From contig JACQYI010000061.1 in NCBI GenBank assembly GCA_016208305.1, positions 1-64,000 on the forward strand: DNA of 64,000 nt, read 5' to 3'. The stretch is from Oscillatoriophycideae cyanobacterium NC_groundwater_1537_Pr4_S-0.65um_50_18. Lineage in GTDB: Bacteria > Cyanobacteriota > Cyanobacteriia > Elainellales > Elainellaceae. Made by a program: the position numbers and the translations under genes. Below, in pieces: positions 1 to 64,000 of this stretch. Each line of letters opens with the position of its first letter. The stretch's first letter is position 1. The notes under the pieces were generated by a model, which searched no databases, was not told the origin of the DNA, and saw nothing but the letters and a program-made list of their open reading frames with translations.

Positions 1-125
1 ATCAGGGTGGGGATCATCAGAACGCCGAACCAGCCGATGTACAGGCGGTTGTCGGTGGAGGTGACCCACTCACAGAATCGCGCCCACAGGTTGGCGCTTT
101 CGCGCTGCTGTAGTGTTGTTGTCAT
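1..125 (-). CDS. psbA: Photosystem II D1 protein, N-terminal fragment
   Basis: Reading the minus strand from the ATG at 125-123 gives a protein that begins [18 protein letters not shown] and continues through [19 protein letters not shown] to the window edge. This is the invariant start of the D1 reaction-centre protein of photosystem II, which carries the primary charge-separation cofactors and the oxygen-evolving Mn cluster ligands in the thylakoid membrane. Only about 41 codons are present because the gene runs off the left end, so copy number and isoform (high-light or low-light D1) cannot be judged. A strong promoter lies 69-97 bases upstream. I see no clear Shine-Dalgarno sequence before the ATG. 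The identification is secure from the N-terminus alone. Confidence 0.97.
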
Positions 126-193
126 GATTGATGAGTGCTTGTTAGAGAACTTTTAACGTTTTCTGAGAAAGCGAATCGCTTTCCTTAGTGAAT

Positions 194-222
194 ATATTAG
201 GTGGTTTATTGATTTTTGTAAA
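194..222 (-). promoter_or_regulatory. psbA promoter and 5' UTR hairpin
   Basis: On the minus strand TTTACA (222-217) is followed after exactly 17 bases by TAATAT (199-194). This is a near-consensus sigma-70 type promoter, and a TTTACA -35 is typical of cyanobacterial psbA genes. It would give a leader of about 60 nt. Just inside the leader, 183-167 can form a 7-bp hairpin GAAAGCG/CGCTTTC with an AAT loop, which may affect mRNA stability. The rest of 126-603 between psbA and the GST gene shows no further ORF or recognisable RNA. Confidence 0.8.
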
Positions 223-603
223 GCATTTCGAGAGTATTTGCTCATCTCTCTCATAAAGACTCAAAGTATCGCTTCATCTGGGATTTCAGGTCGTTGCTAG
301 CTGAGCCAGATATCCAGAAGGCCAAATTTATCGATCGATTGTAAATCTGTGTAAACAAATTCGATAGGTCAAGCCTGATCTGAATGAGAGAACCGCAAAG
401 AGGTCGAAGTTTTGTGGGAGGTTTGCCAAGACGCGCAGATATATCTTGCTGTACATCCCAAGGTAGAACCTGAGAACTAAGATCTACTTAGGGTCGTGAA
501 TCAATTCATCTGATTTTCCTGAGAAGGCAAGCCGCTTCTTCAAGAACTGGATTGTTTTAAATTCGCGATCCTTATAGTGGAACAACTCATCTCGGAGATA
601 CCC

Positions 604-1398
604 ATGCTAGAGCTTTATCAAATTGAGCTGTCTCACTATTGCGAAAAAATTCGTCTAATTCTGGACTACAAAGGACTGCCCTATCGCAAGGTAGAAGTGA
701 CTCCTGGTATTGGACAGCTTGATTTGTTTCGGATGTCGGGTCAGCGTCAGGTGCCTGTTCTGAAGGACGGGACTGAGGTGATTGCCGACTCAACCGCGAT
801 CGCTCTTTATTTAGACCGCAAGTATCCCGATCGCCCCATTATCCCTGTTGACCCTCAGCAGCGGGCGCTATGCCTGCTCATGGAAGAATGGGCAGATGAG
901 TCGATTGGGCTAAACGGGCGTAAGGCCATGCTGGGGGCTTTTGGACAAGACCCTGCCTTTCGATCAGCATTGTTGCCTTCCTCAACCCCTAGCTTCTTAA
1001 AAACAATTGTTGAATCTGTTCCGAGCGAGGCGTTAAGCTTCTTGGGCGCAGGTGCAGGGCTAGGCGCTGATGCGGTCAAAGCGGCCCGTAAAGCCATGCA
1101 GCAGAATCTAGAGTCGCTCAATACGCTGCTGACCGATAGCCCCTACCTGATTACGGATCACCCCACTCTGGCTGACTTTGCAGTAGCAGGACTAACCATG
1201 TACGTTAAGTTTCCGGCAGGACTATATCTTGACATTCCGGCCACGCTAAAGGGCAAAGGCGTACCGAGTCTAGCAGATAATCCTCTCTACGGAAATTTCT
1301 GGGGCTGGCGCGATCGCCTTTATAGCGATTACCGTAAGCTGTCTCCTTCAACGAGTGCTCCTTCTGGCTCTAGTCCTACCTCTATTAATATTGACTAG
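604..1398 (+). CDS. Glutathione S-transferase family protein
   Basis: This 264-residue protein has an N-terminal thioredoxin-fold GST domain (about residues 1-75). It shows the start MLELYQIELSHYCEKIR, the cis-proline segment QVPVLKDG and the glutathione gamma-glutamyl binding segment DSTAIALYLD. An all-helical C-terminal domain follows, with SPYLITDHPTLADFAVAG, the usual N-capping/hydrophobic staple region. A GTG start 9 codons upstream at 577 is possible, but ATG 604 has GGAG seven bases before it and puts the fold start where the family begins. The tail is Ser/Pro-rich. GSTs of this type conjugate glutathione or act as peroxidases or isomerases, but the substrate cannot be told. It stands alone, convergent with the Kef gene, and ends before a perfect hairpin. 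Confidence 0.85.
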   Translation: MLELYQIELSHYCEKIRLILDYKGLPYRKVEVTPGIGQLDLFRMSGQRQVPVLKDGTEVIADSTAIALYLDRKYPDRPIIPVDPQQRALCLLMEEWADESIGLNGRKAMLGAFGQDPAFRSALLPSSTPSFLKTIVESVPSEALSFLGAGAGLGADAVKAARKAMQQNLESLNTLLTDSPYLITDHPTLADFAVAGLTMYVKFPAGLYLDIPATLKGKGVPSLADNPLYGNFWGWRDRLYSDYRKLSPSTSAPSGSSPTSINID

Positions 1399-1459
1399 TA
1401 GCATTGACTAGGCGATTTCCAGACGGGATTTTATGGCGCTACGCGCACAGATTCAAATG

Positions 1460-1504
1460 AGTTATTTCTGAAAGCCTCACTACGTGAGGCTTTCAGAAAT
1501 AACT
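1460..1504. terminator. Perfect 21-bp hairpin between convergent genes
   Basis: Bases 1460-1480 and 1484-1504 are exact reverse complements (arms AGTTATTTCTGAAAGC... and its complement) around a TAC loop. The hairpin sits between the 3' ends of the GST gene (+) and the antiporter gene (-). It is A/T-rich at the base and G/C-rich near the loop, so it can serve as a bidirectional terminator. Confidence 0.75.
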
Positions 1505-1562
1505 TGTCTTAAACTGGGGCAGATTTTGCTCAAGTCTTTGCATTAAGCCAAGCAACGAATGG

Positions 1563-3680
1563 CTAAACTTGCCCTGTATTAGTGCTGGTTGTGGCTTGCG
1601 GATTACGTCGCAATATGGGGCGAGGTCGGTGCTGCGGCTCTCCCAGCATGACGACAGAGCAGTGCAAGCGTGTAATCACCTGAGTGGTGAGATCGCTAAT
1701 CGAGAGTTCATTGACGTTGACCCGGCGACGCGCCGATCGCATTACTACCAAATCTGCCTTTTGCGCTTCAGTCACGATCGCAGTCGCCACATCATCGGCT
1801 GCAATAATTTGAATTGTTGGGTTATTCCGAACGGCACATTGGGAAGCAAATAGCTCCATCTGAGACTTGAAGGCATCCATCTGAGCCGGAGAGATCCGGC
1901 GATCGCTAATATGCAGCAAGGTCACTTCAGCTTGATTGGCCTCTGCCAAAATGGCTGCAAAATTCATCACCTGGATCATGCGCTGTGTCGGATTGCCCAA
2001 GGGCACCAAAATCCGTTTAATGTTTCTAGGCGAATCCAGCAGACGGGTCACGGCAACCGGACAGTGGGACGCCCAAAGGACGCGATCGATAATGTTACCA
2101 AATAACCGCGCCCGAAAACCTGTCGTTTTGCTCCAGCCCATGATCACCAGACTTGCCTGCTGCTCACGACTGGCATAGCTGATGCCTTGAGCCACATCAT
2201 CATCAATTCGCAAGAGGGGATTTGCTGCTAGGCCAAATTCCTGGCAGACCTCTGTCGCCTTGTCTAGAAGCGATTGGCTTTGCACCAAAAATGATGCCAG
2301 CTCAAGCGTATCCATATGCCCGTGGGCGATCACTACAGCAAGCGGCACAACTCGACCCGATTGATGCTGGGCTAGCAGCGTCGCCATTTCAATTAAGTTT
2401 CGTTCTGTCTGAGGGTTATATATGGGCACGACAAGCGTGAGTGCCTGAGCAGTTTTAGCATCAGGGTCGGCACTAGAATCGGGGCTTGAGCCAGTATTCC
2501 AATCAGTCAACAATCCACTGCCCGCTTCAGAGACGAGTCCGCTAGCGGCGCGAGCTGTGATGAGCGGGCCTAAAGTAGCCGTGACCAGCATGAGCACAAT
2601 GACGCTATTCAGCACATCTTCAGTCAACATTCCGGCTCGATAGCCAACAAAAGTGGCCGCCAGCGTTGCCGCCACCTGTGGCATGGATAGCGACCACATG
2701 GTAATAGCTTCTCGCCAGCTATAGCGGTAGGCTAGCTTGGCAAACAGTGCGGCAAGAAATTTACTGCCGATCAGCCCTAGAACAATCGTTAAGGTCAGCC
2801 AGATTGAGCTAATGCTCTTAATAAAAGCGGGGACATCAATGAGTAGGCCCAAATCTACAAAGAAAATGGGGATAAACAGAACGCTACCCACAAATAAAAT
2901 CTTTTCTTTGATGGGGCTATCGCCCATGACGCTGTTGACTGCCAATCCGGCCAGAAATGCGCCAACAATTTTCTCAACGCCAATGACCTCTGCCCCCAGC
3001 GCTGCCACAAAGACGGCCAGCAGCACAAACAGAAACTGATTGCCCTCGTCATTGCCAGAGCGCCGAAAAAACTCTTTGCCTACCGCTGCAAAACCAAACA
3101 AGATCACCGTAGAGTAAATCAGCAGTGAGAGGAGTAGCCTAATCAACTCGAAGGCGTTGAAATCTCCTTTATTGATGCCGATGCAAATGGCCAGCACCAG
3201 CAGCGATCCAACATCTGTGAAGATGGTTGCACCAATGGTGACTACGATCGCCTCATTGTTGACAACTCCCAAGCGACTAATAATGGGGTAAGCCAGGAGG
3301 GTATGGGAAGCGAAGAGAGAGCCGATCAATACAGAGGCGTTCCAGTCGAACCCAAACACTCGCCCTACAACCGTGCCCGTGATCAGCGGCACAATAAAGG
3401 TCAGGAACCCATATCCTGCCGATCGATATTTGGTCGCTTGAAACTGATCTAAATCAATTTCTAAACCACAGACAAATAGCAGATAGATCAGCCCAATGTC
3501 TGAAAGTAGACTCATTGTGTCTGAGTCAGATTGCAAGATTTGCAAGCCGTTTGGCCCTAAAGCCACACCTGCCAATAGCAGCCCCAATAGTCCTGGAAGC
3601 TTGATTCGCTCAAAACAGAGCGGCACAATCAAGATCACTGCTAGAAGAATCGCAAATGAAACAATGGGTTCTAAATGCAT
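1563..3680 (-). CDS. Kef-type cation:proton antiporter with two universal stress protein domains
   Basis: The 705-residue protein has an N-terminal CPA2 (Na+/H+ or K+/H+) antiporter domain of about 380 residues with roughly 12 hydrophobic segments. It opens with a run of membrane helices containing LPGLLGLLLAGVALGPNG and LLFVCGLEIDLDQF, both characteristic of the KefB/CPA2 family. Two tandem universal stress protein (UspA) domains follow, at about residues 415-555 and 560-690. The first retains the nucleotide-binding pattern MGWSKTTGFRARLFGNIID. There is no TrkA-N/RCK domain, so gating would be through the UspA modules, probably by ATP/AMP. It is likely involved in pH or ion homeostasis at the plasma or thylakoid membrane. 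Ion selectivity is not deducible. It is monocistronic by position. Confidence 0.85.
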   Translation of the reverse strand: MHLEPIVSFAILLAVILIVPLCFERIKLPGLLGLLLAGVALGPNGLQILQSDSDTMSLLSDIGLIYLLFVCGLEIDLDQFQATKYRSAGYGFLTFIVPLITGTVVGRVFGFDWNASVLIGSLFASHTLLAYPIISRLGVVNNEAIVVTIGATIFTDVGSLLVLAICIGINKGDFNAFELIRLLLSLLIYSTVILFGFAAVGKEFFRRSGNDEGNQFLFVLLAVFVAALGAEVIGVEKIVGAFLAGLAVNSVMGDSPIKEKILFVGSVLFIPIFFVDLGLLIDVPAFIKSISSIWLTLTIVLGLIGSKFLAALFAKLAYRYSWREAITMWSLSMPQVAATLAATFVGYRAGMLTEDVLNSVIVLMLVTATLGPLITARAASGLVSEAGSGLLTDWNTGSSPDSSADPDAKTAQALTLVVPIYNPQTERNLIEMATLLAQHQSGRVVPLAVVIAHGHMDTLELASFLVQSQSLLDKATEVCQEFGLAANPLLRIDDDVAQGISYASREQQASLVIMGWSKTTGFRARLFGNIIDRVLWASHCPVAVTRLLDSPRNIKRILVPLGNPTQRMIQVMNFAAILAEANQAEVTLLHISDRRISPAQMDAFKSQMELFASQCAVRNNPTIQIIAADDVATAIVTEAQKADLVVMRSARRRVNVNELSISDLTTQVITRLHCSVVMLGEPQHRPRPILRRNPQATTSTNTGQV

Positions 3681-3812
3681 GGTGATGTGTAAGCCCTGTG
3701 AATTTGACCAGCGATTCTCATTGACCAGCGGATTGTCTAAGCTCTGGATTACCCAGCTCTAAAGTTCTAGTTTCTATGCTCCAGATTGACAAGCTTCGGA
3801 TCTCTAGCCCTC

Positions 3813-3846
3813 TTTCACTACGGTGTGTATTTCACTACGGTGTGTA
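3813..3846. repeat. 17-bp tandem duplication
   Basis: TTTCACTACGGTGTGTA occurs twice back to back (3813-3829, 3830-3846), upstream of the antiporter gene. The two copies are identical, suggesting recent duplication. The gap 3681-4240 otherwise holds only the MITE at 4033-4212; I see no gene in it. Confidence 0.85.
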
Positions 3847-4032
3847 AAAGCAGAAGCCTCTTTCGCTTCTATGGAAAAGCTGTAGAGGGAAAAATTGTAA
3901 GGACAAAGGCGCACCCTTGCCAAAACAAGTCCAAATGCTCTCAAATAATCCAGAGGGAATAAAGCCCCTCCAGATAGATTTAGGATGGCAAATGAAGTCG
4001 TTTGGAAAAGTTTTTTGGAAGTGAGATCCTTA

Positions 4033-4212
4033 GAGGATGTTTGAAAAGTGGTCGGCTGTGATTTTAAGCACCTGTTGATCCCTCCTGCCCCCTTAGAAGG
4101 GGAGAAATGAATTCAAAGTCCCCTTTTTTCTAGCGCAGCGGCGCGATAGCGCGGCGATGTAGGGGGATCTGAAACATTTCGCTACTCATAGTTGGACTTT
4201 TCAAACATCCTC
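4033..4212. mobile_element. MITE copy 1 (GAGGATGTTTGAAAAG family)
   Basis: A 180-bp non-coding element is bounded by 17-bp perfect inverted repeats (4033-4049 and 4196-4212), each reading GAGGATGTTTGAAAAGT inward. It is flanked on both sides by the triplet TTA (4030-4032, 4213-4215), which looks like a target-site duplication. The interior is similar along its length to the element at 36209-36368. Shared blocks include the CTGTTGATCCC, AAAGTCCCC and GGGGGATCTGAAAC segments. This copy carries about 30 extra GC-rich bases near 4131-4163. No ORF is present, so mobilisation would need a transposase elsewhere. Confidence 0.85.
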
Positions 4213-4240
4213 TTAGAGATAGATTTAAACTCAATCTGGA

Positions 4241-4915
4241 CTAGATATGAATTTGATTGAGGATTATTCGCAGCCGATCGAAATCTTCTTTGAGGAGAAT
4301 GCTCAGGGATCGCCCCACCCCCACTAACCAGGCGCGATCGGCTTTACGCAGCCGATAAATCTCCCGGACAGCGGCAGCAACTAGTGCATCCACAGGGGCA
4401 TTGCCAACCTGGAGCAATGTCCGCAAAAAGTCTAGCTGTTCGCTGAAGCCAACGACTTCATCAGCTTCGCAGTAGTAAACTGCCTGGTGTATTTGCGGCG
4501 GACGGGGCGGCAGATGCTGATAAATCGTTGTGTTTGGCACATGGCTTTTGCCGTTGCCCTTGCCCTCTTGGGGCGGTCGAAATCCAACGATCGCCGCCCG
4601 AAATTCAGTTCTTAGCATGGCAAAGATCTGGGGCTGCTGCTCTCGCAGTTCTTGCAATGACAAACCTAGCGCTCTGGCTCGATGTACCGAGTCGATGGGG
4701 CTGGTTGTGGCATGATAAACCACGGCATAGATCTGGTTATCTGATTCCTCATCCCTAGCCTTTACCCAACTCCCAAAGGGAGGCATTACGGCAAAGCTTA
4801 AGTCTTCTGGCTCTAAGCACTGCGCCAAAAACTCCGTCGTTGCAGTTTCAATGACCTCTGCAAAGTAGCCAGCCTGACGATTTTGGGTATTGAATTGCGG
4901 CAGCGGTAGGCGCAT
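4241..4915 (-). CDS. HAS-barrel domain protein, conserved in cyanobacteria
   Basis: A 224-residue soluble protein. The N-terminal half (about residues 15-110, from YFAEVIETATTEFLAQC to IYAVVYHATTSPIDSVHRAR) resembles the HAS-barrel, a beta-barrel found in HerA helicases and at the N-terminus of ATP-synthase subunits. The C-terminal half (HQAVYYCEADEVVGFSEQLDFLRTLLQ to the end) is helical and does not carry a P-loop, so this is a stand-alone barrel without the ATPase. I recognise it as a family widespread in cyanobacteria with no assigned role. It lies 65 bases downstream of ndhS in the same orientation. The family call is from memory of conserved segments. Confidence 0.65.
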   Translation of the reverse strand: MRLPLPQFNTQNRQAGYFAEVIETATTEFLAQCLEPEDLSFAVMPPFGSWVKARDEESDNQIYAVVYHATTSPIDSVHRARALGLSLQELREQQPQIFAMLRTEFRAAIVGFRPPQEGKGNGKSHVPNTTIYQHLPPRPPQIHQAVYYCEADEVVGFSEQLDFLRTLLQVGNAPVDALVAAAVREIYRLRKADRAWLVGVGRSLSILLKEDFDRLRIILNQIHI

Positions 4916-4980
4916 AGTTTTGCCTGAACAGAAGTTGGGGTCAAATAGTTTAGCCTGACCAGATTGAAGATCATCAGACC

Positions 4981-5175
4981 CTATTTCTTAGTGCGTCCTG
5001 CCGTTGCATCTACGAGTTCTAGCTCGGCGGGCAAAAAAGTGATCAGCTTGTCCCAGTTTCCACCCTCAAACAGTACGGCAACTTTGCCACTACTGACCCG
5101 CTGGACTAAGCCTTGATACCCGTAGTAAATGTCATTAATGTTCGTAACGCGAACGGCTGAACCCGGAAAAATCAT
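4981..5175 (-). CDS. ndhS: NDH-1 subunit S (ferredoxin-docking)
   Basis: A 64-residue SH3-like protein starting [20 protein letters not shown], with [20 protein letters not shown] in the centre. This matches the NdhS (CRR31-like) subunit of the photosynthetic NAD(P)H dehydrogenase-like complex. NdhS forms part of the peripheral arm and helps bind reduced ferredoxin for cyclic electron flow and respiration. The size and single barrel domain fit cyanobacterial NdhS; the plant protein is longer because of a transit peptide. It lies between rodA and the HAS-barrel gene, all on the minus strand, but with 184 bases separating it from rodA, so co-transcription is uncertain. Confidence 0.85.
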
Positions 5176-5359
5176 AGCTACCTACTTCACTGAGCAAAAG
5201 TGTCTCTATCCAGATTAGAGCATGAATTGAAAGCTCTTCTTTATTCTCTGAAAAATCGGTTTTCTAGAAGGCTGGCGTTGGCAAAGCTTAACCTTCTCAG
5301 CCTTTGTGATGCGCGCCCCAAAACCCTAATTTGCCATCTACTTAAGTCTAGGAATGGGT

Positions 5360-6622
5360 CTAGAACTTTAGCCGATGTCTATGGTTGTTTACCGATTCCA
5401 CAATGCCTAGCGCCAAAAAATTAGTCAGCAACGCCGATCGCCCATAGCTGATCCAAGGGAGCGGAATCCCGGTAATGGGAGCCAATCCAATCGTCATACT
5501 GATGTTGATCATGACCTGAAACACAATCATCGACAGGACGCCGATCGCCAGCAGCGATCCAAAGTTGTCCTTGGCATTTTGAGCAATAATCACCAGCCGT
5601 AAACACACCAGCCAAAAGAGCAGCAGCACCAAGACACAGCCAACAAACCCCATTTCTTCCCCAATCGCTGAGAAAATGAAGTCGGTGTGCTGCTCTGGAA
5701 TGAAATTGAGCTGCGTTTGAGTGCCCTTGTTTAAACCTCGGCCTAGCAGTTCTCCAGCCCCAATGGCAATGCGCGACTGAATCAAGTGATAGCCACCTTG
5801 CAGCGGATCTTTATCGGGATCTAGAAACAGCGTCAGGCGATCGCGCTGATACCCCTTTAGCACATGCTCCCAGGCAAAGTTACCTAGCCCTCCCGCAACT
5901 AGATTAATCACCGTAAAGCAAAATGTGCCAATCCAGGCCCAGGGCAAGGTTCTCCAGGCGATCGTGCCCACTAGCGCAATCCATACCAGCCATCCGGGCA
6001 AAAACACACCGAAGCAAATGGCCGATATTAGCGGCGATACCATCAACAGCAGCCATCCCGGCTTAGCGTTTGCCCAGTAGAGCATGCCCAGCATAATAGC
6101 CCCAAACACAAGCGAGGTGCCCAAGTCAGGTTGCAGTAAAATCAAAACCCAAGGCAGCAGCGTGATGCCCAAAGCTTTGAGAATGATCGGAATACTGGTT
6201 GCTCCCTGCTCTTGCAAAATGGAGGCTAGGACAATAATCATCCCCACCTTGGCAAACTCAGAAGGCTGGATAAAAAAGTCTCCAATGCCCACCCAACTTT
6301 GTGCCCCGTTGGCCGTTGTCCCAATGAAGATAATGACCAGCAGAACCAGATTGGTCAAGCCGTAGATAATCCAACGCCACTGCATCAGATTTTCATAGCG
6401 CCAGCGAGAAATCATCAGCGTGGCGAGCAGACCGATCCCTCCTGTGACCAAGTGCTGCCACCAGTAGTTTGCCAGTTCTGTGTGCAACACTGCGCTGCGA
6501 ATGGCAACACCACCCAACAGCGTCAACGCCACGCTGAGCGAGATGAGGAGCCAATCTACCTCTTGCCAAGGCTGGATTAAGGTCTTCCAACTAATGCGGC
6601 TGAACAGAGATTTTTGCAGCAT
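5360..6622 (-). CDS. rodA: Rod-shape peptidoglycan glycosyltransferase RodA
   Basis: 420 residues with about ten membrane helices of the SEDS (FtsW/RodA/SpoVE) family. Signature segments include the PSEFAKVGMI loop, LQPDLGTSLVFGAIM (containing the catalytic-type Asp after LQP), the extracellular loop LIQSRIAIGAGELLGRGLNKGTQ, HTDFIFSAIGEEMGF, and GIPLPWISYGRSALL near the C-terminus. SEDS proteins polymerise lipid II into glycan strands together with a class B PBP. RodA rather than FtsW is favoured because the sequence starts with a short N-terminus and the elongation-type motifs match. It lies 175 bases downstream of mrp, separated from it by an inverted-repeat element. Confidence 0.9.
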   Translation of the reverse strand: MLQKSLFSRISWKTLIQPWQEVDWLLISLSVALTLLGGVAIRSAVLHTELANYWWQHLVTGGIGLLATLMISRWRYENLMQWRWIIYGLTNLVLLVIIFIGTTANGAQSWVGIGDFFIQPSEFAKVGMIIVLASILQEQGATSIPIILKALGITLLPWVLILLQPDLGTSLVFGAIMLGMLYWANAKPGWLLLMVSPLISAICFGVFLPGWLVWIALVGTIAWRTLPWAWIGTFCFTVINLVAGGLGNFAWEHVLKGYQRDRLTLFLDPDKDPLQGGYHLIQSRIAIGAGELLGRGLNKGTQTQLNFIPEQHTDFIFSAIGEEMGFVGCVLVLLLFWLVCLRLVIIAQNAKDNFGSLLAIGVLSMIVFQVMINISMTIGLAPITGIPLPWISYGRSALLTNFLALGIVESVNNHRHRLKF

Positions 6623-6655
6623 GGGTCTAGAGGATTGAGGGTTGGCAATGGGGTG

Positions 6656-6775
6656 TTATTTTTGTAAGGATCACAAATTAATTAACCTGTCAAAGTTTTT
6701 TGGAAGCGCAGCACGTTCAAAAAACTATTGGGTTTTATTTAATCCCTGAGCCTAAGATGTGTCTTACAAAAATAA
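6656..6775. repeat. 120-bp element with 13-bp perfect inverted ends
   Basis: TTATTTTTGTAAG (6656-6668) and its exact complement CTTACAAAAATAA (6763-6775) bracket a spacer. The spacer itself holds a smaller inverted pair, AGTTTTTTG and CAAAAAACT. The element fills almost the whole mrp-rodA gap. It contains no ORF. It could be a degenerate MITE or an mRNA-processing hairpin between the two co-directional genes. I see no second copy in the window. Confidence 0.6.
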
Positions 6776-6797
6776 ACGGATGTCTAACCTAATGGGT

Positions 6798-7865
6798 CTA
6801 GCCTAACGCCGCTACTGAGACACGAGCGGCAATTTGTTGCGCGATCGCTTTCAAGGCTTGGGCAGATGCTGATTCAGGTAAGTCAATCACGATCGGCACC
6901 CCCCGATCGCCCCCTTCTCGGACGGGCATTTCTAGCGGCACACAGCCCAGCAGAGGTAAACCCAGCTCTTTGGATGTTTTTTCGCCACCGCCTGAGCCAA
7001 AAATATCGTATTGGCGATCGGGCAGATCGGGCGGAATGAAGTAGCTCATATTCTCGACAATGCCCAACACCTGCACCTGCATTTGCTGAAACATCCGCAA
7101 GCCCCGACGGGCATCCATTAGCGCCACGGTTTGAGGCGTTGTGACAATGACGGCACCTGCCATAGGCACAGCTTGCGCTAAGGTGAGTTGCGCATCTCCG
7201 GTACCGGGGGGCATATCTACGATGAGGTAATCTAGCTCACCCCAGAGGGTTTGATAAAGAAACTGGCGGATGATGCCATTGAGCATAGGGCCACGCCAGA
7301 TCACAGGCTGATCGGGGTCAATCAAAAACCCCATCGACACCAGCTTCACTCCATAGTTAAAGGCGGGTTCAATGCATTCGCCCTTTTCGCCCTGTTGCAC
7401 AGTAATCTTGGTATTGGCTAGGCCCAGCATCGTGGGCACATTCGGCCCGTAGATATCGGCGTCAATCAGGCCAACTTTTGCGCCCATCTGCGCTAGAGCC
7501 ACAGCTACATTTACGGCTACTGTGCTTTTGCCCACGCCCCCCTTGCCGCTAGAAATCGCCAGAATATTTTTAACGCCATCAATCCCGGTGCGATCGGGCA
7601 AAGCTTTTTGCTGCGGCGTTTCGGCTGTCACTTCTACCGCAACGCTCTGGACTCCCGCAAGGGTTTTGATCGCCCGTTCACAGTCCTCTACAATAAACTG
7701 TCGCAGCGGACAGGCTGGAGTCGTCAGCACCAGCGTAAAGCTAACGTTGCCATCCACGACCTGGACGTTACGAATCATGTTCAGCTCAACCAAGCTTTTG
7801 CGAAGCTCAGGATCTTGCACCGGGCGCAGCACTTCTAGAATGGCGCTGGTATCAATATCAGACAT
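6798..7865 (-). CDS. mrp: Mrp/ApbC-type Fe-S cluster carrier ATPase
   Basis: 355 residues from the ATG at 7865, which is preceded by GGTGGAG at good spacing; an in-frame ATG at 7880 lacks a ribosome site. The N-terminal 85 residues form a MIP18/DUF59-type domain (VLRPVQDPELRKSLVELNMI, TPACPLRQF). A deviant Walker A P-loop follows, AISSGKGGVGKSTVAVN, with GLIDADIYGPNVP and the Walker B-like DYLIVDMPPGTGDAQLTL. Mrp/NBP35 proteins bind and transfer 4Fe-4S clusters. In cyanobacteria they may help mature photosystem I or other Fe-S enzymes. The usual C-terminal CxxC is not evident in this protein, which instead has ENMSYFIPPDLPDRQYDIFG where many homologs have cysteines. That may mean a different cluster site. 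Confidence 0.9.
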   Translation of the reverse strand: MSDIDTSAILEVLRPVQDPELRKSLVELNMIRNVQVVDGNVSFTLVLTTPACPLRQFIVEDCERAIKTLAGVQSVAVEVTAETPQQKALPDRTGIDGVKNILAISSGKGGVGKSTVAVNVAVALAQMGAKVGLIDADIYGPNVPTMLGLANTKITVQQGEKGECIEPAFNYGVKLVSMGFLIDPDQPVIWRGPMLNGIIRQFLYQTLWGELDYLIVDMPPGTGDAQLTLAQAVPMAGAVIVTTPQTVALMDARRGLRMFQQMQVQVLGIVENMSYFIPPDLPDRQYDIFGSGGGEKTSKELGLPLLGCVPLEMPVREGGDRGVPIVIDLPESASAQALKAIAQQIAARVSVAALG

Positions 7866-8013
7866 TGTGTTCTCCACCATAGCAGCGATCGCCAGAGCTA
7901 CCTAAATTGAAACAGTAAGTATTAATTCTCAATGCACCATTCTATCGTTGGTGGTGTGTGAAATTATGGGTTGAAAGGGTTTGCATAGTGTCCCTTTCTA
8001 GAAGATCGGGCGA

Positions 8014-8607
8014 TTAACTCAACAGATGGGTAGGGGCGATCGCTTGCACCAAGGCTTGCCCAAAGCCAATCCACAGCACCAGGCTAAAGAAATCTAGCCC
8101 ATCTGGCTTGGCAAATTTCTGCCGACTGGTTGAATTGGTCAACAGTTCGCGCTCAACGGCCTGTGCCAACTCACTCGCCACCTTGGCGGCATAAGGACGA
8201 ATCACTGACCATACCAGCGGCGATAGCCAACCTTTCAACGTGACTGAGTAAGAGACACAAGTACCACAGACTGTAGATTCCACCCGATATGTGACGCGCT
8301 CTTCTACCCCCGGCAGCGCAAAAATCCTAACGCTCAGCAATTCCTGCGGCAGCACCCGTTCCACAAAAATTTGGATAGGCATAGGAAACAAACGGCTAAC
8401 GGCCTGATAGTTCAACCCAGGTTTGGGAGTCTGCCCTCGCGGCACATCCGTCTTTGCCAGAAGCGGATGCCAAGACACATCTGCTAAATCGACTACCTTT
8501 TGCCATAGATCATCGACCGAGGCTGAACTCAAGACTTGATAGGTCACGACCAGAGGCGAAAACTCTCTCCAGCCTCGCGAAATCATTTTTAACCAGAAAT
8601 CCAGCAT
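8014..8607 (-). CDS. SRPBCC-like (START/cyclase fold) protein
   Basis: 197 residues from ATG 8607, which has GAGAGGG shortly upstream; an upstream in-frame start at 8637 would add ten residues. The sequence LVVTYQVLSSASVDDLWQKVVDLADVSWHPLLAKTDVP is typical of the first strand and helices of the SRPBCC ligand-binding fold. It is followed by repeated beta strands (RVLPQELLSVRIFALPGVEERVTYRVES) and a long C-terminal helix region. The last 25 residues are hydrophobic (LDFFSLVLWIGFGQALVQAI), possibly a membrane anchor. The ligand is unknown. It is probably monocistronic. Confidence 0.6.
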   Translation of the reverse strand: MLDFWLKMISRGWREFSPLVVTYQVLSSASVDDLWQKVVDLADVSWHPLLAKTDVPRGQTPKPGLNYQAVSRLFPMPIQIFVERVLPQELLSVRIFALPGVEERVTYRVESTVCGTCVSYSVTLKGWLSPLVWSVIRPYAAKVASELAQAVERELLTNSTSRQKFAKPDGLDFFSLVLWIGFGQALVQAIAPTHLLS

Positions 8608-9048
8608 GACGATTTCCCTCTCTCGGTCTGGTGGCAAAACTGCATCGAGATTCCCCCGTTTAACTGCATCCCTTCAGCTTATCGCTCTCGGATAGATTCA
8701 GTGTTATCGCCTAGACGGTTCCTGTTATTCAGGCATAAAAGCCCAAATAAGCCATGTCGCTTGTGGGATGAGCCTCCTGACCTATCTGAGGCTTAGAGTT
8801 TTCGCCTACCGACTTCATCCTATTTTGAAGTTTGTTTCCCATTTCCGTTACATTCATTAACGCAATCCAGCACCGGAGTGATCCAGATTCGGTATAGGCT
8901 AGATTGCAGGCTTGAAATTACCAGGAAAGTCTGTCCAGCAACCTGCTAACGTCTGGTTCGTTTTACAGGGCTGTATGGCTTGACAAATTAGCTGCCGCGT
9001 CATTCGAGTCATTGTTCTGAGTCATCGTCGTTTGAATCCTCTATTGCT
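8608..9048. other. Divergent gap upstream of hemF
   Basis: This 441-base gap separates the divergent SRPBCC and hemF genes, so it must hold promoters for both. I find no convincing -35/-10 pair, hairpin, small ORF or RNA gene in it. Confidence 0.5.
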
Positions 9049-10107
9049 ATGGTGAAATCTCCAGTTTCCGGCACAGCTTCAGGTTCTTCTAGCGCCTCTG
9101 CACCTCCTTCCGATTCACGGCAGCGAGTCAGCGCTTTTCTTCGGCAGTTGCAAGATCATATCTGTACAGGGCTAGAAGCCGCTGATGGTAAAGGAACCTT
9201 TCAGGAAGATAGCTGGCAAAGAGAAGAAGGGGGCGGCGGGCGATCGCGTGTCCTCAAGTCGGGCGGCGTTTTTGAACAAGGTGGAGTCAACTTTTCGGAA
9301 GTTTGGGGACAGGAGCTACCACCCTCGATTCTGATGCAGCGTCCAGAAGCCGCCGGACATGGATTTTACGCTACGGGAACTTCTATGGTGCTGCACCCTC
9401 ATAGCCCCTACGTTCCTACGGTTCATCTCAATTACCGCTACTTTGAAGCTGGGCCAGTTTGGTGGTTTGGCGGCGGCATTGACCTGACGCCCTACTACCC
9501 CTTCACGGAAGATGTTGTGCATTTTCACCAGACCCTGAAGGATGCCTGCGATCGCCATCACAAAGAGTATTACCCCACCTTCAAACGCTGGTGCGACGAA
9601 TATTTTTACCTGAAGCACCGCCAGGAAACTAGAGGTGTAGGCGGTATCTTCTTTGACTACCAAGACGGCACCCGCAGCAAGCTGTATCATGGGTCAAATC
9701 CTAAAACCTCTTCTAACCCCACGGGTACGGCAGCGCAGTACAGCGATGCAATTGGGGAGCAGTCACCCCGAAGCTGGGAAGAAATCTTTGCTTTTGTACA
9801 AAGCTGCGGCCATGCTTTTCTCCCTGCTTACTTGCCCATCATCGATCGCCGTCGGGGATTAGAATGGGGCGATCGCCAGCGTGATTTCCAGCTCTACCGT
9901 CGGGGACGCTATGTAGAATTTAATTTGGTCTACGATCGCGGCACGATTTTTGGGCTGCAAACCAATGGGCGCACGGAGTCTATTCTTATGTCTCTCCCAC
10001 CTTTGGTGCGTTGGGAATACAGCTACAGCCCTGAACCCAACTCTCCAGAAGCTCAGCTCTACGAAACCTTCCTCAAGCCCCAAAATTGGTTGGGTGGCGG
10101 GTTCTAA
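9049..10107 (+). CDS. hemF: Oxygen-dependent coproporphyrinogen III oxidase
   Basis: 352 residues. HemF oxidatively decarboxylates coproporphyrinogen III to protoporphyrinogen IX using O2, in the haem and chlorophyll pathway. The sequence is diagnostic: [55 protein letters not shown] and GGIFFDYQD, and near the end [20 protein letters not shown] and [10 protein letters not shown]. The first 25 residues are a Ser/Ala/Pro-rich tail ([14 protein letters not shown]) not needed for the fold and longer than in some homologs. It stands alone. Cyanobacteria often also have the O2-independent HemN, not seen here. Confidence 0.97.
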
Positions 10108-10667
10108 ACTCGGCAGGCATGGGCAATTTTTAGAATAACCCTTTGGCACAGGCTCTCTTACCCAGAGCTTTTCTGCCGAAGGGTTCATCCTTACTCCAGT
10201 CAGGCCGATTTTAAGCTTTGCCCTAATTTCAAGTTTTGCCTAGGCGGCTCTAGAACCTGTTGTTTGTTTCCTAAAAAGGGGAAATATGCAAACCTTTTCA
10301 AAAGCCAAACCATAAGTCCAGAGCATTGTCCTTAACCTAAACCCTGGTCTAGTTCTAGTCTGAATCCCGATCTGAGCCTTGGTCTAAGCCTTAAGCTGAT
10401 TGCTAGACTTGCACAAAAATCATGCAAGCGGATGTAGAGAATATGACTTTCTTAGGGCAACCTAGCTACTATTGGGTAGACCACACCGCATTTTTTCAGC
10501 CGATTGGGGTGGTGCAATAGATTAAGAGCCTTCCCGCTTAACAGTTTTCTCAAGATTGTCGCGGGTCGTTCTAATTTTTCATCTCAGCTCATTCTACTGA
10601 TCTTTAATGCTTTGAAAGACGACTTTATCGATCGACACAGGTTTTTAGGGAAGGATAACAAATTCAA
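10108..10667. other. 560-base gap between hemF and the STAS gene
   Basis: No gene or RNA is recognisable. It contains a stretch of repeated CTAA/CTGG-rich sequence around 10330-10400 without clear periodicity. The leader of the STAS gene presumably starts in its right part. An open frame at 10504-10737 overlaps the STAS gene in another frame and has no family features. Confidence 0.5.
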
Positions 10668-11027
10668 ATGGAGCAGAAAATCCATACCACTCAAGACGGA
10701 AAAACAGTGGTTGTTCTTGCCCCCACGGGTCGGCTAGACATCACGACAGCCTGGCAGTTTCGCTTGAAATTACAGGAATGTATTTCCAAAATTAGCCCTT
10801 ACGTAGTGGTTAATCTGAGCCAGGTCAATTTTATTGATAGCTCTGGCTTAACTTCTCTTGTAGCGGGAATGCGAGATGCTGATAAGGTAAACGGCAGCTT
10901 TCGGATTTGCAATGTTCACCCTGAAGCAAAACTTGTCTTTGAAGTCACCATGATGGATTCTGTGTTTGAAATCTTTGGGACTGAAGAGCAGGCTTTAGAG
11001 AGCGTCCGGAGAGGCATTGCTAGTTAG
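10668..11027 (+). CDS. STAS-domain anti-sigma factor antagonist
   Basis: A 119-residue single STAS domain of the SpoIIAA/RsbV type. The segment VVLAPTGRLDITTAWQFR is the first strand-helix unit. YVVVNLSQVNFIDSSGLTSL contains the phosphorylatable serine in the DSSGL motif, the site used by anti-sigma kinases in partner-switching. The rest (FRICNVHPEAKLVFEVTMMDSVFEIF) completes the fold. No RsbW-like kinase or PP2C phosphatase lies next to it, so its partner must be elsewhere. It is likely a switch protein controlling a sigma factor or another signalling enzyme. Confidence 0.88.
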   Translation: MEQKIHTTQDGKTVVVLAPTGRLDITTAWQFRLKLQECISKISPYVVVNLSQVNFIDSSGLTSLVAGMRDADKVNGSFRICNVHPEAKLVFEVTMMDSVFEIFGTEEQALESVRRGIAS

Positions 11028-11358
11028 CCCTAGCTTTCCAAATTGAATAAAGCCGAAGATTTTTAAGTTGAAGAACTTCTTGGAGCAGGGCGTACTCTGC
11101 CTTTGCAGGGGGTCGATCGCTTCTCCAGTGGGGCAGCTGCTAGCACGCGGGTAAGCAGCTCACCCTAAAAGCTATGTCTATGTCGCTGACCTGCACCTTT
11201 GAAACAGCTCATCTATTTCAAAGCAGCTTGCATCGGTTAATTTACCCCTACGCTTTAGCCTTTGCGCTGCCTTGTCTAAGTCTTCTTCTGTGTAAATACT
11301 GATCTTCCTTCAGTAAGCTGCAAGACATGGGAAAAAATCCCGTATTTTAGCCTAGAGT
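11028..11358. other. Gap between STAS and pentapeptide genes
   Basis: No gene is recognisable. It contains two small hairpins: AGCTGCT/AGCAGCT near 11142-11160, and the 8-bp perfect CTTTGAAA/TTTCAAAG at 11197-11223 with an 11-base loop. Neither is followed by a T-run, so I do not call them terminators. Confidence 0.4.
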
Positions 11359-11955
11359 GTGGAGCCGGATTCTACTGAATCAGCCTGTATGCTGGATTGT
11401 TCCTCACCTGCCTTGCTGCGAATGAAAAGCTGTCAACCCTCTTCTCTCAAGCCTACTCAGAGCAGCTTTACGCAGAAATGCTCTGGCTCTGCTCAGGACA
11501 GCTTTGCTCCAGAAGGAGCTGCCCTCTTGCTTAAGGAATACGCCGCAGGCAAAAGAACTTTTACTCGCGCTATGCTGCGGAAAAACGGTTTATACATTAC
11601 CGCTCCCAACTTAGAGAATGCCGACTTGAGCCGCGCCTGTCTTTTTCAGATTGAACTGAACCAGGCTAATTTGCAGGGCTGCAATTTCAGTCGGGCGCAG
11701 CTACGCAGGGCTGAGCTAATGGAAGCTAATTTGAGTGGGGCAAACCTGAGCGGTACGGATCTCTGCCGAGCCAATCTTAGCCGAGCCAATCTCAGAAATG
11801 CCTGTTTGGTAGGAGCCAATCTCAGTGATGCGCTGCTGATGGGAGCCGATCTAAGGGGAGCTGATTTGCGAAATGCCAATTTATCCCACGCGAATCTACA
11901 GAACGCTATATTTGCCCAGACGCTCATGCCGGACGGCAGCGTTCGTAATCGCTAA
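11359..11955 (+). CDS. Pentapeptide-repeat protein
   Basis: 198 residues if the GTG at 11359 is used. ATG codons at 11389 and 11422 are alternatives, and the first 50 residues are low in recognisable structure. From about residue 85 the sequence is an A(D/N)LXX pentapeptide series (NLENADLSRACLFQIELN, ANLQGCNFSRAQLRRAEL, ANLSGANLSGTDLCRANL and on), about 20 repeats long. This folds as a right-handed quadrilateral beta-helix. Such proteins are abundant in cyanobacteria and mostly of unknown role, possibly scaffolds. The intermediate segment GAALLLKEYAAGKRTFTRAML is often found in front of such repeats. It has no membrane segment. Confidence 0.85.
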   Translation: MEPDSTESACMLDCSSPALLRMKSCQPSSLKPTQSSFTQKCSGSAQDSFAPEGAALLLKEYAAGKRTFTRAMLRKNGLYITAPNLENADLSRACLFQIELNQANLQGCNFSRAQLRRAELMEANLSGANLSGTDLCRANLSRANLRNACLVGANLSDALLMGADLRGADLRNANLSHANLQNAIFAQTLMPDGSVRNR

Positions 11956-12085
11956 AGACGATCGGGTGAGGATTGGCTAGACAAGTGTAGGGCTATGATC
12001 TGCCTGAGTTAGTGCATCCAGCCTCTATGCGCCGATCGCACTTGCCTAACCCATTCCTCAGAAAGCTGGCTGACTTGGGCCAATC

Positions 12086-12253
12086 CTAATCTTCGTGATC
12101 CTCAAACGGATCGGCTAGCTGCTTTGAGGGAGGGCCAAAGGACAAATAAACCGTGATACCTGTTAGTAAGACTACAAAGAAGGCGATCGCCCAGCTGATA
12201 TAGGTTGCAGGCTCTGAAGTATCGATAACGCTAAGAACTATTGCAGGGACCAT
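12086..12253 (-). CDS. psbN: PsbN, photosystem II assembly protein
   Basis: A 55-codon frame reads MVPAIVLSVIDTSEPATYIS, then one hydrophobic helix (WAIAFFVVLLTGITVYLSF), then GPPSKQLADPFEDHED and stop. The tail FGPPSK-L-DPFE-HED is the hallmark of PsbN, a single-helix thylakoid protein needed for assembly of the PSII reaction centre rather than a PSII subunit. Usual PsbN is about 43 residues, so this one has around 12 extra N-terminal residues; no closer start codon exists in frame. It is transcribed divergently from psbH, 81 bases away, the arrangement typical of cyanobacteria and plastids. Confidence 0.9.
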   Translation of the reverse strand: MVPAIVLSVIDTSEPATYISWAIAFFVVLLTGITVYLSFGPPSKQLADPFEDHED

Positions 12254-12334
12254 GTGTTGAAACGATAACGACTAGTATTATTCTTATAGTATTACGGATC
12301 GTTAAAATCTTTAGATAGCGATAAAGGGTCACTC

Positions 12335-12538
12335 ATGGCACAGCAGACTCGGTTAGGAGACATCCTAAAGCCCCTGAACTCTGAGTACGGTAAAGTTGCA
12401 CCCGGTTGGGGCACGACGCCGTTGATGGGCGTTTTCATGGGGTTGTTTCTCATTTTTCTCTTGATTATTTTGCAAATCTACAACTCTTCCTTGATTTTGG
12501 AGGGTGTTAATGTCGATTGGTCTACGCTTGGGAAGTAG
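12335..12538 (+). CDS. psbH: Photosystem II phosphoprotein-type subunit PsbH
   Basis: 67 residues: [20 protein letters not shown], then [21 protein letters not shown] beginning one transmembrane helix, ending [18 protein letters not shown]. This is PsbH, a small core subunit near CP47 that supports electron transfer from QA to QB and protects D1 turnover. Cyanobacterial PsbH lacks the phosphorylated N-terminal extension of the plant protein, as here. It is paired with divergent psbN and followed by a strong terminator. Confidence 0.97.
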
Positions 12539-12630
12539 GTCTTGAGCCACAAGGTTTGGAAAGCCTGTCCTACTGTCCTATTTAGAGCTGGCTTTCGTAT
12601 CTTGTAGGGTTTCTTGTAAGGTTGAAAAAT

Positions 12631-12656
12631 TCCCTGGCTAGCCCAGGGATTTTTTT
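12631..12656 (+). terminator. Intrinsic terminator of psbH
   Basis: TCCCTGG (12631-12637) pairs with CCAGGGA (12643-12649) across a 5-base loop and is followed directly by a seven-T run. It lies 93 bases after the psbH stop codon, with canonical rho-independent form. Confidence 0.9.
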
Positions 12657-12815
12657 GGAAGATACTGAATGGTAGATGTATCCCATCGATTCTCGCCATT
12701 CGTATTAAAGTAAGGGAAGTGGGGCTGTAGAGCAAAAATTCTGCATCCGCTCAAGTAGCTCTTTTGTAGCTCTGCCCCGTTCGGCTATTGCGCGATCGCT
12801 TTCAGGAGAAATGCT

Positions 12816-13169
12816 GTGAATATTTTTGGAATTGGTTTGCCAGAAATGGCGGTCATCATGGTGTTAGCACTGCTGATTTTTGGTCCCAAAAAGCTCCCCG
12901 AAATCGGTCGTAGCATGGGCAAGGCAATTCGGGGTTTTCAGGAAGCCTCCAAAGAATTTGAAAATGAGTTTAAGAAGGAAGCTGAGCGCATCGAAAAAAC
13001 GGTGAATGAGCCGATCAGCGAACCGATGAAGGCGACTTTAGAGCCTCCTGAACCCAAAGCTTTAGCTTCTGCGGAAGAACCTGCTGCCTCTGAGGCTGTG
13101 GTCTCAACCGATACGCCAGACAAACCCGAAGAGGCGATCGCAGTTGTAGAACCTGAAACCGTAAGCTAG
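12816..13169 (+). CDS. tatA: Twin-arginine translocase TatA/Hcf106-type subunit
   Basis: 117 residues starting at GTG 12816, which is preceded by AGGAG at 7 bases. One N-terminal helix (FGIGLPEMAVIMVLALLIFG) is followed by the invariant hinge FGPKKLPEIGRSMGKAIRGF and an amphipathic helix. A long acidic, Pro/Glu/Ala-rich tail then extends to the end. TatA oligomers form the pore for folded twin-arginine precursors in thylakoid and plasma membranes. The PotD-like protein at 60971-62293 carries a twin-arginine signal and is a possible client. Cyanobacterial TatA and TatB are hard to separate, so the symbol is provisional. Confidence 0.88.
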   Translation: MNIFGIGLPEMAVIMVLALLIFGPKKLPEIGRSMGKAIRGFQEASKEFENEFKKEAERIEKTVNEPISEPMKATLEPPEPKALASAEEPAASEAVVSTDTPDKPEEAIAVVEPETVS

Positions 13170-13456
13170 ATTTTTTGGCATTGCTTAATCTGGCTGTGAA
13201 CTTTATTGTGGGAGGCTGCGCAGAGCGCCTCTCGAATCCACTTCATAGGGGCGCATCTAGCAGTTGGGGGAGCCTCTAAATGTTACGGGAGCGGGATGAT
13301 ACGATCGCCGTTGCTCGCTTTCCCATCATCCCACTCTCTCATCACTCAAAATATCTGCTCCCTTAACGACGAGATGTACCCATTGCTTAGCTAAGCCAAG
13401 TCTTGCCTTGTTGCGGCTGTTCTGTATTCTGTTTTTTGCCTCATCGTGAGGATGTC

Positions 13457-14080
13457 ATGACTCATACCGCCGCCGATGCTCCTTTGCCTCGACTGATTGT
13501 TGGCTTGGGCAATCCTGGAACTAAATATGACCAAACGCGCCACAATATCGGGTTTATGGCGATCGATATGCTGGCGCAAACTTGGCAGATTCGGTTGGCA
13601 GAACATCGCAAGTTTCAGGGCTGGTTTGGTGAAGGAGTGGCGGTCAAGGGGGCAAAAGTCTGCTTGCTCAAGCCAACTACCTTTATGAACCTTTCTGGGC
13701 AGTCGATACGGGCGGTTACAGATTGGTACAAGATTACGCCTGAGGAAGTGCTGGTGATCTATGACGACATGGATCTGCCCATTGGTAAGATGCGGTTGCG
13801 GCAGTCGGGTTCGGCGGGTGGGCACAATGGCATGAAATCTGCGATCGCGCACCTCAACAGCCAAAATTTCTCTCGGCTGCGGATCGGTATCGGCATCCCC
13901 AAAGATAAAGGTTCTGAGGGAGAGGTTGTTTCGCATGTGCTAGGTCGGTTTTCGCAAGCAGAAAATCGGGTAATGGCTGAAGTGCTCAAGCTTGTGGTAG
14001 ATGCGGTAGAGCTGAGCTTTAAACAGGGCTTTCCCAAGGCCATGAGTCTTTATAACAATCGCACTGTCCCAGAAGATTGA
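13457..14080 (+). CDS. pth: Peptidyl-tRNA hydrolase
   Basis: 207 residues from ATG 13457, which has GAGG six bases upstream; a TTG 18 codons earlier would add a Cys-rich stretch absent from the family. Pth cleaves peptidyl-tRNA released from stalled ribosomes. The motifs are all present: LIVGLGNPGTKYDQTRHNIG with the catalytic His, TFMNLSGQSI, VIYDDMDLPIGKMRLRQSGS, and GGHNGMKSAIAHL. It is in the order psbH-tatA-pth, which recurs in cyanobacteria. The distance to tatA is 287 bases, so it probably has its own promoter. Confidence 0.96.
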   Translation: MTHTAADAPLPRLIVGLGNPGTKYDQTRHNIGFMAIDMLAQTWQIRLAEHRKFQGWFGEGVAVKGAKVCLLKPTTFMNLSGQSIRAVTDWYKITPEEVLVIYDDMDLPIGKMRLRQSGSAGGHNGMKSAIAHLNSQNFSRLRIGIGIPKDKGSEGEVVSHVLGRFSQAENRVMAEVLKLVVDAVELSFKQGFPKAMSLYNNRTVPED

Positions 14081-14294
14081 TATCGCTGTACTGACGGCTA
14101 GGGCAGGGAGATTACGGTCTGATTGACTGACGGAACTTCTGAAACCCTTAAACGATTCCAGATTAATTAATTTGTGCTCCTCAGTAGCTGAGTAACTTGC
14201 CTCTAGGGGCGGAATATCAATTTTGTCCGTGAGCCTGGGTACTCTACAGGGTAGAAACGCGATCGCCCCCCAAGAGTTCACCCAGGAGTCACAT

Positions 14295-15038
14295 ATGGCA
14301 AACGGTATCTACCTGTACGGCATCTTTCCCCCTTCTCAATGTCCAGATTTGCACCTAGAAGGCTTAGACCATCAGCCTGTGCAGATGTGTGAGCTGGATG
14401 ACTTTATGTTCTTGTATTCCGAAACTCAGCAAGATCGCTATCTTGCCAGCCGTAAAAATCTGCTGGGTCATGAGCGTGTACTAGAGCAAGTGATGCAACA
14501 AGGCCATCCCACGCTCTTGCCCTTGCAGTTTGGCTTGATTATTAGCGACTGGGAGATGGTTCGCCAACAGTTGACCTTGCCCAAAGGAGACAGCCTAAAA
14601 CAGCTCTTTAGCAAGCTAGAGGGGCTTCGAGAAGTCAGCATCAAGATCTTTTGGGAGCCAGAGAACGAGCTAGAGCTGCTGATGCAGGAAAACGAAAGCC
14701 TGCGCACCGAACGCGATCGCTTAGAGGGTAAGTCTCTCAGCATGGATCAGGTGGTAAAAATCGGCCAGCTGATTGAACGGGAAATGGAGGAGCGGAAACA
14801 AGCGATCGTGACTCAGTTTCAGGAGGCTTTGAATCCTCTGGCGATCGAGATTGTCGAGAACGATGTTCTCACCGACAAAATGATTTACAACGCTGCATAC
14901 CTCATTCCTTGGGATGCCGAACCCCAGTTTGGTGAAGAGATTGAAAGGGTCGATAGCCAGTTTGAGAATCGCCTTCGGCTTCGATACAACAACTTCACGG
15001 CTCCCTTTAACTTTGCCCAGTTACCTGATGCAAATTAG
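14295..15038 (+). CDS. Gas vesicle accessory protein GvpF/GvpL
   Basis: 247 residues from ATG 14295, preceded by AGGAG at ideal distance; an upstream in-frame GTG would add 24 residues. The sequence has the GvpL/F family pattern: GIYLYGIF start, HERVLEQVMQQGHPTLLPLQFG, and VSIKIFWEPENELELLMQEN. A helical middle follows, then the C-terminal repeat ENDVLTDKMIYNAAYLIP. GvpF/L are minor gas-vesicle shell or assembly factors. It is followed 125 bases later by gvpG on the same strand. The major shell gene gvpA and the genes gvpC, N, J and K are not in the window. Confidence 0.88.
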   Translation: MANGIYLYGIFPPSQCPDLHLEGLDHQPVQMCELDDFMFLYSETQQDRYLASRKNLLGHERVLEQVMQQGHPTLLPLQFGLIISDWEMVRQQLTLPKGDSLKQLFSKLEGLREVSIKIFWEPENELELLMQENESLRTERDRLEGKSLSMDQVVKIGQLIEREMEERKQAIVTQFQEALNPLAIEIVENDVLTDKMIYNAAYLIPWDAEPQFGEEIERVDSQFENRLRLRYNNFTAPFNFAQLPDAN

Positions 15039-15163
15039 ATTTTTGAGTCTAGACGTGAGATTAGAGCTTGTACAACCCACTTGACGCTAAGAATTTGGGT
15101 AAGCTGCCATCGCATCTCGCTACATTGCCTTAACTAGCCCCTGACTTTAAAACTGCAAAACTT

Positions 15164-15427
15164 ATGTTTTTCGATCTGCTAATTGCTCCCCTCACGGCTC
15201 CGCTCAACGGCATTGTCTGGATTGGCGAAAAAATCCTAGAGCAAGCCAATACGGCACTGGACGAAAAAGAAAATCTGAGCAAGCGGTTGCTCTCGCTTCA
15301 GCTCGCCTTTGACATGGGCGAAATTTCGGAAGAAGACTTTGAGACGCAAGAGGAAGAGCTGCTGCTGGCGATTCAAGCCGAGGAGGATGCCGCTCGCGCT
15401 GAACTCAATGAACTGGCTCCTAGCTAG
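15164..15427 (+). CDS. gvpG: Gas vesicle protein GvpG
   Basis: 87 residues. It starts MFFDLLIAPLTAPLNGIVWI, a hydrophobic amphipathic segment. A helical, highly acidic region follows (LSLQLAFDMGEISEEDFETQ), the GvpG hallmark in which a short helical hairpin with EISEEEF is conserved. GvpG is a minor protein needed for gas-vesicle assembly in many clusters and is commonly adjacent to gvpF/L, as here. On its own it has no known job. The confidence concerns family membership; function in this cell is uncertain without gvpA. Confidence 0.88.
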   Translation: MFFDLLIAPLTAPLNGIVWIGEKILEQANTALDEKENLSKRLLSLQLAFDMGEISEEDFETQEEELLLAIQAEEDAARAELNELAPS

Positions 15428-15550
15428 GGATTTTGGCAGTCCTGCGTTTCTCAAAACTATTCCAGGCTAATTCATTTGCGCTCTTAAGCCTATCCGACAG
15501 CGCATGAGCTGCCCTTTAGCGATCGTGCAAGAATTCTGCAAGAGATCGGG

Positions 15551-17890
15551 TTAAGACAGGGCTTCCCTAGCAGCTCCTAAATTCATTAATTTTTGGAGCA
15601 GATGATCCGGTCGTACGGGCTGGGGCAAACAGTCATCCACATTCAGCGCTTCGGGGCTGGAGTTTGCTGCCGTCATAGGCAACAGGGCAATAATTTTGAG
15701 GTGCTGGGTGGATGGGTTGTGTCTGAGGCGATGAATCAGGCGATCGCCATCCATATCGGGCAACTGCATATCCGCAATGACGGCGATCGGGCGCAACGCT
15801 TCAATTTGGCTAACTGCGGTGGAACCTTCGAGCATCCAGATCACCTGATAGCCCGCAGCCGTCAGCACATCGCAAATTAGGTTGGCTGTTTCTTCATGGT
15901 GTTCGATCAAAACAATCCGCCCCTGTAGAGGGACAGGTTTTTCCTCTTTGGGCAAAGCCGCTGGCTGATCGAGGCGCTGCATGGGAATGCAAACCGTAAA
16001 GACGGTACCGACTGACTCGATCGAGGTGACTTGAATAGAGCCACCATGCAGTTCTACAAGCTGCTTGGTCAGCGCTAGTCCTAATCCTGTGCCTTCATAC
16101 TGACGCTGATAGCCGGCATCTAGCTGCTGAAATTTTTGAAACAGATCAGGAATCAAAGACTGGGGAATGCCAATCCCTGTATCTTTGACTTGAAAAAATA
16201 CCAAATTGTCTTCAGCAAAGACCCGCAGCGTCACCTTCCCGCCTTCGGGCGTAAACTTGATGGCGTTGCTGAGCAGGTTAAACAAAATTTGCCGAATGCG
16301 GCGCGGATCGGCAATAAAAGTATCGCTTGCTGGATCAATTTGCAGATCTAGCTCCAGACTTACCTCTTCCAGGACGGCTTGACCTGTCAGCGTTTTGAGG
16401 GTTTGCTGAGCCAGCCTGGGGATCGAAAACTCCTGTAGCTCCAAAGCAATTTTGCCTGCTTCGGCTTGCGACAGATCCAGGATGTCGTTAATCATCGTCA
16501 GCAGATGTTTACCGCTGTCGTGAATGGTTTGCAGAAAACTTTGCTGGCGATCGCTCAAAGAATTGGCCGACCAGCGCTGAAGCGTTGCCGACATACCAAT
16601 AATGCAGGTTAATGGCGTGCGCAGTTCGTGACTGACCGAGGCCAAAAATTCGCCTTTGACACGGTTGGCCGATTGCGAGGCTACCACCATGTCTTGCAGG
16701 GCTTGAGTTCGCTCAATTACCCGCTGTTCTAGAGTTTGCTTCTGCTGTTGCAGTTCGGCATAGAGCTGAGCTTGGCTAATGGCGATCGCCAGATGCGCGG
16801 CAATTTGCTGCAAGAATTTTTGCTCGCTCTCTTGCCACTGGCGCGGCTCAAAGCATTGGTGGGCAATCAGCAGTCCCCAGACCCGATCGCCAATGATGAT
16901 GGGGGCTGCCAGCTTTGAGCGAATCTGGGCTTGCTGGAGAAATCGGAGAAAACAGGGCGTTTTTCCGTAGCGCAGCTCAACATCTCTGACGGCGATCGTC
17001 AAATTTTGCTGCTGGACATTTTGATAGTGAGCGGTTTGGACAAAACAATGGGCTTCAGAAAATTTTAGAACTGAAGGAATGTCTTCTGAAAGACGCGCTT
17101 CGTAAATCACTAAGCCTCCCTGCTCAACCAATCGCTCAGCTTGGAGCTTAGCCTCAGGCCGCAGATCCGCAGATGGCTCCGCTACGGGCTGGGCAGCCGC
17201 TTGGTCGAGGCGATAGATCACTAGGCGATCGACTTCTAGGCACTGCTGCAACTGCTCTACAGCCGTTTGCAGGATAATCGGCAGTTCTAGGCTTTGGCGA
17301 ATCTGAGTCACAACTTGGTTGAGCAGGCGCTCCTGTTTCACCTGCTGAAGCAGCGCTTTTTTGGTTGAAGAGCGCAGCGATGCCCGCGTTAAGAGTTCTG
17401 TAGTTTGATGCGGCGTATAAGGATCGGGTTTGGGCTGAACCGCAAGGGCTGCCACCATGCGTAGGGTAAACTCGCTTTGAATCTGGGGATGGTTGGGCTG
17501 AGCCAAATTGCGGCTTTGCTGGAAGATCTCCCAAATGGGCGCTTGGGGCGACACCAGCGCGATCGCCTGATCGAGAAACTCAGAGATGGCTGCGGGTTCA
17601 AAAGTCAGGTTCATCGTCAACCCTGCCTCGACTAACCCTACCTCGGCTGAAGAGGGAGCCATTTTGCCCAACAACAGCACGCTAAAAGCAGAGGATGTCA
17701 TGAGCGTGAAGTGGGTGACATCCAGGTGAGCGGCAATCGCTTCTGAGGTCAAGCCTTCACTGAGCAAATCCACTTCTGAGAACGCTGCTGCCGCCATTTC
17801 TTCAGCCATGTGCTGAATCAACGTGCGCAGTTGGACAAATGCAGGAAACGACAGGGATTGACTGAGATCTAAACGGTATGGGTGGGGCAT
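15551..17890 (-). CDS. Hybrid sensor histidine kinase (GAF, HisKA, HATPase, REC)
   Basis: 779 residues. The first 150-180 residues are a domain I cannot assign (LSFPAFVQLRTLIQHMAEEM onward). A GAF domain follows (about 200-385, QTAVEQLQQCLEVDRLVIYR), lacking an obvious phytochrome chromophore Cys context. A coiled segment leads to HisKA with the H-box SHELRTPLT (His 421). Then comes HATPase_c with N-box NLLSNAIKFTPEGG, G1 VKDTGIGIP and G2 GTGLGLALTKQLVELHGG. A C-terminal receiver domain has Asp 707 in IADMQLPDMDG. The invariant receiver Lys is replaced by Gln (LPQPVRP), so switching may be impaired. The signal is unknown and there is no adjacent response regulator. Confidence 0.88.
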   Translation of the reverse strand: MPHPYRLDLSQSLSFPAFVQLRTLIQHMAEEMAAAAFSEVDLLSEGLTSEAIAAHLDVTHFTLMTSSAFSVLLLGKMAPSSAEVGLVEAGLTMNLTFEPAAISEFLDQAIALVSPQAPIWEIFQQSRNLAQPNHPQIQSEFTLRMVAALAVQPKPDPYTPHQTTELLTRASLRSSTKKALLQQVKQERLLNQVVTQIRQSLELPIILQTAVEQLQQCLEVDRLVIYRLDQAAAQPVAEPSADLRPEAKLQAERLVEQGGLVIYEARLSEDIPSVLKFSEAHCFVQTAHYQNVQQQNLTIAVRDVELRYGKTPCFLRFLQQAQIRSKLAAPIIIGDRVWGLLIAHQCFEPRQWQESEQKFLQQIAAHLAIAISQAQLYAELQQQKQTLEQRVIERTQALQDMVVASQSANRVKGEFLASVSHELRTPLTCIIGMSATLQRWSANSLSDRQQSFLQTIHDSGKHLLTMINDILDLSQAEAGKIALELQEFSIPRLAQQTLKTLTGQAVLEEVSLELDLQIDPASDTFIADPRRIRQILFNLLSNAIKFTPEGGKVTLRVFAEDNLVFFQVKDTGIGIPQSLIPDLFQKFQQLDAGYQRQYEGTGLGLALTKQLVELHGGSIQVTSIESVGTVFTVCIPMQRLDQPAALPKEEKPVPLQGRIVLIEHHEETANLICDVLTAAGYQVIWMLEGSTAVSQIEALRPIAVIADMQLPDMDGDRLIHRLRHNPSTQHLKIIALLPMTAANSSPEALNVDDCLPQPVRPDHLLQKLMNLGAAREALS

Positions 17891-18064
17891 CGTTACGCCA
17901 AAAGCAAGGCACTGCCTGAAATTGAAATTGTTGCGTCTGGATGAGCAGCTACTCAGTGGGCATGAGCAGACCTACATTTAGCTTAGCGGATGTCCTGTAT
18001 CTAAAACGACAGGATTGCCGCTAGGATGCTTTAGTGACCTTTTTTAGAAAATCTGCTCAGGCAT

Positions 18065-19030
18065 ATGGTTGCTGCAAATACTTCTCGCAATACTTCTTTT
18101 AATGCGCTGTCGGGTCTGGTCAACGGCATTTTGTCGATTAAGCCTGTGGCTGCGCTGGCCAAGCACCAGGCGCGATCGATGATGATTAAACGGGCTGAGT
18201 CAATTGGGGTGTATTGGCGCAAAGAAGTAGAAGTTTTGCGATCGCGCCACGGCACAGCCGAGTTTTCGCCAGAATGGGAGGCTGCCCTCAGCCAAGTTCG
18301 CAATCCTGATTTGGTCTATCCCGACTATTATTTGCGAACGTTCCATGCCTATGAGCAGGGCAACCTGAGCTGGGATGCCGCAATGGAAGTAGAAGTGGCT
18401 GCTCATGCCGTCCATGCCAAAATTTTTCCTGATGCTGGCGCAAAAGGGGATGCCATGCTGCGGCAGAGCTACCATGCGGTGCTGCAACAAACCCTCTCGA
18501 CACCGCCACAAGATATTCTAGATTTGGGGTGCAGCGTCGGTATGAGCACGTTTGCCCTCCAGGAAATCTATCCCCAAGCACAGGTTACGGGGTTGGACTT
18601 GTCACCCTACTTTTTGGCGATCGCCCAGTACCGCGCCCAAAAGCCTACCCAGAAACCCGACCCAAAACCTATCCGCTGGTTGCACGCCGCTGCCGAAACC
18701 ACAGGGCTACCCGATGCTTCTTTCGATTTGGTATCCACCCATTTGATGTTTCATGAATTGCCTCAAAGTGCATCGATCGCTATTCTGCAAGAGGCGCGAC
18801 GCTTGCTGCGTCCGGGTGGCTATCTCAGCATCATGGATATGAATCCCCAATCGGAGATCTATGCCAAGATGCCGCCCTATATTTTGACGCTACTCAAAAG
18901 TACTGAACCTTATTTGGATCAGTACTTTACGCTGGATTTAGCGCAAGCGATCGTAGATGCCGGATTCGCACCACCGACCATTACCTGCAATAGCCCTCGC
19001 CACCGCACAGTGATTGCCCAAGTACAGTAA
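18065..19030 (+). CDS. Class I SAM-dependent methyltransferase
   Basis: 321 residues. The core fold spans about residues 150-290. Motif I is ILDLGCSVGMSTFALQEIYP, motif II is VTGLDLSPYFL, the acidic/aromatic motif is DLVSTHLMFHELP, and the C-terminal strand motif is LRPGGYLSIMDMN. The N-terminal 140 residues are an alpha-helical extension (RMMIKRAESIGVYWRKEVEV-like segments) that resembles cyanobacterial methyltransferases of unknown substrate. ATG 18065 is the first start. It ends at the minisatellite repeat 19031-19113, convergent with rtcB. Confidence 0.8.
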   Translation: MVAANTSRNTSFNALSGLVNGILSIKPVAALAKHQARSMMIKRAESIGVYWRKEVEVLRSRHGTAEFSPEWEAALSQVRNPDLVYPDYYLRTFHAYEQGNLSWDAAMEVEVAAHAVHAKIFPDAGAKGDAMLRQSYHAVLQQTLSTPPQDILDLGCSVGMSTFALQEIYPQAQVTGLDLSPYFLAIAQYRAQKPTQKPDPKPIRWLHAAAETTGLPDASFDLVSTHLMFHELPQSASIAILQEARRLLRPGGYLSIMDMNPQSEIYAKMPPYILTLLKSTEPYLDQYFTLDLAQAIVDAGFAPPTITCNSPRHRTVIAQVQ

Positions 19031-19113
19031 TGGGTGGATGGGTAGTTGGGTAGTTGGGTAATTTCCCCTTTCTTCACTCACACCCTCACACCCTCACACC
19101 CTCACCTTCCCCT
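19031..19113. repeat. GGGTGGATGGGT minisatellite element, copy a
   Basis: The gap between the convergent methyltransferase and rtcB genes consists of a G-rich arm of TGGGTGG/TAGTTGGG units, then a C-rich arm of four CACCCTCA-type units. This is the same composition and order as the other five elements listed below. In this copy the recognisable GGTCAGTCAA-like ends are missing. Confidence 0.7.
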
Positions 19114-20295
19114 TCACCCCTTGACGCAAACCACCTGCTTCAACGTAGCGACGACATCCACCAGATCGGCTTGGTTTTCCATCACTTGAGCGATCGGTTT
19201 GTAGGCTCCCGGAATTTCGTCCAGTACGCCCTCGTCTTTGCGGCACTCGACATCCTGGGTTTGCTGAATCAGGTCATCTAGAGTGAAGTTGAGCTTGGCT
19301 TTGTTGCGCGACATCAGCCGTCCGGCTCCATGAGAGCAGGAACAGTAGCTGTCGGGGCAGCCTTTGCCCTTGACGATAAAGGACTTTGCCCCCATCGAAC
19401 CGGGAATGATACCGTAGTCTTCCTGGCGGGCACGCACAGCTCCCTTGCGGGTGACATAGACCTCTTCGCCAAAGTGGACTTCCTTTTCGGCGTAGTTGTG
19501 GTGGCAGTTCACCTGGAGCAATGGCTTAGTGGGCTTGCCGCCTGCCATATGCTTCTCTACGACCTTTTGGAAGCGCACCATCATCACCTCGCGGTTGAAT
19601 TTGGCGTAGGTTTGTGCCCATTGCAGATCGCGCCAGTAGGCCGCAAATTCTACGGTGCCCTGGACAAAGTACGCCAGATCGGGGTCAGGCAGATGGGTAT
19701 CGCTCAGCTTCATCAGGTCTTTGGCGGTGCCGATGTGGCGCTGCGCTAACATATTGCCGATGTTGCGTGAGCCAGAGTGCAGCATTAGCCACACCTGATC
19801 TCGGGTGTCTAGGCAAACCTCTAAAAAGTGGTTGCCGCCGCCCAAAGAGCCGAGTTGCCGCATGGCTTTAGATTCTAGATGCTGCACTCCTGCATGCAGT
19901 TCTTTAAACTCTCGCCAGCCCTGCCAGTTGGTAACAGGTTTCTCGATGTCTTTGTTTTCGTTAAAGCCAACGGGAATTGCCGCCTCTAGATCAAGCCGAA
20001 TTTGCTTGAGCTTGCCCTCTAGCTGATCGCCGTGGAAGGGGGTTTTGATGGCACACATGCCACACCCAATATCTACGCCCACCGCTGCAGGGACGATCGC
20101 CTCCTGCGTCGCCACCACCGAACCCACCAGTGCACCCTTACCCAAGTGAACATCCGGCATCAGTGCCACATGCTTGAACACAAAAGGCAGAGAGGCGACA
20201 TTTTTCGCCATCTTGATTTCTTCGTTGCCCAGATCATGGTTTGCCCAAGAGAGGACGGGCGCACGCGTTTTGAAAGGAACCTGTTCGTAAGGCAT
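19114..20295 (-). CDS. rtcB: RNA-splicing ligase RtcB
   Basis: 393 residues. RtcB is a GTP- and Mn-dependent ligase that joins 2',3'-cyclic phosphate to 5'-OH RNA ends in tRNA splicing and RNA repair. Visible hallmarks are VALMPDVHLGKGALVGSVV, VGVDIGCGMCAIKT (the metal-ligand Cys in GCGM), SLGGGNHFLEV, LMLHSGSRNIGN and SYCSCSHGAGRLMSR, with the guanylylated His in SHGAGR. It follows rsgA after only 6 bases, so the two form an operon. No archease gene is adjacent. Confidence 0.96.
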   Translation of the reverse strand: MPYEQVPFKTRAPVLSWANHDLGNEEIKMAKNVASLPFVFKHVALMPDVHLGKGALVGSVVATQEAIVPAAVGVDIGCGMCAIKTPFHGDQLEGKLKQIRLDLEAAIPVGFNENKDIEKPVTNWQGWREFKELHAGVQHLESKAMRQLGSLGGGNHFLEVCLDTRDQVWLMLHSGSRNIGNMLAQRHIGTAKDLMKLSDTHLPDPDLAYFVQGTVEFAAYWRDLQWAQTYAKFNREVMMVRFQKVVEKHMAGGKPTKPLLQVNCHHNYAEKEVHFGEEVYVTRKGAVRARQEDYGIIPGSMGAKSFIVKGKGCPDSYCSCSHGAGRLMSRNKAKLNFTLDDLIQQTQDVECRKDEGVLDEIPGAYKPIAQVMENQADLVDVVATLKQVVCVKG

Positions 20296-20301
20296 GGGTG
20301 T

Positions 20302-21366
20302 TTACCTATTTTTGTAATGTTGCCGTAAGGTCTTATGCACCTGTTTCCAGCGGGCTTTTTCTTCAAGCTGGGCGCGCTGGTCTTGTTTGCGCGCCAGGTA
20401 GTTCAGCTCTTGCTGGAGTTTTTGGTAGCTGAGCCAGCGATCGGGTTCTAGTATGCCCTGAGCAATCGCCTCTTGCACCGCACAGCCTGGCTCTCGCTCA
20501 TGGCGACAGTCTCGAAAGCGGCACTGCTCAGCCAGAGCTTCGATATCGGCGAAGGTTCCCTGAAGGCTGTCTTCGCCTGCCCAGATTTGCAGTTCTCGCA
20601 TCCCCGGCGTGTCGATGATCAACGCGCCGCTGGGAAGCAGCAGCAATTCTCGGTGGGTGGTAGTGTGCTTACCCTGCTGGTCGCCCTGCCGCACCGACTG
20701 GACGGCCTGAACGGCAGATCCAAGCAGTTGATTGGTCAGGGTAGACTTGCCCACACCCGAAGATCCGAGCAGGGCGATCGTTTTTCCGGGTTGTAAGTAG
20801 GGTTGTAGGGCTGCTAAACCTTGCCCCTGCTCGGCGCTCAGCGCGACGATGGGAACACCGGAGGCAATCGCCTCTACTGCTGCAATCCGTTCTGTGAGAG
20901 CCTCACACAAATCCGTCTTGTTGAGGACAATCACAGGATTTGCGCCGCTGTCCCAGGCCAAGATCAGGTATCGCTCGATGCGCCTGAGGTTAAAATTGGC
21001 ATCCAGTCCGGAGACCAGAAACACGGTGTCTACATTGGTGGCAACCAGCTGTTCTTCTGTCCTGCTGCCTGCAACTTTGCGAGAAAACTTGCTGTGACGG
21101 GGCAAGACGTGATGGATGGTGGCACGCTGCTCTGATAGATGGGGGCGAATGACTACCCAATCGCCCACTGCCGGGAAGTCTTGGGAACTCAATGCCTGAT
21201 GTCGAAACTTGCCGCTGACCTCAGCCGTAAATTCGCCAGCTTCGGCGTACAGCACATAGGCTTCTTTGTGTTGCAGCGCTACACGGGCGATCGCCTCATC
21301 CGATGTTTTGAGGCGATCGTGCTGCTGGGCGATACTGTCGCTCCAGCCTAATTCATGCAATTTCAT
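20302..21366 (-). CDS. rsgA: Ribosome-assembly GTPase RsgA (YjeQ)
   Basis: 354 residues. RsgA binds the 30S subunit late in assembly and releases RbfA on GTP hydrolysis. The GTPase motifs are in circularly permuted order: G4 [11 protein letters not shown], then G1 [17 protein letters not shown] (around residue 200), then G3 [11 protein letters not shown]. An N-terminal OB domain precedes it (VGDWVVIRP). A C-terminal zinc knuckle carries [17 protein letters not shown], with the expected Cys-Cys-His-Cys spacing. It is the first gene of an rsgA-rtcB operon, with a strong promoter at 21586-21613. Confidence 0.95.
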
Positions 21367-21576
21367 GGGGGTTTCCTGGTGAGTCCTGTTTGGGCAAGGC
21401 TCACGGAGGAACGGAGAATCTTAGGGACTGATCAGTTCCTCTGCGAACCGTGAAGCGTTTTTGTGGGGTTGGCTACTGAATCAGTCATAGATCTGCCTCC
21501 TGGGTGTATCGACTTTGCGCGATCGAGCTTTCCCGATCCCCTTTAGGGACGCCACTTTAAGAGCGATGGGATGAGA

Positions 21577-21613
21577 TATACTACAAATATATTACAATTG
21601 TAGGGATTGTCAA
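21577..21613 (-). promoter_or_regulatory. rsgA-rtcB promoter with TGTARTATA operator repeats
   Basis: On the minus strand TTGACA (21613-21608) is separated by 16 bases from TATATT (21591-21586). TGTAATATA (21596-21588), overlapping the -10, and TGTAGTATA (21585-21577), just downstream, start 11 bases apart. The same two 9-mers with the same 2-base spacer recur in the promoter of the DIP1984 gene at 22467-22503. The distance to the rsgA start is about 210 bases; the rest of the gap 21367-21945 shows nothing else. Confidence 0.65.
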
Positions 21614-21945
21614 GTCTTCCTTTTACTAAGCCTCACTAAATTATTCACAACACAGCCAAAATGATGAAAATCAGCCTGTTTCCCCTAACCCACCCTCGCC
21701 TTCAATAGACCAGCAGTTGGTTGTAACAATACGCAGTACGCGGTACAGATGTAACAGTACTGGGCATAACTTGTGAGAAATTCGCTGCCCCTAGCGGCGT
21801 CCAGGGGTTTAGCCCCCGCCCGATACTATAAGAGGTGCCTGCTCGCTTCTATTGAGTTGGCTACCAGCAGGCTGATCATTCATCTAGAGCTATTGGATTC
21901 GTTTTTTGAGCAATGTGGCCTCTCAAAAAACGATCTGTAAGAGGT

Positions 21946-22404
21946 TTATTCCATCAGATCAACAGCCCAGTTGGCTTGCTGAATTTGTGTGTCTAGCTGC
22001 CGAATTTCACGAGCAAGGTGATCGGTTTGAGTTTGTATCTCTGCCACGTTGACGGTGCTGAGCAGCTTGATTTCTGAAACACTGTAACGGGTTCCCGTGT
22101 TCGCCGCCGCATCTACCAAAGCAGTGTAGGTGCGTTGCTTGAGTAACAGGATGTCTCGTGTAGCCAAAGCATCGGCGATCGTTGCCTCATTTTGAAACAC
22201 CGTTAAAGCGTTGGTCTTGTTAATGTGCTGAACCAGGCGTGTCAGTTGAGTCACGATCGCATCTACTTCGGCAATCAAGCCCTGCGGATTTTCGGGAGGA
22301 GCTTCACCTTCTTGAATGACAGCACTTCTGACCAAGCGCTGCTGCAACTGCGCCAACCGCTTTTGGCAATCGGCTCTCAGAATAAGGGCTTCAGCAAGCT
22401 TCAT
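21946..22404 (-). CDS. DIP1984-family protein
   Basis: 152 residues, mostly helical. It opens MKLAEALILRADCQKRLAQL and then QRLVRSAVIQEGEAPPENPQ, with HINKTNALTVF in the middle and TIADALATRDILLLKQRTY after it. This matches the DIP1984 (septicolysin-like) family as I remember it, of unknown function, often associated with RNA or stress genes. It is co-oriented with rsgA-rtcB 580 bases upstream of them, with its own promoter (22467-22503). The two transcription units carry the same operator motif, which suggests a functional link to RNA or ribosome repair. Confidence 0.75.
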   Translation of the reverse strand: MKLAEALILRADCQKRLAQLQQRLVRSAVIQEGEAPPENPQGLIAEVDAIVTQLTRLVQHINKTNALTVFQNEATIADALATRDILLLKQRTYTALVDAAANTGTRYSVSEIKLLSTVNVAEIQTQTDHLAREIRQLDTQIQQANWAVDLME

Positions 22405-22466
22405 AGCGACGACTCTCAGGAACTATAAATCAGGGACTATAAATCAGGAACTATGCATTTCAGGGG

Positions 22467-22503
22467 TATATTACATTTATACTACATATACTACAAATGT
22501 CAA
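22467..22503 (-). promoter_or_regulatory. DIP1984 gene promoter with TGTARTATA operator repeats
   Basis: On the minus strand TTGACA (22503-22498), a 16-base spacer and TATAAA (22481-22476) form a near-perfect sigma-70 promoter. Three 9-mers overlap or follow it: TGTAGTATA (22495-22487), TGTAGTATA (22486-22478) and TGTAATATA (22475-22467). The last two have the same 2-base spacing as in the rsgA promoter. The rest of the gap 22405-22785 is a repeat element plus unremarkable sequence. Confidence 0.7.
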
Positions 22504-22624
22504 CAGTATAGAAGTAGCCCAGCTTTAGAAGCCCCTAATGAATCAAGTCCAATCTTTTTTTGGACAAAGCGGCTATTGATAAATCAGCACCATAGGTAAA
22601 GGCTATAAGGCTATGGCCACGAAT

Positions 22625-22784
22625 AGTCAGTCAAGGCATAGTTGGGGCTGGTGGACGAGGATATGAGGATATAGGTGGATGAGAGTTTCCTCTCTACCCA
22701 ACCACCCGTCTACCCAACTACCCGTCTACCCAACTACCCAACTACCCAACCACCCAAGCGCCCCAACACGTCAGTAATTGACAC
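22625..22784. mobile_element. GGGTGGATGGGT minisatellite element, copy b (inverted)
   Basis: A 160-bp element in the opposite orientation to copies c, e and f. It starts with AGTCAGTCAA and ...AGTTGGGG, has a centre GAGAGTTTCCTCTCTACCC, and continues as ten or so CTACCCAACTACC units. It ends with CCCCAACACGTCAGTAATTG followed by ACAC. It abuts the stop codon of the Nudix gene. Confidence 0.75.
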
Positions 22785-22785
22785 A

Positions 22786-23319
22786 CTAATTTTTGCTGGG
22801 GCGATCGAGCTTATCGCTTTGTTTAAGTGCCCAATATTTAGTGATGATATCTCCGGCAGAGCCTGAGATATTGATCCGATCTTTGATCGGTATTTCAGAA
22901 AATTGACAAAAGGTAATTGCCTTAATTTCCTCTCTAGGTTGAGCCTTGCCCTTGGCTTGAATCAGGAATACCTCATGGTGATTTCTAAACAGACCTGAGC
23001 TACGCTTCCGAATTTTGCCGATATGACTAAATAAGTATTGAACTGAAATTGCCTTCAGCCCTGTTTCTTCTTTCAATTCTCGGATGGCGGCAGCTTCGCC
23101 CTTCTCCTGCTTTTCGGCACCGCCCCCCGGCAAACTAAAGCGATCGCCGTTGGTCGAAACGAGCAAGACGCCCTCAGGTGTATCAACGATCGCTGTGCCG
23201 CGGGTGCGTTTGTGAATTTTGGTGGCTTTAAGCTGTTTAGACAGCTTTCCTTGCTTTTGCTGAAAGATTTTGTGGAGAAGTTTAGCGGTCTTTTGCGGAA
23301 ACTGGCTGCTTTCGCTCAT
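22786..23319 (-). CDS. Nudix hydrolase
   Basis: 177 residues. A complete Nudix box is present, G-x5-E-x7-REUXEEXGU, as GGAEKQE, KGEAAAI and RELKEETGL, flanked by FSLPGGG. Nudix enzymes hydrolyse nucleoside diphosphates linked to another group. The substrate cannot be read from the sequence. The N-terminus (residues 1-40) is lysine/glutamine-rich, predicted helical and basic, and could bind nucleic acid. It has no partner domain. It lies upstream of the DIP1984 gene in the same orientation, separated from it by a repeat and a strong promoter, so it is probably not in that operon. Confidence 0.85.
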   Translation of the reverse strand: MSESSQFPQKTAKLLHKIFQQKQGKLSKQLKATKIHKRTRGTAIVDTPEGVLLVSTNGDRFSLPGGGAEKQEKGEAAAIRELKEETGLKAISVQYLFSHIGKIRKRSSGLFRNHHEVFLIQAKGKAQPREEIKAITFCQFSEIPIKDRINISGSAGDIITKYWALKQSDKLDRPSKN

Positions 23320-23583
23320 TGGGTAAAACTATCAAGTCGGGTTAACTGAGAAATATAGGCTTTTGGCCTCTACTTTTTGCGACCTGCTTCTACGATTTCT
23401 CTAAGCCTGATTCAGCATACAAGACCCGATGAGACCAGAGGGCTGGAGTCCAGATGTTTGGGTTTAGATGAGTTAAGCTGGGCGCAACAAGCCGTCAAAT
23501 CTTCTAATGCCTACGCGGCTGTCTAGCGTCTCTTGATTTTTGTGAGACGAACGCTTGAAAAAGCTCCTTTAACGATCGCCTTC

Positions 23584-24678
23584 ATGTTACTAGAACTGCT
23601 TCTTACCTTGCTACTGGGCATTTTGGCTTTTTCTTGGGGCAGTCGTATGGGTCGGCTGCTGCTGCGTAAAGGGGCAACCGCCAACAATTTATTTAAGGGC
23701 AAAACATCTGTCTCGCTGGCATTTTTGGGGCTATATGTGGGGCTGTTGGTTCTGGCGCTGTATGTGCCTCAGCTTCAAGTATTGCCCTTAGAGTGGCGGG
23801 TGTCTGGGATGCGCATCACCTGGACTCTAATGCGAGTTATTTTACTAGGATTTTGTGGTTTGGCCTTTACCGTGAGTTGGCGAACGGCACGGCTGCAAGT
23901 GGTGGCGGTGGCGATGCTGGGAATTTTGGGAGTCGGGGGCTTCACCGCGACAGAGGCTCATTTCCTCGCTCCAATTTATGGCTCATTAGAAAATAATCTT
24001 CAGCCCAACGGCATCTTTCAGCAAACTTCGGATAGCAGCTGCGCTCCGGCGGCGCTGGCCACCGTTTTGCGGTTGTGGGGAGTAGATGCGACCGAATCTA
24101 GCGTTGCGCGTCTGGCGGGAACCAGTCTTTTGGGCACCTCGATGCCGCAAATTATCGTGGCGGCACAAGGGTTTGGTATGGATGGTATTGAGCTAGATAC
24201 GAGCTGGGCGCAAATGCGTCAAATTAACCGACCGGGCGTGATTGCTACTTGGCTGTACTATGACGATCGCGGTCGAGCACCCCATGCGATCGCGCTGTTG
24301 GGCATGAACAGCGAGTCTGTGATTATTGGCGATCCGGCTTATGGCAAAATCTACCAGATTGGCAGAGCCGAGTTTCTTGAGCGCTATTGGCGCAATCAGT
24401 ATGTGCCAATTTTTCGTCCTGCCGATGTTGCGCTCACGCCGACCCAAACGGCAGAACTGTTGGTGCGATCGGGGGTCTTGAGCCAGAAAAATCCAGACTC
24501 TGCTACCTTGAAAGCGGCGCTTCAAAAGTTTCAGAAAATTCTGCGGGTGCCGCCCACGGGCGAACTGGATACGGCAACAGCGCTGCTGCTGGGCGGTCAG
24601 TTTCTCGACCATTCGCCTCGACTGGACTGGAAGGGAACGATCGTGCCTTCTATGAGTGTGCCGAAGCTGGCTAAATAA
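23584..24678 (+). CDS. Membrane-bound C39-like cysteine peptidase with peptidoglycan-binding domain
   Basis: 364 residues from ATG 23584. TTG and GTG starts upstream (23533, 23542) would add 17 and 14 residues. The first 140 residues are three or four membrane helices. Then a papain-like C39 domain carries FQQTSDSSCAPAALATVL (Cys 153), GRAPHAIALLG (His 234) and IIGDPAYG (Asp 250), which make the expected catalytic triad. A C-terminal PG_binding_1 domain follows (TLKAALQKFQKILRVPPTGE). C39 peptidases usually cut double-glycine leaders during ABC export. No ABC ATPase is fused or adjacent here, so the substrate is unknown. Confidence 0.8.
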   Translation: MLLELLLTLLLGILAFSWGSRMGRLLLRKGATANNLFKGKTSVSLAFLGLYVGLLVLALYVPQLQVLPLEWRVSGMRITWTLMRVILLGFCGLAFTVSWRTARLQVVAVAMLGILGVGGFTATEAHFLAPIYGSLENNLQPNGIFQQTSDSSCAPAALATVLRLWGVDATESSVARLAGTSLLGTSMPQIIVAAQGFGMDGIELDTSWAQMRQINRPGVIATWLYYDDRGRAPHAIALLGMNSESVIIGDPAYGKIYQIGRAEFLERYWRNQYVPIFRPADVALTPTQTAELLVRSGVLSQKNPDSATLKAALQKFQKILRVPPTGELDTATALLLGGQFLDHSPRLDWKGTIVPSMSVPKLAK

Positions 24679-24808
24679 CGGGGTGCCAACCCCTGACTAC
24701 CTCTGATTCAGCCTGGACCTGGGAGCTAGATGTAACAATGAATCAAGTCCCTTGACTCTCAAGAGTCTGGGTGTCGAATCAGATCTACATATTGAGGTTC
24801 ATCTCCCT

Positions 24809-26323
24809 ATGGCTCGGATCAGAGCGCCAGAATTACCGCAAGACCTTCCCTGGCTGAATTGCGATCGCCCGCTTTCCCTTAAAGATCTCAAAGGACGGAT
24901 GGTGCTGCTCGATTTCTGGACTTACTGCTGCATCAACTGTCTGCATGTCTTGCCTGATCTGAAGTATCTAGAGGAGAAATACAAAGACTCCCTGACGGTG
25001 ATCGGTGTCCATACTGCCAAATTTGACAACGAAAAGGAGGCTGAGAACATTCAGCAGGCGATCTGGCGCTATGGCATTCAGCATCCGGTGTTAGTGGATA
25101 ACGACTCCCAGGTCTGGCAGAGCTATGTAGTGCGCGCTTGGCCCACGATCGTGCTCATTGATCTAGAGGGCTATATCGTCGGTCGCGTGTCTGGCGAGGG
25201 CAAGCGCGAGGCGCTCGATGATCTGATTGGCCGTGGGGTGCAGGAGTATCGCGAAAAAGGGGCGATCTTTTCTCAAGATCTTAGCCTCAGCCTACCCCAG
25301 CCGCTCGAAACGCCGATCGCCTTTCCGGGTAAGGTGCTGGCGGAGGGCGATCGGCTCTACATAGCCGACTCAGGGCATCACCGCATTGTGATCACCACCC
25401 TGGAGGGCGAAGTGCAGCAGGTGATTGGCACAGGCACAGCGGGTTTGCAAGACGGTCGCTGGGATGAAGCTCAGTTTGCCTCGCCTCAAGGCATGGCGAT
25501 CGATCCAGAAACCCAATGTCTCTATGTGGCCGATACCGAAAATCATGCCATCCGCTGCGTTTATTTGCAGGCGGGTCGAGTGGAGACGATCGCCGGAACT
25601 GGACAGCAAAGCCGCATGATTTATCCCCATAGTGGGCCAGGGCTAGAAACGCCGCTCAACTCCCCTTGGGATTTGGCAAAAGTTGGCAATTTTTTGATGA
25701 TTGCGATGGCTGGCTCTCACCAAATCTGGGCGCTAGATCTGAATGACGGGCTGCTGGGCACCTATGCGGGCACAGGTGCGGAGGCTTGCGTCGATGGTAG
25801 CTTAGACGAAGCGGCCTTTGCCCAACCTAGCGGAGTCGCAGCTAATGACTGCGATTTATTCGTGGCAGACAGTGAAGGCAGCAGCATTCGCGCCGTGGGA
25901 CTAGAAACCGATCCTGTAGTCCGCACGATCTGCGGCAGCGGCAATCTGTTTGGCTTTGGCGACTCTGATGGAGAGGGTGAAGCGGTGCGCCTGCAACATT
26001 GTCTAGGCGTTGCCTACGGGGGCAACCATCAGCTTTGGATTGCTGACACCTACAACCACAAAATTAAGCGTGTTGATCTGCGATCGGGCGTTTGCGAAAC
26101 TCTGTTAGGTGACGGTCAGCCCGGTTTTCAAGATGGGCAAGGCCAGCAAGCACAATTCTATGAGCCGTCTGGCCTTAGCCAATTGGGATCGATCCTATTC
26201 ATTGCGGATACCAACAACCACACGATTCGCCGGGTTGATATGGCAACCTTGACGGTGACGACGCTGCCATTACCAGGACTCTGCGCCCCTGATCTTTGCT
26301 TTCCGAATCTTCTCCAGAAATAA
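24809..26323 (+). CDS. NHLRC2-like thioredoxin/NHL-repeat protein
   Basis: 504 residues from ATG 24809; a TTG 19 codons upstream is possible. An N-terminal thioredoxin-like domain (about residues 10-150) has DFWTYCCINCLHVLPDLKYL, i.e. the active-site pattern C-C-I-N-C, and a cis-Pro loop AWPTIVLID. A C-terminal six-bladed NHL beta-propeller follows, with repeats such as LYIADSGHHRIV, LYVADTENHAIR, LWIADTYNHKIK and LFIADTNNHTIR. This is the architecture of NHLRC2, a protein of unresolved biochemical role found in bacteria and animals. It is convergent with rhomboid, 7 bases apart. Confidence 0.85.
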   Translation: MARIRAPELPQDLPWLNCDRPLSLKDLKGRMVLLDFWTYCCINCLHVLPDLKYLEEKYKDSLTVIGVHTAKFDNEKEAENIQQAIWRYGIQHPVLVDNDSQVWQSYVVRAWPTIVLIDLEGYIVGRVSGEGKREALDDLIGRGVQEYREKGAIFSQDLSLSLPQPLETPIAFPGKVLAEGDRLYIADSGHHRIVITTLEGEVQQVIGTGTAGLQDGRWDEAQFASPQGMAIDPETQCLYVADTENHAIRCVYLQAGRVETIAGTGQQSRMIYPHSGPGLETPLNSPWDLAKVGNFLMIAMAGSHQIWALDLNDGLLGTYAGTGAEACVDGSLDEAAFAQPSGVAANDCDLFVADSEGSSIRAVGLETDPVVRTICGSGNLFGFGDSDGEGEAVRLQHCLGVAYGGNHQLWIADTYNHKIKRVDLRSGVCETLLGDGQPGFQDGQGQQAQFYEPSGLSQLGSILFIADTNNHTIRRVDMATLTVTTLPLPGLCAPDLCFPNLLQK

Positions 26324-26330
26324 GCTATTC

Positions 26331-27044
26331 CTAGAACGGCAAACCCTTGTTGGGCTTTGCAACCGAGTCTGAGAAAATGCCAAACAGAGGCCCTAAGATA
26401 GCGCCAACGGCAAACCCGCCTGCATGTGCCCAGTAGGCAATGCCGCCGTTTTCCATGCCTGTATTGGTCGGTGCGCCCAGACTGGCGTAGCTATAGAACG
26501 CCTGCTGTACAAACCAGATCCCTAAGAAAAGCAGTGCTGGAACGCGCAGAGGAAAAACGGAAATGAGAGTGAGAATTTTGGCTCTGGGAAACCGCACAAT
26601 ATAGGCTCCCATGACTCCGGCGATCGCCCCACTCGCTCCCAAAGAGGGAACCGTTGAACCCTGAGCAAAGAACCACTGTGCTAAACCTGCTAAAACGCCG
26701 CACAGCAGGTAAAAAATTAGAAATTTGACGTGACCCAGCTTATCTTCGACGTTGTTGCCAAAAATCCACAGGTAGAGCATGTTGCCTAACAGATGCAGCC
26801 AGCCACCATGTAAAAACTGGGAGGTGATTAAGGTTGTCCATTCGGGCAGCCCTTGGGGAATGACTTCGCCTTGAAAACTGGCCGTCAGCTCTGCCGGAAC
26901 GATGGCTGCCATCCGAAAAAAGTTGTCGAGTTGTCCTGAGGGCAAAGAAAGCTCATACAAGAAGCAGAGGATGTTTATCAGGATCAAGCCATAAGTGACG
27001 TAGGGCTTAGTGTAAGTCGGATTTTCATCGCTAATGGGAAACAC
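26331..27044 (-). CDS. Rhomboid-family intramembrane serine protease
   Basis: 237 residues with six predicted membrane helices. The catalytic serine is in GASGAIAGVMGAY (the GxSG motif), and the histidine in YWAHAGGFAVGAI. HGGWLHLLGNMLYLWIFGNN is the conserved helix 2 segment with His-Asn. Rhomboids cleave membrane proteins within the bilayer; substrates in cyanobacteria are mostly unknown. The start MFPISDENPTYTKPYV is short and cytoplasmic. It stands alone, convergent with the NHLRC2-like gene. Confidence 0.92.
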   Translation of the reverse strand: MFPISDENPTYTKPYVTYGLILINILCFLYELSLPSGQLDNFFRMAAIVPAELTASFQGEVIPQGLPEWTTLITSQFLHGGWLHLLGNMLYLWIFGNNVEDKLGHVKFLIFYLLCGVLAGLAQWFFAQGSTVPSLGASGAIAGVMGAYIVRFPRAKILTLISVFPLRVPALLFLGIWFVQQAFYSYASLGAPTNTGMENGGIAYWAHAGGFAVGAILGPLFGIFSDSVAKPNKGLPF

Positions 27045-27176
27045 TGGCTTCTTGGGGGGCTACAGGGCAAAAGGCTACTATTATTTACCACGCTAATACT
27101 ATGCCAAACCTATCTCTAAGGGAAGACTCTGCCGCAGTTTGGCGCAAATTCTGGTGCAAACAGAGCGGCTGCCCCC

Positions 27177-27983
27177 TCAAACTTCTGCCCGCCAGTAGTG
27201 TAGATGCGGGACTGAACTGGCTTCAGCGATCGCCCCTACAAGAGCCGCCACATAATCAGGCTGGGGTTCTAGGGTGCAGAGCCACCACTGCGCCGGAGAG
27301 ATTTCCCCAGGGCTTCCCTCAGAATTTTCTCCAGAATTTTCCTTGGCTTCTGGCGGCAAAGACTCGGCAGCCAAAATCAGCTTGGCAGGCATATCGGGCG
27401 TTAGTGCCACCTCTACCTGATCAAGCTGCGATAGCCCTGTGCCGATCGCCTTGAGATAAGCTTCTTTGCAAGTCCACCCCCGGAAAAACGCTTTGACTCT
27501 CTGGTGAGCAGGCAGCGCCAACAGCGTCGCATGTTCGCGTTTCGAGAAAAATCGCTGGGTGAGCTGCTCCATATCGGCTAGCGGACGACGCGTATATTCC
27601 ACATCGATGCCTACAGGACGATCGCGCCCAATGGCGTATAGCGCCAGATCGTGTGTATGAGACGTATTAAATTGCAGCTCTGGAGACTTGATGACAAAGG
27701 GCTTGCCATAGGCACCATAGCCAAACTCAACCTCACGGGGGGCGATCGCCAAATAGCGTCCCAAAACGACGCGCAGCAACCCGCGACTGATAATAAACTG
27801 GAGGCGATCGCGCTCTCGCCGCAGCCGAGCGGCTCTCGCTTGCTCTTCTTCTGAGAGCAATTGAGTTAACTGCTCAACCTGAGCTGCGTGCTGATGCAGG
27901 GGGGCCTGCCAGATATGAATTTCATGGGGCAAAAGAACCAGATCTTCTGGCGGTAAGCGCCATTCAGGCATAAGAACATTCAT
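27177..27983 (-). CDS. Sfp/HetI-type 4'-phosphopantetheinyl transferase
   Basis: 268 residues in two repeated halves. The PPTase motifs are GKPFVIKSPELQFNTSHT (P1-P2 region), VGIDVEYTRRPLADMEQL with the Mg-binding D-x-E, and FFRGWTCKEAYLKAIGTGLS with W-x-x-KEAxxK. It transfers phosphopantetheine from CoA to acyl- or peptidyl-carrier proteins. In cyanobacteria such an enzyme (HetI/Sppt) activates the fatty-acid ACP and, if present, polyketide or peptide synthases. No such synthase is in the window. The C-terminus is Glu/Ser-rich (residues about 215-240). It is probably monocistronic. Confidence 0.92.
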   Translation of the reverse strand: MNVLMPEWRLPPEDLVLLPHEIHIWQAPLHQHAAQVEQLTQLLSEEEQARAARLRRERDRLQFIISRGLLRVVLGRYLAIAPREVEFGYGAYGKPFVIKSPELQFNTSHTHDLALYAIGRDRPVGIDVEYTRRPLADMEQLTQRFFSKREHATLLALPAHQRVKAFFRGWTCKEAYLKAIGTGLSQLDQVEVALTPDMPAKLILAAESLPPEAKENSGENSEGSPGEISPAQWWLCTLEPQPDYVAALVGAIAEASSVPHLHYWRAEV

Positions 27984-28179
27984 ATGGGTACACCCTTCTA
28001 AGAAATGGTTATGGGCTGGGCTTTAGGGTATGGACATATCAGGCTAATGTCGCTGCCCTAAGCGCTGTAACCATCAAAGTTTAGGGTTCTGAAAGGAATA
28101 TACAGCGCCTTTTTCAAAAAAGAGAGGCCGGGAAAAACAGATCCCTAATATGAAACACCCGCAAGGTTTAGTAAACTCC

Positions 28180-28228
28180 AAAAAGTTGATTTTCAAAGGT
28201 GTAAAGCGCTTTTGAAAATCAACTTTTT
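28180..28228. repeat. Long hairpin with conserved loop, copy 1
   Basis: Arms of 18 bp, perfectly complementary (28180-28197 and 28211-28228, reading AAAAAGTTGATTTTCAAA), enclose a 13-base loop. The loop and its flanks share AAAGGYGTAAAGC with the hairpin at 58888-58934, although the stems differ. It lies in the divergent gap between the PPTase and nitroreductase genes, so it is not a terminator for either. The rest of 27984-28370 has no gene. Confidence 0.65.
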
Positions 28229-28370
28229 AAACAATGAGCGAGTATTTGCGATCGCCTCAGTCGATCGACTGAGGTGATGCATCGCTAAGAATAGGTGCCG
28301 ATACAGACGGCTTCAGCCCTGTGCAGTATGATCAACAGGTTCAAATTTCGATATCTACTTACCCCTATCT

Positions 28371-29021
28371 ATGACTCCTACCTCAACAGCAGACCTGCTA
28401 GAACATCTCACTTGGCGCTATGCCACCAAGCAATTTGATCCGGCTAAAACGATCGCACCAGAGATTTGGTCAGCGCTGGAAGACTCCTTGGTGCTAACGC
28501 CTTCTTCCTATGGACTGCAACCCTGGAAGTTTTGGGTGATTACCAGCCCTGATCTGAAAGCCCAGCTCAAACCGCTGTCCTGGAATCAGTCGCAGGTAAC
28601 AGACTGTTCCCACTATGTGGTCTTTAGCATCCGCAAAAACCTGACTGCTGAGGATGTCGATCGCTTTATGGCGCGCACTGCCGAAGTCCGTAGCGTCTCG
28701 ACCGATTCGATAGCAGGCTATCGCAACGTCATAGTCAATGATGTCGTCTATGGTGCCCGCAGCCTCCATGCCAATGAATGGGCTGCCCGACAAGCTTACA
28801 TTGCCTTGGGCAACTTTATGACTTGTGCGGCGCTGCTCAATGTAGACACCTGCCCGATGGAAGGCATTGATCCGGCTAAGTATGATGCTCTGTTGGGGCT
28901 TCCCCAAAAAGGCTATGCCACAGTGGTGGCTTGTGCGGCTGGCTATCGCTCCGAGGACGACAAGTATGCGACGCTGGCTAAGGTGAGATTTGCCAAATCG
29001 GAAATGGTTGAAACGCTGTAG
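28371..29021 (+). CDS. Nitroreductase-family NAD(P)H oxidoreductase
   Basis: 216 residues of the nitroreductase (NfsB/NfnB) fold, which binds FMN and uses NAD(P)H. Visible features are WRYATKQFDPAKTI near the N-terminus (Arg in the phosphate contact), LVLTPSSYGLQPWKFWVI (the FMN-binding Ser/Tyr-Gly-x-x-P-W motif), AYIALGNFMTCAALLNVDTC with the Gly-rich helix, PMEGIDPAKYD, and GYATVVACAAGYRSEDDKYA. Substrates in this family range from nitroaromatics to quinones and are not predictable. It ends exactly where repeat copy c begins. Confidence 0.9.
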   Translation: MTPTSTADLLEHLTWRYATKQFDPAKTIAPEIWSALEDSLVLTPSSYGLQPWKFWVITSPDLKAQLKPLSWNQSQVTDCSHYVVFSIRKNLTAEDVDRFMARTAEVRSVSTDSIAGYRNVIVNDVVYGARSLHANEWAARQAYIALGNFMTCAALLNVDTCPMEGIDPAKYDALLGLPQKGYATVVACAAGYRSEDDKYATLAKVRFAKSEMVETL

Positions 29022-29152
29022 GGGTGTGTTGGGGTGGATGGGTGATTGGGTGATTGGGTGATTAGGTGGATGAGAGTTCCCCTCTACCCTACTACCTCTC
29101 TACCCCTCCACCCCCTTTACCTATTCACTCGCCAACTATGACTTGACTGACC
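29022..29152. mobile_element. GGGTGGATGGGT minisatellite element, copy c
   Basis: 131 bp starting immediately after the nitroreductase stop codon. It has TGGGTGATTGGG units, the centre GAGAGTTCCCCTCTACCC, C-rich units, and then the right end CGCCAACTATGACTTGACTG plus ACC (TTGACTGACC at 29143-29152). The left end seems truncated by the gene. Confidence 0.75.
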
Positions 29153-29289
29153 AATCGTTTTGTCCTGTGACTGCACTTTGCCAATCAATGCCCCTTTCAA
29201 TCCCCCATTGCCACAAGGAGCAGCAATAGAGGTGAGAGGTTCTAGGATAGAGAGGAACGCTAAGCCTTGTTTGATTTCCTCCTGATTCC

Positions 29290-32016
29290 ATGAGCGATCG
29301 CCCTGCATCTCCAGACTCTCAACTTGCCGATCTACCCGATCGCCTGCTCAAACATGCTGTGCGCTATGCCGACCATCGATCGGTCAACCGGGCAGAGCTA
29401 ACGCCCATGATTCGGCACTATGTCGAGATGAAGGATCGGCATCCCCAGGCGCTGCTGCTGTATCGCGTCGGGGATTTTTTTGAGACTTTTTTTCAGGATG
29501 CCATCACGGTTTCCCGCGAGTTAGAGCTGGTGCTAACGGCTAAGGATGCTGGAAAAGAGATTGGCAAGGTTCCCTTGGCGGGCATTCCCCACCATGCCCT
29601 CGATCGCTACTGTGCCTTGCTGGTCGAGAAAGGCTTTGCTGTCGCTATTTGTGACCAAACCGAAGATGCTGCCGAAGCCCAAGGACGGCTGGTAACGCGC
29701 GAGGTGACGCGCATCATTACACCCGGCACCCTGCTAGAAGAGGGCATGCTGAACGCCCGCCGCAACAACTATCTGGCGGCTGTGGTGGTGGCAGGTGCCC
29801 ATTGGGGACTGGCGATCGCCGATATTTCGACAGGCGAGTTTCTCACCACCCAAGCCAGCAGTCTAGACCTGCTCACCCAGGAGCTACTGCGCTTGCAGCC
29901 TTCTGAGGTGCTGGTGCCCACCAATGCGCCAGATTTGGGAGGGCTGCTGCGTCCCGGAGAAAAATCAAGCCATCTGCCCGACTGTTTGCCGCCGCAGTTT
30001 TGCTACACCTTGCGATCGCAGCCGCCTTTTTCGCTCTCGGAAGCCCGCCAGCGCATCCTGGAACGGTTTCGCGTGCGATCGCTAGAGGGCATGGGATGTA
30101 ACCATTTGCCTCTCGCCACGCGGGCAGCAGGCGGCTTGCTGGAGTATGTGGAAGATACGCAGCGAGAGCAGCACGCTGCCCAGTCAGAGAACTCCATCGT
30201 CAATCAAATTCTGCTGCAACCCCTCTGCACCTATACCCTGACAGAATTCTTGACGCTAGATCACCAAACCCGCCGCAATTTAGAGATTACGCAGACCGTT
30301 CGGGATGGCACCTTCTCTGGCTCTCTGCTCTGGGCGATCGACAAAACCGTGACGGCAATGGGAGGGCGCGCCCTGCGGCGCTGGCTGTTGCAGCCGTTGC
30401 TCGATCGGGAGGCGATCGCAGCGCGTCAAGCCACGGTTCAAGAACTGGTAGAGGATGGCTCACTGCGGCAAACCCTTCAGCAATTGCTCAAGCAGATTTA
30501 TGACTTAGAGCGGCTAACGGGTCGTGCTGGCTCAGGAGTGGCTAACGCCCGTGATTTGGTGGCGCTGGCTGATTCTCTCAGCCGACTGCCCGACTTAGCG
30601 ATGCTGGTAGCGCAGGGCAAATCGCTCTACTTGCAGCGGCTTCAGACTGTGCCCCCTAGCCTCGATCACCTGGGCAAGCACCTCAAAGCCCATCTGGTAG
30701 AAAATCCTCCGCTCTATCTGACGGAGGGTAGCCTGATTCGATCGGGCATTGATCTGCATCTGGATGAGCTGCGACAGCAGATTGCAGCCGACGAGCAGTG
30801 GATTGCTCAGCTAGAGGTGAGCGAACGTCAGCGCACAGGCATCTCTAATCTGAAGGTGGGCTACAACAAAACCTTTGGCTACTACATCAGCATTTCTCGC
30901 GCTAAATCGACCGATCGCCCCCCAGAAGGCTATACCCGCAAGCAAACCCTCACCAACGAAGAACGCTACATCACCACAGAGCTAAAGGACAAAGAAACGG
31001 CGATTCACAGCGCCCGCGAAGCGTTGAACAGGCTGGAATATGAGCTGTTTGTCAATCTTCGGGCTGAGGTGGTTGCCCAAGCCGATGGCATTCGGGCAGT
31101 CGCTCAGGCGATCGCGGCGGTCGATGCCCTCTGCTCGTTTGCCGAGATGGCGGCGCTGCGAGGCTACTGCTGTCCACATATGGTGGCAACCCGCGAAATC
31201 ACCATCTTGGAGGGTCGCCATCCGGTGGTGGAGCAGTCGCTGCCTGCCGGATTCTTTGTGCCCAATTCGGTGAGGTTAGGAGAGGGGGAGGCAGAAGCTG
31301 CGATCGCGACCTCTCTTCCTGACCATTCGCCCGATCTGATCATTCTCACAGGGCCTAATGCCAGCGGCAAAAGCTGCTATCTGCGGCAGATTGGACTGAT
31401 TCAGCTTATGGCGCAGGTGGGCAGCTTTGTTCCGGCCAAAGCGGCGGTTTTGTCCGTCTGCGATCGCATTTTCACCAGAGTGGGAGCCGTGGATGATCTG
31501 GCAACGGGGCAGTCTACCTTCATGGTGGAAATGAACGAGACGGCCAATATTCTCAACCACGCTACACCACACTCGCTGGTACTGCTAGACGAAATTGGAC
31601 GCGGTACGGCAACGTTTGATGGTCTGTCGATCGCCTGGGCGGTGGCTGAGCATTTGGCTAATGAGATTCGCGCCCGCACAATTTTTGCCACCCATTACCA
31701 CGAGCTAAATGAATTGGCTTCGCTGCTGCCGAATATTGCCAATTACCAGGTGACGGTTAAAGAGCTGCCCGATCAAATCATTTTTCTGCATCAGGTGCGT
31801 CCGGGTGGAGCCGATCGCTCTTACGGCATTGAGGCCGGACGGCTGGCTGGGCTACCGCTGTCGGTGATTCAGCGAGCAAAGCAGGTGATGAGCCAAATTG
31901 AGCAGCATTCCCACATTGCTTTAGGGCTAAGGCAGTCGGGCGATCGGGTGCAGGAAAAAAGCCGCAAATGGCGATCGGCTCAGCCCCCTACAGGCCAGTT
32001 AGATATTTTTGGCTAA
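29290..32016 (+). CDS. mutS: DNA mismatch repair protein MutS
   Basis: 908 residues. MutS recognises mismatches and recruits MutL. The mismatch-binding domain has [16 protein letters not shown] with the Phe-x-Glu pair in FFETF. The connector and core domains contain [11 protein letters not shown]. The ATPase has Walker [15 protein letters not shown] (around residue 688) and Walker [21 protein letters not shown]. The signature H is in [12 protein letters not shown]. It is slightly longer than the usual 850-880 residues because of an N-terminal extension. It follows a repeat element and has no partner mutL in the window. Confidence 0.97.
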
Positions 32017-32100
32017 GGCTTGACTCTGGGGCACTGTGACGGCTCAGCTCGCTGATGTAGCGTTATGTCAGCAGGCTAAGAAAAATCTTGATTGAATTTA

Positions 32101-32160
32101 AGCGCGAAGCGCTAAAAGTTTCATGAAGGCAGCGCGAAGCGCTGGGAGTTTCATGAAGGC
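32101..32160. repeat. 30-bp tandem duplication
   Basis: Two 30-base units (32101-32130, 32131-32160) start AGCGCGAAGCGCT, a short palindrome, and end AGTTTCATGAAGGC. They differ only at three adjacent positions (AAA versus GGG). They lie in the 255-base gap after mutS, which is otherwise empty. Confidence 0.85.
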
Positions 32161-32292
32161 AGGGCGACAGATTTTCTCAATCTGGATTGAATCTGCGAAG
32201 GTTTTGCATATCCTTTTGGGCGGCTCTTGTCGTTCGATTGCCAGAGAACGGCATAATGGGCTTGAAGTTGAGTGAGTCAAACCAGACATCCC

Positions 32293-32649
32293 GTGAAATA
32301 CTTTTTCCTGTCGGACGGTTGGAGTGTAGGCAGAGTCTGGGAATTCGGTGGATTGTGGAATGAGGCTTCCTGGCGACGCAAGCCCGAAATTCACCAGACT
32401 CATCTGTGCCTGTGGGAGAACGGCGAAAAGCTGTGGCTATACCGGGTTGAGGAGGCCGTGCTGATGGTAGAGGTGAAGCCGATCGCCAATGCTGCCAGTG
32501 CTGCTACTCGCACTATCGGGCAAGTAGTGCTGAAACGATTAATTTCTGGAGATCAGGCGATCGATCTGCTTTCTAAGGCAGAGATGTCGGTCAGTATTGG
32601 GGAAGCCAGTATTGGGGAAACCAGTATCGGGGAAGCGACCGGGCTTTAG
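32293..32649 (+). CDS. Conserved small cyanobacterial protein of unknown function
   Basis: 118 residues from GTG 32293, or 125 from GTG 32272. The sequence KYFFLSDGWSVGRVWEFGGL, NEASWRRKPEIHQTHLC and VEEAVLMVEVKPIANAAS forms a compact beta-rich fold with a conserved tryptophan pattern; GQVVLKRLISGDQAIDLL closes it. I recognise this as a conserved cyanobacterial family without a function. The C-terminus is a degenerate repeat SIGEASIGETSIGEA encoded by 15-base tandem units (32593-32637), probably slippage-derived. No membrane segment or motif for a known activity. Confidence 0.7.
   Translation: MKYFFLSDGWSVGRVWEFGGLWNEASWRRKPEIHQTHLCLWENGEKLWLYRVEEAVLMVEVKPIANAASAATRTIGQVVLKRLISGDQAIDLLSKAEMSVSIGEASIGETSIGEATGL
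32593..32637 (+). repeat. 15-bp in-frame tandem repeat
   Basis: AGTATTGGGGAAGCC, AGTATTGGGGAAACC and AGTATCGGGGAAGCG are three consecutive 15-mers that differ by one to three bases and encode SIGEA-type units at the C-terminus of the small conserved protein. Confidence 0.85.
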
Positions 32650-32756
32650 GTGGGCTGAGACGGAATGATGCCTGGGGTGGATGGGGTAGAACGACCCGTT
32701 CGACCTATCCGGTATAGTGGACTATGAAGTCCCAATAGCCACTGGAACAAGTTGCC

Positions 32757-35408
32757 GTGACCGTTCTACTTGAGCAGCTTTTGACCCCGGAAATTTCTCG
32801 TCCGGCTCGGTATCTCGGCAATGAGCTGGGAGCCGTCCATAAAGACTGGGATGCAGCCACCGTGCGCTGGGTGCTGACCTATCCAGAAGTTTATGAAGTC
32901 GGCGCGTCCAACTTAGGGCACATCATTCTTTACAGCATTCTCAATGCTCAGCCGAGTCAGCTTTGCGATCGCGCTTACCTTCCGGCTGCCGATCTGTCGG
33001 CTAAATTGCGATCGACCCAAACGCCGCTGTTTGCGGTTGAGTCCCGTCGCGCCCTGACCGATTTTGACATTTTGGGCTTTAGCCTCAGCTATGAGCTGGG
33101 GGCGACTAATATTTTGGAAATGCTGTCTCTGGCGGGGATTCCCCTGACTTGGCAAGAGCGGCAAACGGGCAGCTATCCGCTGATTTTTGCGGGCGGACAG
33201 ACAGCCACGTCCAATCCTGAACCCTACGCCGACTTTTTGGATTTTGTGGCGCTGGGCGATGGCGAAGAGCTGTTGCCCGAAATTGGGCTGATCGTTCAAG
33301 AAGGCAAACAGGCGGGCTTGAGCCGTGAGGCGCTGTTGCTAGATCTGGCGCAAATTCCAGGCGTGTATGTGCCGCAGTTTTATCAGATGACACCCGAGGG
33401 AGGCGTGCGTCCCAATCGCCCGGACGTGCCTGAGCGGATCTTACGTCGCGTGGCCACGCCGATTCCGGCCTACTCTATTGGCCTGGTTCCCTATGTGGAA
33501 ACGGTACACGATCGCCTGGTGGTAGAAATTCGTCGGGGCTGCACGCGCGGCTGTCGCTTTTGCCAGCCCGGAATGCTGACCCGTCCGGCGCGAGATGTCG
33601 AGCCAGAGCAGGTAATAGAGTCGATTGAGCAGGGGATGCGCGCCACGGGCTACAGCGAATTTTCGCTGCTGTCTTTGAGCTGCTCTGACTATCTGGCGCT
33701 GCCTGCGGTCGGCCTAGAAATTAAGAATCGGCTGAAGGACGAAAACATTACGCTAGCGTTGCCTAGCCAGCGGGTCGATCGCTTTGATGAAAATATCTCC
33801 AACATTCTGGGGGGCACTCGTCAGTCAGGGTTGACCTTTGCACCCGAAGCCGGAACGCAGCGGCTGCGCGATATCGTTAACAAAGGCTTAACCAACGAAG
33901 AACTGCTGCGAGGCGTGAAAACGGCTTTTGAGCAGGGCTGGGACAAAATTAAGCTGTATTTCATGATTGGGCTACCTGGCGAAACGGATGAAGATGTCTT
34001 CGGCATTGTGGAGACCCTGCGCTGGCTGCAACGAGAGTGCGGTGGCAAAGGCAGGAAGCGGCTCAGCTTCAATGTCACCATTTCTAATTTCACGCCCAAG
34101 CCTCATACACCTTTTCAATGGCACTCTGTTTCAACCACCGAGTTTCAGCGCAAACAGTCACTGCTGCGGCAAGAATTTAGAACCCTGCGCGGCCTGAAGG
34201 TTAACTTTACCGATGTCAGGATCTCAGCAATGGAGGACTTTGTGGGGCGGGGCGATCGCCGTCTTGCGGCGGTGGTGCGTCGCGCCTGGGAGCTAGGAGC
34301 CGGAATGGATGCCTGGTGGGAGAGCCTCGATCGCGCCTTTGCTGCTTGGACACAGGCGATCGATGAATCGGGTCTGACTTGGAAGTATCGCCAGGTCGAA
34401 AGTGGTGAATGGAACACGACGCTGCCCGACCTAGATGCCCCTCTGCCCTGGGATCATTTGGATACGGGGATTGACAAAGCTTGGCTTAAGGCAGATCTAG
34501 AGAAGGCTTTGGCGGCAGCGATCGTTCCAGATTGCTCGTTTGAGGGCTGCTCTCATTGCGGCGTTTGCGGCACGGATTTTGGCCATAATGTGGTGGTGCC
34601 GCCTCTGCCAATCCCAGCCTTTGACGGGCAATTTGTGCCGAACCAAAACCGCGTGCAGCGGGTCAGAGTTTGGTTTGGCAAGCTGGGAAACATGGCGCTG
34701 ATTAGTCATTTAGACTTAATTCGGCTGTTCGATCGCGTTATTCGTCGAGCGGCTATTCCGATCGCTTTTACGGGTGGCTTTCATCCCGGCCCACGCATCG
34801 CCTTGGCGAGTGCCCTCTCGTTGGGGGTGACTAGCTCTGGCGAAATTGTCGATTTTGACCTGACGCAAGTCATGGCTGTTGAGGAGTTTCAGCAAAGGCT
34901 AGCCGCGCAGCTTCCGGCCGAGATGCCGATCTTTCAGGTCGAGGCGATCGATCCCAACGCCCCTTCGGCCACGCAGCGGCTCGATCGGGCTGAGTATCTC
35001 ATCCGGGTCAACCCCATTACGGCTGACGACAGCAAAGAAGAGGCTCCGGAGCTGCCTGACTGGCAAAACTGGATTGAGCAGATTCAGAGCCGATCGGAGA
35101 TTTGGATGGAGCAAACGACCAAATCAGGTCAGGTGCGCCAGGTCAACTTGCGCGATCGCCTGCTGGAACTGCACCTTGTGCCTGAGTCGGAAAAGCCTGA
35201 GTTGGAAAAGATTGAAGGCTGGCCGCGATCGCTACAAGCCTCCCCTCTCCAAGCCTCTTTAGGAGCCGCGACTTTGCGCTTTATAGGGCTGTCTCATAAC
35301 GACGGCAACCTGCTACGTCCGGAGCATGTGATCGAAATGCTGCAACAGGTGAGCGATCGAGAATTTCAGCTTTTGCACATTCATCGTCAGCGGCTCTACT
35401 TGTCCTGA
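32757..35408 (+). CDS. B12-binding-domain radical SAM protein with DUF2344 domain (TIGR03960/TIGR03936)
   Basis: 883 residues. The N-terminal 200 residues include a cobalamin-binding-like Rossmann domain (YPEVYEVGASNLGHIILYS, FDILGFSLSYELGATNILE). The radical SAM core carries the 4Fe-4S triad C262-x3-C266-x2-C269 (RRGCTRGCRFCQPGM) and downstream LFAPEAGTQRLRD-like and KLYFMIGLPGETDED strands. A short Cys motif SFEGCSHCGVCGTDFG follows (about residues 590-605). The C-terminal third (RVRVWFGKLGNMALISHLDL onward) is a TIGR03936/DUF2344 domain. In several bacteria this fused protein sits near ribonuclease E genes and is thought to act in RNA or ribosome modification, but rne is not next to it here. 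Confidence 0.88.
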   Translation: MTVLLEQLLTPEISRPARYLGNELGAVHKDWDAATVRWVLTYPEVYEVGASNLGHIILYSILNAQPSQLCDRAYLPAADLSAKLRSTQTPLFAVESRRALTDFDILGFSLSYELGATNILEMLSLAGIPLTWQERQTGSYPLIFAGGQTATSNPEPYADFLDFVALGDGEELLPEIGLIVQEGKQAGLSREALLLDLAQIPGVYVPQFYQMTPEGGVRPNRPDVPERILRRVATPIPAYSIGLVPYVETVHDRLVVEIRRGCTRGCRFCQPGMLTRPARDVEPEQVIESIEQGMRATGYSEFSLLSLSCSDYLALPAVGLEIKNRLKDENITLALPSQRVDRFDENISNILGGTRQSGLTFAPEAGTQRLRDIVNKGLTNEELLRGVKTAFEQGWDKIKLYFMIGLPGETDEDVFGIVETLRWLQRECGGKGRKRLSFNVTISNFTPKPHTPFQWHSVSTTEFQRKQSLLRQEFRTLRGLKVNFTDVRISAMEDFVGRGDRRLAAVVRRAWELGAGMDAWWESLDRAFAAWTQAIDESGLTWKYRQVESGEWNTTLPDLDAPLPWDHLDTGIDKAWLKADLEKALAAAIVPDCSFEGCSHCGVCGTDFGHNVVVPPLPIPAFDGQFVPNQNRVQRVRVWFGKLGNMALISHLDLIRLFDRVIRRAAIPIAFTGGFHPGPRIALASALSLGVTSSGEIVDFDLTQVMAVEEFQQRLAAQLPAEMPIFQVEAIDPNAPSATQRLDRAEYLIRVNPITADDSKEEAPELPDWQNWIEQIQSRSEIWMEQTTKSGQVRQVNLRDRLLELHLVPESEKPELEKIEGWPRSLQASPLQASLGAATLRFIGLSHNDGNLLRPEHVIEMLQQVSDREFQLLHIHRQRLYLS

Positions 35409-35441
35409 GCCAATGAGGATCACTATTCATTCAGATCATTC

Positions 35442-35470
35442 AGAAGTGCCGCGCTCCGCGCAGCACTTCT
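35442..35470. terminator. Hairpin after the radical SAM gene
   Basis: AGAAGTGC (35442-35449) pairs with GCACTTCT (35463-35470). A 4-bp inner stem lies around a TCC loop (GCGC-TCC-GCGC core), with one mismatch. It lies 33 bases after the stop codon and shares the GCGCTCCGCGC core with the hairpin at 57083-57121. Confidence 0.6.
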
Positions 35471-35628
35471 AATCAAGTATTCGATTTTATTTCATCCATG
35501 ATCCCCCGCACAAACCAGTTTTCAGGTCGTAGTTTTGGGCTGACTCTAGCTTAATCTGCCTATTGGTTGATGCTCTAAAGAACTAAATTTGGTCAACTAA
35601 GGGGAGAAGCTAAATCAGAGGCAAAACA

Positions 35629-36168
35629 ATGCGTAAGATTAATATCGGTCTGACTGAAGAGCAACGCCAAGGCGTGATAGAACTCCTCAACAGTGACTTG
35701 TCAGATGCTTATTTGCTACTCATCAAAACCAAGAAATACCACTGGGATGTGACAGGGCCACAGTTCCGCACGCTACACCAACTATGGGAAGAACAGTACC
35801 AGGCTCTGACCGAAAGCGTTGACAGCATTGCAGAACGCGTGCGGATGCTGGGTGGATATCCTGTGGGTACCGCAGAAGGATTCCTGAAAATGGCATCCAT
35901 TAAAGAGCATGCTGGAGATGTGCCTCCTGCAACTACTATGGTTTCCAACTTGGTGGAAGACCATGAACAAATTATTCGCAACCTGCGTGACCATGTGGAT
36001 CAGTGCAGTGACAGCTTTAGTGACGAAGGCACGGCAGATTTCTTGACGGCTCTCATGGAAGCTCATGAAGAAATGGCTTGGATGCTGCGCTCCTTCATCG
36101 AAGGCGAGTCTGTCACAAGCGATGGCAACAAGAACAACACCAAAATGAAGACTCCTGTGGGCGTCTAG
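35629..36168 (+). CDS. DNA protection during starvation protein Dps
   Basis: 179 residues of the ferritin-like fold. The Dps ferroxidase signature is present: KTKKYHWDVTGPQFRTLHQL with HW, then EEQYQALTESVDSIAERVRM with D-x3-E-R. Dps forms 12-subunit shells that bind DNA and oxidise Fe(II) with H2O2. Cyanobacteria carry several Dps types that differ in metal sites; this one keeps the canonical intersubunit His/Asp/Glu ligands. ATG 35629 has AGAGG nine bases upstream. It is followed by a MITE (36209-36368) and a terminator (36370-36416). Confidence 0.93.
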   Translation: MRKINIGLTEEQRQGVIELLNSDLSDAYLLLIKTKKYHWDVTGPQFRTLHQLWEEQYQALTESVDSIAERVRMLGGYPVGTAEGFLKMASIKEHAGDVPPATTMVSNLVEDHEQIIRNLRDHVDQCSDSFSDEGTADFLTALMEAHEEMAWMLRSFIEGESVTSDGNKNNTKMKTPVGV

Positions 36169-36208
36169 GTCGTTCTGTTTTCTGGGTAACCTTGTTCAGA
36201 TTCACTGA

Positions 36209-36368
36209 GAGGATGTTTGAAAAGGGTTCAGCTATGACTTTAGCCCCTGTTGATCCCCCCTGCCCCCCTTCAAAAGGGGGATCTGAAATCAAAGTCCCCC
36301 TTTTGAAGGGGGATTTAGGGGGATCTGAAACGTTCCGCTACCCATAGTTGGATTTTTCAAACATCCTC
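36209..36368. mobile_element. MITE copy 2 (GAGGATGTTTGAAAAG family)
   Basis: A 160-bp element with 16-base ends. The left end is GAGGATGTTTGAAAAG (36209-36224). The right end (36353-36368) is its complement with one mismatch. The interior matches copy 1 (4033-4212) throughout and adds an inner inverted pair, CCCCCTTCAAAAGGGGG and CCCCCTTTTGAAGGGGG (around 36266-36313), that could form a cruciform. The flanks are TGA on the left and TAA on the right, so the target duplication is imperfect. It occupies the dps downstream gap. Confidence 0.85.
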
Positions 36369-36369
36369 T

Positions 36370-36416
36370 AAGGGGTCGATCGCTTTTGTAGTTAGTGCAA
36401 GAGCGATCGACCCCTT
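36370..36416. terminator. 15-bp perfect hairpin downstream of dps
   Basis: AAGGGGTCGATCGCT (36370-36384) pairs exactly with AGCGATCGACCCCTT (36402-36416) across a 17-base loop. It begins within the MITE's right flank and probably terminates dps or shields the minus-strand neighbour. Confidence 0.7.
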
Positions 36417-36454
36417 ATTTGCTTTCTATCATGAGTTTTCTACCTCAGTAGAGC

Positions 36455-36495
36455 TAGGATTCTGTGGCGTGCAGAGTGTGCCGCAAAACCCTGGA
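36455..36495. repeat. GGGTTTTGTGGCG hairpin family, degenerate copy
   Basis: CTAGGATTCTGTGGCGTGC and the downstream GTGCCGCAAAACCCTGG are imperfect inverted repeats. They lie just beyond the 3' end of the minus-strand gene at 36502. The perfect family members are at 54534-54581 and 57083-57121. Confidence 0.6.
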
Positions 36496-36501
36496 TTAGC
36501 G

Positions 36502-36882
36502 CTAAGACTGTTCTGTATGGCTCTCCCAATCTGCGCAATAGTCATCATCTACGCCATAAGGATGCATACCGCAGATGAGGTGATTGCCGTTGTAGGTTTG
36601 CCCGTGATAGAAACGGCAGCCTTGACAAACGGTAGGGCGTGCAGGGCGGGCAGCAGGCGATGGACGGCTCATCTGCCGCAACAAATCAAGGTAGAGGTCG
36701 GCATGGGCAACGCGGCTCTTGCGCAGTCGATTTTGCTCGATCGCGATCGTTGTCACCGTAAAGCTGGCAAAGCAGGAGCCTGCTGCTACAGCCGTTGCCT
36801 GAACGACTTTGTCGTTAGACCACAGAGAGATAGACAGTGCCAAACCAGTACAGATACTGCCAAATGCAACTTTCTGGATCAT
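36502..36882 (-). CDS. Small Cys-motif protein of cyanobacteria
   Basis: 126 residues. The N-terminus (about residues 1-50) is hydrophobic with VAFGSICTGLALSISLW, perhaps a membrane segment. The C-terminal 40 residues hold the pattern C-x2-C (VCQGCRFYHGQTYNGNHLIC), then GMHPYGVDDDYCADWES. The spacing CxxC...C...C and the HPYG motif suggest a metal-binding knuckle. I recognise this C-terminal pattern as recurring in cyanobacterial proteins of unknown function. A 164-codon frame on the opposite strand covers the same bases but lacks any family feature. It is separated from the neighbouring ureohydrolase by 180 bases. Confidence 0.72.
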   Translation of the reverse strand: MIQKVAFGSICTGLALSISLWSNDKVVQATAVAAGSCFASFTVTTIAIEQNRLRKSRVAHADLYLDLLRQMSRPSPAARPARPTVCQGCRFYHGQTYNGNHLICGMHPYGVDDDYCADWESHTEQS

Positions 36883-37062
36883 CTCATTTGCCGTTGCGAG
36901 TTGGAGAAGTGTATGGAGCTGGCCTCATGCGCCAGCGTCCGGGTAGATCTCACCAAACAATAGGGTTTGCCAGGTGCAGCTCTGCGCCGCAAGCTATTCC
37001 CCAAAAATTACCCCTGCATTCTGACCCAGCTTATCAAAAGATTCTTAGAGGTCCAATTAATT

Positions 37063-38148
37063 TCATATGAACTTGGATGTAGCCTCAAAGAGTTCCGCCA
37101 GATTGCTGGGGCTGCGAGACAGATTCATTAAATTACACAGCTTATATACGGCTCTAGCACTGACGTTGCCATCCCATTCGCCATTGCCTACTTCTGAGAC
37201 ATCAAAGCCAATGATCTGCCGTCCACTGCGAACGACTTCTCGAAATAGGCAAAAGGTTTGCTCTAGCTCTAAGCCACCCGGAACCGGAGTGCCTGTATTG
37301 GGACAGAGCTTTGGATCAAGCCCATCCACATCGAAGCTGATGTAAACCTGCTGCGGTAGCTCTGCTACTATCTGTTGGCAAAGCTCTAACCAAGACACTC
37401 CTGCATAAAGCTGCTGTTTCAGCATAGAGTCATAGTAGGCAGCAATGCGTCCATCAGACTGCTGAATCAACTCAAATTCGTCGTGACACAGATCGCGAAC
37501 GCCCACCTGCACCAATTTAGAAATTTGCGGCAGTTTCAGGGCATTGAACATGATTGAGGCATGGGAGAATTGAAAGCCCTCATAGGCGTCCCGTAGGTCG
37601 GCATGGGCATCAATATGGAGGATGCCAAAGTCAGGATGACGCTTTGCCAAAGCCTGCATATAGCCCAACGGAACGCTATGATCGCCGCCGATGACCGCCA
37701 CCTGCTTACCCAAATTTAGAGCGGCTGTTGCCTGCTCAAAGAGCCATTGGTTGACGGTTTGGCACTCCTGATTAATGGTTTGCAGCACTTGAGTCAGTTC
37801 AGCACTGGCGGCGATCGGCTGACCCTGCTCTAAATATTCGATAATCCGAGCCGCTTCTTGCCGCAGCACCCCATTTTTTTGCTGGATATGAGCCGGAATT
37901 TCGGCCATAAAAATTCCCTGCTTCCAGCCTTCAGGATGGTCAAAATCAAAAATATCTAGCTGGCGAGAGGCTTCTAAAACGACTTGTGGCCCTGCGGCAG
38001 TTCCGGCGCGATAAGAGACTGTCACTTCCCAGGGCACACCCAACACGATCGTGCTGGCCGAATCGTAGTCAAACGGCAAGCCAAGTAAATTGCCGTTGTC
38101 AACCCCAATGCTGCTGGGATCGAAGTCTTGAAGATTTGGAGTTAACAT
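37063..38148 (-). CDS. Ureohydrolase-family protein (agmatinase/arginase-like)
   Basis: 361 residues. The binuclear-metal motifs of the arginase superfamily are all present: AVIGGDHSVPLG (GGDHS), GILHIDAHADLRDAYEG (DAHxD) and YISFDVDGLDPKLCP (SFDxDxxDP). The family includes agmatinase, arginase, formimidoylglutamase and, in cyanobacteria, guanidinase (GdmH). The N-terminus GLPFDYDSASTIVLGVPWEV with the following RAGTAAGP differs from Bacillus/E. coli agmatinase, and the protein is longer than usual (about 300). I therefore leave the substrate open. It would release urea or ammonia from a guanidino compound. No transporter or urease gene is adjacent. Confidence 0.85.
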   Translation of the reverse strand: MLTPNLQDFDPSSIGVDNGNLLGLPFDYDSASTIVLGVPWEVTVSYRAGTAAGPQVVLEASRQLDIFDFDHPEGWKQGIFMAEIPAHIQQKNGVLRQEAARIIEYLEQGQPIAASAELTQVLQTINQECQTVNQWLFEQATAALNLGKQVAVIGGDHSVPLGYMQALAKRHPDFGILHIDAHADLRDAYEGFQFSHASIMFNALKLPQISKLVQVGVRDLCHDEFELIQQSDGRIAAYYDSMLKQQLYAGVSWLELCQQIVAELPQQVYISFDVDGLDPKLCPNTGTPVPGGLELEQTFCLFREVVRSGRQIIGFDVSEVGNGEWDGNVSARAVYKLCNLMNLSRSPSNLAELFEATSKFI

Positions 38149-38355
38149 GGCCTATCCTGAATCGATGTCCTGAGTCAAAGATTGAGTCGCTTTAAGGGCG
38201 ATCGCTCTTCTAGTTTATCTTTGCCCAAGCTGCAAGGGGGAAAAGTCAGTGAGGCGAAGCCGCAAAAGGGACTTACTGGAGAAAATTTTATTAATTTTTA
38301 AGGTTCATAAATCGATAGACTAAAGATTAAGATTTTATCCGTCCTTTAAAAATTT

Positions 38356-39960
38356 ATGGATTCTGTTTCCAAGCCGCTGTCTGATTCTGCCCAAGTCGTA
38401 AATTCTCCCAAAGCATCACAAGCGTCTACCCTAGCTGAGCCTCAGACGCCTAAAGGGTTGGATGTGCCTGAAGTGTTTGATGTGATTGTGATTGGGTCAG
38501 GCATTGGCGGGCTGGTAACAGCAACACAGCTTGCCGCCAAAGGGGCTGAGGTTTTGGTGCTGGAGCGCTACGTGATTCCAGGGGGCAGCGCCGGATATTT
38601 TGAGCGAGAAGGCTATCGGTTTGATGTTGGAGCTTCAATGATTTTTGGCTTCGGCGATCGCGGCACTACCAATCTCCTCACGCGCGCTTTGCAAGCCGTC
38701 AACGTTAGCCTAGAAACCTTGCCTGACCCGGTGCAAATTCACTATCACTTGCCCAATGGCCTAGAGCTGAAGGTGCATCGCGATTATGAAAAGTTTTTGC
38801 AGGAGCTAATTGCCTACTTTCCCCATGAGGCAAAGGGAATTCGGCAGTTTTATGACGAGTGCTGGCGGGTGTTTAACTGCCTCAACGTCATGGATTTGCT
38901 GTCTCTAGAGGAGCCGCGCTACCTGACGCGCGTATTTTTTCAGCATCCGCTGGCCTGTCTAGGACTGGTGAAATATCTGCCGCAGAATGCTGGAGACATT
39001 GCCCGCCGCTACATTCAAGATCCGCAGCTGTTGAAATTCATTGATATGGAGTGCTACTGCTGGTCGGTGGTACCTGCCGATCGCACCCCCATGATTAATG
39101 CGGGTATGGTGTTTAGCGATCGCCACTATGGCGGCATCAATTACCCCAAGGGTGGGGTGGGTCAAATTGCTCAGAAGCTGGTAGAAGGACTGGAGAAGGC
39201 GGGCAGCCAGATTCGCTACAAGGCTAGAGTCACGGAGATTTTGCGAGAAGGCGATCGCGCTGTGGGAGTTAAGCTGGCTTCGGGTGAAGAAATCCGAGCC
39301 AAAAAAGTCGTCTCAAACGCCACCCGCTGGGATACCTTTGAACAACTCTTGCCTGCCGAACAAATGCCGCTGGCAGAAAAAAAATGGCAGCAGCGCTACG
39401 AAAAGTCTCCGAGCTTCTTGAGTTTGCATCTGGGCGTCAAGGCTGACGTGTTGCCGCCAGGCACCGAATGTCACCATATCTTGCTGGAGGATTGGCAGCA
39501 GATGGAAACGGCGATCGGCACAATTTTTGTTTCCATTCCCACATTGCTTGACCCAGACTTGGCTCCAGCAGGGCATCACATCATTCATGCCTTTACGCCG
39601 AGCTGGATGGAATCTTGGCAAGCGTTGCCCGCCCAAGAGTACGAAGCCAAAAAAGAACAGGTGGCAGGGCAAATTATCGAGCGTTTGACCGCTATTTTTC
39701 CGGGATTAGAGGCCGGACTAGACTACATGGAAGTGGGCACGCCCCGCAGCCATCGCCGCTTTCTAGGGCGCAAAGACGGCACCTACGGCCCGATTCCCCT
39801 CCGCAAACTCAGGGGTTTACTGGGTATGCCCTTTAATCGGACTGCAATTCCCGATCTCTACTGCGTTGGCGACAGCACTTTTCCAGGGCAAGGGCTAAAT
39901 GCCGTGGCATTTTCGGGCTTTGCCTGCGCCCATCGCATTGCAGTGGATCTGGGGCTTTAA
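38356..39960 (+). CDS. crtH: Carotenoid isomerase CrtH (CrtISO)
   Basis: 534 residues. After a 40-residue Ser/Pro-rich start comes the FAD-binding dinucleotide fold [20 protein letters not shown] and [20 protein letters not shown]. Conserved CrtISO segments follow: [40 protein letters not shown], and the C-terminal [20 protein letters not shown]. CrtISO converts the poly-cis lycopene made by CrtP/CrtQ to all-trans lycopene. It belongs to the phytoene desaturase superfamily, and the GDSTFPGQG tail with [10 protein letters not shown] favours CrtISO over CrtI. It stands alone and is followed by repeat copy d. Confidence 0.92.
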
Positions 39961-40095
39961 GGCAGGTGGGTGGGTAGACGGGGTAGATGGGTTGACGGGC
40001 AGACGGGTAAACAGGTGGATGGGTTGACGAGCAGACAGGCAGACAGGCAGACAGGCAGACGGGAAAATCTCACTCACCCACTCACCCACTCTCCC
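39961..40095. repeat. GGGTGGATGGGT minisatellite element, copy d
   Basis: About 135 bp of GGGTGGATGGGT, GGGTAGACGGG and GGCAGACA units (with four tandem CAGACAGG-type units around 40033-40055), then CACTCACCCACTCACCCACT. It begins right after the crtH stop codon. No flanking GGTCAGTCAA ends. The remainder of the gap up to 40249 has no gene. Confidence 0.7.
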
Positions 40096-40249
40096 AAATT
40101 AAGGTTTTCACAGACAATGCTTTGGGTCAAACAACGGGACTTGTCTGTCGGTAGCGAATCACACAAAACTTATATGGCCTTTCAACTTTACAATAGTCCC
40201 TTGGCATGCAACAGATTCACTTAATGCTAGTCCACTCAACATAACCTCT

Positions 40250-41056
40250 ATGAAACGCCTCCGAACTTGGTTAACTTTGTTTTTTACTGCGATCGCCGCA
40301 GTTTTGCTGATTACCGCTTGTAATTCGGGTGGAACGACCTCTGGCGCAAGTCCTAGCAAATCGCTCATCATGGCAACTTCGGCTGACTATCCACCATTTG
40401 AATTTATTTCTACAGAGGGCGGCAGCCAGGAAATTGTTGGGTTTGACGTTGATATCGCCAAGTACATCACCGAAAAGACGGGTTATGCCCTGCAAATTCA
40501 AAACCTCGACTTTAACGGCTTGCTACCTGCTTTGCAGTCGAAGCGCGCTGACTTTGTAATGGCCGGGATGACCCCCACCGAAGAGCGGAAGAAAAACGTT
40601 GATTTTTCGGATATCTATTACGAAGCGAAAAATACCATTGTTGCTAAAAAGGGCAGTGGCCTGACCACAGGAGCTAGCTTGGCAGGCAAGAAAGTGGGCG
40701 TTCAGCTCAGCTCGATTCAGGAAGGGGTTGCCAAGAAGATTCCTAACGTCACTCCCGTGGCGCTGAACCGCATTAGCGAACTGGTTCAAGAACTTAAAAC
40801 CGGAAGAATCGACGCGGTGATCATGGAAGATACCGTGGCTAAAGGGTTTACGACTTCCAATCCTGACTTGGAGTTTAATGTGATCCCCAATGAAGGGGAG
40901 GCAGGTTCAGCGATTGCCTTTCCTAAAGGATCGCCACTTGCGACGGAGTTCAATCCGGTTCTCAAGGAAATGATTAGCAGCGGCAAGATCCAAGAGTTGG
41001 TGACAAAGTGGTTTGGTGATGAGTCACCGGCTGTGACGCAAACGCCAGCTAAATAA
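40250..41056 (+). CDS. Polar amino-acid ABC transporter substrate-binding lipoprotein
   Basis: 268 residues. A lipoprotein signal (hydrophobic LTLFFTAIAAVLLITAC with Cys as the lipobox residue) precedes a family 3 solute-binding domain: LIMATSADYPPFEFISTEGG, IVGFDVDIAKYITEKTGY, LQIQNLDFNGLLPALQSKRA, MTPTEERKKNVDFSDIYYEA. This is the HisJ/GlnH fold, with the amino-acid alpha-group Asp/Arg-type contacts in the TPTEERKK segment. It is the first gene of a transporter with permease 41405 and ATPase 42156. An attenuator-like hairpin (41136-41187) separates it from the permease. Substrate not deducible beyond polar amino acids. Confidence 0.9.
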   Translation: MKRLRTWLTLFFTAIAAVLLITACNSGGTTSGASPSKSLIMATSADYPPFEFISTEGGSQEIVGFDVDIAKYITEKTGYALQIQNLDFNGLLPALQSKRADFVMAGMTPTEERKKNVDFSDIYYEAKNTIVAKKGSGLTTGASLAGKKVGVQLSSIQEGVAKKIPNVTPVALNRISELVQELKTGRIDAVIMEDTVAKGFTTSNPDLEFNVIPNEGEAGSAIAFPKGSPLATEFNPVLKEMISSGKIQELVTKWFGDESPAVTQTPAK

Positions 41057-41135
41057 ATAGCAAAACCTCTCTGGCAAAGAAACTAGAAACAAGAGAAGCC
41101 AAGGCGAGACATTCCTTTAGCAATCTCCTCAAACT

Positions 41136-41187
41136 CAGCCCCAGCATGCCGTTAAGGGTTTATCGGCAAAGCTGGGGCTGGTTTTGT
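41136..41187 (+). terminator. Attenuator-type hairpin between binding protein and permease genes
   Basis: CAGCCCCAGC (41136-41145) pairs with GCTGGGGCTG (41171-41180), with an inner GCCG/CGGC step and a GTTTTGT tail. It lies in the 348-base gap after the binding-protein gene. Partial read-through would explain more binding protein than permease. No promoter is obvious in the rest of the gap. Confidence 0.7.
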
Positions 41188-41404
41188 AGCGCTTTCAATT
41201 TTCGTTCAAGAAAATTATTTTTCTACGGGCAGAGTGCCCTCTAGGGAATGGGGCAAAGACTGGAATCCTTTGCCGTGACGTTCGGGCTAAGCCTATTGAT
41301 TGATCCCTGCACTAGAAATAGCGGTTTGCTGTCTATTTGCCTACCCTTTCTGTGGATTTTTGATAGTAGACTACCTAGAAAATAAGGGTACAAAAATTTT
41401 AGGG

Positions 41405-42163
41405 ATGGAAGTGAATTTATTTGAGGCGATTTTGAACTCTCCTCCGGGTTTTGTACAGGCTTTCGCACAAGCTTCTATGCCAACCTTGGGGCAAACTGGG
41501 GGAATTAATCTAGATTTTTCTAAAATCGCACCCGATGTTCCCTATATTCTGAGCGGTGTGTGGGAAACGCTCAGATTTACATTGACTTCGGCTATATTTG
41601 GCTTTGCCTTGGGAACTGTCTTAGCAATTTTTAAGATTTCGGAGATTAAACCTCTGAAATGGTTTGCAGACTTTTATACCTCCATCTTTAGAGGCACGCC
41701 GTTAATTTTGCAGATCGTTTTGATCTACTACGCCACTCCTCAGCTCACGGGCTTTGCCATCTCGGCTTTTATTGCAGGAGTTATTACCTTTTCACTAAAC
41801 TCGGCAGCCTACACCTCAGAAACAATTCGAGGCGGGATTGCAGCAGTCGATCGAGGGCAACGCGAGGCTTCTTTGACGTTGGGTGTCAAATATCCTCTGA
41901 TGATGTGGGATATTATCTTGCCTCAAGCCTTCAAAAATATTTTGCCTTCGCTGGTGAATGAAAGTATTGCGCTTTTGAAAGACTCTTCTCTCGTTTCTGT
42001 CATCGGCGTAGAAGAGTTGATGCGTCGGAGTCAAATCATTGCAGGACAAAAGTTTATTTTCTTTGAACCCTACATTTTTGTGGGGGCTGTTTACTATGTG
42101 ATGATTATGGGACTGACCTGGTTTGCAGAGCGTTTTGAAAGGAGAATGCGCCTCAGTGATTAG
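41405..42163 (+). CDS. Amino-acid ABC transporter permease
   Basis: 252 residues from ATG 41405. An alternative upstream initiator at 41300 would add a hydrophobic stretch; the chosen start gives the standard cytoplasmic N-terminus. The family motifs are [40 protein letters not shown] (FRGTPLL-type) and the cytoplasmic EAA loop [20 protein letters not shown] followed by SLTLGV. The protein has about five membrane helices and belongs to the HisM/GlnP group. Its stop codon overlaps the start of the ATPase gene. Confidence 0.88.
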
Positions 42164-42878
42164 AACAGAATTTCTCTCTAAATCTTTTGGAAAACTGAAC
42201 GTTTTAAAAGACATTTCAACTGAGGTAAAGCAAGGGGAAGTCGTCGCTATTATTGGCCCTTCGGGTTGCGGCAAGTCCACTTTTTTGCGGTGTCTCAATC
42301 TTCTAGAAATGCCCACACGAGGTCGGGTCTACATCAATGATGTGGATATCACCAGCCCCAAAACAGACGTGCGAAAAGTTCGGCAAAATATGGGGATGGT
42401 GTTTCAGCACTTCAATTTGTTTCCTCACAAAACGGTGCTGGATAACGTCATCTATGGCCCAACCAAGGTCAAGGAAATTCCCAAGGGCGAGGCAGAAGAA
42501 TTGGGCTTGAAGCTGTTAGCCCAGGTGGGGCTATCGGATAAGGCTGGTGTTTATCCTTCTCGGCTGTCGGGTGGCCAAAAGCAGCGAGTGGCGATCGCCC
42601 GATCTATGGCCATGCAGCCCCAAGTCATGCTATTCGACGAGCCGACTTCTGCTCTTGATCCAGAGATGGTCAAGGAAGTTCTAGACGTGATGAAAGGCTT
42701 AGCCAGCACGGGCATTACGATGATGATCGTCACCCATGAAATGGGGTTTGCCCGTGAAGTTGCAAATCGCGTTTTGTTTTTGGATAGCGGTGGCATCGCT
42801 GAAGATGCGCCTCCTGACATCTTTTTCTCGACCCCCAAGAGCGATCGCGCCTGTCAGTTTCTAGAGAAGGTTCTGTAG
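42156..42878 (+). CDS. Amino-acid ABC transporter ATP-binding protein
   Basis: 240 residues from GTG 42156, which overlaps the permease stop by 8 bases (GTGATTAG) and suggests translational coupling; a TTG at 42123 is the longer alternative. Walker A is [15 protein letters not shown], the signature is [17 protein letters not shown], and Walker B is [20 protein letters not shown]. The H-loop is in [18 protein letters not shown]. GlnQ/HisP-type ATPase powering import with the adjacent permease and binding protein. The C-terminal residues [18 protein letters not shown] fit the family. Confidence 0.93.
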
Positions 42879-42922
42879 AGCCGTTTTCTAGCAGCGCAGT
42901 CACAGCTCAAGCGCATTCATAG

Positions 42923-43357
42923 CTAACTAGCTGGGTGAGAGTCAGAAGCGCCAACCCCGCAACTGCCAGAGTCGCAAGCAGGATAGATGGATTGATAGGT
43001 GGTGTCGCGTTCGCCAAATAGGGCATAGCGATGGTCACGAATCTGCTCATAGGTGCGATCGCCCATCCATTTCACGCCGGGTAGCGATCGGTAGGCGTTG
43101 ACAAAAACGCTGCCGAGCGGCAAGAGTCGTCCGATTTCTTCGGCAGCTTCGCTGCCCTGCCATCGCTGAGCGGGCGCTTCTAGACTCAGCAAGATCATGC
43201 CGAGTTCGCAGTCTTTTGCCGTAATGCCAAAGCGATCGAGGGTGGGCTGATCTTGCATAGGGGCATAGAGAAACCGTTCTCCGCGATCGAGCGTTTCTAG
43301 CAGCTTGACCAAATTGACGCAGAGGTTACAGTTGCCGTCATAGATAACTTGATACAT
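42923..43357 (-). CDS. DCC-family thiol-disulfide oxidoreductase-like protein
   Basis: 144 residues. It begins MYQVIYDGNCNLCVNLVKLL, with the D-x2-C-x2-C motif that gives the DCC (DUF393) family its name. The fold is thioredoxin-like without the classic CxxC context. DCC proteins are widespread in cyanobacteria and are presumed to handle redox or disulfide chemistry, though no substrate is established. The C-terminus holds CDSGSCGVG, a second Cys pair. It is convergent with the amino-acid transporter, and no partner is adjacent. Confidence 0.85.
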   Translation of the reverse strand: MYQVIYDGNCNLCVNLVKLLETLDRGERFLYAPMQDQPTLDRFGITAKDCELGMILLSLEAPAQRWQGSEAAEEIGRLLPLGSVFVNAYRSLPGVKWMGDRTYEQIRDHRYALFGERDTTYQSIYPACDSGSCGVGASDSHPAS

Positions 43358-43439
43358 CTGGATTAAATGAGTCTGGGTTGAGTGAGTTTGGATGGACGAA
43401 GAAGTTTGTGAAGAATGTTTTGCAGGGAAAATGGCTAGT

Positions 43440-43553
43440 GGTCTGTCAACTATTGACTAACGTGCTGGGGTGAATGGGTGGACGGGTAATGGGTGGATGG
43501 GAAACTCTCATTCATCTTCGTTCTTCTACCCGCCAACTATTATTTGACTGACC
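43440..43553. mobile_element. GGGTGGATGGGT minisatellite element, copy e (complete)
   Basis: 114 bp bounded by GGTCTGTCAA (43440-43449) and TTGACTGACC (43544-43553), imperfect inverted ends with one mismatch. Inside, after TATTGACTAACGTGCTGGGG, come TGGGTGGACGGG and TGGGTGGATGGG units, then TCTACCCGCCAACTATTATT. A second C-rich half (CTCATTCACCCATTACCCCA) follows just outside. It lies in the gap before pstS. Confidence 0.8.
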
Positions 43554-43626
43554 GTAGAAAACTCTCATTCACCCATTACCCCATACATCACTAGTGCTTG
43601 AAGAAGGTACACTTCTCATTTCTAAC

Positions 43627-43647
43627 ATTACAAATTTGTAATATTAC
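43627..43647. promoter_or_regulatory. Perfect palindrome upstream of pstS, possible operator
   Basis: ATTACAAATTTGTAAT (43627-43642) is a perfect 16-bp palindrome. It overlaps a second one, GTAATATTAC (43638-43647). This gives three alternating TTAC/GTAA half sites about 240 bases before the pstS start. A regulatory protein site is plausible; no family is identified. The rest of 43554-43880 holds an AT-rich leader but no gene. Confidence 0.4.
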
Positions 43648-43880
43648 AGCCCAGTGCAGTTTTACATCGATTGATCCTCCCTCATATTCTTCTCAACCTG
43701 CTTCTGGGCAAGGAGATGACCCCATTCAATCGGCGAAAAATCTGCCGACCTAAATTGTTAAGTTTATTTAACCTTGAAAAAAGATAAACATCCCTTTACC
43801 AAACGATTACTTTGCCTAGACCCTGAGACAGTACGATGCTTGCGACACACCACGTAAAAATTTCTTACTGAGTAGCTCGC

Positions 43881-44987
43881 ATGACATCCCAATCACGTCT
43901 CAGACGACGGACTTTTCTGGCAACTCTGACAGCAGTCTCTATGGGGTTAGCTGTTTCCTGTGCCCCTTCAAGCCCTGATGTTGCCACTTCTCCTTCAGCC
44001 GATGCCACAGCTGCTTCCCCCGCTGCTGGCGGCGGCGGCAGCGCCACTTTGAGCGGTGCAGGCGCATCTTTTCCGGCTCCTGTCTATCAGCGTTGGTTTG
44101 CAGACTACAACAAAGAAAATCCTGGCGTTCAGATCAGCTACCAATCGGTGGGTAGCGGCGCTGGCGTAGAACAATTCATGGCGGGTACTGTAGATTTTGG
44201 TGCAACGGATGCGCCTTTGAAGGCTGAAGATCGCGCCAAGTTTAAGGCAAAATATGGCGCAGAACCCATCCAGGTGCCGATGACGGGCGGCAGCGTTGTG
44301 TTTGCCTACAACCTAGATGGCGTTACCGATCTCAAGCTGTCTCGTACAGACTATTGCGGCATTACCACCGGGAAGATCACCCAGTGGAATGATCCGGCGA
44401 TCGTCAAGGCCAACCCCGGCGTTTCTCTGCCCGATCAGCCGATCGAGTTTGTTCACCGTTCGGATGGTAGCGGTACTACTTACCAGTTCACCAATCACCT
44501 GAAGGCGGCCTGCCCTGAGTGGACTGCTGGCGCTAACAAATCTGTAGAATGGCCTGTAGGGACGGGTGCTAAAGGCAATGAAGGCGTAACGGCTCAGATT
44601 CAGCAGACGCCTGGTGCGATCGGCTATGTTGAGTATTCCTATGCTAAGGAAAACGGTCTGTCGATGGCGGCGATCGAGAACAAGTCTGGCAAAATTATTG
44701 CTCCTTCTCCAGAAGGCGGCGCGGCTGCCTTTGAAGGAGAAACAATTCCTGCTGACTTTGCGCTAGAAGTGCCTGATTCGGCTAACCCTGATGCTTATCC
44801 CATCTCAGGTTTGACCTGGCTATTGCTCTACCCCGAATACAAAGACACCGCTAAGGGCGAAGCGCTTAAGGCCGTGATTGACTGGTCGCTGACCACGGGC
44901 AAAGCTGCGGCTTCCGAACTTGGCTATGTGCCGCTAGAAGCTTCTCTCGTGACCAAGGTCAATGAGGAACTCGGCAAAGTGAAATAG
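43881..44987 (+). CDS. pstS: Phosphate-binding protein PstS
   Basis: 368 residues. The N-terminus is basic then hydrophobic, with a lipobox-type LAVSC. A Ser/Ala/Gly-rich linker follows. The mature part has GAGASFPAPVYQRWFADYNK, GVQISYQSVGSGAGVEQFMA, TVDFGATDAPL and HRSDGSGTTYQFTNHL. These loops bind phosphate (S-G-x-G in the second, SDGSGTT in the fourth). PstS is the periplasmic receptor of the high-affinity Pst system. It is separated from pstC by a gene for a cNMP-binding-domain protein. Confidence 0.96.
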   Translation: MTSQSRLRRRTFLATLTAVSMGLAVSCAPSSPDVATSPSADATAASPAAGGGGSATLSGAGASFPAPVYQRWFADYNKENPGVQISYQSVGSGAGVEQFMAGTVDFGATDAPLKAEDRAKFKAKYGAEPIQVPMTGGSVVFAYNLDGVTDLKLSRTDYCGITTGKITQWNDPAIVKANPGVSLPDQPIEFVHRSDGSGTTYQFTNHLKAACPEWTAGANKSVEWPVGTGAKGNEGVTAQIQQTPGAIGYVEYSYAKENGLSMAAIENKSGKIIAPSPEGGAAAFEGETIPADFALEVPDSANPDAYPISGLTWLLLYPEYKDTAKGEALKAVIDWSLTTGKAAASELGYVPLEASLVTKVNEELGKVK

Positions 44988-45195
44988 TCGCTTTGGCCGT
45001 CAGCCATGAGATGGGTTAACCCCCATTTCATGGCAATTCTGCTTTTGCGATGATGGATATAGTTAGCCCGATCGCTCCTCCATCTGCTATCTCGCCTAGA
45101 GCAGCTCTTTCAGACGGCTTACGTTTAAACTGCCTGTGCTCAAAAGCGGTTGTGTTTCAAAGTCTGTGTTCCGAAGCAATTATTTCGAGGTCAAG

Positions 45196-45597
45196 ATGGT
45201 GCAGCAACTCGGTTTAAATCCTGCGGGGAAAGTCGCCATCTTTCAGCGACAGCCTGAGCCGAAAGTTTTTTCTGCGGGTGAAGTTATTTTTACAGATGGG
45301 CAAGCGGGCGACTACCTTTACGGCGTTTTGGAAGGAACCGTTGAGCTGGTCGTTGAGGATAAAGTGATCGAAATAATCAGCTTAGGCGAAGTGTTTGGTG
45401 CTGGCGCTTTAATCCATCCTGATGGGGTTCGCATCTATACCGCGATCGCCAGAACAGATTGCAAACTAGCCTACCTGGATGAAGCCCGTATGCTCTTTGC
45501 CATTCAGGAAACGCCGATGTTTGCGCTAGATGTCATGCGCAACTATTCCGAGCGCCTGCGTCGGCTGACCAAGCACCCGCTAGATGCCAAAGCTTAG
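45196..45597 (+). CDS. Single cNMP-binding-domain protein in the pst cluster
   Basis: 133 residues from ATG 45196, which has GAGG five bases upstream; a TTG at 45136 would add a Cys-rich start. The whole protein is one cyclic-nucleotide-binding-like (Crp N-terminal) domain: FSAGEVIFTDGQAGDYLYGV, LEGTVELVVEDKVIEIISLG, EVFGAGALIHPDGVRIYTAI. No helix-turn-helix follows, so it is not a transcription factor. It could sense a nucleotide or act as a regulatory partner of the transporter. Its position between pstS and pstC is unexpected and suggests a role in phosphate uptake control. Confidence 0.85.
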   Translation: MVQQLGLNPAGKVAIFQRQPEPKVFSAGEVIFTDGQAGDYLYGVLEGTVELVVEDKVIEIISLGEVFGAGALIHPDGVRIYTAIARTDCKLAYLDEARMLFAIQETPMFALDVMRNYSERLRRLTKHPLDAKA

Positions 45598-45669
45598 CCA
45601 TCTGGGTCTTTAAGGCTATTCCAATATCTAAATCGTTACAGTCGCCAGAACCCTTATGGCTTCACCTTT

Positions 45670-46632
45670 ATGACTTCAATCTCTCCTGGTTCAGAAGAAA
45701 CGCTCATAGATTCATCCATTAAGTTTCAACCTGAGCGACTGATTAACCAAATCTTTCGCTGGGTGACGATCGTCATGGCGGTGAGCGTTGGTGTAATCCT
45801 GCTTTGGATTACGTACTCGCTGCTCCAAATTGCGCTGCCTGCGATCCAGGCGTTTGGCTTGGGGTTTCTCACCAACAGCACTTGGAACCCTGTTGAAGAG
45901 ATCTACGGCACCTTTCCCCAAATCTACGGCACCATCCTCAGCGCATTTCTAGCGCTGCTTTTTGCTGTGCCGCTGGGCGTTGGCGTTGCCGTTTTCTTGA
46001 CCGAAAACTTTTTGCCCCCCAAGGTTGTCACGCCGATCGCTTTCATTATGGAGCTATTGGCTGCGATCCCTAGCGTTGTCTATGGTCTATGGGGCATTTT
46101 CGTCTTTCTCCCAGCCATCAGACCGGCCTTGCAGGTGATTAACAAAGCCTTTGGCTGGATTCCCTTCTTCTCCACCGTTCCGGGCGGACGGCATCTCTTT
46201 GGTGCATCTCTGGTTCTAGCGATCATGATTTTGCCGACGATCGTGGCCATCTCTCGTGACACGATGACTTCTTTACCGCCTCAATTGCGTCAAGGCGCTT
46301 ATGGGCTGGGCGCAACGCGCTGGGAAACCATCACCCGTGTGTTGGTTCCGGCTGGGCTGTCAGGCATTATTGGCTCGGTCATGCTGGCGCTAGGACGGGC
46401 CGTGGGCGAAACAATGGCGCTGGCAATGCTGGTGGGCAATGCCAATAAGGCAAATATTTCCTGGTTTTCTCCGGCTTCGACGATCGCTTCATTGATTGCC
46501 AACCAGTTTGGTGAGGCCAGCGGTTTACAGAAATCTTCTCTGTTCTACGGGGCTTTAATCCTAATGATTTTGACGCTGTTGGTCAACATTCTGGCGCAAA
46601 TGATTGTGGGTCGCTTTCAGCAGGTTGAGTAA
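45670..46632 (+). CDS. pstC: Phosphate ABC transporter permease PstC
   Basis: 320 residues with six membrane helices. Characteristic segments: PVEEIYGTFPQIYGTILSAF, FALLFAVPLGVGVAVFLTEN-like core, FIMELLAAIPSVVYGLWGIF, TMTSLPPQLRQGAYGLGATR (EAA-like loop with AYGLGATRWETI) and LGRAVGETMALAMLVGNAN. PstC and PstA form the membrane channel of the high-affinity Pi transporter. It starts 72 bases after the cNMP gene and is followed after 36 bases by pstA. Confidence 0.95.
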   Translation: MTSISPGSEETLIDSSIKFQPERLINQIFRWVTIVMAVSVGVILLWITYSLLQIALPAIQAFGLGFLTNSTWNPVEEIYGTFPQIYGTILSAFLALLFAVPLGVGVAVFLTENFLPPKVVTPIAFIMELLAAIPSVVYGLWGIFVFLPAIRPALQVINKAFGWIPFFSTVPGGRHLFGASLVLAIMILPTIVAISRDTMTSLPPQLRQGAYGLGATRWETITRVLVPAGLSGIIGSVMLALGRAVGETMALAMLVGNANKANISWFSPASTIASLIANQFGEASGLQKSSLFYGALILMILTLLVNILAQMIVGRFQQVE

Positions 46633-46668
46633 CGCCCTGGCTAATTTTTGGCTAATTTCTGGTGAACT

Positions 46669-47550
46669 ATGGCTCATTCATCTTCTCAATCCGATCCTTT
46701 AGCAAATCAGTTTGCCGTTTCTTCAAAGCGAAAGCTGTTTGGCAATCTCATGACGGCGCTGGTGTTTGCCTGTGTGGTAATTGCGGCCATCCCCCTGCTT
46801 TCGATCTTGTTCATGGTGATTACAAAAGGTTTGGCAGGGCTGTCTCCTGCTGTTTTCACCGATCTGCCTCCGGCGGCAGGCGTCTCAGGGGGCGGCTTTC
46901 GCAACGCGATCATCGGCACCTTGCTCACCTGCTTAATTGGAGCGTTGGTCAGCGTTCCCTTTGGCGTTTTGACTGCTGTCTACACGATCGAATTTGGTCG
47001 CGGCAATAGGCTCTCTCAATTCGTTAGCTTTTGCACAAATATTCTCAGCGGTGTTCCCTCCATCATTGCAGGGCTATTTGCCTATGGTGTTGTGGTGCTG
47101 ACGACGGGGAGTTTCTCGGCGGTGGCAGGCGGCATTGCGCTGTCGGTGCTGATGCTGCCCATCATCATCCGCACGGCTGAGGAAGGGTTTAAGTCAATCC
47201 CGCGAGATACGCGGCTAGGGGCGGTGGGCATTGGTGCCACCAATTTTCAGAGCGTGACGCAGATCATTTTACCTGCGGCAATGCCGTTTATTGCGACAGG
47301 GGTAACGCTTGCCTTAGCTAGAGCGGCCGGAGAAACGGCTCCTCTGCTGTTTACGGCTTTGTTTAATCAGTACGATGCCAAAAGCATCTGGGAACCCACA
47401 GCCACACTGTCGGTTTTAATCTACAACTTTGCTATTTCTCCCTACAAGAATCAGCAAGCTTTGGCTTGGGTGGCTGCCCTGATTGTTGTGTGTTTGATCT
47501 TGGTGGTTAGCATCCTGGCTCGAATTGTTTCCCGTCGCAAGGTTTACTAA
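46669..47550 (+). CDS. pstA: Phosphate ABC transporter permease PstA
   Basis: 293 residues, six membrane helices. It shows FRNAIIGTLLTCLIGALVSV, GVLTAVYTIEFGRGNRLSQF, TNILSGVPSIIAGLFAYGVV, PRDTRLGAVGIGATNFQSVT (the cytoplasmic coupling loop) and LALARAAGETAPLLFTALFN. It pairs with PstC as the transmembrane part of the Pst system. An N-terminal soluble segment of about 25 residues precedes the first helix. The stop is 11 bases before pstB, so the genes are tightly coupled. Confidence 0.95.
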   Translation: MAHSSSQSDPLANQFAVSSKRKLFGNLMTALVFACVVIAAIPLLSILFMVITKGLAGLSPAVFTDLPPAAGVSGGGFRNAIIGTLLTCLIGALVSVPFGVLTAVYTIEFGRGNRLSQFVSFCTNILSGVPSIIAGLFAYGVVVLTTGSFSAVAGGIALSVLMLPIIIRTAEEGFKSIPRDTRLGAVGIGATNFQSVTQIILPAAMPFIATGVTLALARAAGETAPLLFTALFNQYDAKSIWEPTATLSVLIYNFAISPYKNQQALAWVAALIVVCLILVVSILARIVSRRKVY

Positions 47551-47561
47551 GGTTTTGACAT

Positions 47562-48386
47562 ATGAATCCCTCAACTCGGCCAAGTTCTACAAGCGATACG
47601 TTGACCAACGACAATATTGTCATCCGGACGGAAAACGTTTCAATTTTCTATGGTGCTTTTCAGGCAGTGCGGAACGTTTTCCTAGATGTGCCTAAACATA
47701 ATGTGGTGGCTTTAATCGGCCCTTCTGGCTGCGGCAAGAGTACGCTGCTCCGCTGCTACAACCGTTTGAATGATTTGATTCCGGGAGCTAGGGTCGAGGG
47801 CAAAATTTCCTATCAGGGTGTTGACCTGTATGACCCCAAGATTGACCCCGTAGAAGTGCGGCGGCGGATTGGCATGGTGTTTCAGAAGGCAAACCCTTTC
47901 CCCAAGTCTATCTACGAGAATGTGGCTTTTGGGGCGCGGATTAACGGCTTTAAGGGCAACATGGATGAATTGGTGGAGCGATCGCTCCGGGGTGCGGCAC
48001 TGTGGGACGAGGTCAAAGACAAGCTGAAGGAAAGCGGTCTGTCGCTTTCGGGCGGACAGCAACAGCGGTTGTGCATTGCCCGGACGATCGCCATTGAGCC
48101 AGAAGTGATTCTGATGGACGAACCCTGCTCGGCGCTTGACCCGATCTCGACCCTGCGGGTTGAAGACCTGATGCATGAGCTAAAGAAGCGGTTCACCATC
48201 ATCATCGTGACCCACAACATGCAACAGGCTTCTCGTGTAGCGGACATGACGGCATTCTTTAATGCTGAAGCCACCGAAGGCGGGAGCCGTTTTGGTTATC
48301 TGGTGGAATATGACAAAACTTACAATATTTTCAACTCGCCTAAGCAGCAAGCGACTCAAGATTATGTGAGCGGTCGTTTCGGCTAA
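47562..48386 (+). CDS. pstB: Phosphate ABC transporter ATP-binding protein PstB
   Basis: 274 residues. Walker A is [20 protein letters not shown], the signature is [16 protein letters not shown], and Walker B is [20 protein letters not shown]. The PstB-specific segments [20 protein letters not shown] and [19 protein letters not shown] are present. It energises the transporter together with PstA/C. The last gene of the cluster; it is followed by an A/T-rich hairpin (48412-48449). Only one pstB is present, whereas some cyanobacteria have two. Confidence 0.97.
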
Positions 48387-48411
48387 GGATCGCACACCTA
48401 ACCAAACCGAA

Positions 48412-48449
48412 TATTTATTGGGCGTGCTGCACGGTATTCCCAATAAATA
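48412..48449. terminator. Hairpin downstream of pstB
   Basis: TATTTATTGGG (48412-48422) pairs perfectly with CCCAATAAATA (48439-48449) across 16 bases. There is no T-run, so it may stabilise the mRNA end rather than terminate. It lies 25 bases after the pstB stop codon. Confidence 0.5.
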
Positions 48450-48626
48450 CTCCAGGTTAATTAATGGGTGATCCCAAGCTATGTGTCGTTACGAGGTGTA
48501 GCCAAAAGATAAGGCAGTGAATGCCAGCCTGAAATAATCTCGGCGCGATCGCCTTAGACCTGCCAAAATGCCCTACACCTGCCAAAATTGAGAGGTAAAG
48601 TTTTATAAACTCCTTTAATTGCGGCA

Positions 48627-49538
48627 ATGACATCAGCGATTCCCTCTTCCCTTCATACCCTCGTTACCCCTCAAAGCTGGAGGTGGCGGGGGTTTTCTAT
48701 TCGCTATCAGGCACAGGGAGAAGCGGGAGCTGCCGTGGTCTTGATCCACGGGTTTGGCGCATCTTGGGGACACTGGCGCAAAAATATTCCGGCCTTGTCA
48801 GAGCATTTTCGGGTTTATGCGATCGATCTGATTGGCTTTGGCGGTTCCGATAAGCCCAGCCCTACCGAGATCGCCTACACCTTTGAGACTTGGGGCGCAC
48901 AAATTGCTGATTTTTGCCGCGAGGTCGTAGGAACGCCTGCGTTTTTGGTGGGAAATTCGATTGGGGCGATCGTGGCCATGCAGGCTGCTGTTGATGCTCC
49001 TGAGAGCGTTCGCGGGGTCGCCTTGCTCAATTGTTCGCTGCGCCTGCTGCACGATCGCCGGAGAGGCGCTTTGCCCTGGTATCGCAGTCTAGGCACGCCC
49101 ATTTTGCAAAATCTGCTGGCACAGCGCTGGCTGGGGCATGGGTTCTTTCGCCTCTTGGCCAACCCTAAAACCGTGCGCAAAATTTTGCTGCAAGCCTACG
49201 GACGCGACGAAGCCGTCACGGATGAGCTAGTAGCGCTACTGATGGCTCCAGCCGCCGATAGGGGGGCAGCAGATGTGTTTCTGGCCTTCACGCGCTACTC
49301 TCAAGGCCCCTTGCCCGAAGACTTGTTGGCGGTGCTGCCCTGTCCGGCGCTGATGCTCTGGGGAACTGCCGATCCTTGGGAGCCGATCGCCCAAGGTAAG
49401 GAACTGGGCAAGTTTCCCTGTGTGCAGCAGTTTATTCCGCTAGAGGGCATCGGGCATTGCCCTCAAGACGAAGCCCCAGAGTTGGTCAACCCGATTTTGC
49501 AGGACTGGATGGCAAAACTAGATGCAGAAACGGCTTGA
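48627..49538 (+). CDS. Alpha/beta-hydrolase
   Basis: 303 residues. It shows VVLIHGFGASWGHWRKNIPA (oxyanion HG), FRVYAIDLIGFGGSDKP, FLVGNSIGAIVAMQAA (nucleophile Ser in GNSIG), LMLWGTADPWEPIAQGKELG with the catalytic Asp, and GIGHCPQDEAPELV with the catalytic His. A lid-like region lies around residues 150-225. This is typical of cyanobacterial and plastid hydrolases whose substrates are mostly unknown (pheophytin-like esters are one possibility). It follows the pst cluster on the same strand after 240 bases, so it is likely independent. Confidence 0.88.
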   Translation: MTSAIPSSLHTLVTPQSWRWRGFSIRYQAQGEAGAAVVLIHGFGASWGHWRKNIPALSEHFRVYAIDLIGFGGSDKPSPTEIAYTFETWGAQIADFCREVVGTPAFLVGNSIGAIVAMQAAVDAPESVRGVALLNCSLRLLHDRRRGALPWYRSLGTPILQNLLAQRWLGHGFFRLLANPKTVRKILLQAYGRDEAVTDELVALLMAPAADRGAADVFLAFTRYSQGPLPEDLLAVLPCPALMLWGTADPWEPIAQGKELGKFPCVQQFIPLEGIGHCPQDEAPELVNPILQDWMAKLDAETA

Positions 49539-49563
49539 AGCCAGCTAGATGACCTATAGGGGA

Positions 49564-50340
49564 CTACATGCCCATGATTTCGTATCCGGCATCAACGTAG
49601 AGAATCTGCCCGGTAATGCCGCTAGAGAGGTCGCTACAGAGAAATGCTGCGGCATTGCCTACCTCTGTCTGGGTTACGGTGCGCTTGAGAGGGGCGATCG
49701 CCTCAACATGATGAATCATATCTAAGATGCCGCCCACAGCCGAGGAGGCCAGGGTGCGGATGGGGCCAGCTGAAATACCGTTGACCCGGACATTTTGTGC
49801 TCCGAGTTCGGCTGCAAGATAGCGCACATTCATTTCTAGCGCCGCCTTGGCAATGCCCATCGTGTTGTAGTTAGGAATCACCCGTGCGCCACCCAGATAA
49901 GTTAGTGTTACAATGCTGCCACCCGCTGTCATTAAGGGCTTGGCCGCTCGGCTGAGGCTCACGAGAGAGTAGGCGCTAATCTCGATCGCCTGGGCGAAGT
50001 CTTTAGCCGTTACGCTGCTAAAGTCACCACTCAGCGATTCTTTGCTGGCAAATGCGAGGCAGTGAATCAGGATATCGAGCTGACCCCATTTTTCGGCAAC
50101 TGTTTTGAATGTGGCTTCAACTTGAGGCTCGTCTTGAACATTGCAAGGGAGAAACAGCGATGGCTGAAGCGGCTCCACGAGTTCTGCAACCTTTTTCTCA
50201 AATCGCCCCTTATCATCAGGCAGGTAGGTGACTCCAATGTTGGCTCCAGCCGCATGGAGCTGTTGCGCAATCCCCCAGGCGATCGATCGGTTGTTGGCAA
50301 TTCCAGTTACGAGGGCGTTTTTTCCGGTCAGGTTCAACAT
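49564..50340 (-). CDS. fabI: Enoyl-ACP reductase (NADH) FabI
   Basis: 258 residues from ATG 50340. A longer frame to 50433 adds a Cys/Tyr-rich stretch not belonging to the fold. The N-terminal MLNLTGKNALVTGIANNRSI with the SIAWG FabI variant of the Rossmann glycine motif, ILIHCLAFASKESLSGDFSS, and the catalytic Y-x6-K in YNTMGIAKAALEMNVRYLAA are diagnostic. FabI makes the last reduction in each fatty-acid elongation round. It is divergent from ntcA across a 521-base gap. Confidence 0.96.
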   Translation of the reverse strand: MLNLTGKNALVTGIANNRSIAWGIAQQLHAAGANIGVTYLPDDKGRFEKKVAELVEPLQPSLFLPCNVQDEPQVEATFKTVAEKWGQLDILIHCLAFASKESLSGDFSSVTAKDFAQAIEISAYSLVSLSRAAKPLMTAGGSIVTLTYLGGARVIPNYNTMGIAKAALEMNVRYLAAELGAQNVRVNGISAGPIRTLASSAVGGILDMIHHVEAIAPLKRTVTQTEVGNAAAFLCSDLSSGITGQILYVDAGYEIMGM

Positions 50341-50550
50341 GGTGTTCTGCTCATAAGCGTTAGCGCAATTAGGAGAATACTGAAAAATGGGTGCATAGGG
50401 ATAGGGGGAACAACCGAAATTGCGATGCTTCACTTTAAAGCAAGAGGTGTTAATCAGATGAAGAATTGATGAAGCTTTTGCTCTGAATACGGCTTAAATA
50501 GTAAAGCCTTGAACAAAGATCACCCGATCGCAGGAAGTCAGGAAAGAGAG

Positions 50551-50566
50551 TGTAGCCCATACTACA
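50551..50566. promoter_or_regulatory. NtcA-binding site upstream of ntcA
   Basis: TGTA, eight bases, TACA occurs at 50551-50566 (GTA-N8-TAC at 50552-50565). On the plus strand it is followed 18-24 bases later by possible TAN3T -10 boxes. Spacing fits a class II NtcA-activated promoter. It is about 300 bases before the ntcA start and suggests positive autoregulation, as known for ntcA in other cyanobacteria. The rest of 50341-50861 has no gene. Confidence 0.65.
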
Positions 50567-50861
50567 AAAAAATATCGTGAAGTTAAGTTTATTGTTTTAA
50601 AGTCAGAGCTTTATCACAGATGATGAATCACAGTAAGATTAAGCTCAATCAAGATTAAACTCATTGAGTTTCGTTTAGTTGAAATAAGAATTGCAGTAGC
50701 GTTCTGATAGTTGGGCTAACCGTAAGGAACTCAGAGAAGGAATGTTTCCTGAGGCAAATGTTTTCCAAGACAAGTGTTTCCTGGGACAGCAGAGGGGCAA
50801 AGCTCTCGCAAACTCGATCAGGCTCCAAAATATCTAAAAGGCATAGGCTGGGAATAGAGGT

Positions 50862-51533
50862 ATGGTAGTGGCACAGGATAGACCATTAGCAAATGTGTTT
50901 CGGCAAATCAGTGGTAGTGCCTTTCCACCTGTCGTCGAGACCTATGAGCGGGGCAAGACGATATTTTTCCCAGGCGACCCAGCAGAGCGAGTTTACTTTT
51001 TGCTCAAGGGAGCCGTCAAGCTTTCAAGAGTTTATGAGGCCGGAGAAGAGATTACTGTAGCGCTGTTGAGAGAAAACAGCGTTTTTGGTGTCCTCTCTCT
51101 GATTACGGGACAACGAGCCGATCGCTTCTACCATGCAGTCGCGTTTACCGCGGCCGATCTGCTCTCTATCCCAATCGAACAGGTTGAAAAAGCGCTCAAA
51201 GACAATCCAGAACTTTCGATGCTGATGCTCCAGGGGCTTTCCTCTCGCATTTTGCAAACGGAGATGATGATCGAAACTCTGGCTCATCGAGACATGGGTT
51301 CACGCTTGGTAAGTTTCTTGCTGATTCTCTGCCGCGACTTTGGCGTGCCTACGGTAGATGGCATCACGATTGATCTGAAGCTGTCCCATCAGGCCATTGC
51401 TGAGGCGATCGGCTCAACCCGAGTGACGGTGACGCGCTTGCTGGGCGACTTGCGCCAAGACAACATGATCTCGATTCACAAGAAAAAAATTACGGTTCAC
51501 AACCCCGTTACGTTAAGTCAGCAGTTCACCTAA
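50862..51533 (+). CDS. ntcA: Global nitrogen regulator NtcA
   Basis: 223 residues, Crp/Fnr family. The cyanobacterial NtcA sequence is recognisable: [60 protein letters not shown], and a C-terminal helix-turn-helix [20 protein letters not shown]. NtcA binds 2-oxoglutarate and, with PipX, activates nitrogen-assimilation genes when nitrogen is scarce. The length (222-225) and HTH match. It carries its own putative NtcA box and converges on prfC across a hairpin at 51626-51670. Confidence 0.97.
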
Positions 51534-51625
51534 GGGGTTGTTGCTCCTCTCCTAATTTTGGGAGAAGGGGTTGGGGAATGAGGGTGGATGGAAAGTCGCA
51601 CATTGCATAAATTAAAGATTACGTA

Positions 51626-51670
51626 AATTAGAATAGGGTGCCCTACAAAGCGCGGCAGCCTATTCTAATT
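51626..51670. terminator. 17-bp hairpin between convergent ntcA and prfC
   Basis: AATTAGAATAGGGTGCC (51626-51642) pairs with GGCAGCCTATTCTAATT (51654-51670) with one internal G/G mismatch and an 11-base loop. It lies between the two stop codons and can work in both directions. Confidence 0.75.
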
Positions 51671-51684
51671 AGGCTCAATGCAGG

Positions 51685-53313
51685 CTAGATAGACTCAGGC
51701 TCTTGGCCAGAGATCACAGGCGCACTCGTCTTGAGCTGAAGCTCTGGATGCTCGCCCTCCACCTGCCGACAGTTCCACTCATTGCGGAACAGCAGCACCG
51801 GACGCCCCCAGCTATCTTTGGCCGTTGTGGTATTAAACAGGCGACCCACCTTTTGCAAAGCCTCCCAACCGCCACCGACCCAGCGCGCCACGCTATAGGG
51901 CAGCGGATCGAGCAGCGTTTCGACGCCATATTCATTCAGCAACCGAAACTGCACCACCTCAAACTGGAGCTGGCCGACTGCCGCCAGAATGGGATCGCGC
52001 TTGGCTTCATCGGCTGAATACATAATCTGTACGGCTCCCTCTTCTCGCAGCTCGCTCACGCCCTTGCGAAACTGCTTGAACTTGGAAGGATTCGGATTTT
52101 TGAGAAAGGCAAAGATCTCTGGCGAAAACATGGGAATACCGTCAAACTCTAGCCGTTTGCCGTTATAGATGGTGTCCCCGATCGCAAAGACTCCCGGATT
52201 GTTCAACCCGATGACATCGCCCGGATAGGCTTCCGAGAGCGATTCACGGTCTTGCCCAAACAGCTTTTGCGGATGGGACAAGCGCACAGTTTTGCCCGAT
52301 CGCGCATGATTGACTACCATATCTTTCTCAAATTTACCTGAGCAGACGCGGATAAAGGCGATGCGATCGCGATGCTTGGGATCCATATTGGCTTGCAGCT
52401 TAAACACAAAGCCAGAAAACTCTGGATGAGTTGGCTCGATTTCGCCTAGGGTGCTCCGCCGCGAACCGGGTTTCAGCGCATAGTCGAGAAACGAGTTGAG
52501 GAAAGGCTCCACGCCAAAGTTGGTCATGGCGCTACCAAAGAACACGGGGGTCATTTTGCCTTGATGCACCAGCTCAGCATCAAATTCATCGCAGACCCCG
52601 TCTAGCAGCTCCAAATCTTCCTTCAGCTTGTAATAGAGGTCTTGCTCTAGCAAATCCTCTATTCGGGGATCGCCCAAATCTACGACCGTGTCGATCGCCT
52701 CTCGACTGCCGTGAGCGCTGCGCTCGAAGAGATGAATCTGCTGCGTGCGCCGATCGAAGACGCCTTTGAAGCGATCGCCCATGCCAATCGGCCAGTTGAC
52801 CGCATAGGTTTTCAGGTCTAGCTCCTTTTCAATCTCGTCCATCAGATCAAAGGGATCTCGTCCGGGGCGATCGAGCTTGTTGAAAAAAGTAAAGATAGGA
52901 ATGCCGCGCATCCGGCAAACCTCAAACAGCTTACGGGTTTGTGGCTCCAGACCCTTGGCCGCATCCTCTAGCATCACCGCATTGTCAGCAGCGGCCAGGG
53001 TGCGGTAGGTGTCTTCACTAAAGTCTTGGTGTCCGGGGGTGTCTAGCAGGTTGATCCAGTAGCCATCGTACTGAAATTGCAGCACGGTCGAGGTAATGGA
53101 GATGCCGCGCTGTTGCTCCATTGCCATCCAGTCTGAAGTGACATGCCGCTGTGCCCGCCGCGCTTTCACGGCTCCTGCTTCATGAATGGCACCCCCATAC
53201 AGCAGCAGCTTTTCCGTCAGCGTGGTTTTTCCGGCATCGGGGTGAGAAATAATGGCAAAATTGCGCCGTTTCTCAACTGCGATCGCCAAATCTTCCTGGA
53301 GTTCTATAGACAT
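51685..53313 (-). CDS. prfC: Peptide chain release factor 3
   Basis: 542 residues. RF3 is a translational GTPase that recycles RF1/RF2. G1 is [17 protein letters not shown]2 is [14 protein letters not shown]3 is [14 protein letters not shown], and G4 is [11 protein letters not shown]. The C-terminal domains contain [20 protein letters not shown] and [15 protein letters not shown]. The insertion [20 protein letters not shown] is RF3-typical and not seen in EF-G. It is convergent with ntcA and about 190 bases from the divergent aldolase gene. Confidence 0.96.
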
Positions 53314-53506
53314 GCTTAAAAAATTTTGATTCTAGTTTCTCATTATAGGAATTATAGGTAGGATGCTGTTAAGCAGCAGCATTTGAACGGCAGTCAATCC
53401 CTCGGAAATATCCACATCACCTGATTCTAGAAGCTTCACGCCAAGCAAATGTGAAGCAAAAAGTTGGCCAGAAAGTCACGTACTCACCACGCTAAGGAGA
53501 TATTTT

Positions 53507-54526
53507 GTGGACGCAAACGAGCTTAAGGCGACTGCAAAAGCAATGATCGCTCAAGGGAAAGGAATTTTGGCGGCGGATGAAAGCTTTGGCACCGCCAATA
53601 AAAGGTTTCAAAAGTTGGGGATTCCGACCACGGAAGAAATGCGGCGAGCCTATCGAGAAATGCTGTTCACGGCACCCGGCATTAACCAATTTTTCAGCGG
53701 CGTGATTTTGTTTGATGAAACGATCCGGCAATCGACAAAATCAGGGATTCCCTTTCCTCAGCTCTTGACCGATGCCGGAATTCTGCCAGGGATCAAGCTC
53801 GATGAAGGCGCTAAGCCTTTAGCCAAGTCGCCGCATGAGCTGGTGACGGAAGGGCTGGATGGACTGCGTGATCGCATTTCTGAGTACTACAAGCTAGGGG
53901 CGCGGTTTGCCAAGTGGCGAGCGGTGATTACTATTGGTTCAGAAATTCCTTCTCGGCGCTGTATCGAAGCCAATGCCCATGCTCTGGCTCGGTATGCGGC
54001 GCTGTGCCAAGAGGGGGGACTGGTGCCGATCGTGGAACCAGAAGTGTTGATGGATGGCGATCACACGCTAGAGCACAGTTTTGAGGTGCATCAGGAAGTC
54101 CTGAATGCGGTATTTGATCAGCTTTATCGGGCTGGCATTGAACTCGATCAGATGATCCTCAAGCCCAGTATGGCGATCTCTGGCATCGACTGTGCTGAGC
54201 AGGCCGATGTTGAAGCCGTTGCTAGAGCAACCGTGAAGTGCCTGCTGGATGCTGTCCCGGCATCAGTTCCAGGCTGTGCGTTCCTATCTGGTGGGCAGGG
54301 TGACGCCACGGCAACCGCTCACCTCAACGCCATGAATCAGCTTTTTGCCGGACAGCTACCTTGGGCGCTGACTTTTTCCTATGGTCGGGCACTCCAGCAG
54401 GCGGCAATGCAGACCTGGATGGGAGAGGATGCCAACGTTCCGGCTGCCCAAAAAGCGCTTTATCACCGGGCACAGTGCAATAGCGCGGCTGCGTTGGGCA
54501 AGTATGACAGCAGCATGGACAGGTAG
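53507..54526 (+). CDS. Class I fructose-bisphosphate aldolase
   Basis: 339 residues from GTG 53507, which has AAGGAGA eight bases upstream. The start LKATAKAMIAQGKGILAADE, GINQFFSGVILFDETIRQST, LGARFAKWRAVITIG and the Schiff-base Lys near residue 219 in MILKPSMAISG are diagnostic of the eukaryotic-type class I enzyme. The terminal FSYGRALQQAAMQTWMGED matches the C-terminal loop. It cleaves fructose-1,6-bisphosphate without metal. Cyanobacteria usually also have a class II enzyme (FbaA), not in the window. It ends before a perfect hairpin. Confidence 0.95.
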   Translation: MDANELKATAKAMIAQGKGILAADESFGTANKRFQKLGIPTTEEMRRAYREMLFTAPGINQFFSGVILFDETIRQSTKSGIPFPQLLTDAGILPGIKLDEGAKPLAKSPHELVTEGLDGLRDRISEYYKLGARFAKWRAVITIGSEIPSRRCIEANAHALARYAALCQEGGLVPIVEPEVLMDGDHTLEHSFEVHQEVLNAVFDQLYRAGIELDQMILKPSMAISGIDCAEQADVEAVARATVKCLLDAVPASVPGCAFLSGGQGDATATAHLNAMNQLFAGQLPWALTFSYGRALQQAAMQTWMGEDANVPAAQKALYHRAQCNSAAALGKYDSSMDR

Positions 54527-54533
54527 ACTTTTG

Positions 54534-54581
54534 AAATTAGGCTGGGTTTTGTGGCGTGCGCCACAAAACCCAGCCTAATTT
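54534..54581. terminator. Perfect 23-bp hairpin (GGGTTTTGTGGCG family)
   Basis: Arms 54534-54556 and 54559-54581 are exact complements around a TG centre; the core is GGGTTTTGTGGCG and its complement. It lies between the convergent aldolase and FMN-reductase genes. The same core occurs at 57083-57121 and, degenerate, at 36455-36495. Confidence 0.8.
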
Positions 54582-54595
54582 TCGATCGCCTGAGG

Positions 54596-55177
54596 CTAGG
54601 CGTTGAGCTTTGACAGAATAGTAGTCACTCTTTTCCCCAAATGTTCCACAGATGCCTGCTGTTTGGCATCCTTTAGGCTGCCGTCCAGATCGAACGCCTC
54701 ATAAGCCTTGGGAATTGCCACCTGATCGGGCAGCACCAGAATCCTAATATTTCCCAACAGCATTCGCAGCGGCACTAGCCCCCGCAACCCGCCGAGCGCT
54801 CCCGGTGAAGCACTCATGATGGCAGCTACTTTATCGACAAATGCCGCCAGTCCTGGCTCGTTGGGTTCTGAACGAGAAGCCCAATCGATCGCGTTTTTTA
54901 AAACAGGCGTGATCGAGCTGTTGTATTCCGGCGAAGCGATCAGCAGCCCGTCATGGGCTTTGAGCAATCGCTTAAACTCGCGCGCATTTTCGGGCATCCC
55001 CGTTGCAGCCTCCAAATCTTCGTCAAATAGAGGCATGGGTAAATCTCGCAGATCCACATAAGTGACCTTAGCACCTGCGGCTCTGGCTCCAGAGGCAGCT
55101 ACCTGAACCAATTTTTTGTTGTAGGAGTCGGTGCGAGTGCTGCCTGCAAAGGCAAGAATCTGGGGGGTATAAGTCAT
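54596..55177 (-). CDS. NADPH-dependent FMN reductase family protein
   Basis: 193 residues from ATG 55177; an in-frame TTG five codons earlier is possible. Flavodoxin-like fold: ILAFAGSTRTDSYNKKLVQV with the FMN phosphate loop GSTRxxSxN, DGLLIASPEYNSSITPVLKN, and SPGALGGLRGLVPLRMLLGN. Members (SsuE/ArsH/azobenzene reductase-like) reduce FMN, quinones or chromate. The exact role is unknown. It is convergent with the aldolase gene, and is followed on its upstream side by the transglutaminase gene in the same orientation with a 57-base gap, so co-transcription is possible. Confidence 0.88.
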   Translation of the reverse strand: MTYTPQILAFAGSTRTDSYNKKLVQVAASGARAAGAKVTYVDLRDLPMPLFDEDLEAATGMPENAREFKRLLKAHDGLLIASPEYNSSITPVLKNAIDWASRSEPNEPGLAAFVDKVAAIMSASPGALGGLRGLVPLRMLLGNIRILVLPDQVAIPKAYEAFDLDGSLKDAKQQASVEHLGKRVTTILSKLNA

Positions 55178-55234
55178 AGGCGGGTCGGACAAGGGGAACG
55201 TGCAGGGCTAGGATGTGAGACAAAGACAACGATA

Positions 55235-56944
55235 TCAGGTAGGCGGCGGCAGTTCTTCCAAAATGGTAAACCGGATGTGATTGATCGACAGATCGCCCAG
55301 CGAAATATCATCTGGCTTATCGGCAGCGGTCATCTTTTCAAAAGAAATACCCTTGCCAATTTCGGCATGAAACCAGGGTAGCCCCATGAAAAAGCGGGTA
55401 GGATAAGGCCCCCCTTCTGCCACATCATCCACATTCGATTCCATCGGCAGCCAGCCAAATCCTGGCACAAAAAACTCAATCCAGACATGGTTGTAGTCTG
55501 GCTGAAGCGGCACGCCACGCTGGTCAGGATCAGCAGGACATTTGTAGCGCCCCACCGTCCGGCAGGCAATGCCGTTGAGCCGCGCCAATGCCAGCAAGAT
55601 ACCGACATATTCACCACAGGAACCGACACCCCGTTCGAGGGCAATATCGGGCGTGTCAATGTGCGGCTTCATGCCATAGGACATGCGATCGTATACGTAA
55701 TTGCGAATGCTGAGAACCTGACGCAGCAGATTAGTTTCAGTGCCGATCGCCTCGCGTGCCGATCGCCGGATCATGGGCGTATCCATTGACAAGTTATCGT
55801 TATCGACTAAATAGCGCTCTTGAAAACCGTCTGGCAGAGGCGGCAGTTTTTCTACCTGACGAGGGGTGAGATGGTATTTAATGCCGCGCACTTCCAGTAG
55901 CGCCTTCCAGCCAAACAGCCCACCGCCATTGCCGCTGACTTTGTCTAACCGAAAAACGGCAACCCGCTGGCCTTCTTGAATCTCTTCGGTAAAGGGCAAT
56001 CCGACGGGTTCAACAGCCAGCACTTTTTGGCGTGGCGTTTCGGCAGGCAAGGCGATCTTCCACTCCAGATCCCGAATGGTGGGCGTCTCCTCCAGAGGGG
56101 CAATTTCCTCTACATAGGACATTTCGATCAGGTAGCCATTGGAAAGGGCATAGTGCCGATCGGCATAGTAGTGGAAATGGACAGGATGGATAAAGGTGCG
56201 GTGCCGTGAGGTTAGCTCGCGCGAGTTGTCTAAGTCATTGGGATTGTCGCGAATGTAATATTCATCTTCGGCATAGGCCGCATATAGAATGCGATCGCTC
56301 GCAGCAGGGGTGGATGCATTGGCGTGAAAGGCAATTGCCGCCGGACAGTCATAAGGCGTGACGACGCTAAATTGCACTTCTCCGGTGGCGCGATCCATAC
56401 AGTAGACCGAGCGCTCCATGTCATCACAAACCCATAGCTCCTCTTCATTCACCGTCAGATTTTCGATCCCGACGCCTGGCGATGAAAATTGAGTAATGCG
56501 TTTTCCTGTGGTGCGATCGAACACCATGATATAGCCAGCCCTCTGGCTGGTGACGTAGACCGTAGACTGCCACACAGCCACACCATCTACCTCGTAGGGC
56601 AAGGCCACAAACAGCCGAGGTGTGAAGTCAGTTGTTGAACACCACAAAACCTGGTTGCCTTTGACAAACCAAATCTGCTGCTCCCAAAAAGCCAAGCCTC
56701 TAGCGTCTACAAAAGCCTGAACGTCATGTGGATTCAGAACCGTTGTATTGTCTGTGGCGCTATCAATTTGCAGAATGTGTCCCCGAACGGAGTCAAGCGC
56801 TAACAGCCGCTTGCCATCAGAAGCCAAACCCCGCAATGCATAGGCACCAATCGGACGAATGGTGCGACGCTGAGGATCAAAATAAGAAGATTTGAGTGCT
56901 GAAGAAGCAATCTGTTGCTCAGCAGAACTGGATTCCAGCAACAT
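55235..56944 (-). CDS. Transglutaminase-like protein with N-terminal propeller-like region
   Basis: 569 residues. The first 300 residues have repeated strands reminiscent of a beta-propeller (LRGLASDGKRLLALDSVRGH, VDGVAVWQSTVYVTSQRAGY, GVGIENLTVNEEELWVCDDM). The C-terminal transglutaminase core contains VGSCGEYVGILLALARLNGI (Cys 443), PDYNHVWIEFFVPGFGWLPM (His 486) and then ESNVDDVAEGGPYPTRFF, where the third acidic residue should lie. Papain-like transglutaminase-core proteins cut or cross-link peptides; the substrate is unknown. It lacks a signal peptide. It is upstream of the FMN reductase gene on the same strand. Confidence 0.78.
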   Translation of the reverse strand: MLLESSSAEQQIASSALKSSYFDPQRRTIRPIGAYALRGLASDGKRLLALDSVRGHILQIDSATDNTTVLNPHDVQAFVDARGLAFWEQQIWFVKGNQVLWCSTTDFTPRLFVALPYEVDGVAVWQSTVYVTSQRAGYIMVFDRTTGKRITQFSSPGVGIENLTVNEEELWVCDDMERSVYCMDRATGEVQFSVVTPYDCPAAIAFHANASTPAASDRILYAAYAEDEYYIRDNPNDLDNSRELTSRHRTFIHPVHFHYYADRHYALSNGYLIEMSYVEEIAPLEETPTIRDLEWKIALPAETPRQKVLAVEPVGLPFTEEIQEGQRVAVFRLDKVSGNGGGLFGWKALLEVRGIKYHLTPRQVEKLPPLPDGFQERYLVDNDNLSMDTPMIRRSAREAIGTETNLLRQVLSIRNYVYDRMSYGMKPHIDTPDIALERGVGSCGEYVGILLALARLNGIACRTVGRYKCPADPDQRGVPLQPDYNHVWIEFFVPGFGWLPMESNVDDVAEGGPYPTRFFMGLPWFHAEIGKGISFEKMTAADKPDDISLGDLSINHIRFTILEELPPPT

Positions 56945-57082
56945 AGGGGGCAGGAAAATAGAATTGATTCCTCATCATCCTACACAAAGCGCGCGATCGC
57001 TTATGTCACTAGAGAGACTTTTATCGCAAAGCGAACAATCCTTACCTCAAGACCACTCCCCTGTCCCCAGTAGATTGCAAAT

Positions 57083-57121
57083 TAGGGTTTTGTGGCGCGC
57101 TCCGCGCGCCACAAAACCCTA
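57083..57121. terminator. Perfect 18-bp hairpin (GGGTTTTGTGGCG family)
   Basis: TAGGGTTTTGTGGCGCGC (57083-57100) pairs exactly with GCGCGCCACAAAACCCTA (57104-57121) around TCC. It is at the 3' end of the methyltransferase gene that follows on the minus strand. Confidence 0.8.
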
Positions 57122-57145
57122 GAAGCTGGCATTAGGCAACGCAGC

Positions 57146-57790
57146 CTAAATTCGCTGAGCAATTACGGCATAAAACGGATCGCCACTGCCCACACCCAAC
57201 ATCTGCAAAAAGCTGGGAAGCGTGCTGGGACGAGCAATGACTTCGGGCGGGCTAAACCCAGGCACTGCTGCAAAATAGCGCTTGACCAATTCAACGCGAT
57301 TGCTCTCTGAACCATCGCGCCAAGCCTGAATCGCCTTTTGGTAAAACATCCGGTTGGAAAAGCTGATGATGGCGATACCGTTGGGCTTGAGGACTCGATA
57401 GATCTCAGCAAAAATCGCTTCAGGGCGCTGGAGATATTGCACCGAAACGGTGTTCAACACGGCATCAAACGACTGATCGGGTAAAGGAAAAAGCTGATTT
57501 TGGTTTAAATTCTGAACAAAGTAATGGCTGAGGCGAGGATTGCGCCCTAGCTCGTCTGGATTCAGTCCATGTCCCTCGACATGCTCAAATTCCATATCTT
57601 CGGGTAAATGAGACACCCAGCTACTCATCATGTCAAAGATGCGCATGTTGGGCTTGAGGCGCTCTTGGTACAGATCGGTGAGCTGCTGAATGAAGCTCTC
57701 ATCGACATGGGTGACGAAGCGCGGAGCGTCATAGAATAGGCGATCGTCACTTTCATCAAGCTTGGTGCGTTGAGTCGGTTGCAGCAGCAT
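57146..57790 (-). CDS. Methyltransferase-domain protein
   Basis: 214 residues. The SAM fold is divergent. The N-terminal glycine motif is weak (MRIFDMMSSWVSHLPEDMEF), but LPDQSFDAVLNTVSVQYLQR matches the core strand-4 motif and VLKPNGIAIISFSNRMFYQK the strand-5/6 motif. The opening YDAPRFVTHVDESFIQQLTD is typical of cyanobacterial proteins with a Class I methyltransferase domain. The start is at 57790. The substrate is unknown; chemistry beyond SAM binding is inference. Confidence 0.72.
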   Translation of the reverse strand: MLLQPTQRTKLDESDDRLFYDAPRFVTHVDESFIQQLTDLYQERLKPNMRIFDMMSSWVSHLPEDMEFEHVEGHGLNPDELGRNPRLSHYFVQNLNQNQLFPLPDQSFDAVLNTVSVQYLQRPEAIFAEIYRVLKPNGIAIISFSNRMFYQKAIQAWRDGSESNRVELVKRYFAAVPGFSPPEVIARPSTLPSFLQMLGVGSGDPFYAVIAQRI

Positions 57791-57981
57791 AGCGGAGCTT
57801 TGAACATTGATTTACCCTTACTAGTGTATATACAGCGTTCTAGATATGCCGTAGATGCAGCCCATCGGGCAGGAGTCTGTCTTGCATCAGAGAGTGTCAT
57901 GCTCTGCGCACGACACTCTAAAGCCCGCATGTTGAGAGAGCAAAATGGGAGTGCAAGATAAGAGTTACTTAACCTAATTTT

Positions 57982-58833
57982 TTGAAAAACTTGCTGCAAC
58001 AAAACCTGTTAATGCACCTTCAGCAAATTGTCCGCGATCGCGATCCCTTTTTAGCGACCGCAGGACATTTTTATGTGCAGTGCTACATTCGTCAACAGTT
58101 GGCTCAATGGGGAGAAGTCACAGATGATGCTTTTGACTACCGGGGCAAGACTCATCACAATTGGGTACTCAATCTGCCGTCTCAAGCAGGCTGTCAGCAC
58201 AGACCTCTCGTCTTAATAGGTGCTCACTATGACACCGTTCCAGGTTCAGTGGGTGCCGACGACAACGCAACGGGTGTAGCGGTATTGCTAGAGCTGGCGC
58301 GATCGCTCTTCACTCAACCGATCCGCTATCCTGTTCGCCTTGTAGCTTTTGATCTAGAGGAAATTGGGCTGTTGGGCAGCCGCCACCAAGCAGAGTCCTT
58401 GCGGCAGCAAAATCAGCCGCTCAGGCTCATGATTTCTCTAGAGATGTTGGGATATTGCGATCGTGCGCCCCATTCTCAAGAGTATCCTCCCGGCTTACAG
58501 TATTTCTATCCCCATCAGGGTAACTTTATTGCGCTAATCGGCAATCTTCAAACTATTCCTGATTTAATCCGTTTCAAACGAAAAATTCGTACAGAGGGCA
58601 AAACTCCCTGCGAGTGGCTTCCGGCTGGCATGCGGGGTCTAATGGTTCCGGATACTCGACGCAGCGATCACGCTCCCTTTTGGGATGCGGGCTACCCTGC
58701 CCTCATGGTGACAGATACGGCAAACCTGCGAAACCCTCACTATCACAAAAGCAGCGATCGCTTAGAAACGCTCGATCTGAATTTCCTTACGGGTGTGTGT
58801 CAGGGCTTGATCGAAAGTGTGCGATCGCTCTAA
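57982..58833 (+). CDS. M28-family zinc peptidase
   Basis: 283 residues from TTG 57982, or 273 from ATG 58012, with no strong ribosome site for either. The metal ligands of M28 aminopeptidases are present: IGAHYDTVPGSVGADDNATG (His, then Asp), AFDLEEIGLLGSRHQAESLR (catalytic and bridging Glu), RRSDHAPFWDAGYPALMVTD (Asp), and a terminal NPHYHKSSDRLETLDL (His). It has no signal peptide, unlike many secreted M28 enzymes, so it may work in the cytoplasm. It is likely monocistronic and convergent with the pot operon. Confidence 0.87.
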   Translation: MKNLLQQNLLMHLQQIVRDRDPFLATAGHFYVQCYIRQQLAQWGEVTDDAFDYRGKTHHNWVLNLPSQAGCQHRPLVLIGAHYDTVPGSVGADDNATGVAVLLELARSLFTQPIRYPVRLVAFDLEEIGLLGSRHQAESLRQQNQPLRLMISLEMLGYCDRAPHSQEYPPGLQYFYPHQGNFIALIGNLQTIPDLIRFKRKIRTEGKTPCEWLPAGMRGLMVPDTRRSDHAPFWDAGYPALMVTDTANLRNPHYHKSSDRLETLDLNFLTGVCQGLIESVRSL

Positions 58834-58887
58834 TCGCAAAGTTTTCTAAAATCGCAGTTTTCTGACTTTAAAACAGGCTTCTCTTAA

Positions 58888-58934
58888 AAAAAGCCAGATC
58901 TCAAAGGCGTAAAGCTTCTGAAATCTGGCTTTTT
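58888..58934. repeat. Long hairpin with conserved loop, copy 2
   Basis: AAAAAGCCAGAT (58888-58899) pairs with ATCTGGCTTTTT (58923-58934). The inner arms continue as TCA/TGA after a mismatch, and the loop contains AAAGGCGTAAAGC. Copy 1 (28180-28228) has the same loop segment but a different stem. It lies between the convergent M28 peptidase and potC. Confidence 0.65.
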
Positions 58935-59003
58935 GAGGCGTTGTGAAATCCTACACTTGACTGAACCTGAAAGGGCTTGCAAGCCCTACTTTTCAAGCCT
59001 AAA

Positions 59004-59813
59004 TTACTGTTGCTGACGCTTAGAAAGAGCTTGAAATGCGGTCAGGGCGATCGCAATCAGCGCAAAGGAAAATAGCGTTGTCAAGGTTCCTAAAGCATAC
59101 AGAGCTGGCGATGTGACGTTTGTGGTCATCCCAAAAATCTCTAGAGGCAGGGTATTGTCTTGCCCTGAGACGAGAGAAGTGCGGGTGAATTCGTCGTATG
59201 ACAAGGTAAAGGTCAATAGCCCAATGCCAATCAAGCTAGGGAGAATTAAGGGAAACACCACTGCCCAGAAGGTTTGGCCATCACTGGCTCCCATATCTTT
59301 CGCCGCTTCTTCATAGGCCGGATTAAAGCGGTTAAAGATTCCCAGCATGATCAGGAAAGCAAAAGGAACTGTCCAGGTCATATGCGCTCCGAAGCCAGAG
59401 GTGAACCAATTGGTGGGAATGCCTAACACCTGAAAAACGATACCGATGCCCAGAGAAACCAGCACGCTAGGCACAATCAGGCTAGAAATGGTCAGGTAGA
59501 AAAGCGTATTAGCCCCTTTGAAGCGATTCCGGAAGGCCAACCCTGCCAGCACGCTCACAATTAACGAGAACAGGACTACCGCCAATCCTAAAATTAGCGA
59601 TCGCTGGAAGGACTCTACAAAGCTTCCGACCCGCTGCTCCTGAAACACCTGCCCTAGCCAGTAAAAGCTGAAGCCACGCATGGGGAAGGTCAAAGTTCCC
59701 TCTTCGCCTTGCAGAGAGAGGGCAAAGATAGCGAACATGGGGCCATAGAGAAATAAAACGAATAGCCCAAAAAAAATGGCTAGTAAATAAAAAGAAAGCG
59801 ATCGCTTTTGCAC
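59004..59813 (-). CDS. potC: Polyamine-type ABC transporter permease PotC
   Basis: 269 residues, six helices. It shows LAIFFGLFVLFLYGPMFAIF at the start, GFSFYWLGQVFQEQRVGSFV, and EEAAKDMGASDGQTFWAVVF with the EAA loop and the PotC-type FPLILPSLIGIGLLTFTLSY. Last gene of a potA-potD-potB-potC operon. Paired with PotB it forms the channel of the importer. Substrate probably spermidine or putrescine by family; other organic cations are possible. Confidence 0.88.
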   Translation of the reverse strand: MQKRSLSFYLLAIFFGLFVLFLYGPMFAIFALSLQGEEGTLTFPMRGFSFYWLGQVFQEQRVGSFVESFQRSLILGLAVVLFSLIVSVLAGLAFRNRFKGANTLFYLTISSLIVPSVLVSLGIGIVFQVLGIPTNWFTSGFGAHMTWTVPFAFLIMLGIFNRFNPAYEEAAKDMGASDGQTFWAVVFPLILPSLIGIGLLTFTLSYDEFTRTSLVSGQDNTLPLEIFGMTTNVTSPALYALGTLTTLFSFALIAIALTAFQALSKRQQQ

Positions 59814-59925
59814 TGTTCCAAGCTCCGCAAAATTCAGTTCACGATTGAAAGATTAAAGTAAATGTAAAACTGGGTCGGAAATTTGGGTCGGCAACGGCCT
59901 GCAATCTTCGCGAGCGCTGCAAATC

Positions 59926-60783
59926 CTACAGCTCTTTGCGGATATCGACGACGCGCAAAATTCCCACGACTAAAATTAGGGTCACGGCTAGCAGAATCAC
60001 GGCATTTGCGGCAGCTAAGGGATATTGCAAGCTACCAATTTGTGTGGCAATCAGCTTACCGACAGAGGCTGACTGTCCGCCTCCCATTAGGCGCACGGTG
60101 ACAAACTCACCCATAACCAGCGTCACCACAAAAATAGAGCCGATCGCAATTCCTGAAGAAGCCAGCGGCAGGATAACTTCTTTCAAAATCTGGAAGCCTG
60201 ACGCTCCCATATCTTCTGCTGCCGTAATCAAATTGCGATCGATCCGCATCAAGCTGTTGAATATGGGGCCGATCATGAAAAAGTTGTAGAGGTGAACCAT
60301 CCCCAGGACAACGGCAAAATCAGAAAACAGCAGCCATTGGACGGGTTCTTGAACCAGATTAAGACCGAGCAAAAGCTGATTTACCAATCCTTCTTTCCCT
60401 AGAAAGGGAACCCAGGAAATCATTCGGATAATGTTAGAAGTCCAGAATGGTACGGTGCACAGCAGGAACAGAATAATCTGCCATTTCTGATTCTTGACAT
60501 GGAATGCCAGGAAGTACGACACGGGGAAAGCGATCGCCAAACAGAAAAACCACACCAGAATCACATATTTGAACGTGTTCAGATATGTTTTGAGGGAAAC
60601 CTGAGAGGTGAAAATGTCAATGTAGTTTTGCAGCGTAAATGCAGGCGTCATGGCATAGCCATTAAAGTCCCAAAAGCTGACGATCAAAATCATCAGAATG
60701 GGAAACACCAAAAACAGCAGGAAAACCAGCGTTTGCGGTGTTACCAAAGTGTAGGGTTGCAGGGCTTTCCAGGTTCTAGTCAT
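59926..60783 (-). CDS. potB: Polyamine-type ABC transporter permease PotB
   Basis: 285 residues with six helices. It has PQTLVFLLFLVFPILMILIV, TAAEDMGASGFQILKEVILP (the EAA loop with the AAEDMGAS core), SGIAIGSIFVVTLVMGEFVT and an N-terminal SFWDFNGYAMTPAFTLQNYI. It partners with PotC. The 112-base spacer to potC and the 187-base spacer to potD both contain no other gene; the latter holds repeat copy f. Confidence 0.88.
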   Translation of the reverse strand: MTRTWKALQPYTLVTPQTLVFLLFLVFPILMILIVSFWDFNGYAMTPAFTLQNYIDIFTSQVSLKTYLNTFKYVILVWFFCLAIAFPVSYFLAFHVKNQKWQIILFLLCTVPFWTSNIIRMISWVPFLGKEGLVNQLLLGLNLVQEPVQWLLFSDFAVVLGMVHLYNFFMIGPIFNSLMRIDRNLITAAEDMGASGFQILKEVILPLASSGIAIGSIFVVTLVMGEFVTVRLMGGGQSASVGKLIATQIGSLQYPLAAANAVILLAVTLILVVGILRVVDIRKEL

Positions 60784-60841
60784 AGGTTCTCTAATAGAGA
60801 TTCGATGAACGCTTCAAGAGAAATTGATGAGGGGCAGTCTA

Positions 60842-60950
60842 GGGGTCTATCCATGATTAACGGGTGTGCTGGAGTAGACAGACGGGTGAATGAAAGTTTC
60901 CCATCTACCCATTCACTCATCTACCCGCCAACTCTTACTTGACTGACCCC
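60842..60950. mobile_element. GGGTGGATGGGT minisatellite element, copy f, inside the pot operon
   Basis: 109 bp starting GGGGTC and ending GACCCC, with TA-type flanks on both sides (CTA before, TAA after). The internal order is TATCCATGATTAACGGGTGT, short GACGGGTGAATG units, then TTTCCCATCTACCC, then CTACCCGCCAACTCTTACTT and GACTGACC. It has been inserted between potD and potB. Confidence 0.8.
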
Positions 60951-60970
60951 TAACTGCCCCGTCATACTCA

Positions 60971-62293
60971 CTACGATGCGATAAATTCGTTCCACTTCTG
61001 AAGAAGGTATTTCTGCTCCTTCATCGTAGAGTTCCAGACCACCACATCGCCCATGCGCTGTTTGAAGGAACCGCCATCTCGGAGTGCGCCCTTAGGCTCT
61101 AGCTTCTTGCCAAATGGGTCGATCATGTCTGTGGCGGCTGGCTTACCTTCGTACCAAAAATCCCACTCTTCTGGCTTCATGAACTTGCGGGCATTCTCAG
61201 GGATAGCGCTGTAGTAGCCTTGCCGTCCTAAGAACGCACCCACCCAGCCGTCCAAGATCCAGTTGATGTATTCGTAGGCTGCATCAAGCTGGATGCCCGA
61301 TAAGTTCTTCGATAAACCCAGGCCGCCGCCCCAAGCTCTGTAGCCTTCTTTCATGGGGCCGTAAACACAGTTCAACCCTTTTGATTTGACAGCAGTCACG
61401 GCAGGTGACCACATCGATTGCAGCACCACCTCGCCGGATGTCATCAAGTTCACCGACTCATCAAAGGTTTTCCAGAAGGCGCGGAACTGACCTTCTTGCT
61501 TCTTCTGCTTCAAGATATCGGTGATTTGGTCAATTTCCTCCTTCGTCATGTTGCCTTTATCGACAAACTTCATCAGCCCAGCCGCTTCAGCCACCATGGC
61601 AGCATCCATGATGCCGATCGAAGGAATGTCTAGAATCGCAGTCTTGCCTTTGAAGGCCGGATCGAATAGCTCTGCCCAGCTTTCGATTTTCTTGCCCGTC
61701 AGGTCAGGTCGGTAGCCTAAGGTGTCGGCATTGTACTGAAACGGAATCAAAGTCGCCCAGTCGGTAGGGGTAGGAGAAAACTCCTTAGAGTCTTCGCCCG
61801 TCACGTACATCACCTTAATTGGAGAGGTACCTTGCGCTTGCTCGATTTTTGCACCGTCAAATTTGCCCGTGGTGAAGAAGGGGGCAATCTTATCGAAGTC
61901 TCTGATTTTCTTGGTGTCAACTGGCTTGAGGTTACCTGAAGGAACGACCAGCGGTAAGCTAAAGTACTCTCCGTCAAAGATGTCGTACTGTCCGGGCTGC
62001 GTGATGGCAATCTGGTTGTTTTCCTCAGTGCTGAGGGCACGCATGTCAAACTTAAATCCCAAATCTGCGATCGCCTTGTCTCGGATGTCATTAATCTGCG
62101 ACACGCCCGTTCCAATCAAGCGCAGGGTGACATCTTTAGACTTACCCATGTTGACTTCTGGGCTGGCCGATGGATTGCCTGGGGTGCCGGGAGCTGAGGA
62201 GGTGGTGCTAGACGAAGCGCATCGCGTAGCAGCAAATGCTGCACCCGCAGCCAACCCGGTTCTGATGATTTGACGACGAGAAATTTTAGCCAT
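60971..62293 (-). CDS. potD: Tat-exported polyamine-type substrate-binding protein PotD
   Basis: 440 residues. The N-terminus MAKISRRQIIRTGLAAGAAF with a twin-arginine pair and then ATRC, a lipobox-like Cys, indicates Tat-dependent export and lipid anchoring. A Ser/Thr/Pro-rich linker follows. The mature protein is a periplasmic-binding fold (ALSTEENNQIAITQPGQYDI, DKIAPFFTTGKFDGAKIEQA, MDAAMVAEAAGLMKFVDKGN, YINWILDGWVGAFLGRQGYY). This is longer than E. coli PotD (348) and matches cyanobacterial PotD-like proteins. It is preceded by potA and followed by potB. Ligand assignment is inferred from the operon. Confidence 0.82.
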   Translation of the reverse strand: MAKISRRQIIRTGLAAGAAFAATRCASSSTTSSAPGTPGNPSASPEVNMGKSKDVTLRLIGTGVSQINDIRDKAIADLGFKFDMRALSTEENNQIAITQPGQYDIFDGEYFSLPLVVPSGNLKPVDTKKIRDFDKIAPFFTTGKFDGAKIEQAQGTSPIKVMYVTGEDSKEFSPTPTDWATLIPFQYNADTLGYRPDLTGKKIESWAELFDPAFKGKTAILDIPSIGIMDAAMVAEAAGLMKFVDKGNMTKEEIDQITDILKQKKQEGQFRAFWKTFDESVNLMTSGEVVLQSMWSPAVTAVKSKGLNCVYGPMKEGYRAWGGGLGLSKNLSGIQLDAAYEYINWILDGWVGAFLGRQGYYSAIPENARKFMKPEEWDFWYEGKPAATDMIDPFGKKLEPKGALRDGGSFKQRMGDVVVWNSTMKEQKYLLQKWNEFIAS

Positions 62294-62513
62294 AGTGGGG
62301 GTGAATTCGTTGTTTAGGTGAGTTATTTAAGGGGAGCGTTCAAAAGACAAGCCTAGAACATGACCCCCATTCAGTTAAACGTTGCTGGGTTGAGCGCCAG
62401 AGGAGCCAACCTGTGAAGCGAACCCGTAGAGTAAACCTAGGGTCTGCTCTTTTGATTTGCAGGATACACTGAAAATCAAGAACGACTGGGTCGAGCATTT
62501 GGGGTCGGGTAAT

Positions 62514-63701
62514 TTAATGTGATAGAAAAACACATTCATCGACTGCCCAAGTCAAGGTAACGAGCTGCCCTTCAGGAACCGCTTGATTGACCCATTCAGA
62601 GCTGCGCACCTTATAGGTAATTTCTTGCCCTGTCGCTTCCACCATCAGCGAAACCCGCGTGATGTACCCTGTAAACTCGATCGCCGTAATCCTGGCTGTG
62701 AGCTGATTCGGAGCCGTTGGATCGGCAGGAGGATAGGGGAGCATGTCCATAGAATCGCTCCGCACGCAGCAGCCCGCTTCCATGCCTGTATCAGCCGCCA
62801 GACCCCGGCAAAAGAAGGTACCAATTCCTTCTACTTCCAGACGGATCACTGCACCTTGTTCATCCAGCGCCACACCGCTCACTTTACCTGAAAAGATATT
62901 GTTGTCTCCGACAAATCGCGCTACAAATCGGGAGGCTGGTGTTCTGAAGATGTCTGCGGGCGCTCCAATCTGGTCGATGCGGCCGTTATCCATGACGACA
63001 ATCTGATCGGATAGAGAAAAAGCCTCATCCTGTCCGTGGGTGACTTGAATGAAGGTCATGCCAAACTGCTTTTGCAACCGCCGCAGTTCACCTCTGGTTT
63101 TTACCCGCAGGTTTTCATCTAGAGCGCTGAGCGGCTCATCTAGCAGCAGCACTTGGGGTCGCGTCACCAAGGCTCTGGCTAGAGCGGCTCTTTGCTGTTG
63201 CCCACCGCTGAGCTTAGCAGGCTTGCGATCGGCAAACTGGCTCAATCCCACAATTTCAATCATTTCATTCACCCGCTGACTGCGCTCGGCGGGCGGCACA
63301 TTTCGCATTTTCAACCCAAACTCTACGTTTTCCCAGACCGATTTATGAGGAAACAGGGCATAGCTCTGAAACATCATGGCAGAGTTGCGCTTGGCGGGGG
63401 GTAGGTCATTTACCCGGCGATCGCCAATCAGCAGATCACCACTCGTAATGTCCTCATGCCCTGCAATCATGCGCAGGGTGGTGGTTTTGCCGCAGCCGCT
63501 CGGCCCCAGTAAACAGGTGTAAGATCCAGGCGGAATGTCCAGATTGATATCTTTGACGGCTACGAACGAGCCATATTTTTTCGTTACCGATCGCAGCGTC
63601 ACCCCAGAACTTTGAGCCGCTAACTCTTGCTGAAGCTTGCTTTCGGCAGACTCTTGAGCCAATGTCACACCTGGAGAAGAAGTAGAGACGGGTGAATTCA
63701 T
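62514..63701 (-). CDS. potA: Polyamine-type ABC transporter ATP-binding protein PotA
   Basis: 395 residues. A 30-residue Ser/Gln-rich N-terminal tail precedes the ATPase. Walker A is CLLGPSGCGKTTTLRMIAGH, the signature is [20 protein letters not shown], Walker B is VLLLDEPLSALDENLRVKTR, and the H-loop is IQVTHGQDEAFSLSDQIVVM. The C-terminal third is a TOBE domain (FIARFVGDNNIFSGKVSG-like and ITAIEFTGYITRVSLMVEAT), typical of PotA/MalK-type importers. First gene of the pot operon. Its upstream region carries an NtcA-type site at 63838-63853. Confidence 0.92.
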   Translation of the reverse strand: MNSPVSTSSPGVTLAQESAESKLQQELAAQSSGVTLRSVTKKYGSFVAVKDINLDIPPGSYTCLLGPSGCGKTTTLRMIAGHEDITSGDLLIGDRRVNDLPPAKRNSAMMFQSYALFPHKSVWENVEFGLKMRNVPPAERSQRVNEMIEIVGLSQFADRKPAKLSGGQQQRAALARALVTRPQVLLLDEPLSALDENLRVKTRGELRRLQKQFGMTFIQVTHGQDEAFSLSDQIVVMDNGRIDQIGAPADIFRTPASRFVARFVGDNNIFSGKVSGVALDEQGAVIRLEVEGIGTFFCRGLAADTGMEAGCCVRSDSMDMLPYPPADPTAPNQLTARITAIEFTGYITRVSLMVEATGQEITYKVRSSEWVNQAVPEGQLVTLTWAVDECVFLSH

Positions 63702-63837
63702 AGATTTAGAAGGTGGGATGAGAGTACTTCAAAGTAATCTGGACGCTTAAATCCGATAGCTACACTCCAAAACACTGGGGCTAACTGCTTTGAGAGGTTG
63801 TACGCTGTAACCTTACATAGACCTGGCATATGCAGAT

Positions 63838-63853
63838 TGTATGCAAAGATACA
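63838..63853. promoter_or_regulatory. NtcA-binding site upstream of potA
   Basis: TGTA, eight bases, TACA at 63838-63853 (GTA at 63839-63841, TAC at 63850-63852) is a full match to the NtcA consensus. It is 137 bases upstream of the potA start on the minus strand. A weak TATGTA -10-like box follows about 19 bases further down. The remaining 63854-64000 shows nothing else. Confidence 0.6.
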
Positions 63854-64000
63854 CAAGGGATGCGATTGTGACAAAAACTTTATCTCCCTGTCAGTATTAG
63901 CTGAGACACCTGATCTCTGAATACAATTTCATGACCAACGCATAAAAATTTCTTAATAAATCTCATCTAGCTGTAACAATGTGTGAAGCAAGACGTTCGC

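Follow-up and report, generated by a model that had tools for sequence, protein, structure and literature searches.

Two promoters in the 64,000-nt stretch of cyanobacterial DNA analysed here (the window) carry the same two 9-mers, one upstream of a gene pair encoding an RsgA GTPase and the RNA ligase RtcB and the other upstream of a gene for a DIP1984-family protein, which raises the question of what regulator might bind them and what the three genes share. Judging from the sequence comparisons set out below, it is very probable that the 9-mers represent operator half-sites of TrcR, placing the window genes under translation-stress repression, with a probable further layer of control in the leader of the rsgA gene.

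Genes, promoters and 9-mers of the window

The rsgA gene (20302-21366; this and all other window features below lie on the minus strand) encodes a 354-aa GTPase identified by profile matches (Pfam PF03193, 183.2 with a cut-off of 30; TIGR00157, 165.5 with a cut-off of 100). Since a housekeeping RsgA, 35% identical to it, is encoded elsewhere in the genome (contig C4, 245530-246234), the window gene represents a second, accessory copy, hereafter rsgA2. It is followed after 6 bp by rtcB (19114-20295), which encodes a 393-aa RtcB ligase (Pfam PF01139, 413.9; cut-off 27). The genome encodes a second RtcB, 77% identical to the window copy (contig C79, 10619-11797; L251), and no operator half-sites were found in the 250 bp upstream of its gene. 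Among named relatives the nearest is Drouetiella hepatica (G003, L138), where rsgA2 is present as fragments with in-frame stops (G003:C12:23516-23829), flanked by intact DIP1984 and rtcB genes. A second rsgA was also seen directly beside the fosfomycin-resistance gene fosM, on a Lysinibacillus fusiformis plasmid (L308) and at L307.

The rsgA-rtcB promoter consists of a TTGACA -35 box (21608-21613) and, after a 16-bp spacer, a TATATT -10 box (21586-21591), and that of DIP1984 has a TTGACA -35 box (22498-22503), again a 16-bp spacer and a TATAAA -10 box (22476-22481). The predicted operator of the former is the tandem TGTAATATA-TT-TGTAGTATA (21577-21596), in which the two 9-mers (21588-21596 and 21577-21585, respectively) start 11 bp apart, and which overlaps the -10 box and runs just beyond it. 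The predicted operator of DIP1984 has the form TGTAGTATA-TGTAGTATA-AA-TGTAATATA (22467-22495); its three words (22487-22495, 22478-22486 and 22467-22475) start 9 and 11 bp apart and extend through the spacer and the -10 box and beyond, one of them lying inside the spacer. The promoter architecture, word order and 11-base spacing given in a preliminary description of this DNA are all borne out by these coordinates, with the third 9-mer of the DIP1984 promoter located in the spacer. The DIP1984 leader also contains tandem 14-bp repeats, AGTTCCTGATTTAT and AGTCCCTGATTTAT (22425-22452).

Chance similarity between two AT-rich promoters has next to no probability as an explanation of the shared motif. 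The motif does overlap the -10 box, a region of high AT content in any promoter, but five TGTARTATA words occur in the window, all on the minus strand, where 0.22 are expected (shuffle maximum 3, n = 100), and the exact tandem TGTARTATA-N2-TGTARTATA is found twice in the whole 6.94-Mb genome, both times in the window, against no match of a reversed-pattern control. The motif is, moreover, conserved upstream of orthologues: half-sites were detected at 9 of 16 accessory rsgA promoters and 7 of 19 accessory rtcB promoters (shuffled means ∼0.8), and at none of 14 housekeeping rsgA upstream stretches, the last being a weaker control because these stretches start from the matched portion of the gene and so include some of its 5′ coding region. 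Half-sites recur at rsgA2, rtcB and some DIP1984 orthologues, and the central proposal of the preliminary description, that a dedicated regulator governs a small RNA- and ribosome-repair regulon, holds.

A relaxed pattern, NGTADTAYRNNTGTADTAY, with up to one mismatch gave nine genome matches and four control matches. Its four exact matches are the two window sites, the promoter of a tRNA array on contig C35 and a site on contig C7 before a related small open reading frame (ORF), near which no tRNA genes were found; one match with a single mismatch lies upstream of trcR itself on contig C41. The other four single-mismatch matches (C4:505883, C34, C47 and C7:36238) are at the level of the control and were not counted.

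TrcR as the probable regulator

TrcR (All0854) of Anabaena PCC 7120 is a ribbon-helix-helix (RHH) autorepressor of translation-stress genes that protects an 8-bp consensus, TGTAGTAT, overlapping or adjoining the -10 box; this word is the TrcR site at the tRNA operon, and the site at the trcR promoter, ATACTACACTTGTATTAC, has a reverse complement, GTAATACAAGTGTAGTAT, that forms an 11-bp direct repeat (PMC10272220). Among the genes it controls are rtcB, rsgA, those of a rimK-containing operon and 26 tRNA genes arranged as an array; elongation inhibitors, under which the level of TrcR drops, induce the targets examined, and deletion of trcR raises rtcB 77-fold and rsgA 10-fold (PMC10272220). Replacement of Leu44 by Pro abolishes binding, and two Nodularia phages are mentioned in the same study (PMC10272220).

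The consensus word TGTAGTAT overlaps or lies near the -10 box in both window promoters, and the 11-bp direct repeat of the trcR promoter is likewise found here, as is a site at a trcR-like gene suggestive of autoregulation. Because the motif, its position and two of the three window genes coincide with the published regulon, TrcR is the regulator proposed for these promoters. The rtcB and rsgA genes and a tRNA array are all among the operator-bearing genes (in the window operon, on contig C35 and at orthologue promoters). The system differs from that of Anabaena in that rsgA2 and rtcB form one operon, some operators contain three words, the tRNA array has a TrcR paralogue beside it and DIP1984 is a probable extra target; the list of Anabaena genes raised more than 8-fold does not contain DIP1984 (PMC10272220). 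The preliminary description had taken the system to be an undescribed one, a view that is not supported for the operator, the regulator or the targets rtcB and rsgA, all of which had been published for Anabaena (PMC10272220). Induction of rtcB by RNA or translation damage is also a feature of the RtcR-rtcBA RNA repair operon of enterobacteria, where RtcR is an activator with a CARF-like domain (PMC7790460), whereas the regulator proposed here is a repressor and no rtcA lies next to rtcB.

The regulator gene was expected to lie outside the window, and a TrcR-like gene is indeed present on contig C41 (758240-758569). A trcR-type site was detected in 55 of the 291 genomes of the class searched, against 0 of 291 for the reversed pattern, and behind nearly all of the listed sites a gene of ∼110 aa with Leu at residue 44 starts on the opposite strand. 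The protein encoded on C41 is 81% identical to the one used as query, which comes from a relative in which the gene sits behind an exact site of the published type. Upstream of the C41 gene, at a distance of 158 bp, is the site ATACTACACTTGTAATAT (758065-758082), with one mismatch to the search pattern. The TrcR-like protein gave no Pfam or NCBIfam match over cut-off, RHH included; nevertheless, motif, gene position and Leu44 together strongly imply that it is the TrcR orthologue. The query used did not recover any TrcR homologue from the phage collection.

A divergent paralogue of TrcR (132 aa, ∼47% identical over most of its length, with weak RHH_4 and BrnA profile matches) is encoded in this genome beside an HNH gene and an operator-bearing tRNA array. 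The latter, on contig C35, comprises at least nine tRNA genes preceded by the operator TGTAGTATG-TTGTATTATATT-TGTAGTATG behind a TTGACA box. The paralogue was located at L046 (5418-5816, plus strand), next to the HNH endonuclease gene and tRNA array, and also at L123, L129, L131 and L133-L136. Directly behind the tRNA-array operator lie small ORFs of ∼64-72 aa (L005, 1280-1498, minus strand, equivalent to L046 about 3743-3958; L004, 1258-1476, minus strand) that share the C-terminus TYSLERRCFL and possibly represent another leader peptide.

It is conceivable that this paralogue rather than the chromosomal TrcR acts as the main repressor at both window promoters, or that the sites are shared by the two proteins, since it would recognize the same TGTADTAY words and its arrangement with the HNH gene and the tRNA array recurs in several relatives. 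This is considered unlikely, however, as in several of the genomes in which rsgA2 or rtcB has an operator there is a single TrcR match only, and the chromosomal TrcR is conserved together with its own site. Far less probable still is binding by a repressor of the BlaI/CopY type, which was entertained on account of a palindrome in the rsgA spacer, TACAATTGTA, that resembles the TACANNTGTA box and overlaps the first 9-mer of the site. No palindrome of this kind is present at the DIP1984 site; the element common to both promoters is a direct repeat, with spacings of 9 and 11 bp, as in the published TrcR site, and for this reason the BlaI/CopY reading was dropped. The association of rtcB, rsgA and a tRNA array also corresponds to the TrcR regulon.

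With TrcR as regulator, unstressed cells would have the protein bound over the -10 region at both promoters, that of rsgA2-rtcB and that of DIP1984, which would be blocked as a result. Inhibition of elongation would cause TrcR to fall, so that rsgA2, rtcB and DIP1984 would be switched on together with the emergency tRNA array, supplying a ribosome-assembly GTPase, an RNA ligase able to repair RNAs after cleavage and a helical protein whose gene lies elsewhere in or beside tRNA arrays.

The leader of rsgA2

Approximately 210 nt separate the promoter from rsgA2. Within this region a leader peptide ORF (MTDSVANPTKTLHGSQRN, 21432-21488) is preceded by the Shine-Dalgarno sequence AGGAGG (21496-21501) and followed by a predicted hairpin (21373-21411) that would hide the Shine-Dalgarno sequence of rsgA2. 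Three segments are involved in the computed pairings: segment 1 (CGCAGAGGAA, 21436-21445) at the end of the leader ORF, segment 2 (TTCCTCCGTGAGCC, 21398-21411), which can pair with segment 3 or alternatively with segment 1, and segment 3 (GGACTCACCAGGAA, 21373-21386), which holds the rsgA2 Shine-Dalgarno sequence. The whole element, with its peptide ORF and mutually exclusive hairpins, occupies 21369-21501.

A leader ORF with a Shine-Dalgarno sequence was detected in 28 of 33 cyanobacterial rsgA2 leaders, compared with 28 of 1024 control stretches (2.7%). Most of the peptides start with M[AT]ESV, as does that of the window, or with MTV[FL], and among the former the codons for E, S and V vary synonymously. 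The last 58 nt of the leader fold more stably than dinucleotide shuffles (mean z -2.5; 17 of 28 below -2; window -2.54), and swapping arms among leaders weakens pairing between segments 2 and 3 (p = 2e-4) and between segments 1 and 2 (p = 6e-4), compared with p = 0.58 for a control region. With swaps restricted to leaders of one type and near-identical leaders removed, the corresponding values were 2e-4 and 5e-3 (controls 0.47 and 0.11). The structural evidence consists of these per-sequence folds and swap tests, the latter not fully removing relatedness; RNAalifold returned no pairs on a MAFFT alignment of rsgA2 leaders that was gappy and poor.

In translational attenuators such as those of cat-86 and ermC, a leader peptide with a strong Shine-Dalgarno sequence is combined with mutually exclusive helices, and the Shine-Dalgarno sequence of the main gene is hidden. 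The rsgA2 leader has the same composition, a leader ORF with a strong Shine-Dalgarno sequence and computed exclusive helices, one of which hides that of the main gene; it differs in preceding a gene for a ribosome-assembly GTPase instead of a drug-resistance enzyme, in its three segments and in having no Rfam family. When the window and ten rsgA2 loci were scanned against Rfam, no usable family emerged, the one match (MIR161) being far below the gathering score. The element is likely to be a translational attenuator of the cat-86/ermC type and a new RNA control element. As second layer of control it would probably operate as follows: translation of the leader ORF to its end would place the ribosome over segment 1, leaving segments 2 and 3 to pair and hide the rsgA2 Shine-Dalgarno sequence; when the leader ribosome is stalled early, perhaps in a drug-dependent manner, or is absent, segments 1 and 2 would pair and free it. 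The geometry of the segments points to this direction, with expression on in the stalled or ribosome-free state.

The ORF and hairpin may instead be incidental, amounting to a stable 5′ end that does not attenuate, so that TrcR alone would control the operon. No covariation could be demonstrated with RNAalifold, and a comparable leader was not seen in six of the eight RsgA homologues examined on plasmids of other phyla. Such a reading is considered rather doubtful in view of the excess of leaders with an ORF over the control stretches, the retention of the M[AT]ESV start despite synonymous codon changes and the better fit of arms to their own partners than to swapped ones. Recurrence of the arrangement also argues against it: both a leader ORF and a hairpin at the Shine-Dalgarno sequence precede rsgA on a Brevibacillus plasmid and, less clearly, on a Peptoclostridium plasmid.

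DIP1984 and tRNA arrays

The 152-aa product of the third window gene (21946-22404) belongs to the DIP1984 family (DUF6847) according to both profiles (Pfam PF20935, 176.5 bits, cut-off 27; NCBIfam NF038048, 185.8 bits, cut-off 70), and its structure model matches PDB 3KDQ, DIP1984 of Corynebacterium diphtheriae (Z 16.6, rmsd 2.2 over 151 residues), which has a known helical fold and no assigned function. A match to the arm of seryl-tRNA synthetase (2dq0; Z 7.1, rmsd 2.0 over 68 residues) was discounted as evidence of tRNA binding because it is one of several coiled-coil ties, the only matches beyond 3KDQ. Neither PADLOC nor PHROGs returned a family for the protein.

A search of 388 genomes of the class gave 27 with a member of the DIP1984 family, whose gene, in 20-kb neighbourhoods, often lies within or right after arrays of 9-28 tRNAs (L110, L113, L114, L116, L117, L119, L120, L122, L123 and L126), with rtcB directly after it in L117, L119, L120 and L126. 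Around cyanobacterial DIP1984 genes tRNA density is 4.6 per 10 kb, compared with 0-0.26 at rtcB, rsgA and trcR control loci, which are shorter stretches. At least five tRNAs are found near DIP1984 in Acidobacteriota (L177, L179, L183 and L194) and on viral contigs (L219, L221, L222 and L224) as well, although most other non-cyanobacterial loci are without them (4 of 50 have them). Dense arrays with an HNH gene are known from genomes of Mycobacterium and from phages (PMC5966550); unlike those units, the cyanobacterial arrays have a TrcR operator, a TrcR paralogue, DIP1984 and rtcB.

Lone DIP1984 genes can carry operator words of their own, as in the window, L008/G050, L010/G003 and L095/G086. 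Since the gene is often in or beside arrays and can have its own words when alone, we infer that the window contains tRNA-array genes split off as separate TrcR units. DIP1984/DUF6847 is a probable new TrcR target and tRNA-array member; a literature search found no paper naming DIP1984 or DUF6847 together with tRNA arrays.

The operator, the regulator and the targets rtcB and rsgA were known, and DIP1984 as a probable member and the rsgA2 leader element are new. The stress regulon, recently discovered in cyanobacteria, is extended here to a further lineage. The chances are about even that these parts constitute a two-layer emergency-translation module, in which TrcR would act at transcription and a previously undescribed leader attenuator would sense ribosome stalling, with DIP1984 as a protein partner to the emergency tRNA arrays found in cyanobacteria, Acidobacteriota and phages. 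For the widespread DIP1984/DUF6847 family, which has a solved structure, the association with tRNA arrays and RNA repair is the first functional hint found here. A further prediction is that ribosome stalling would lead, via the leader peptide, to production of accessory RsgA proteins.
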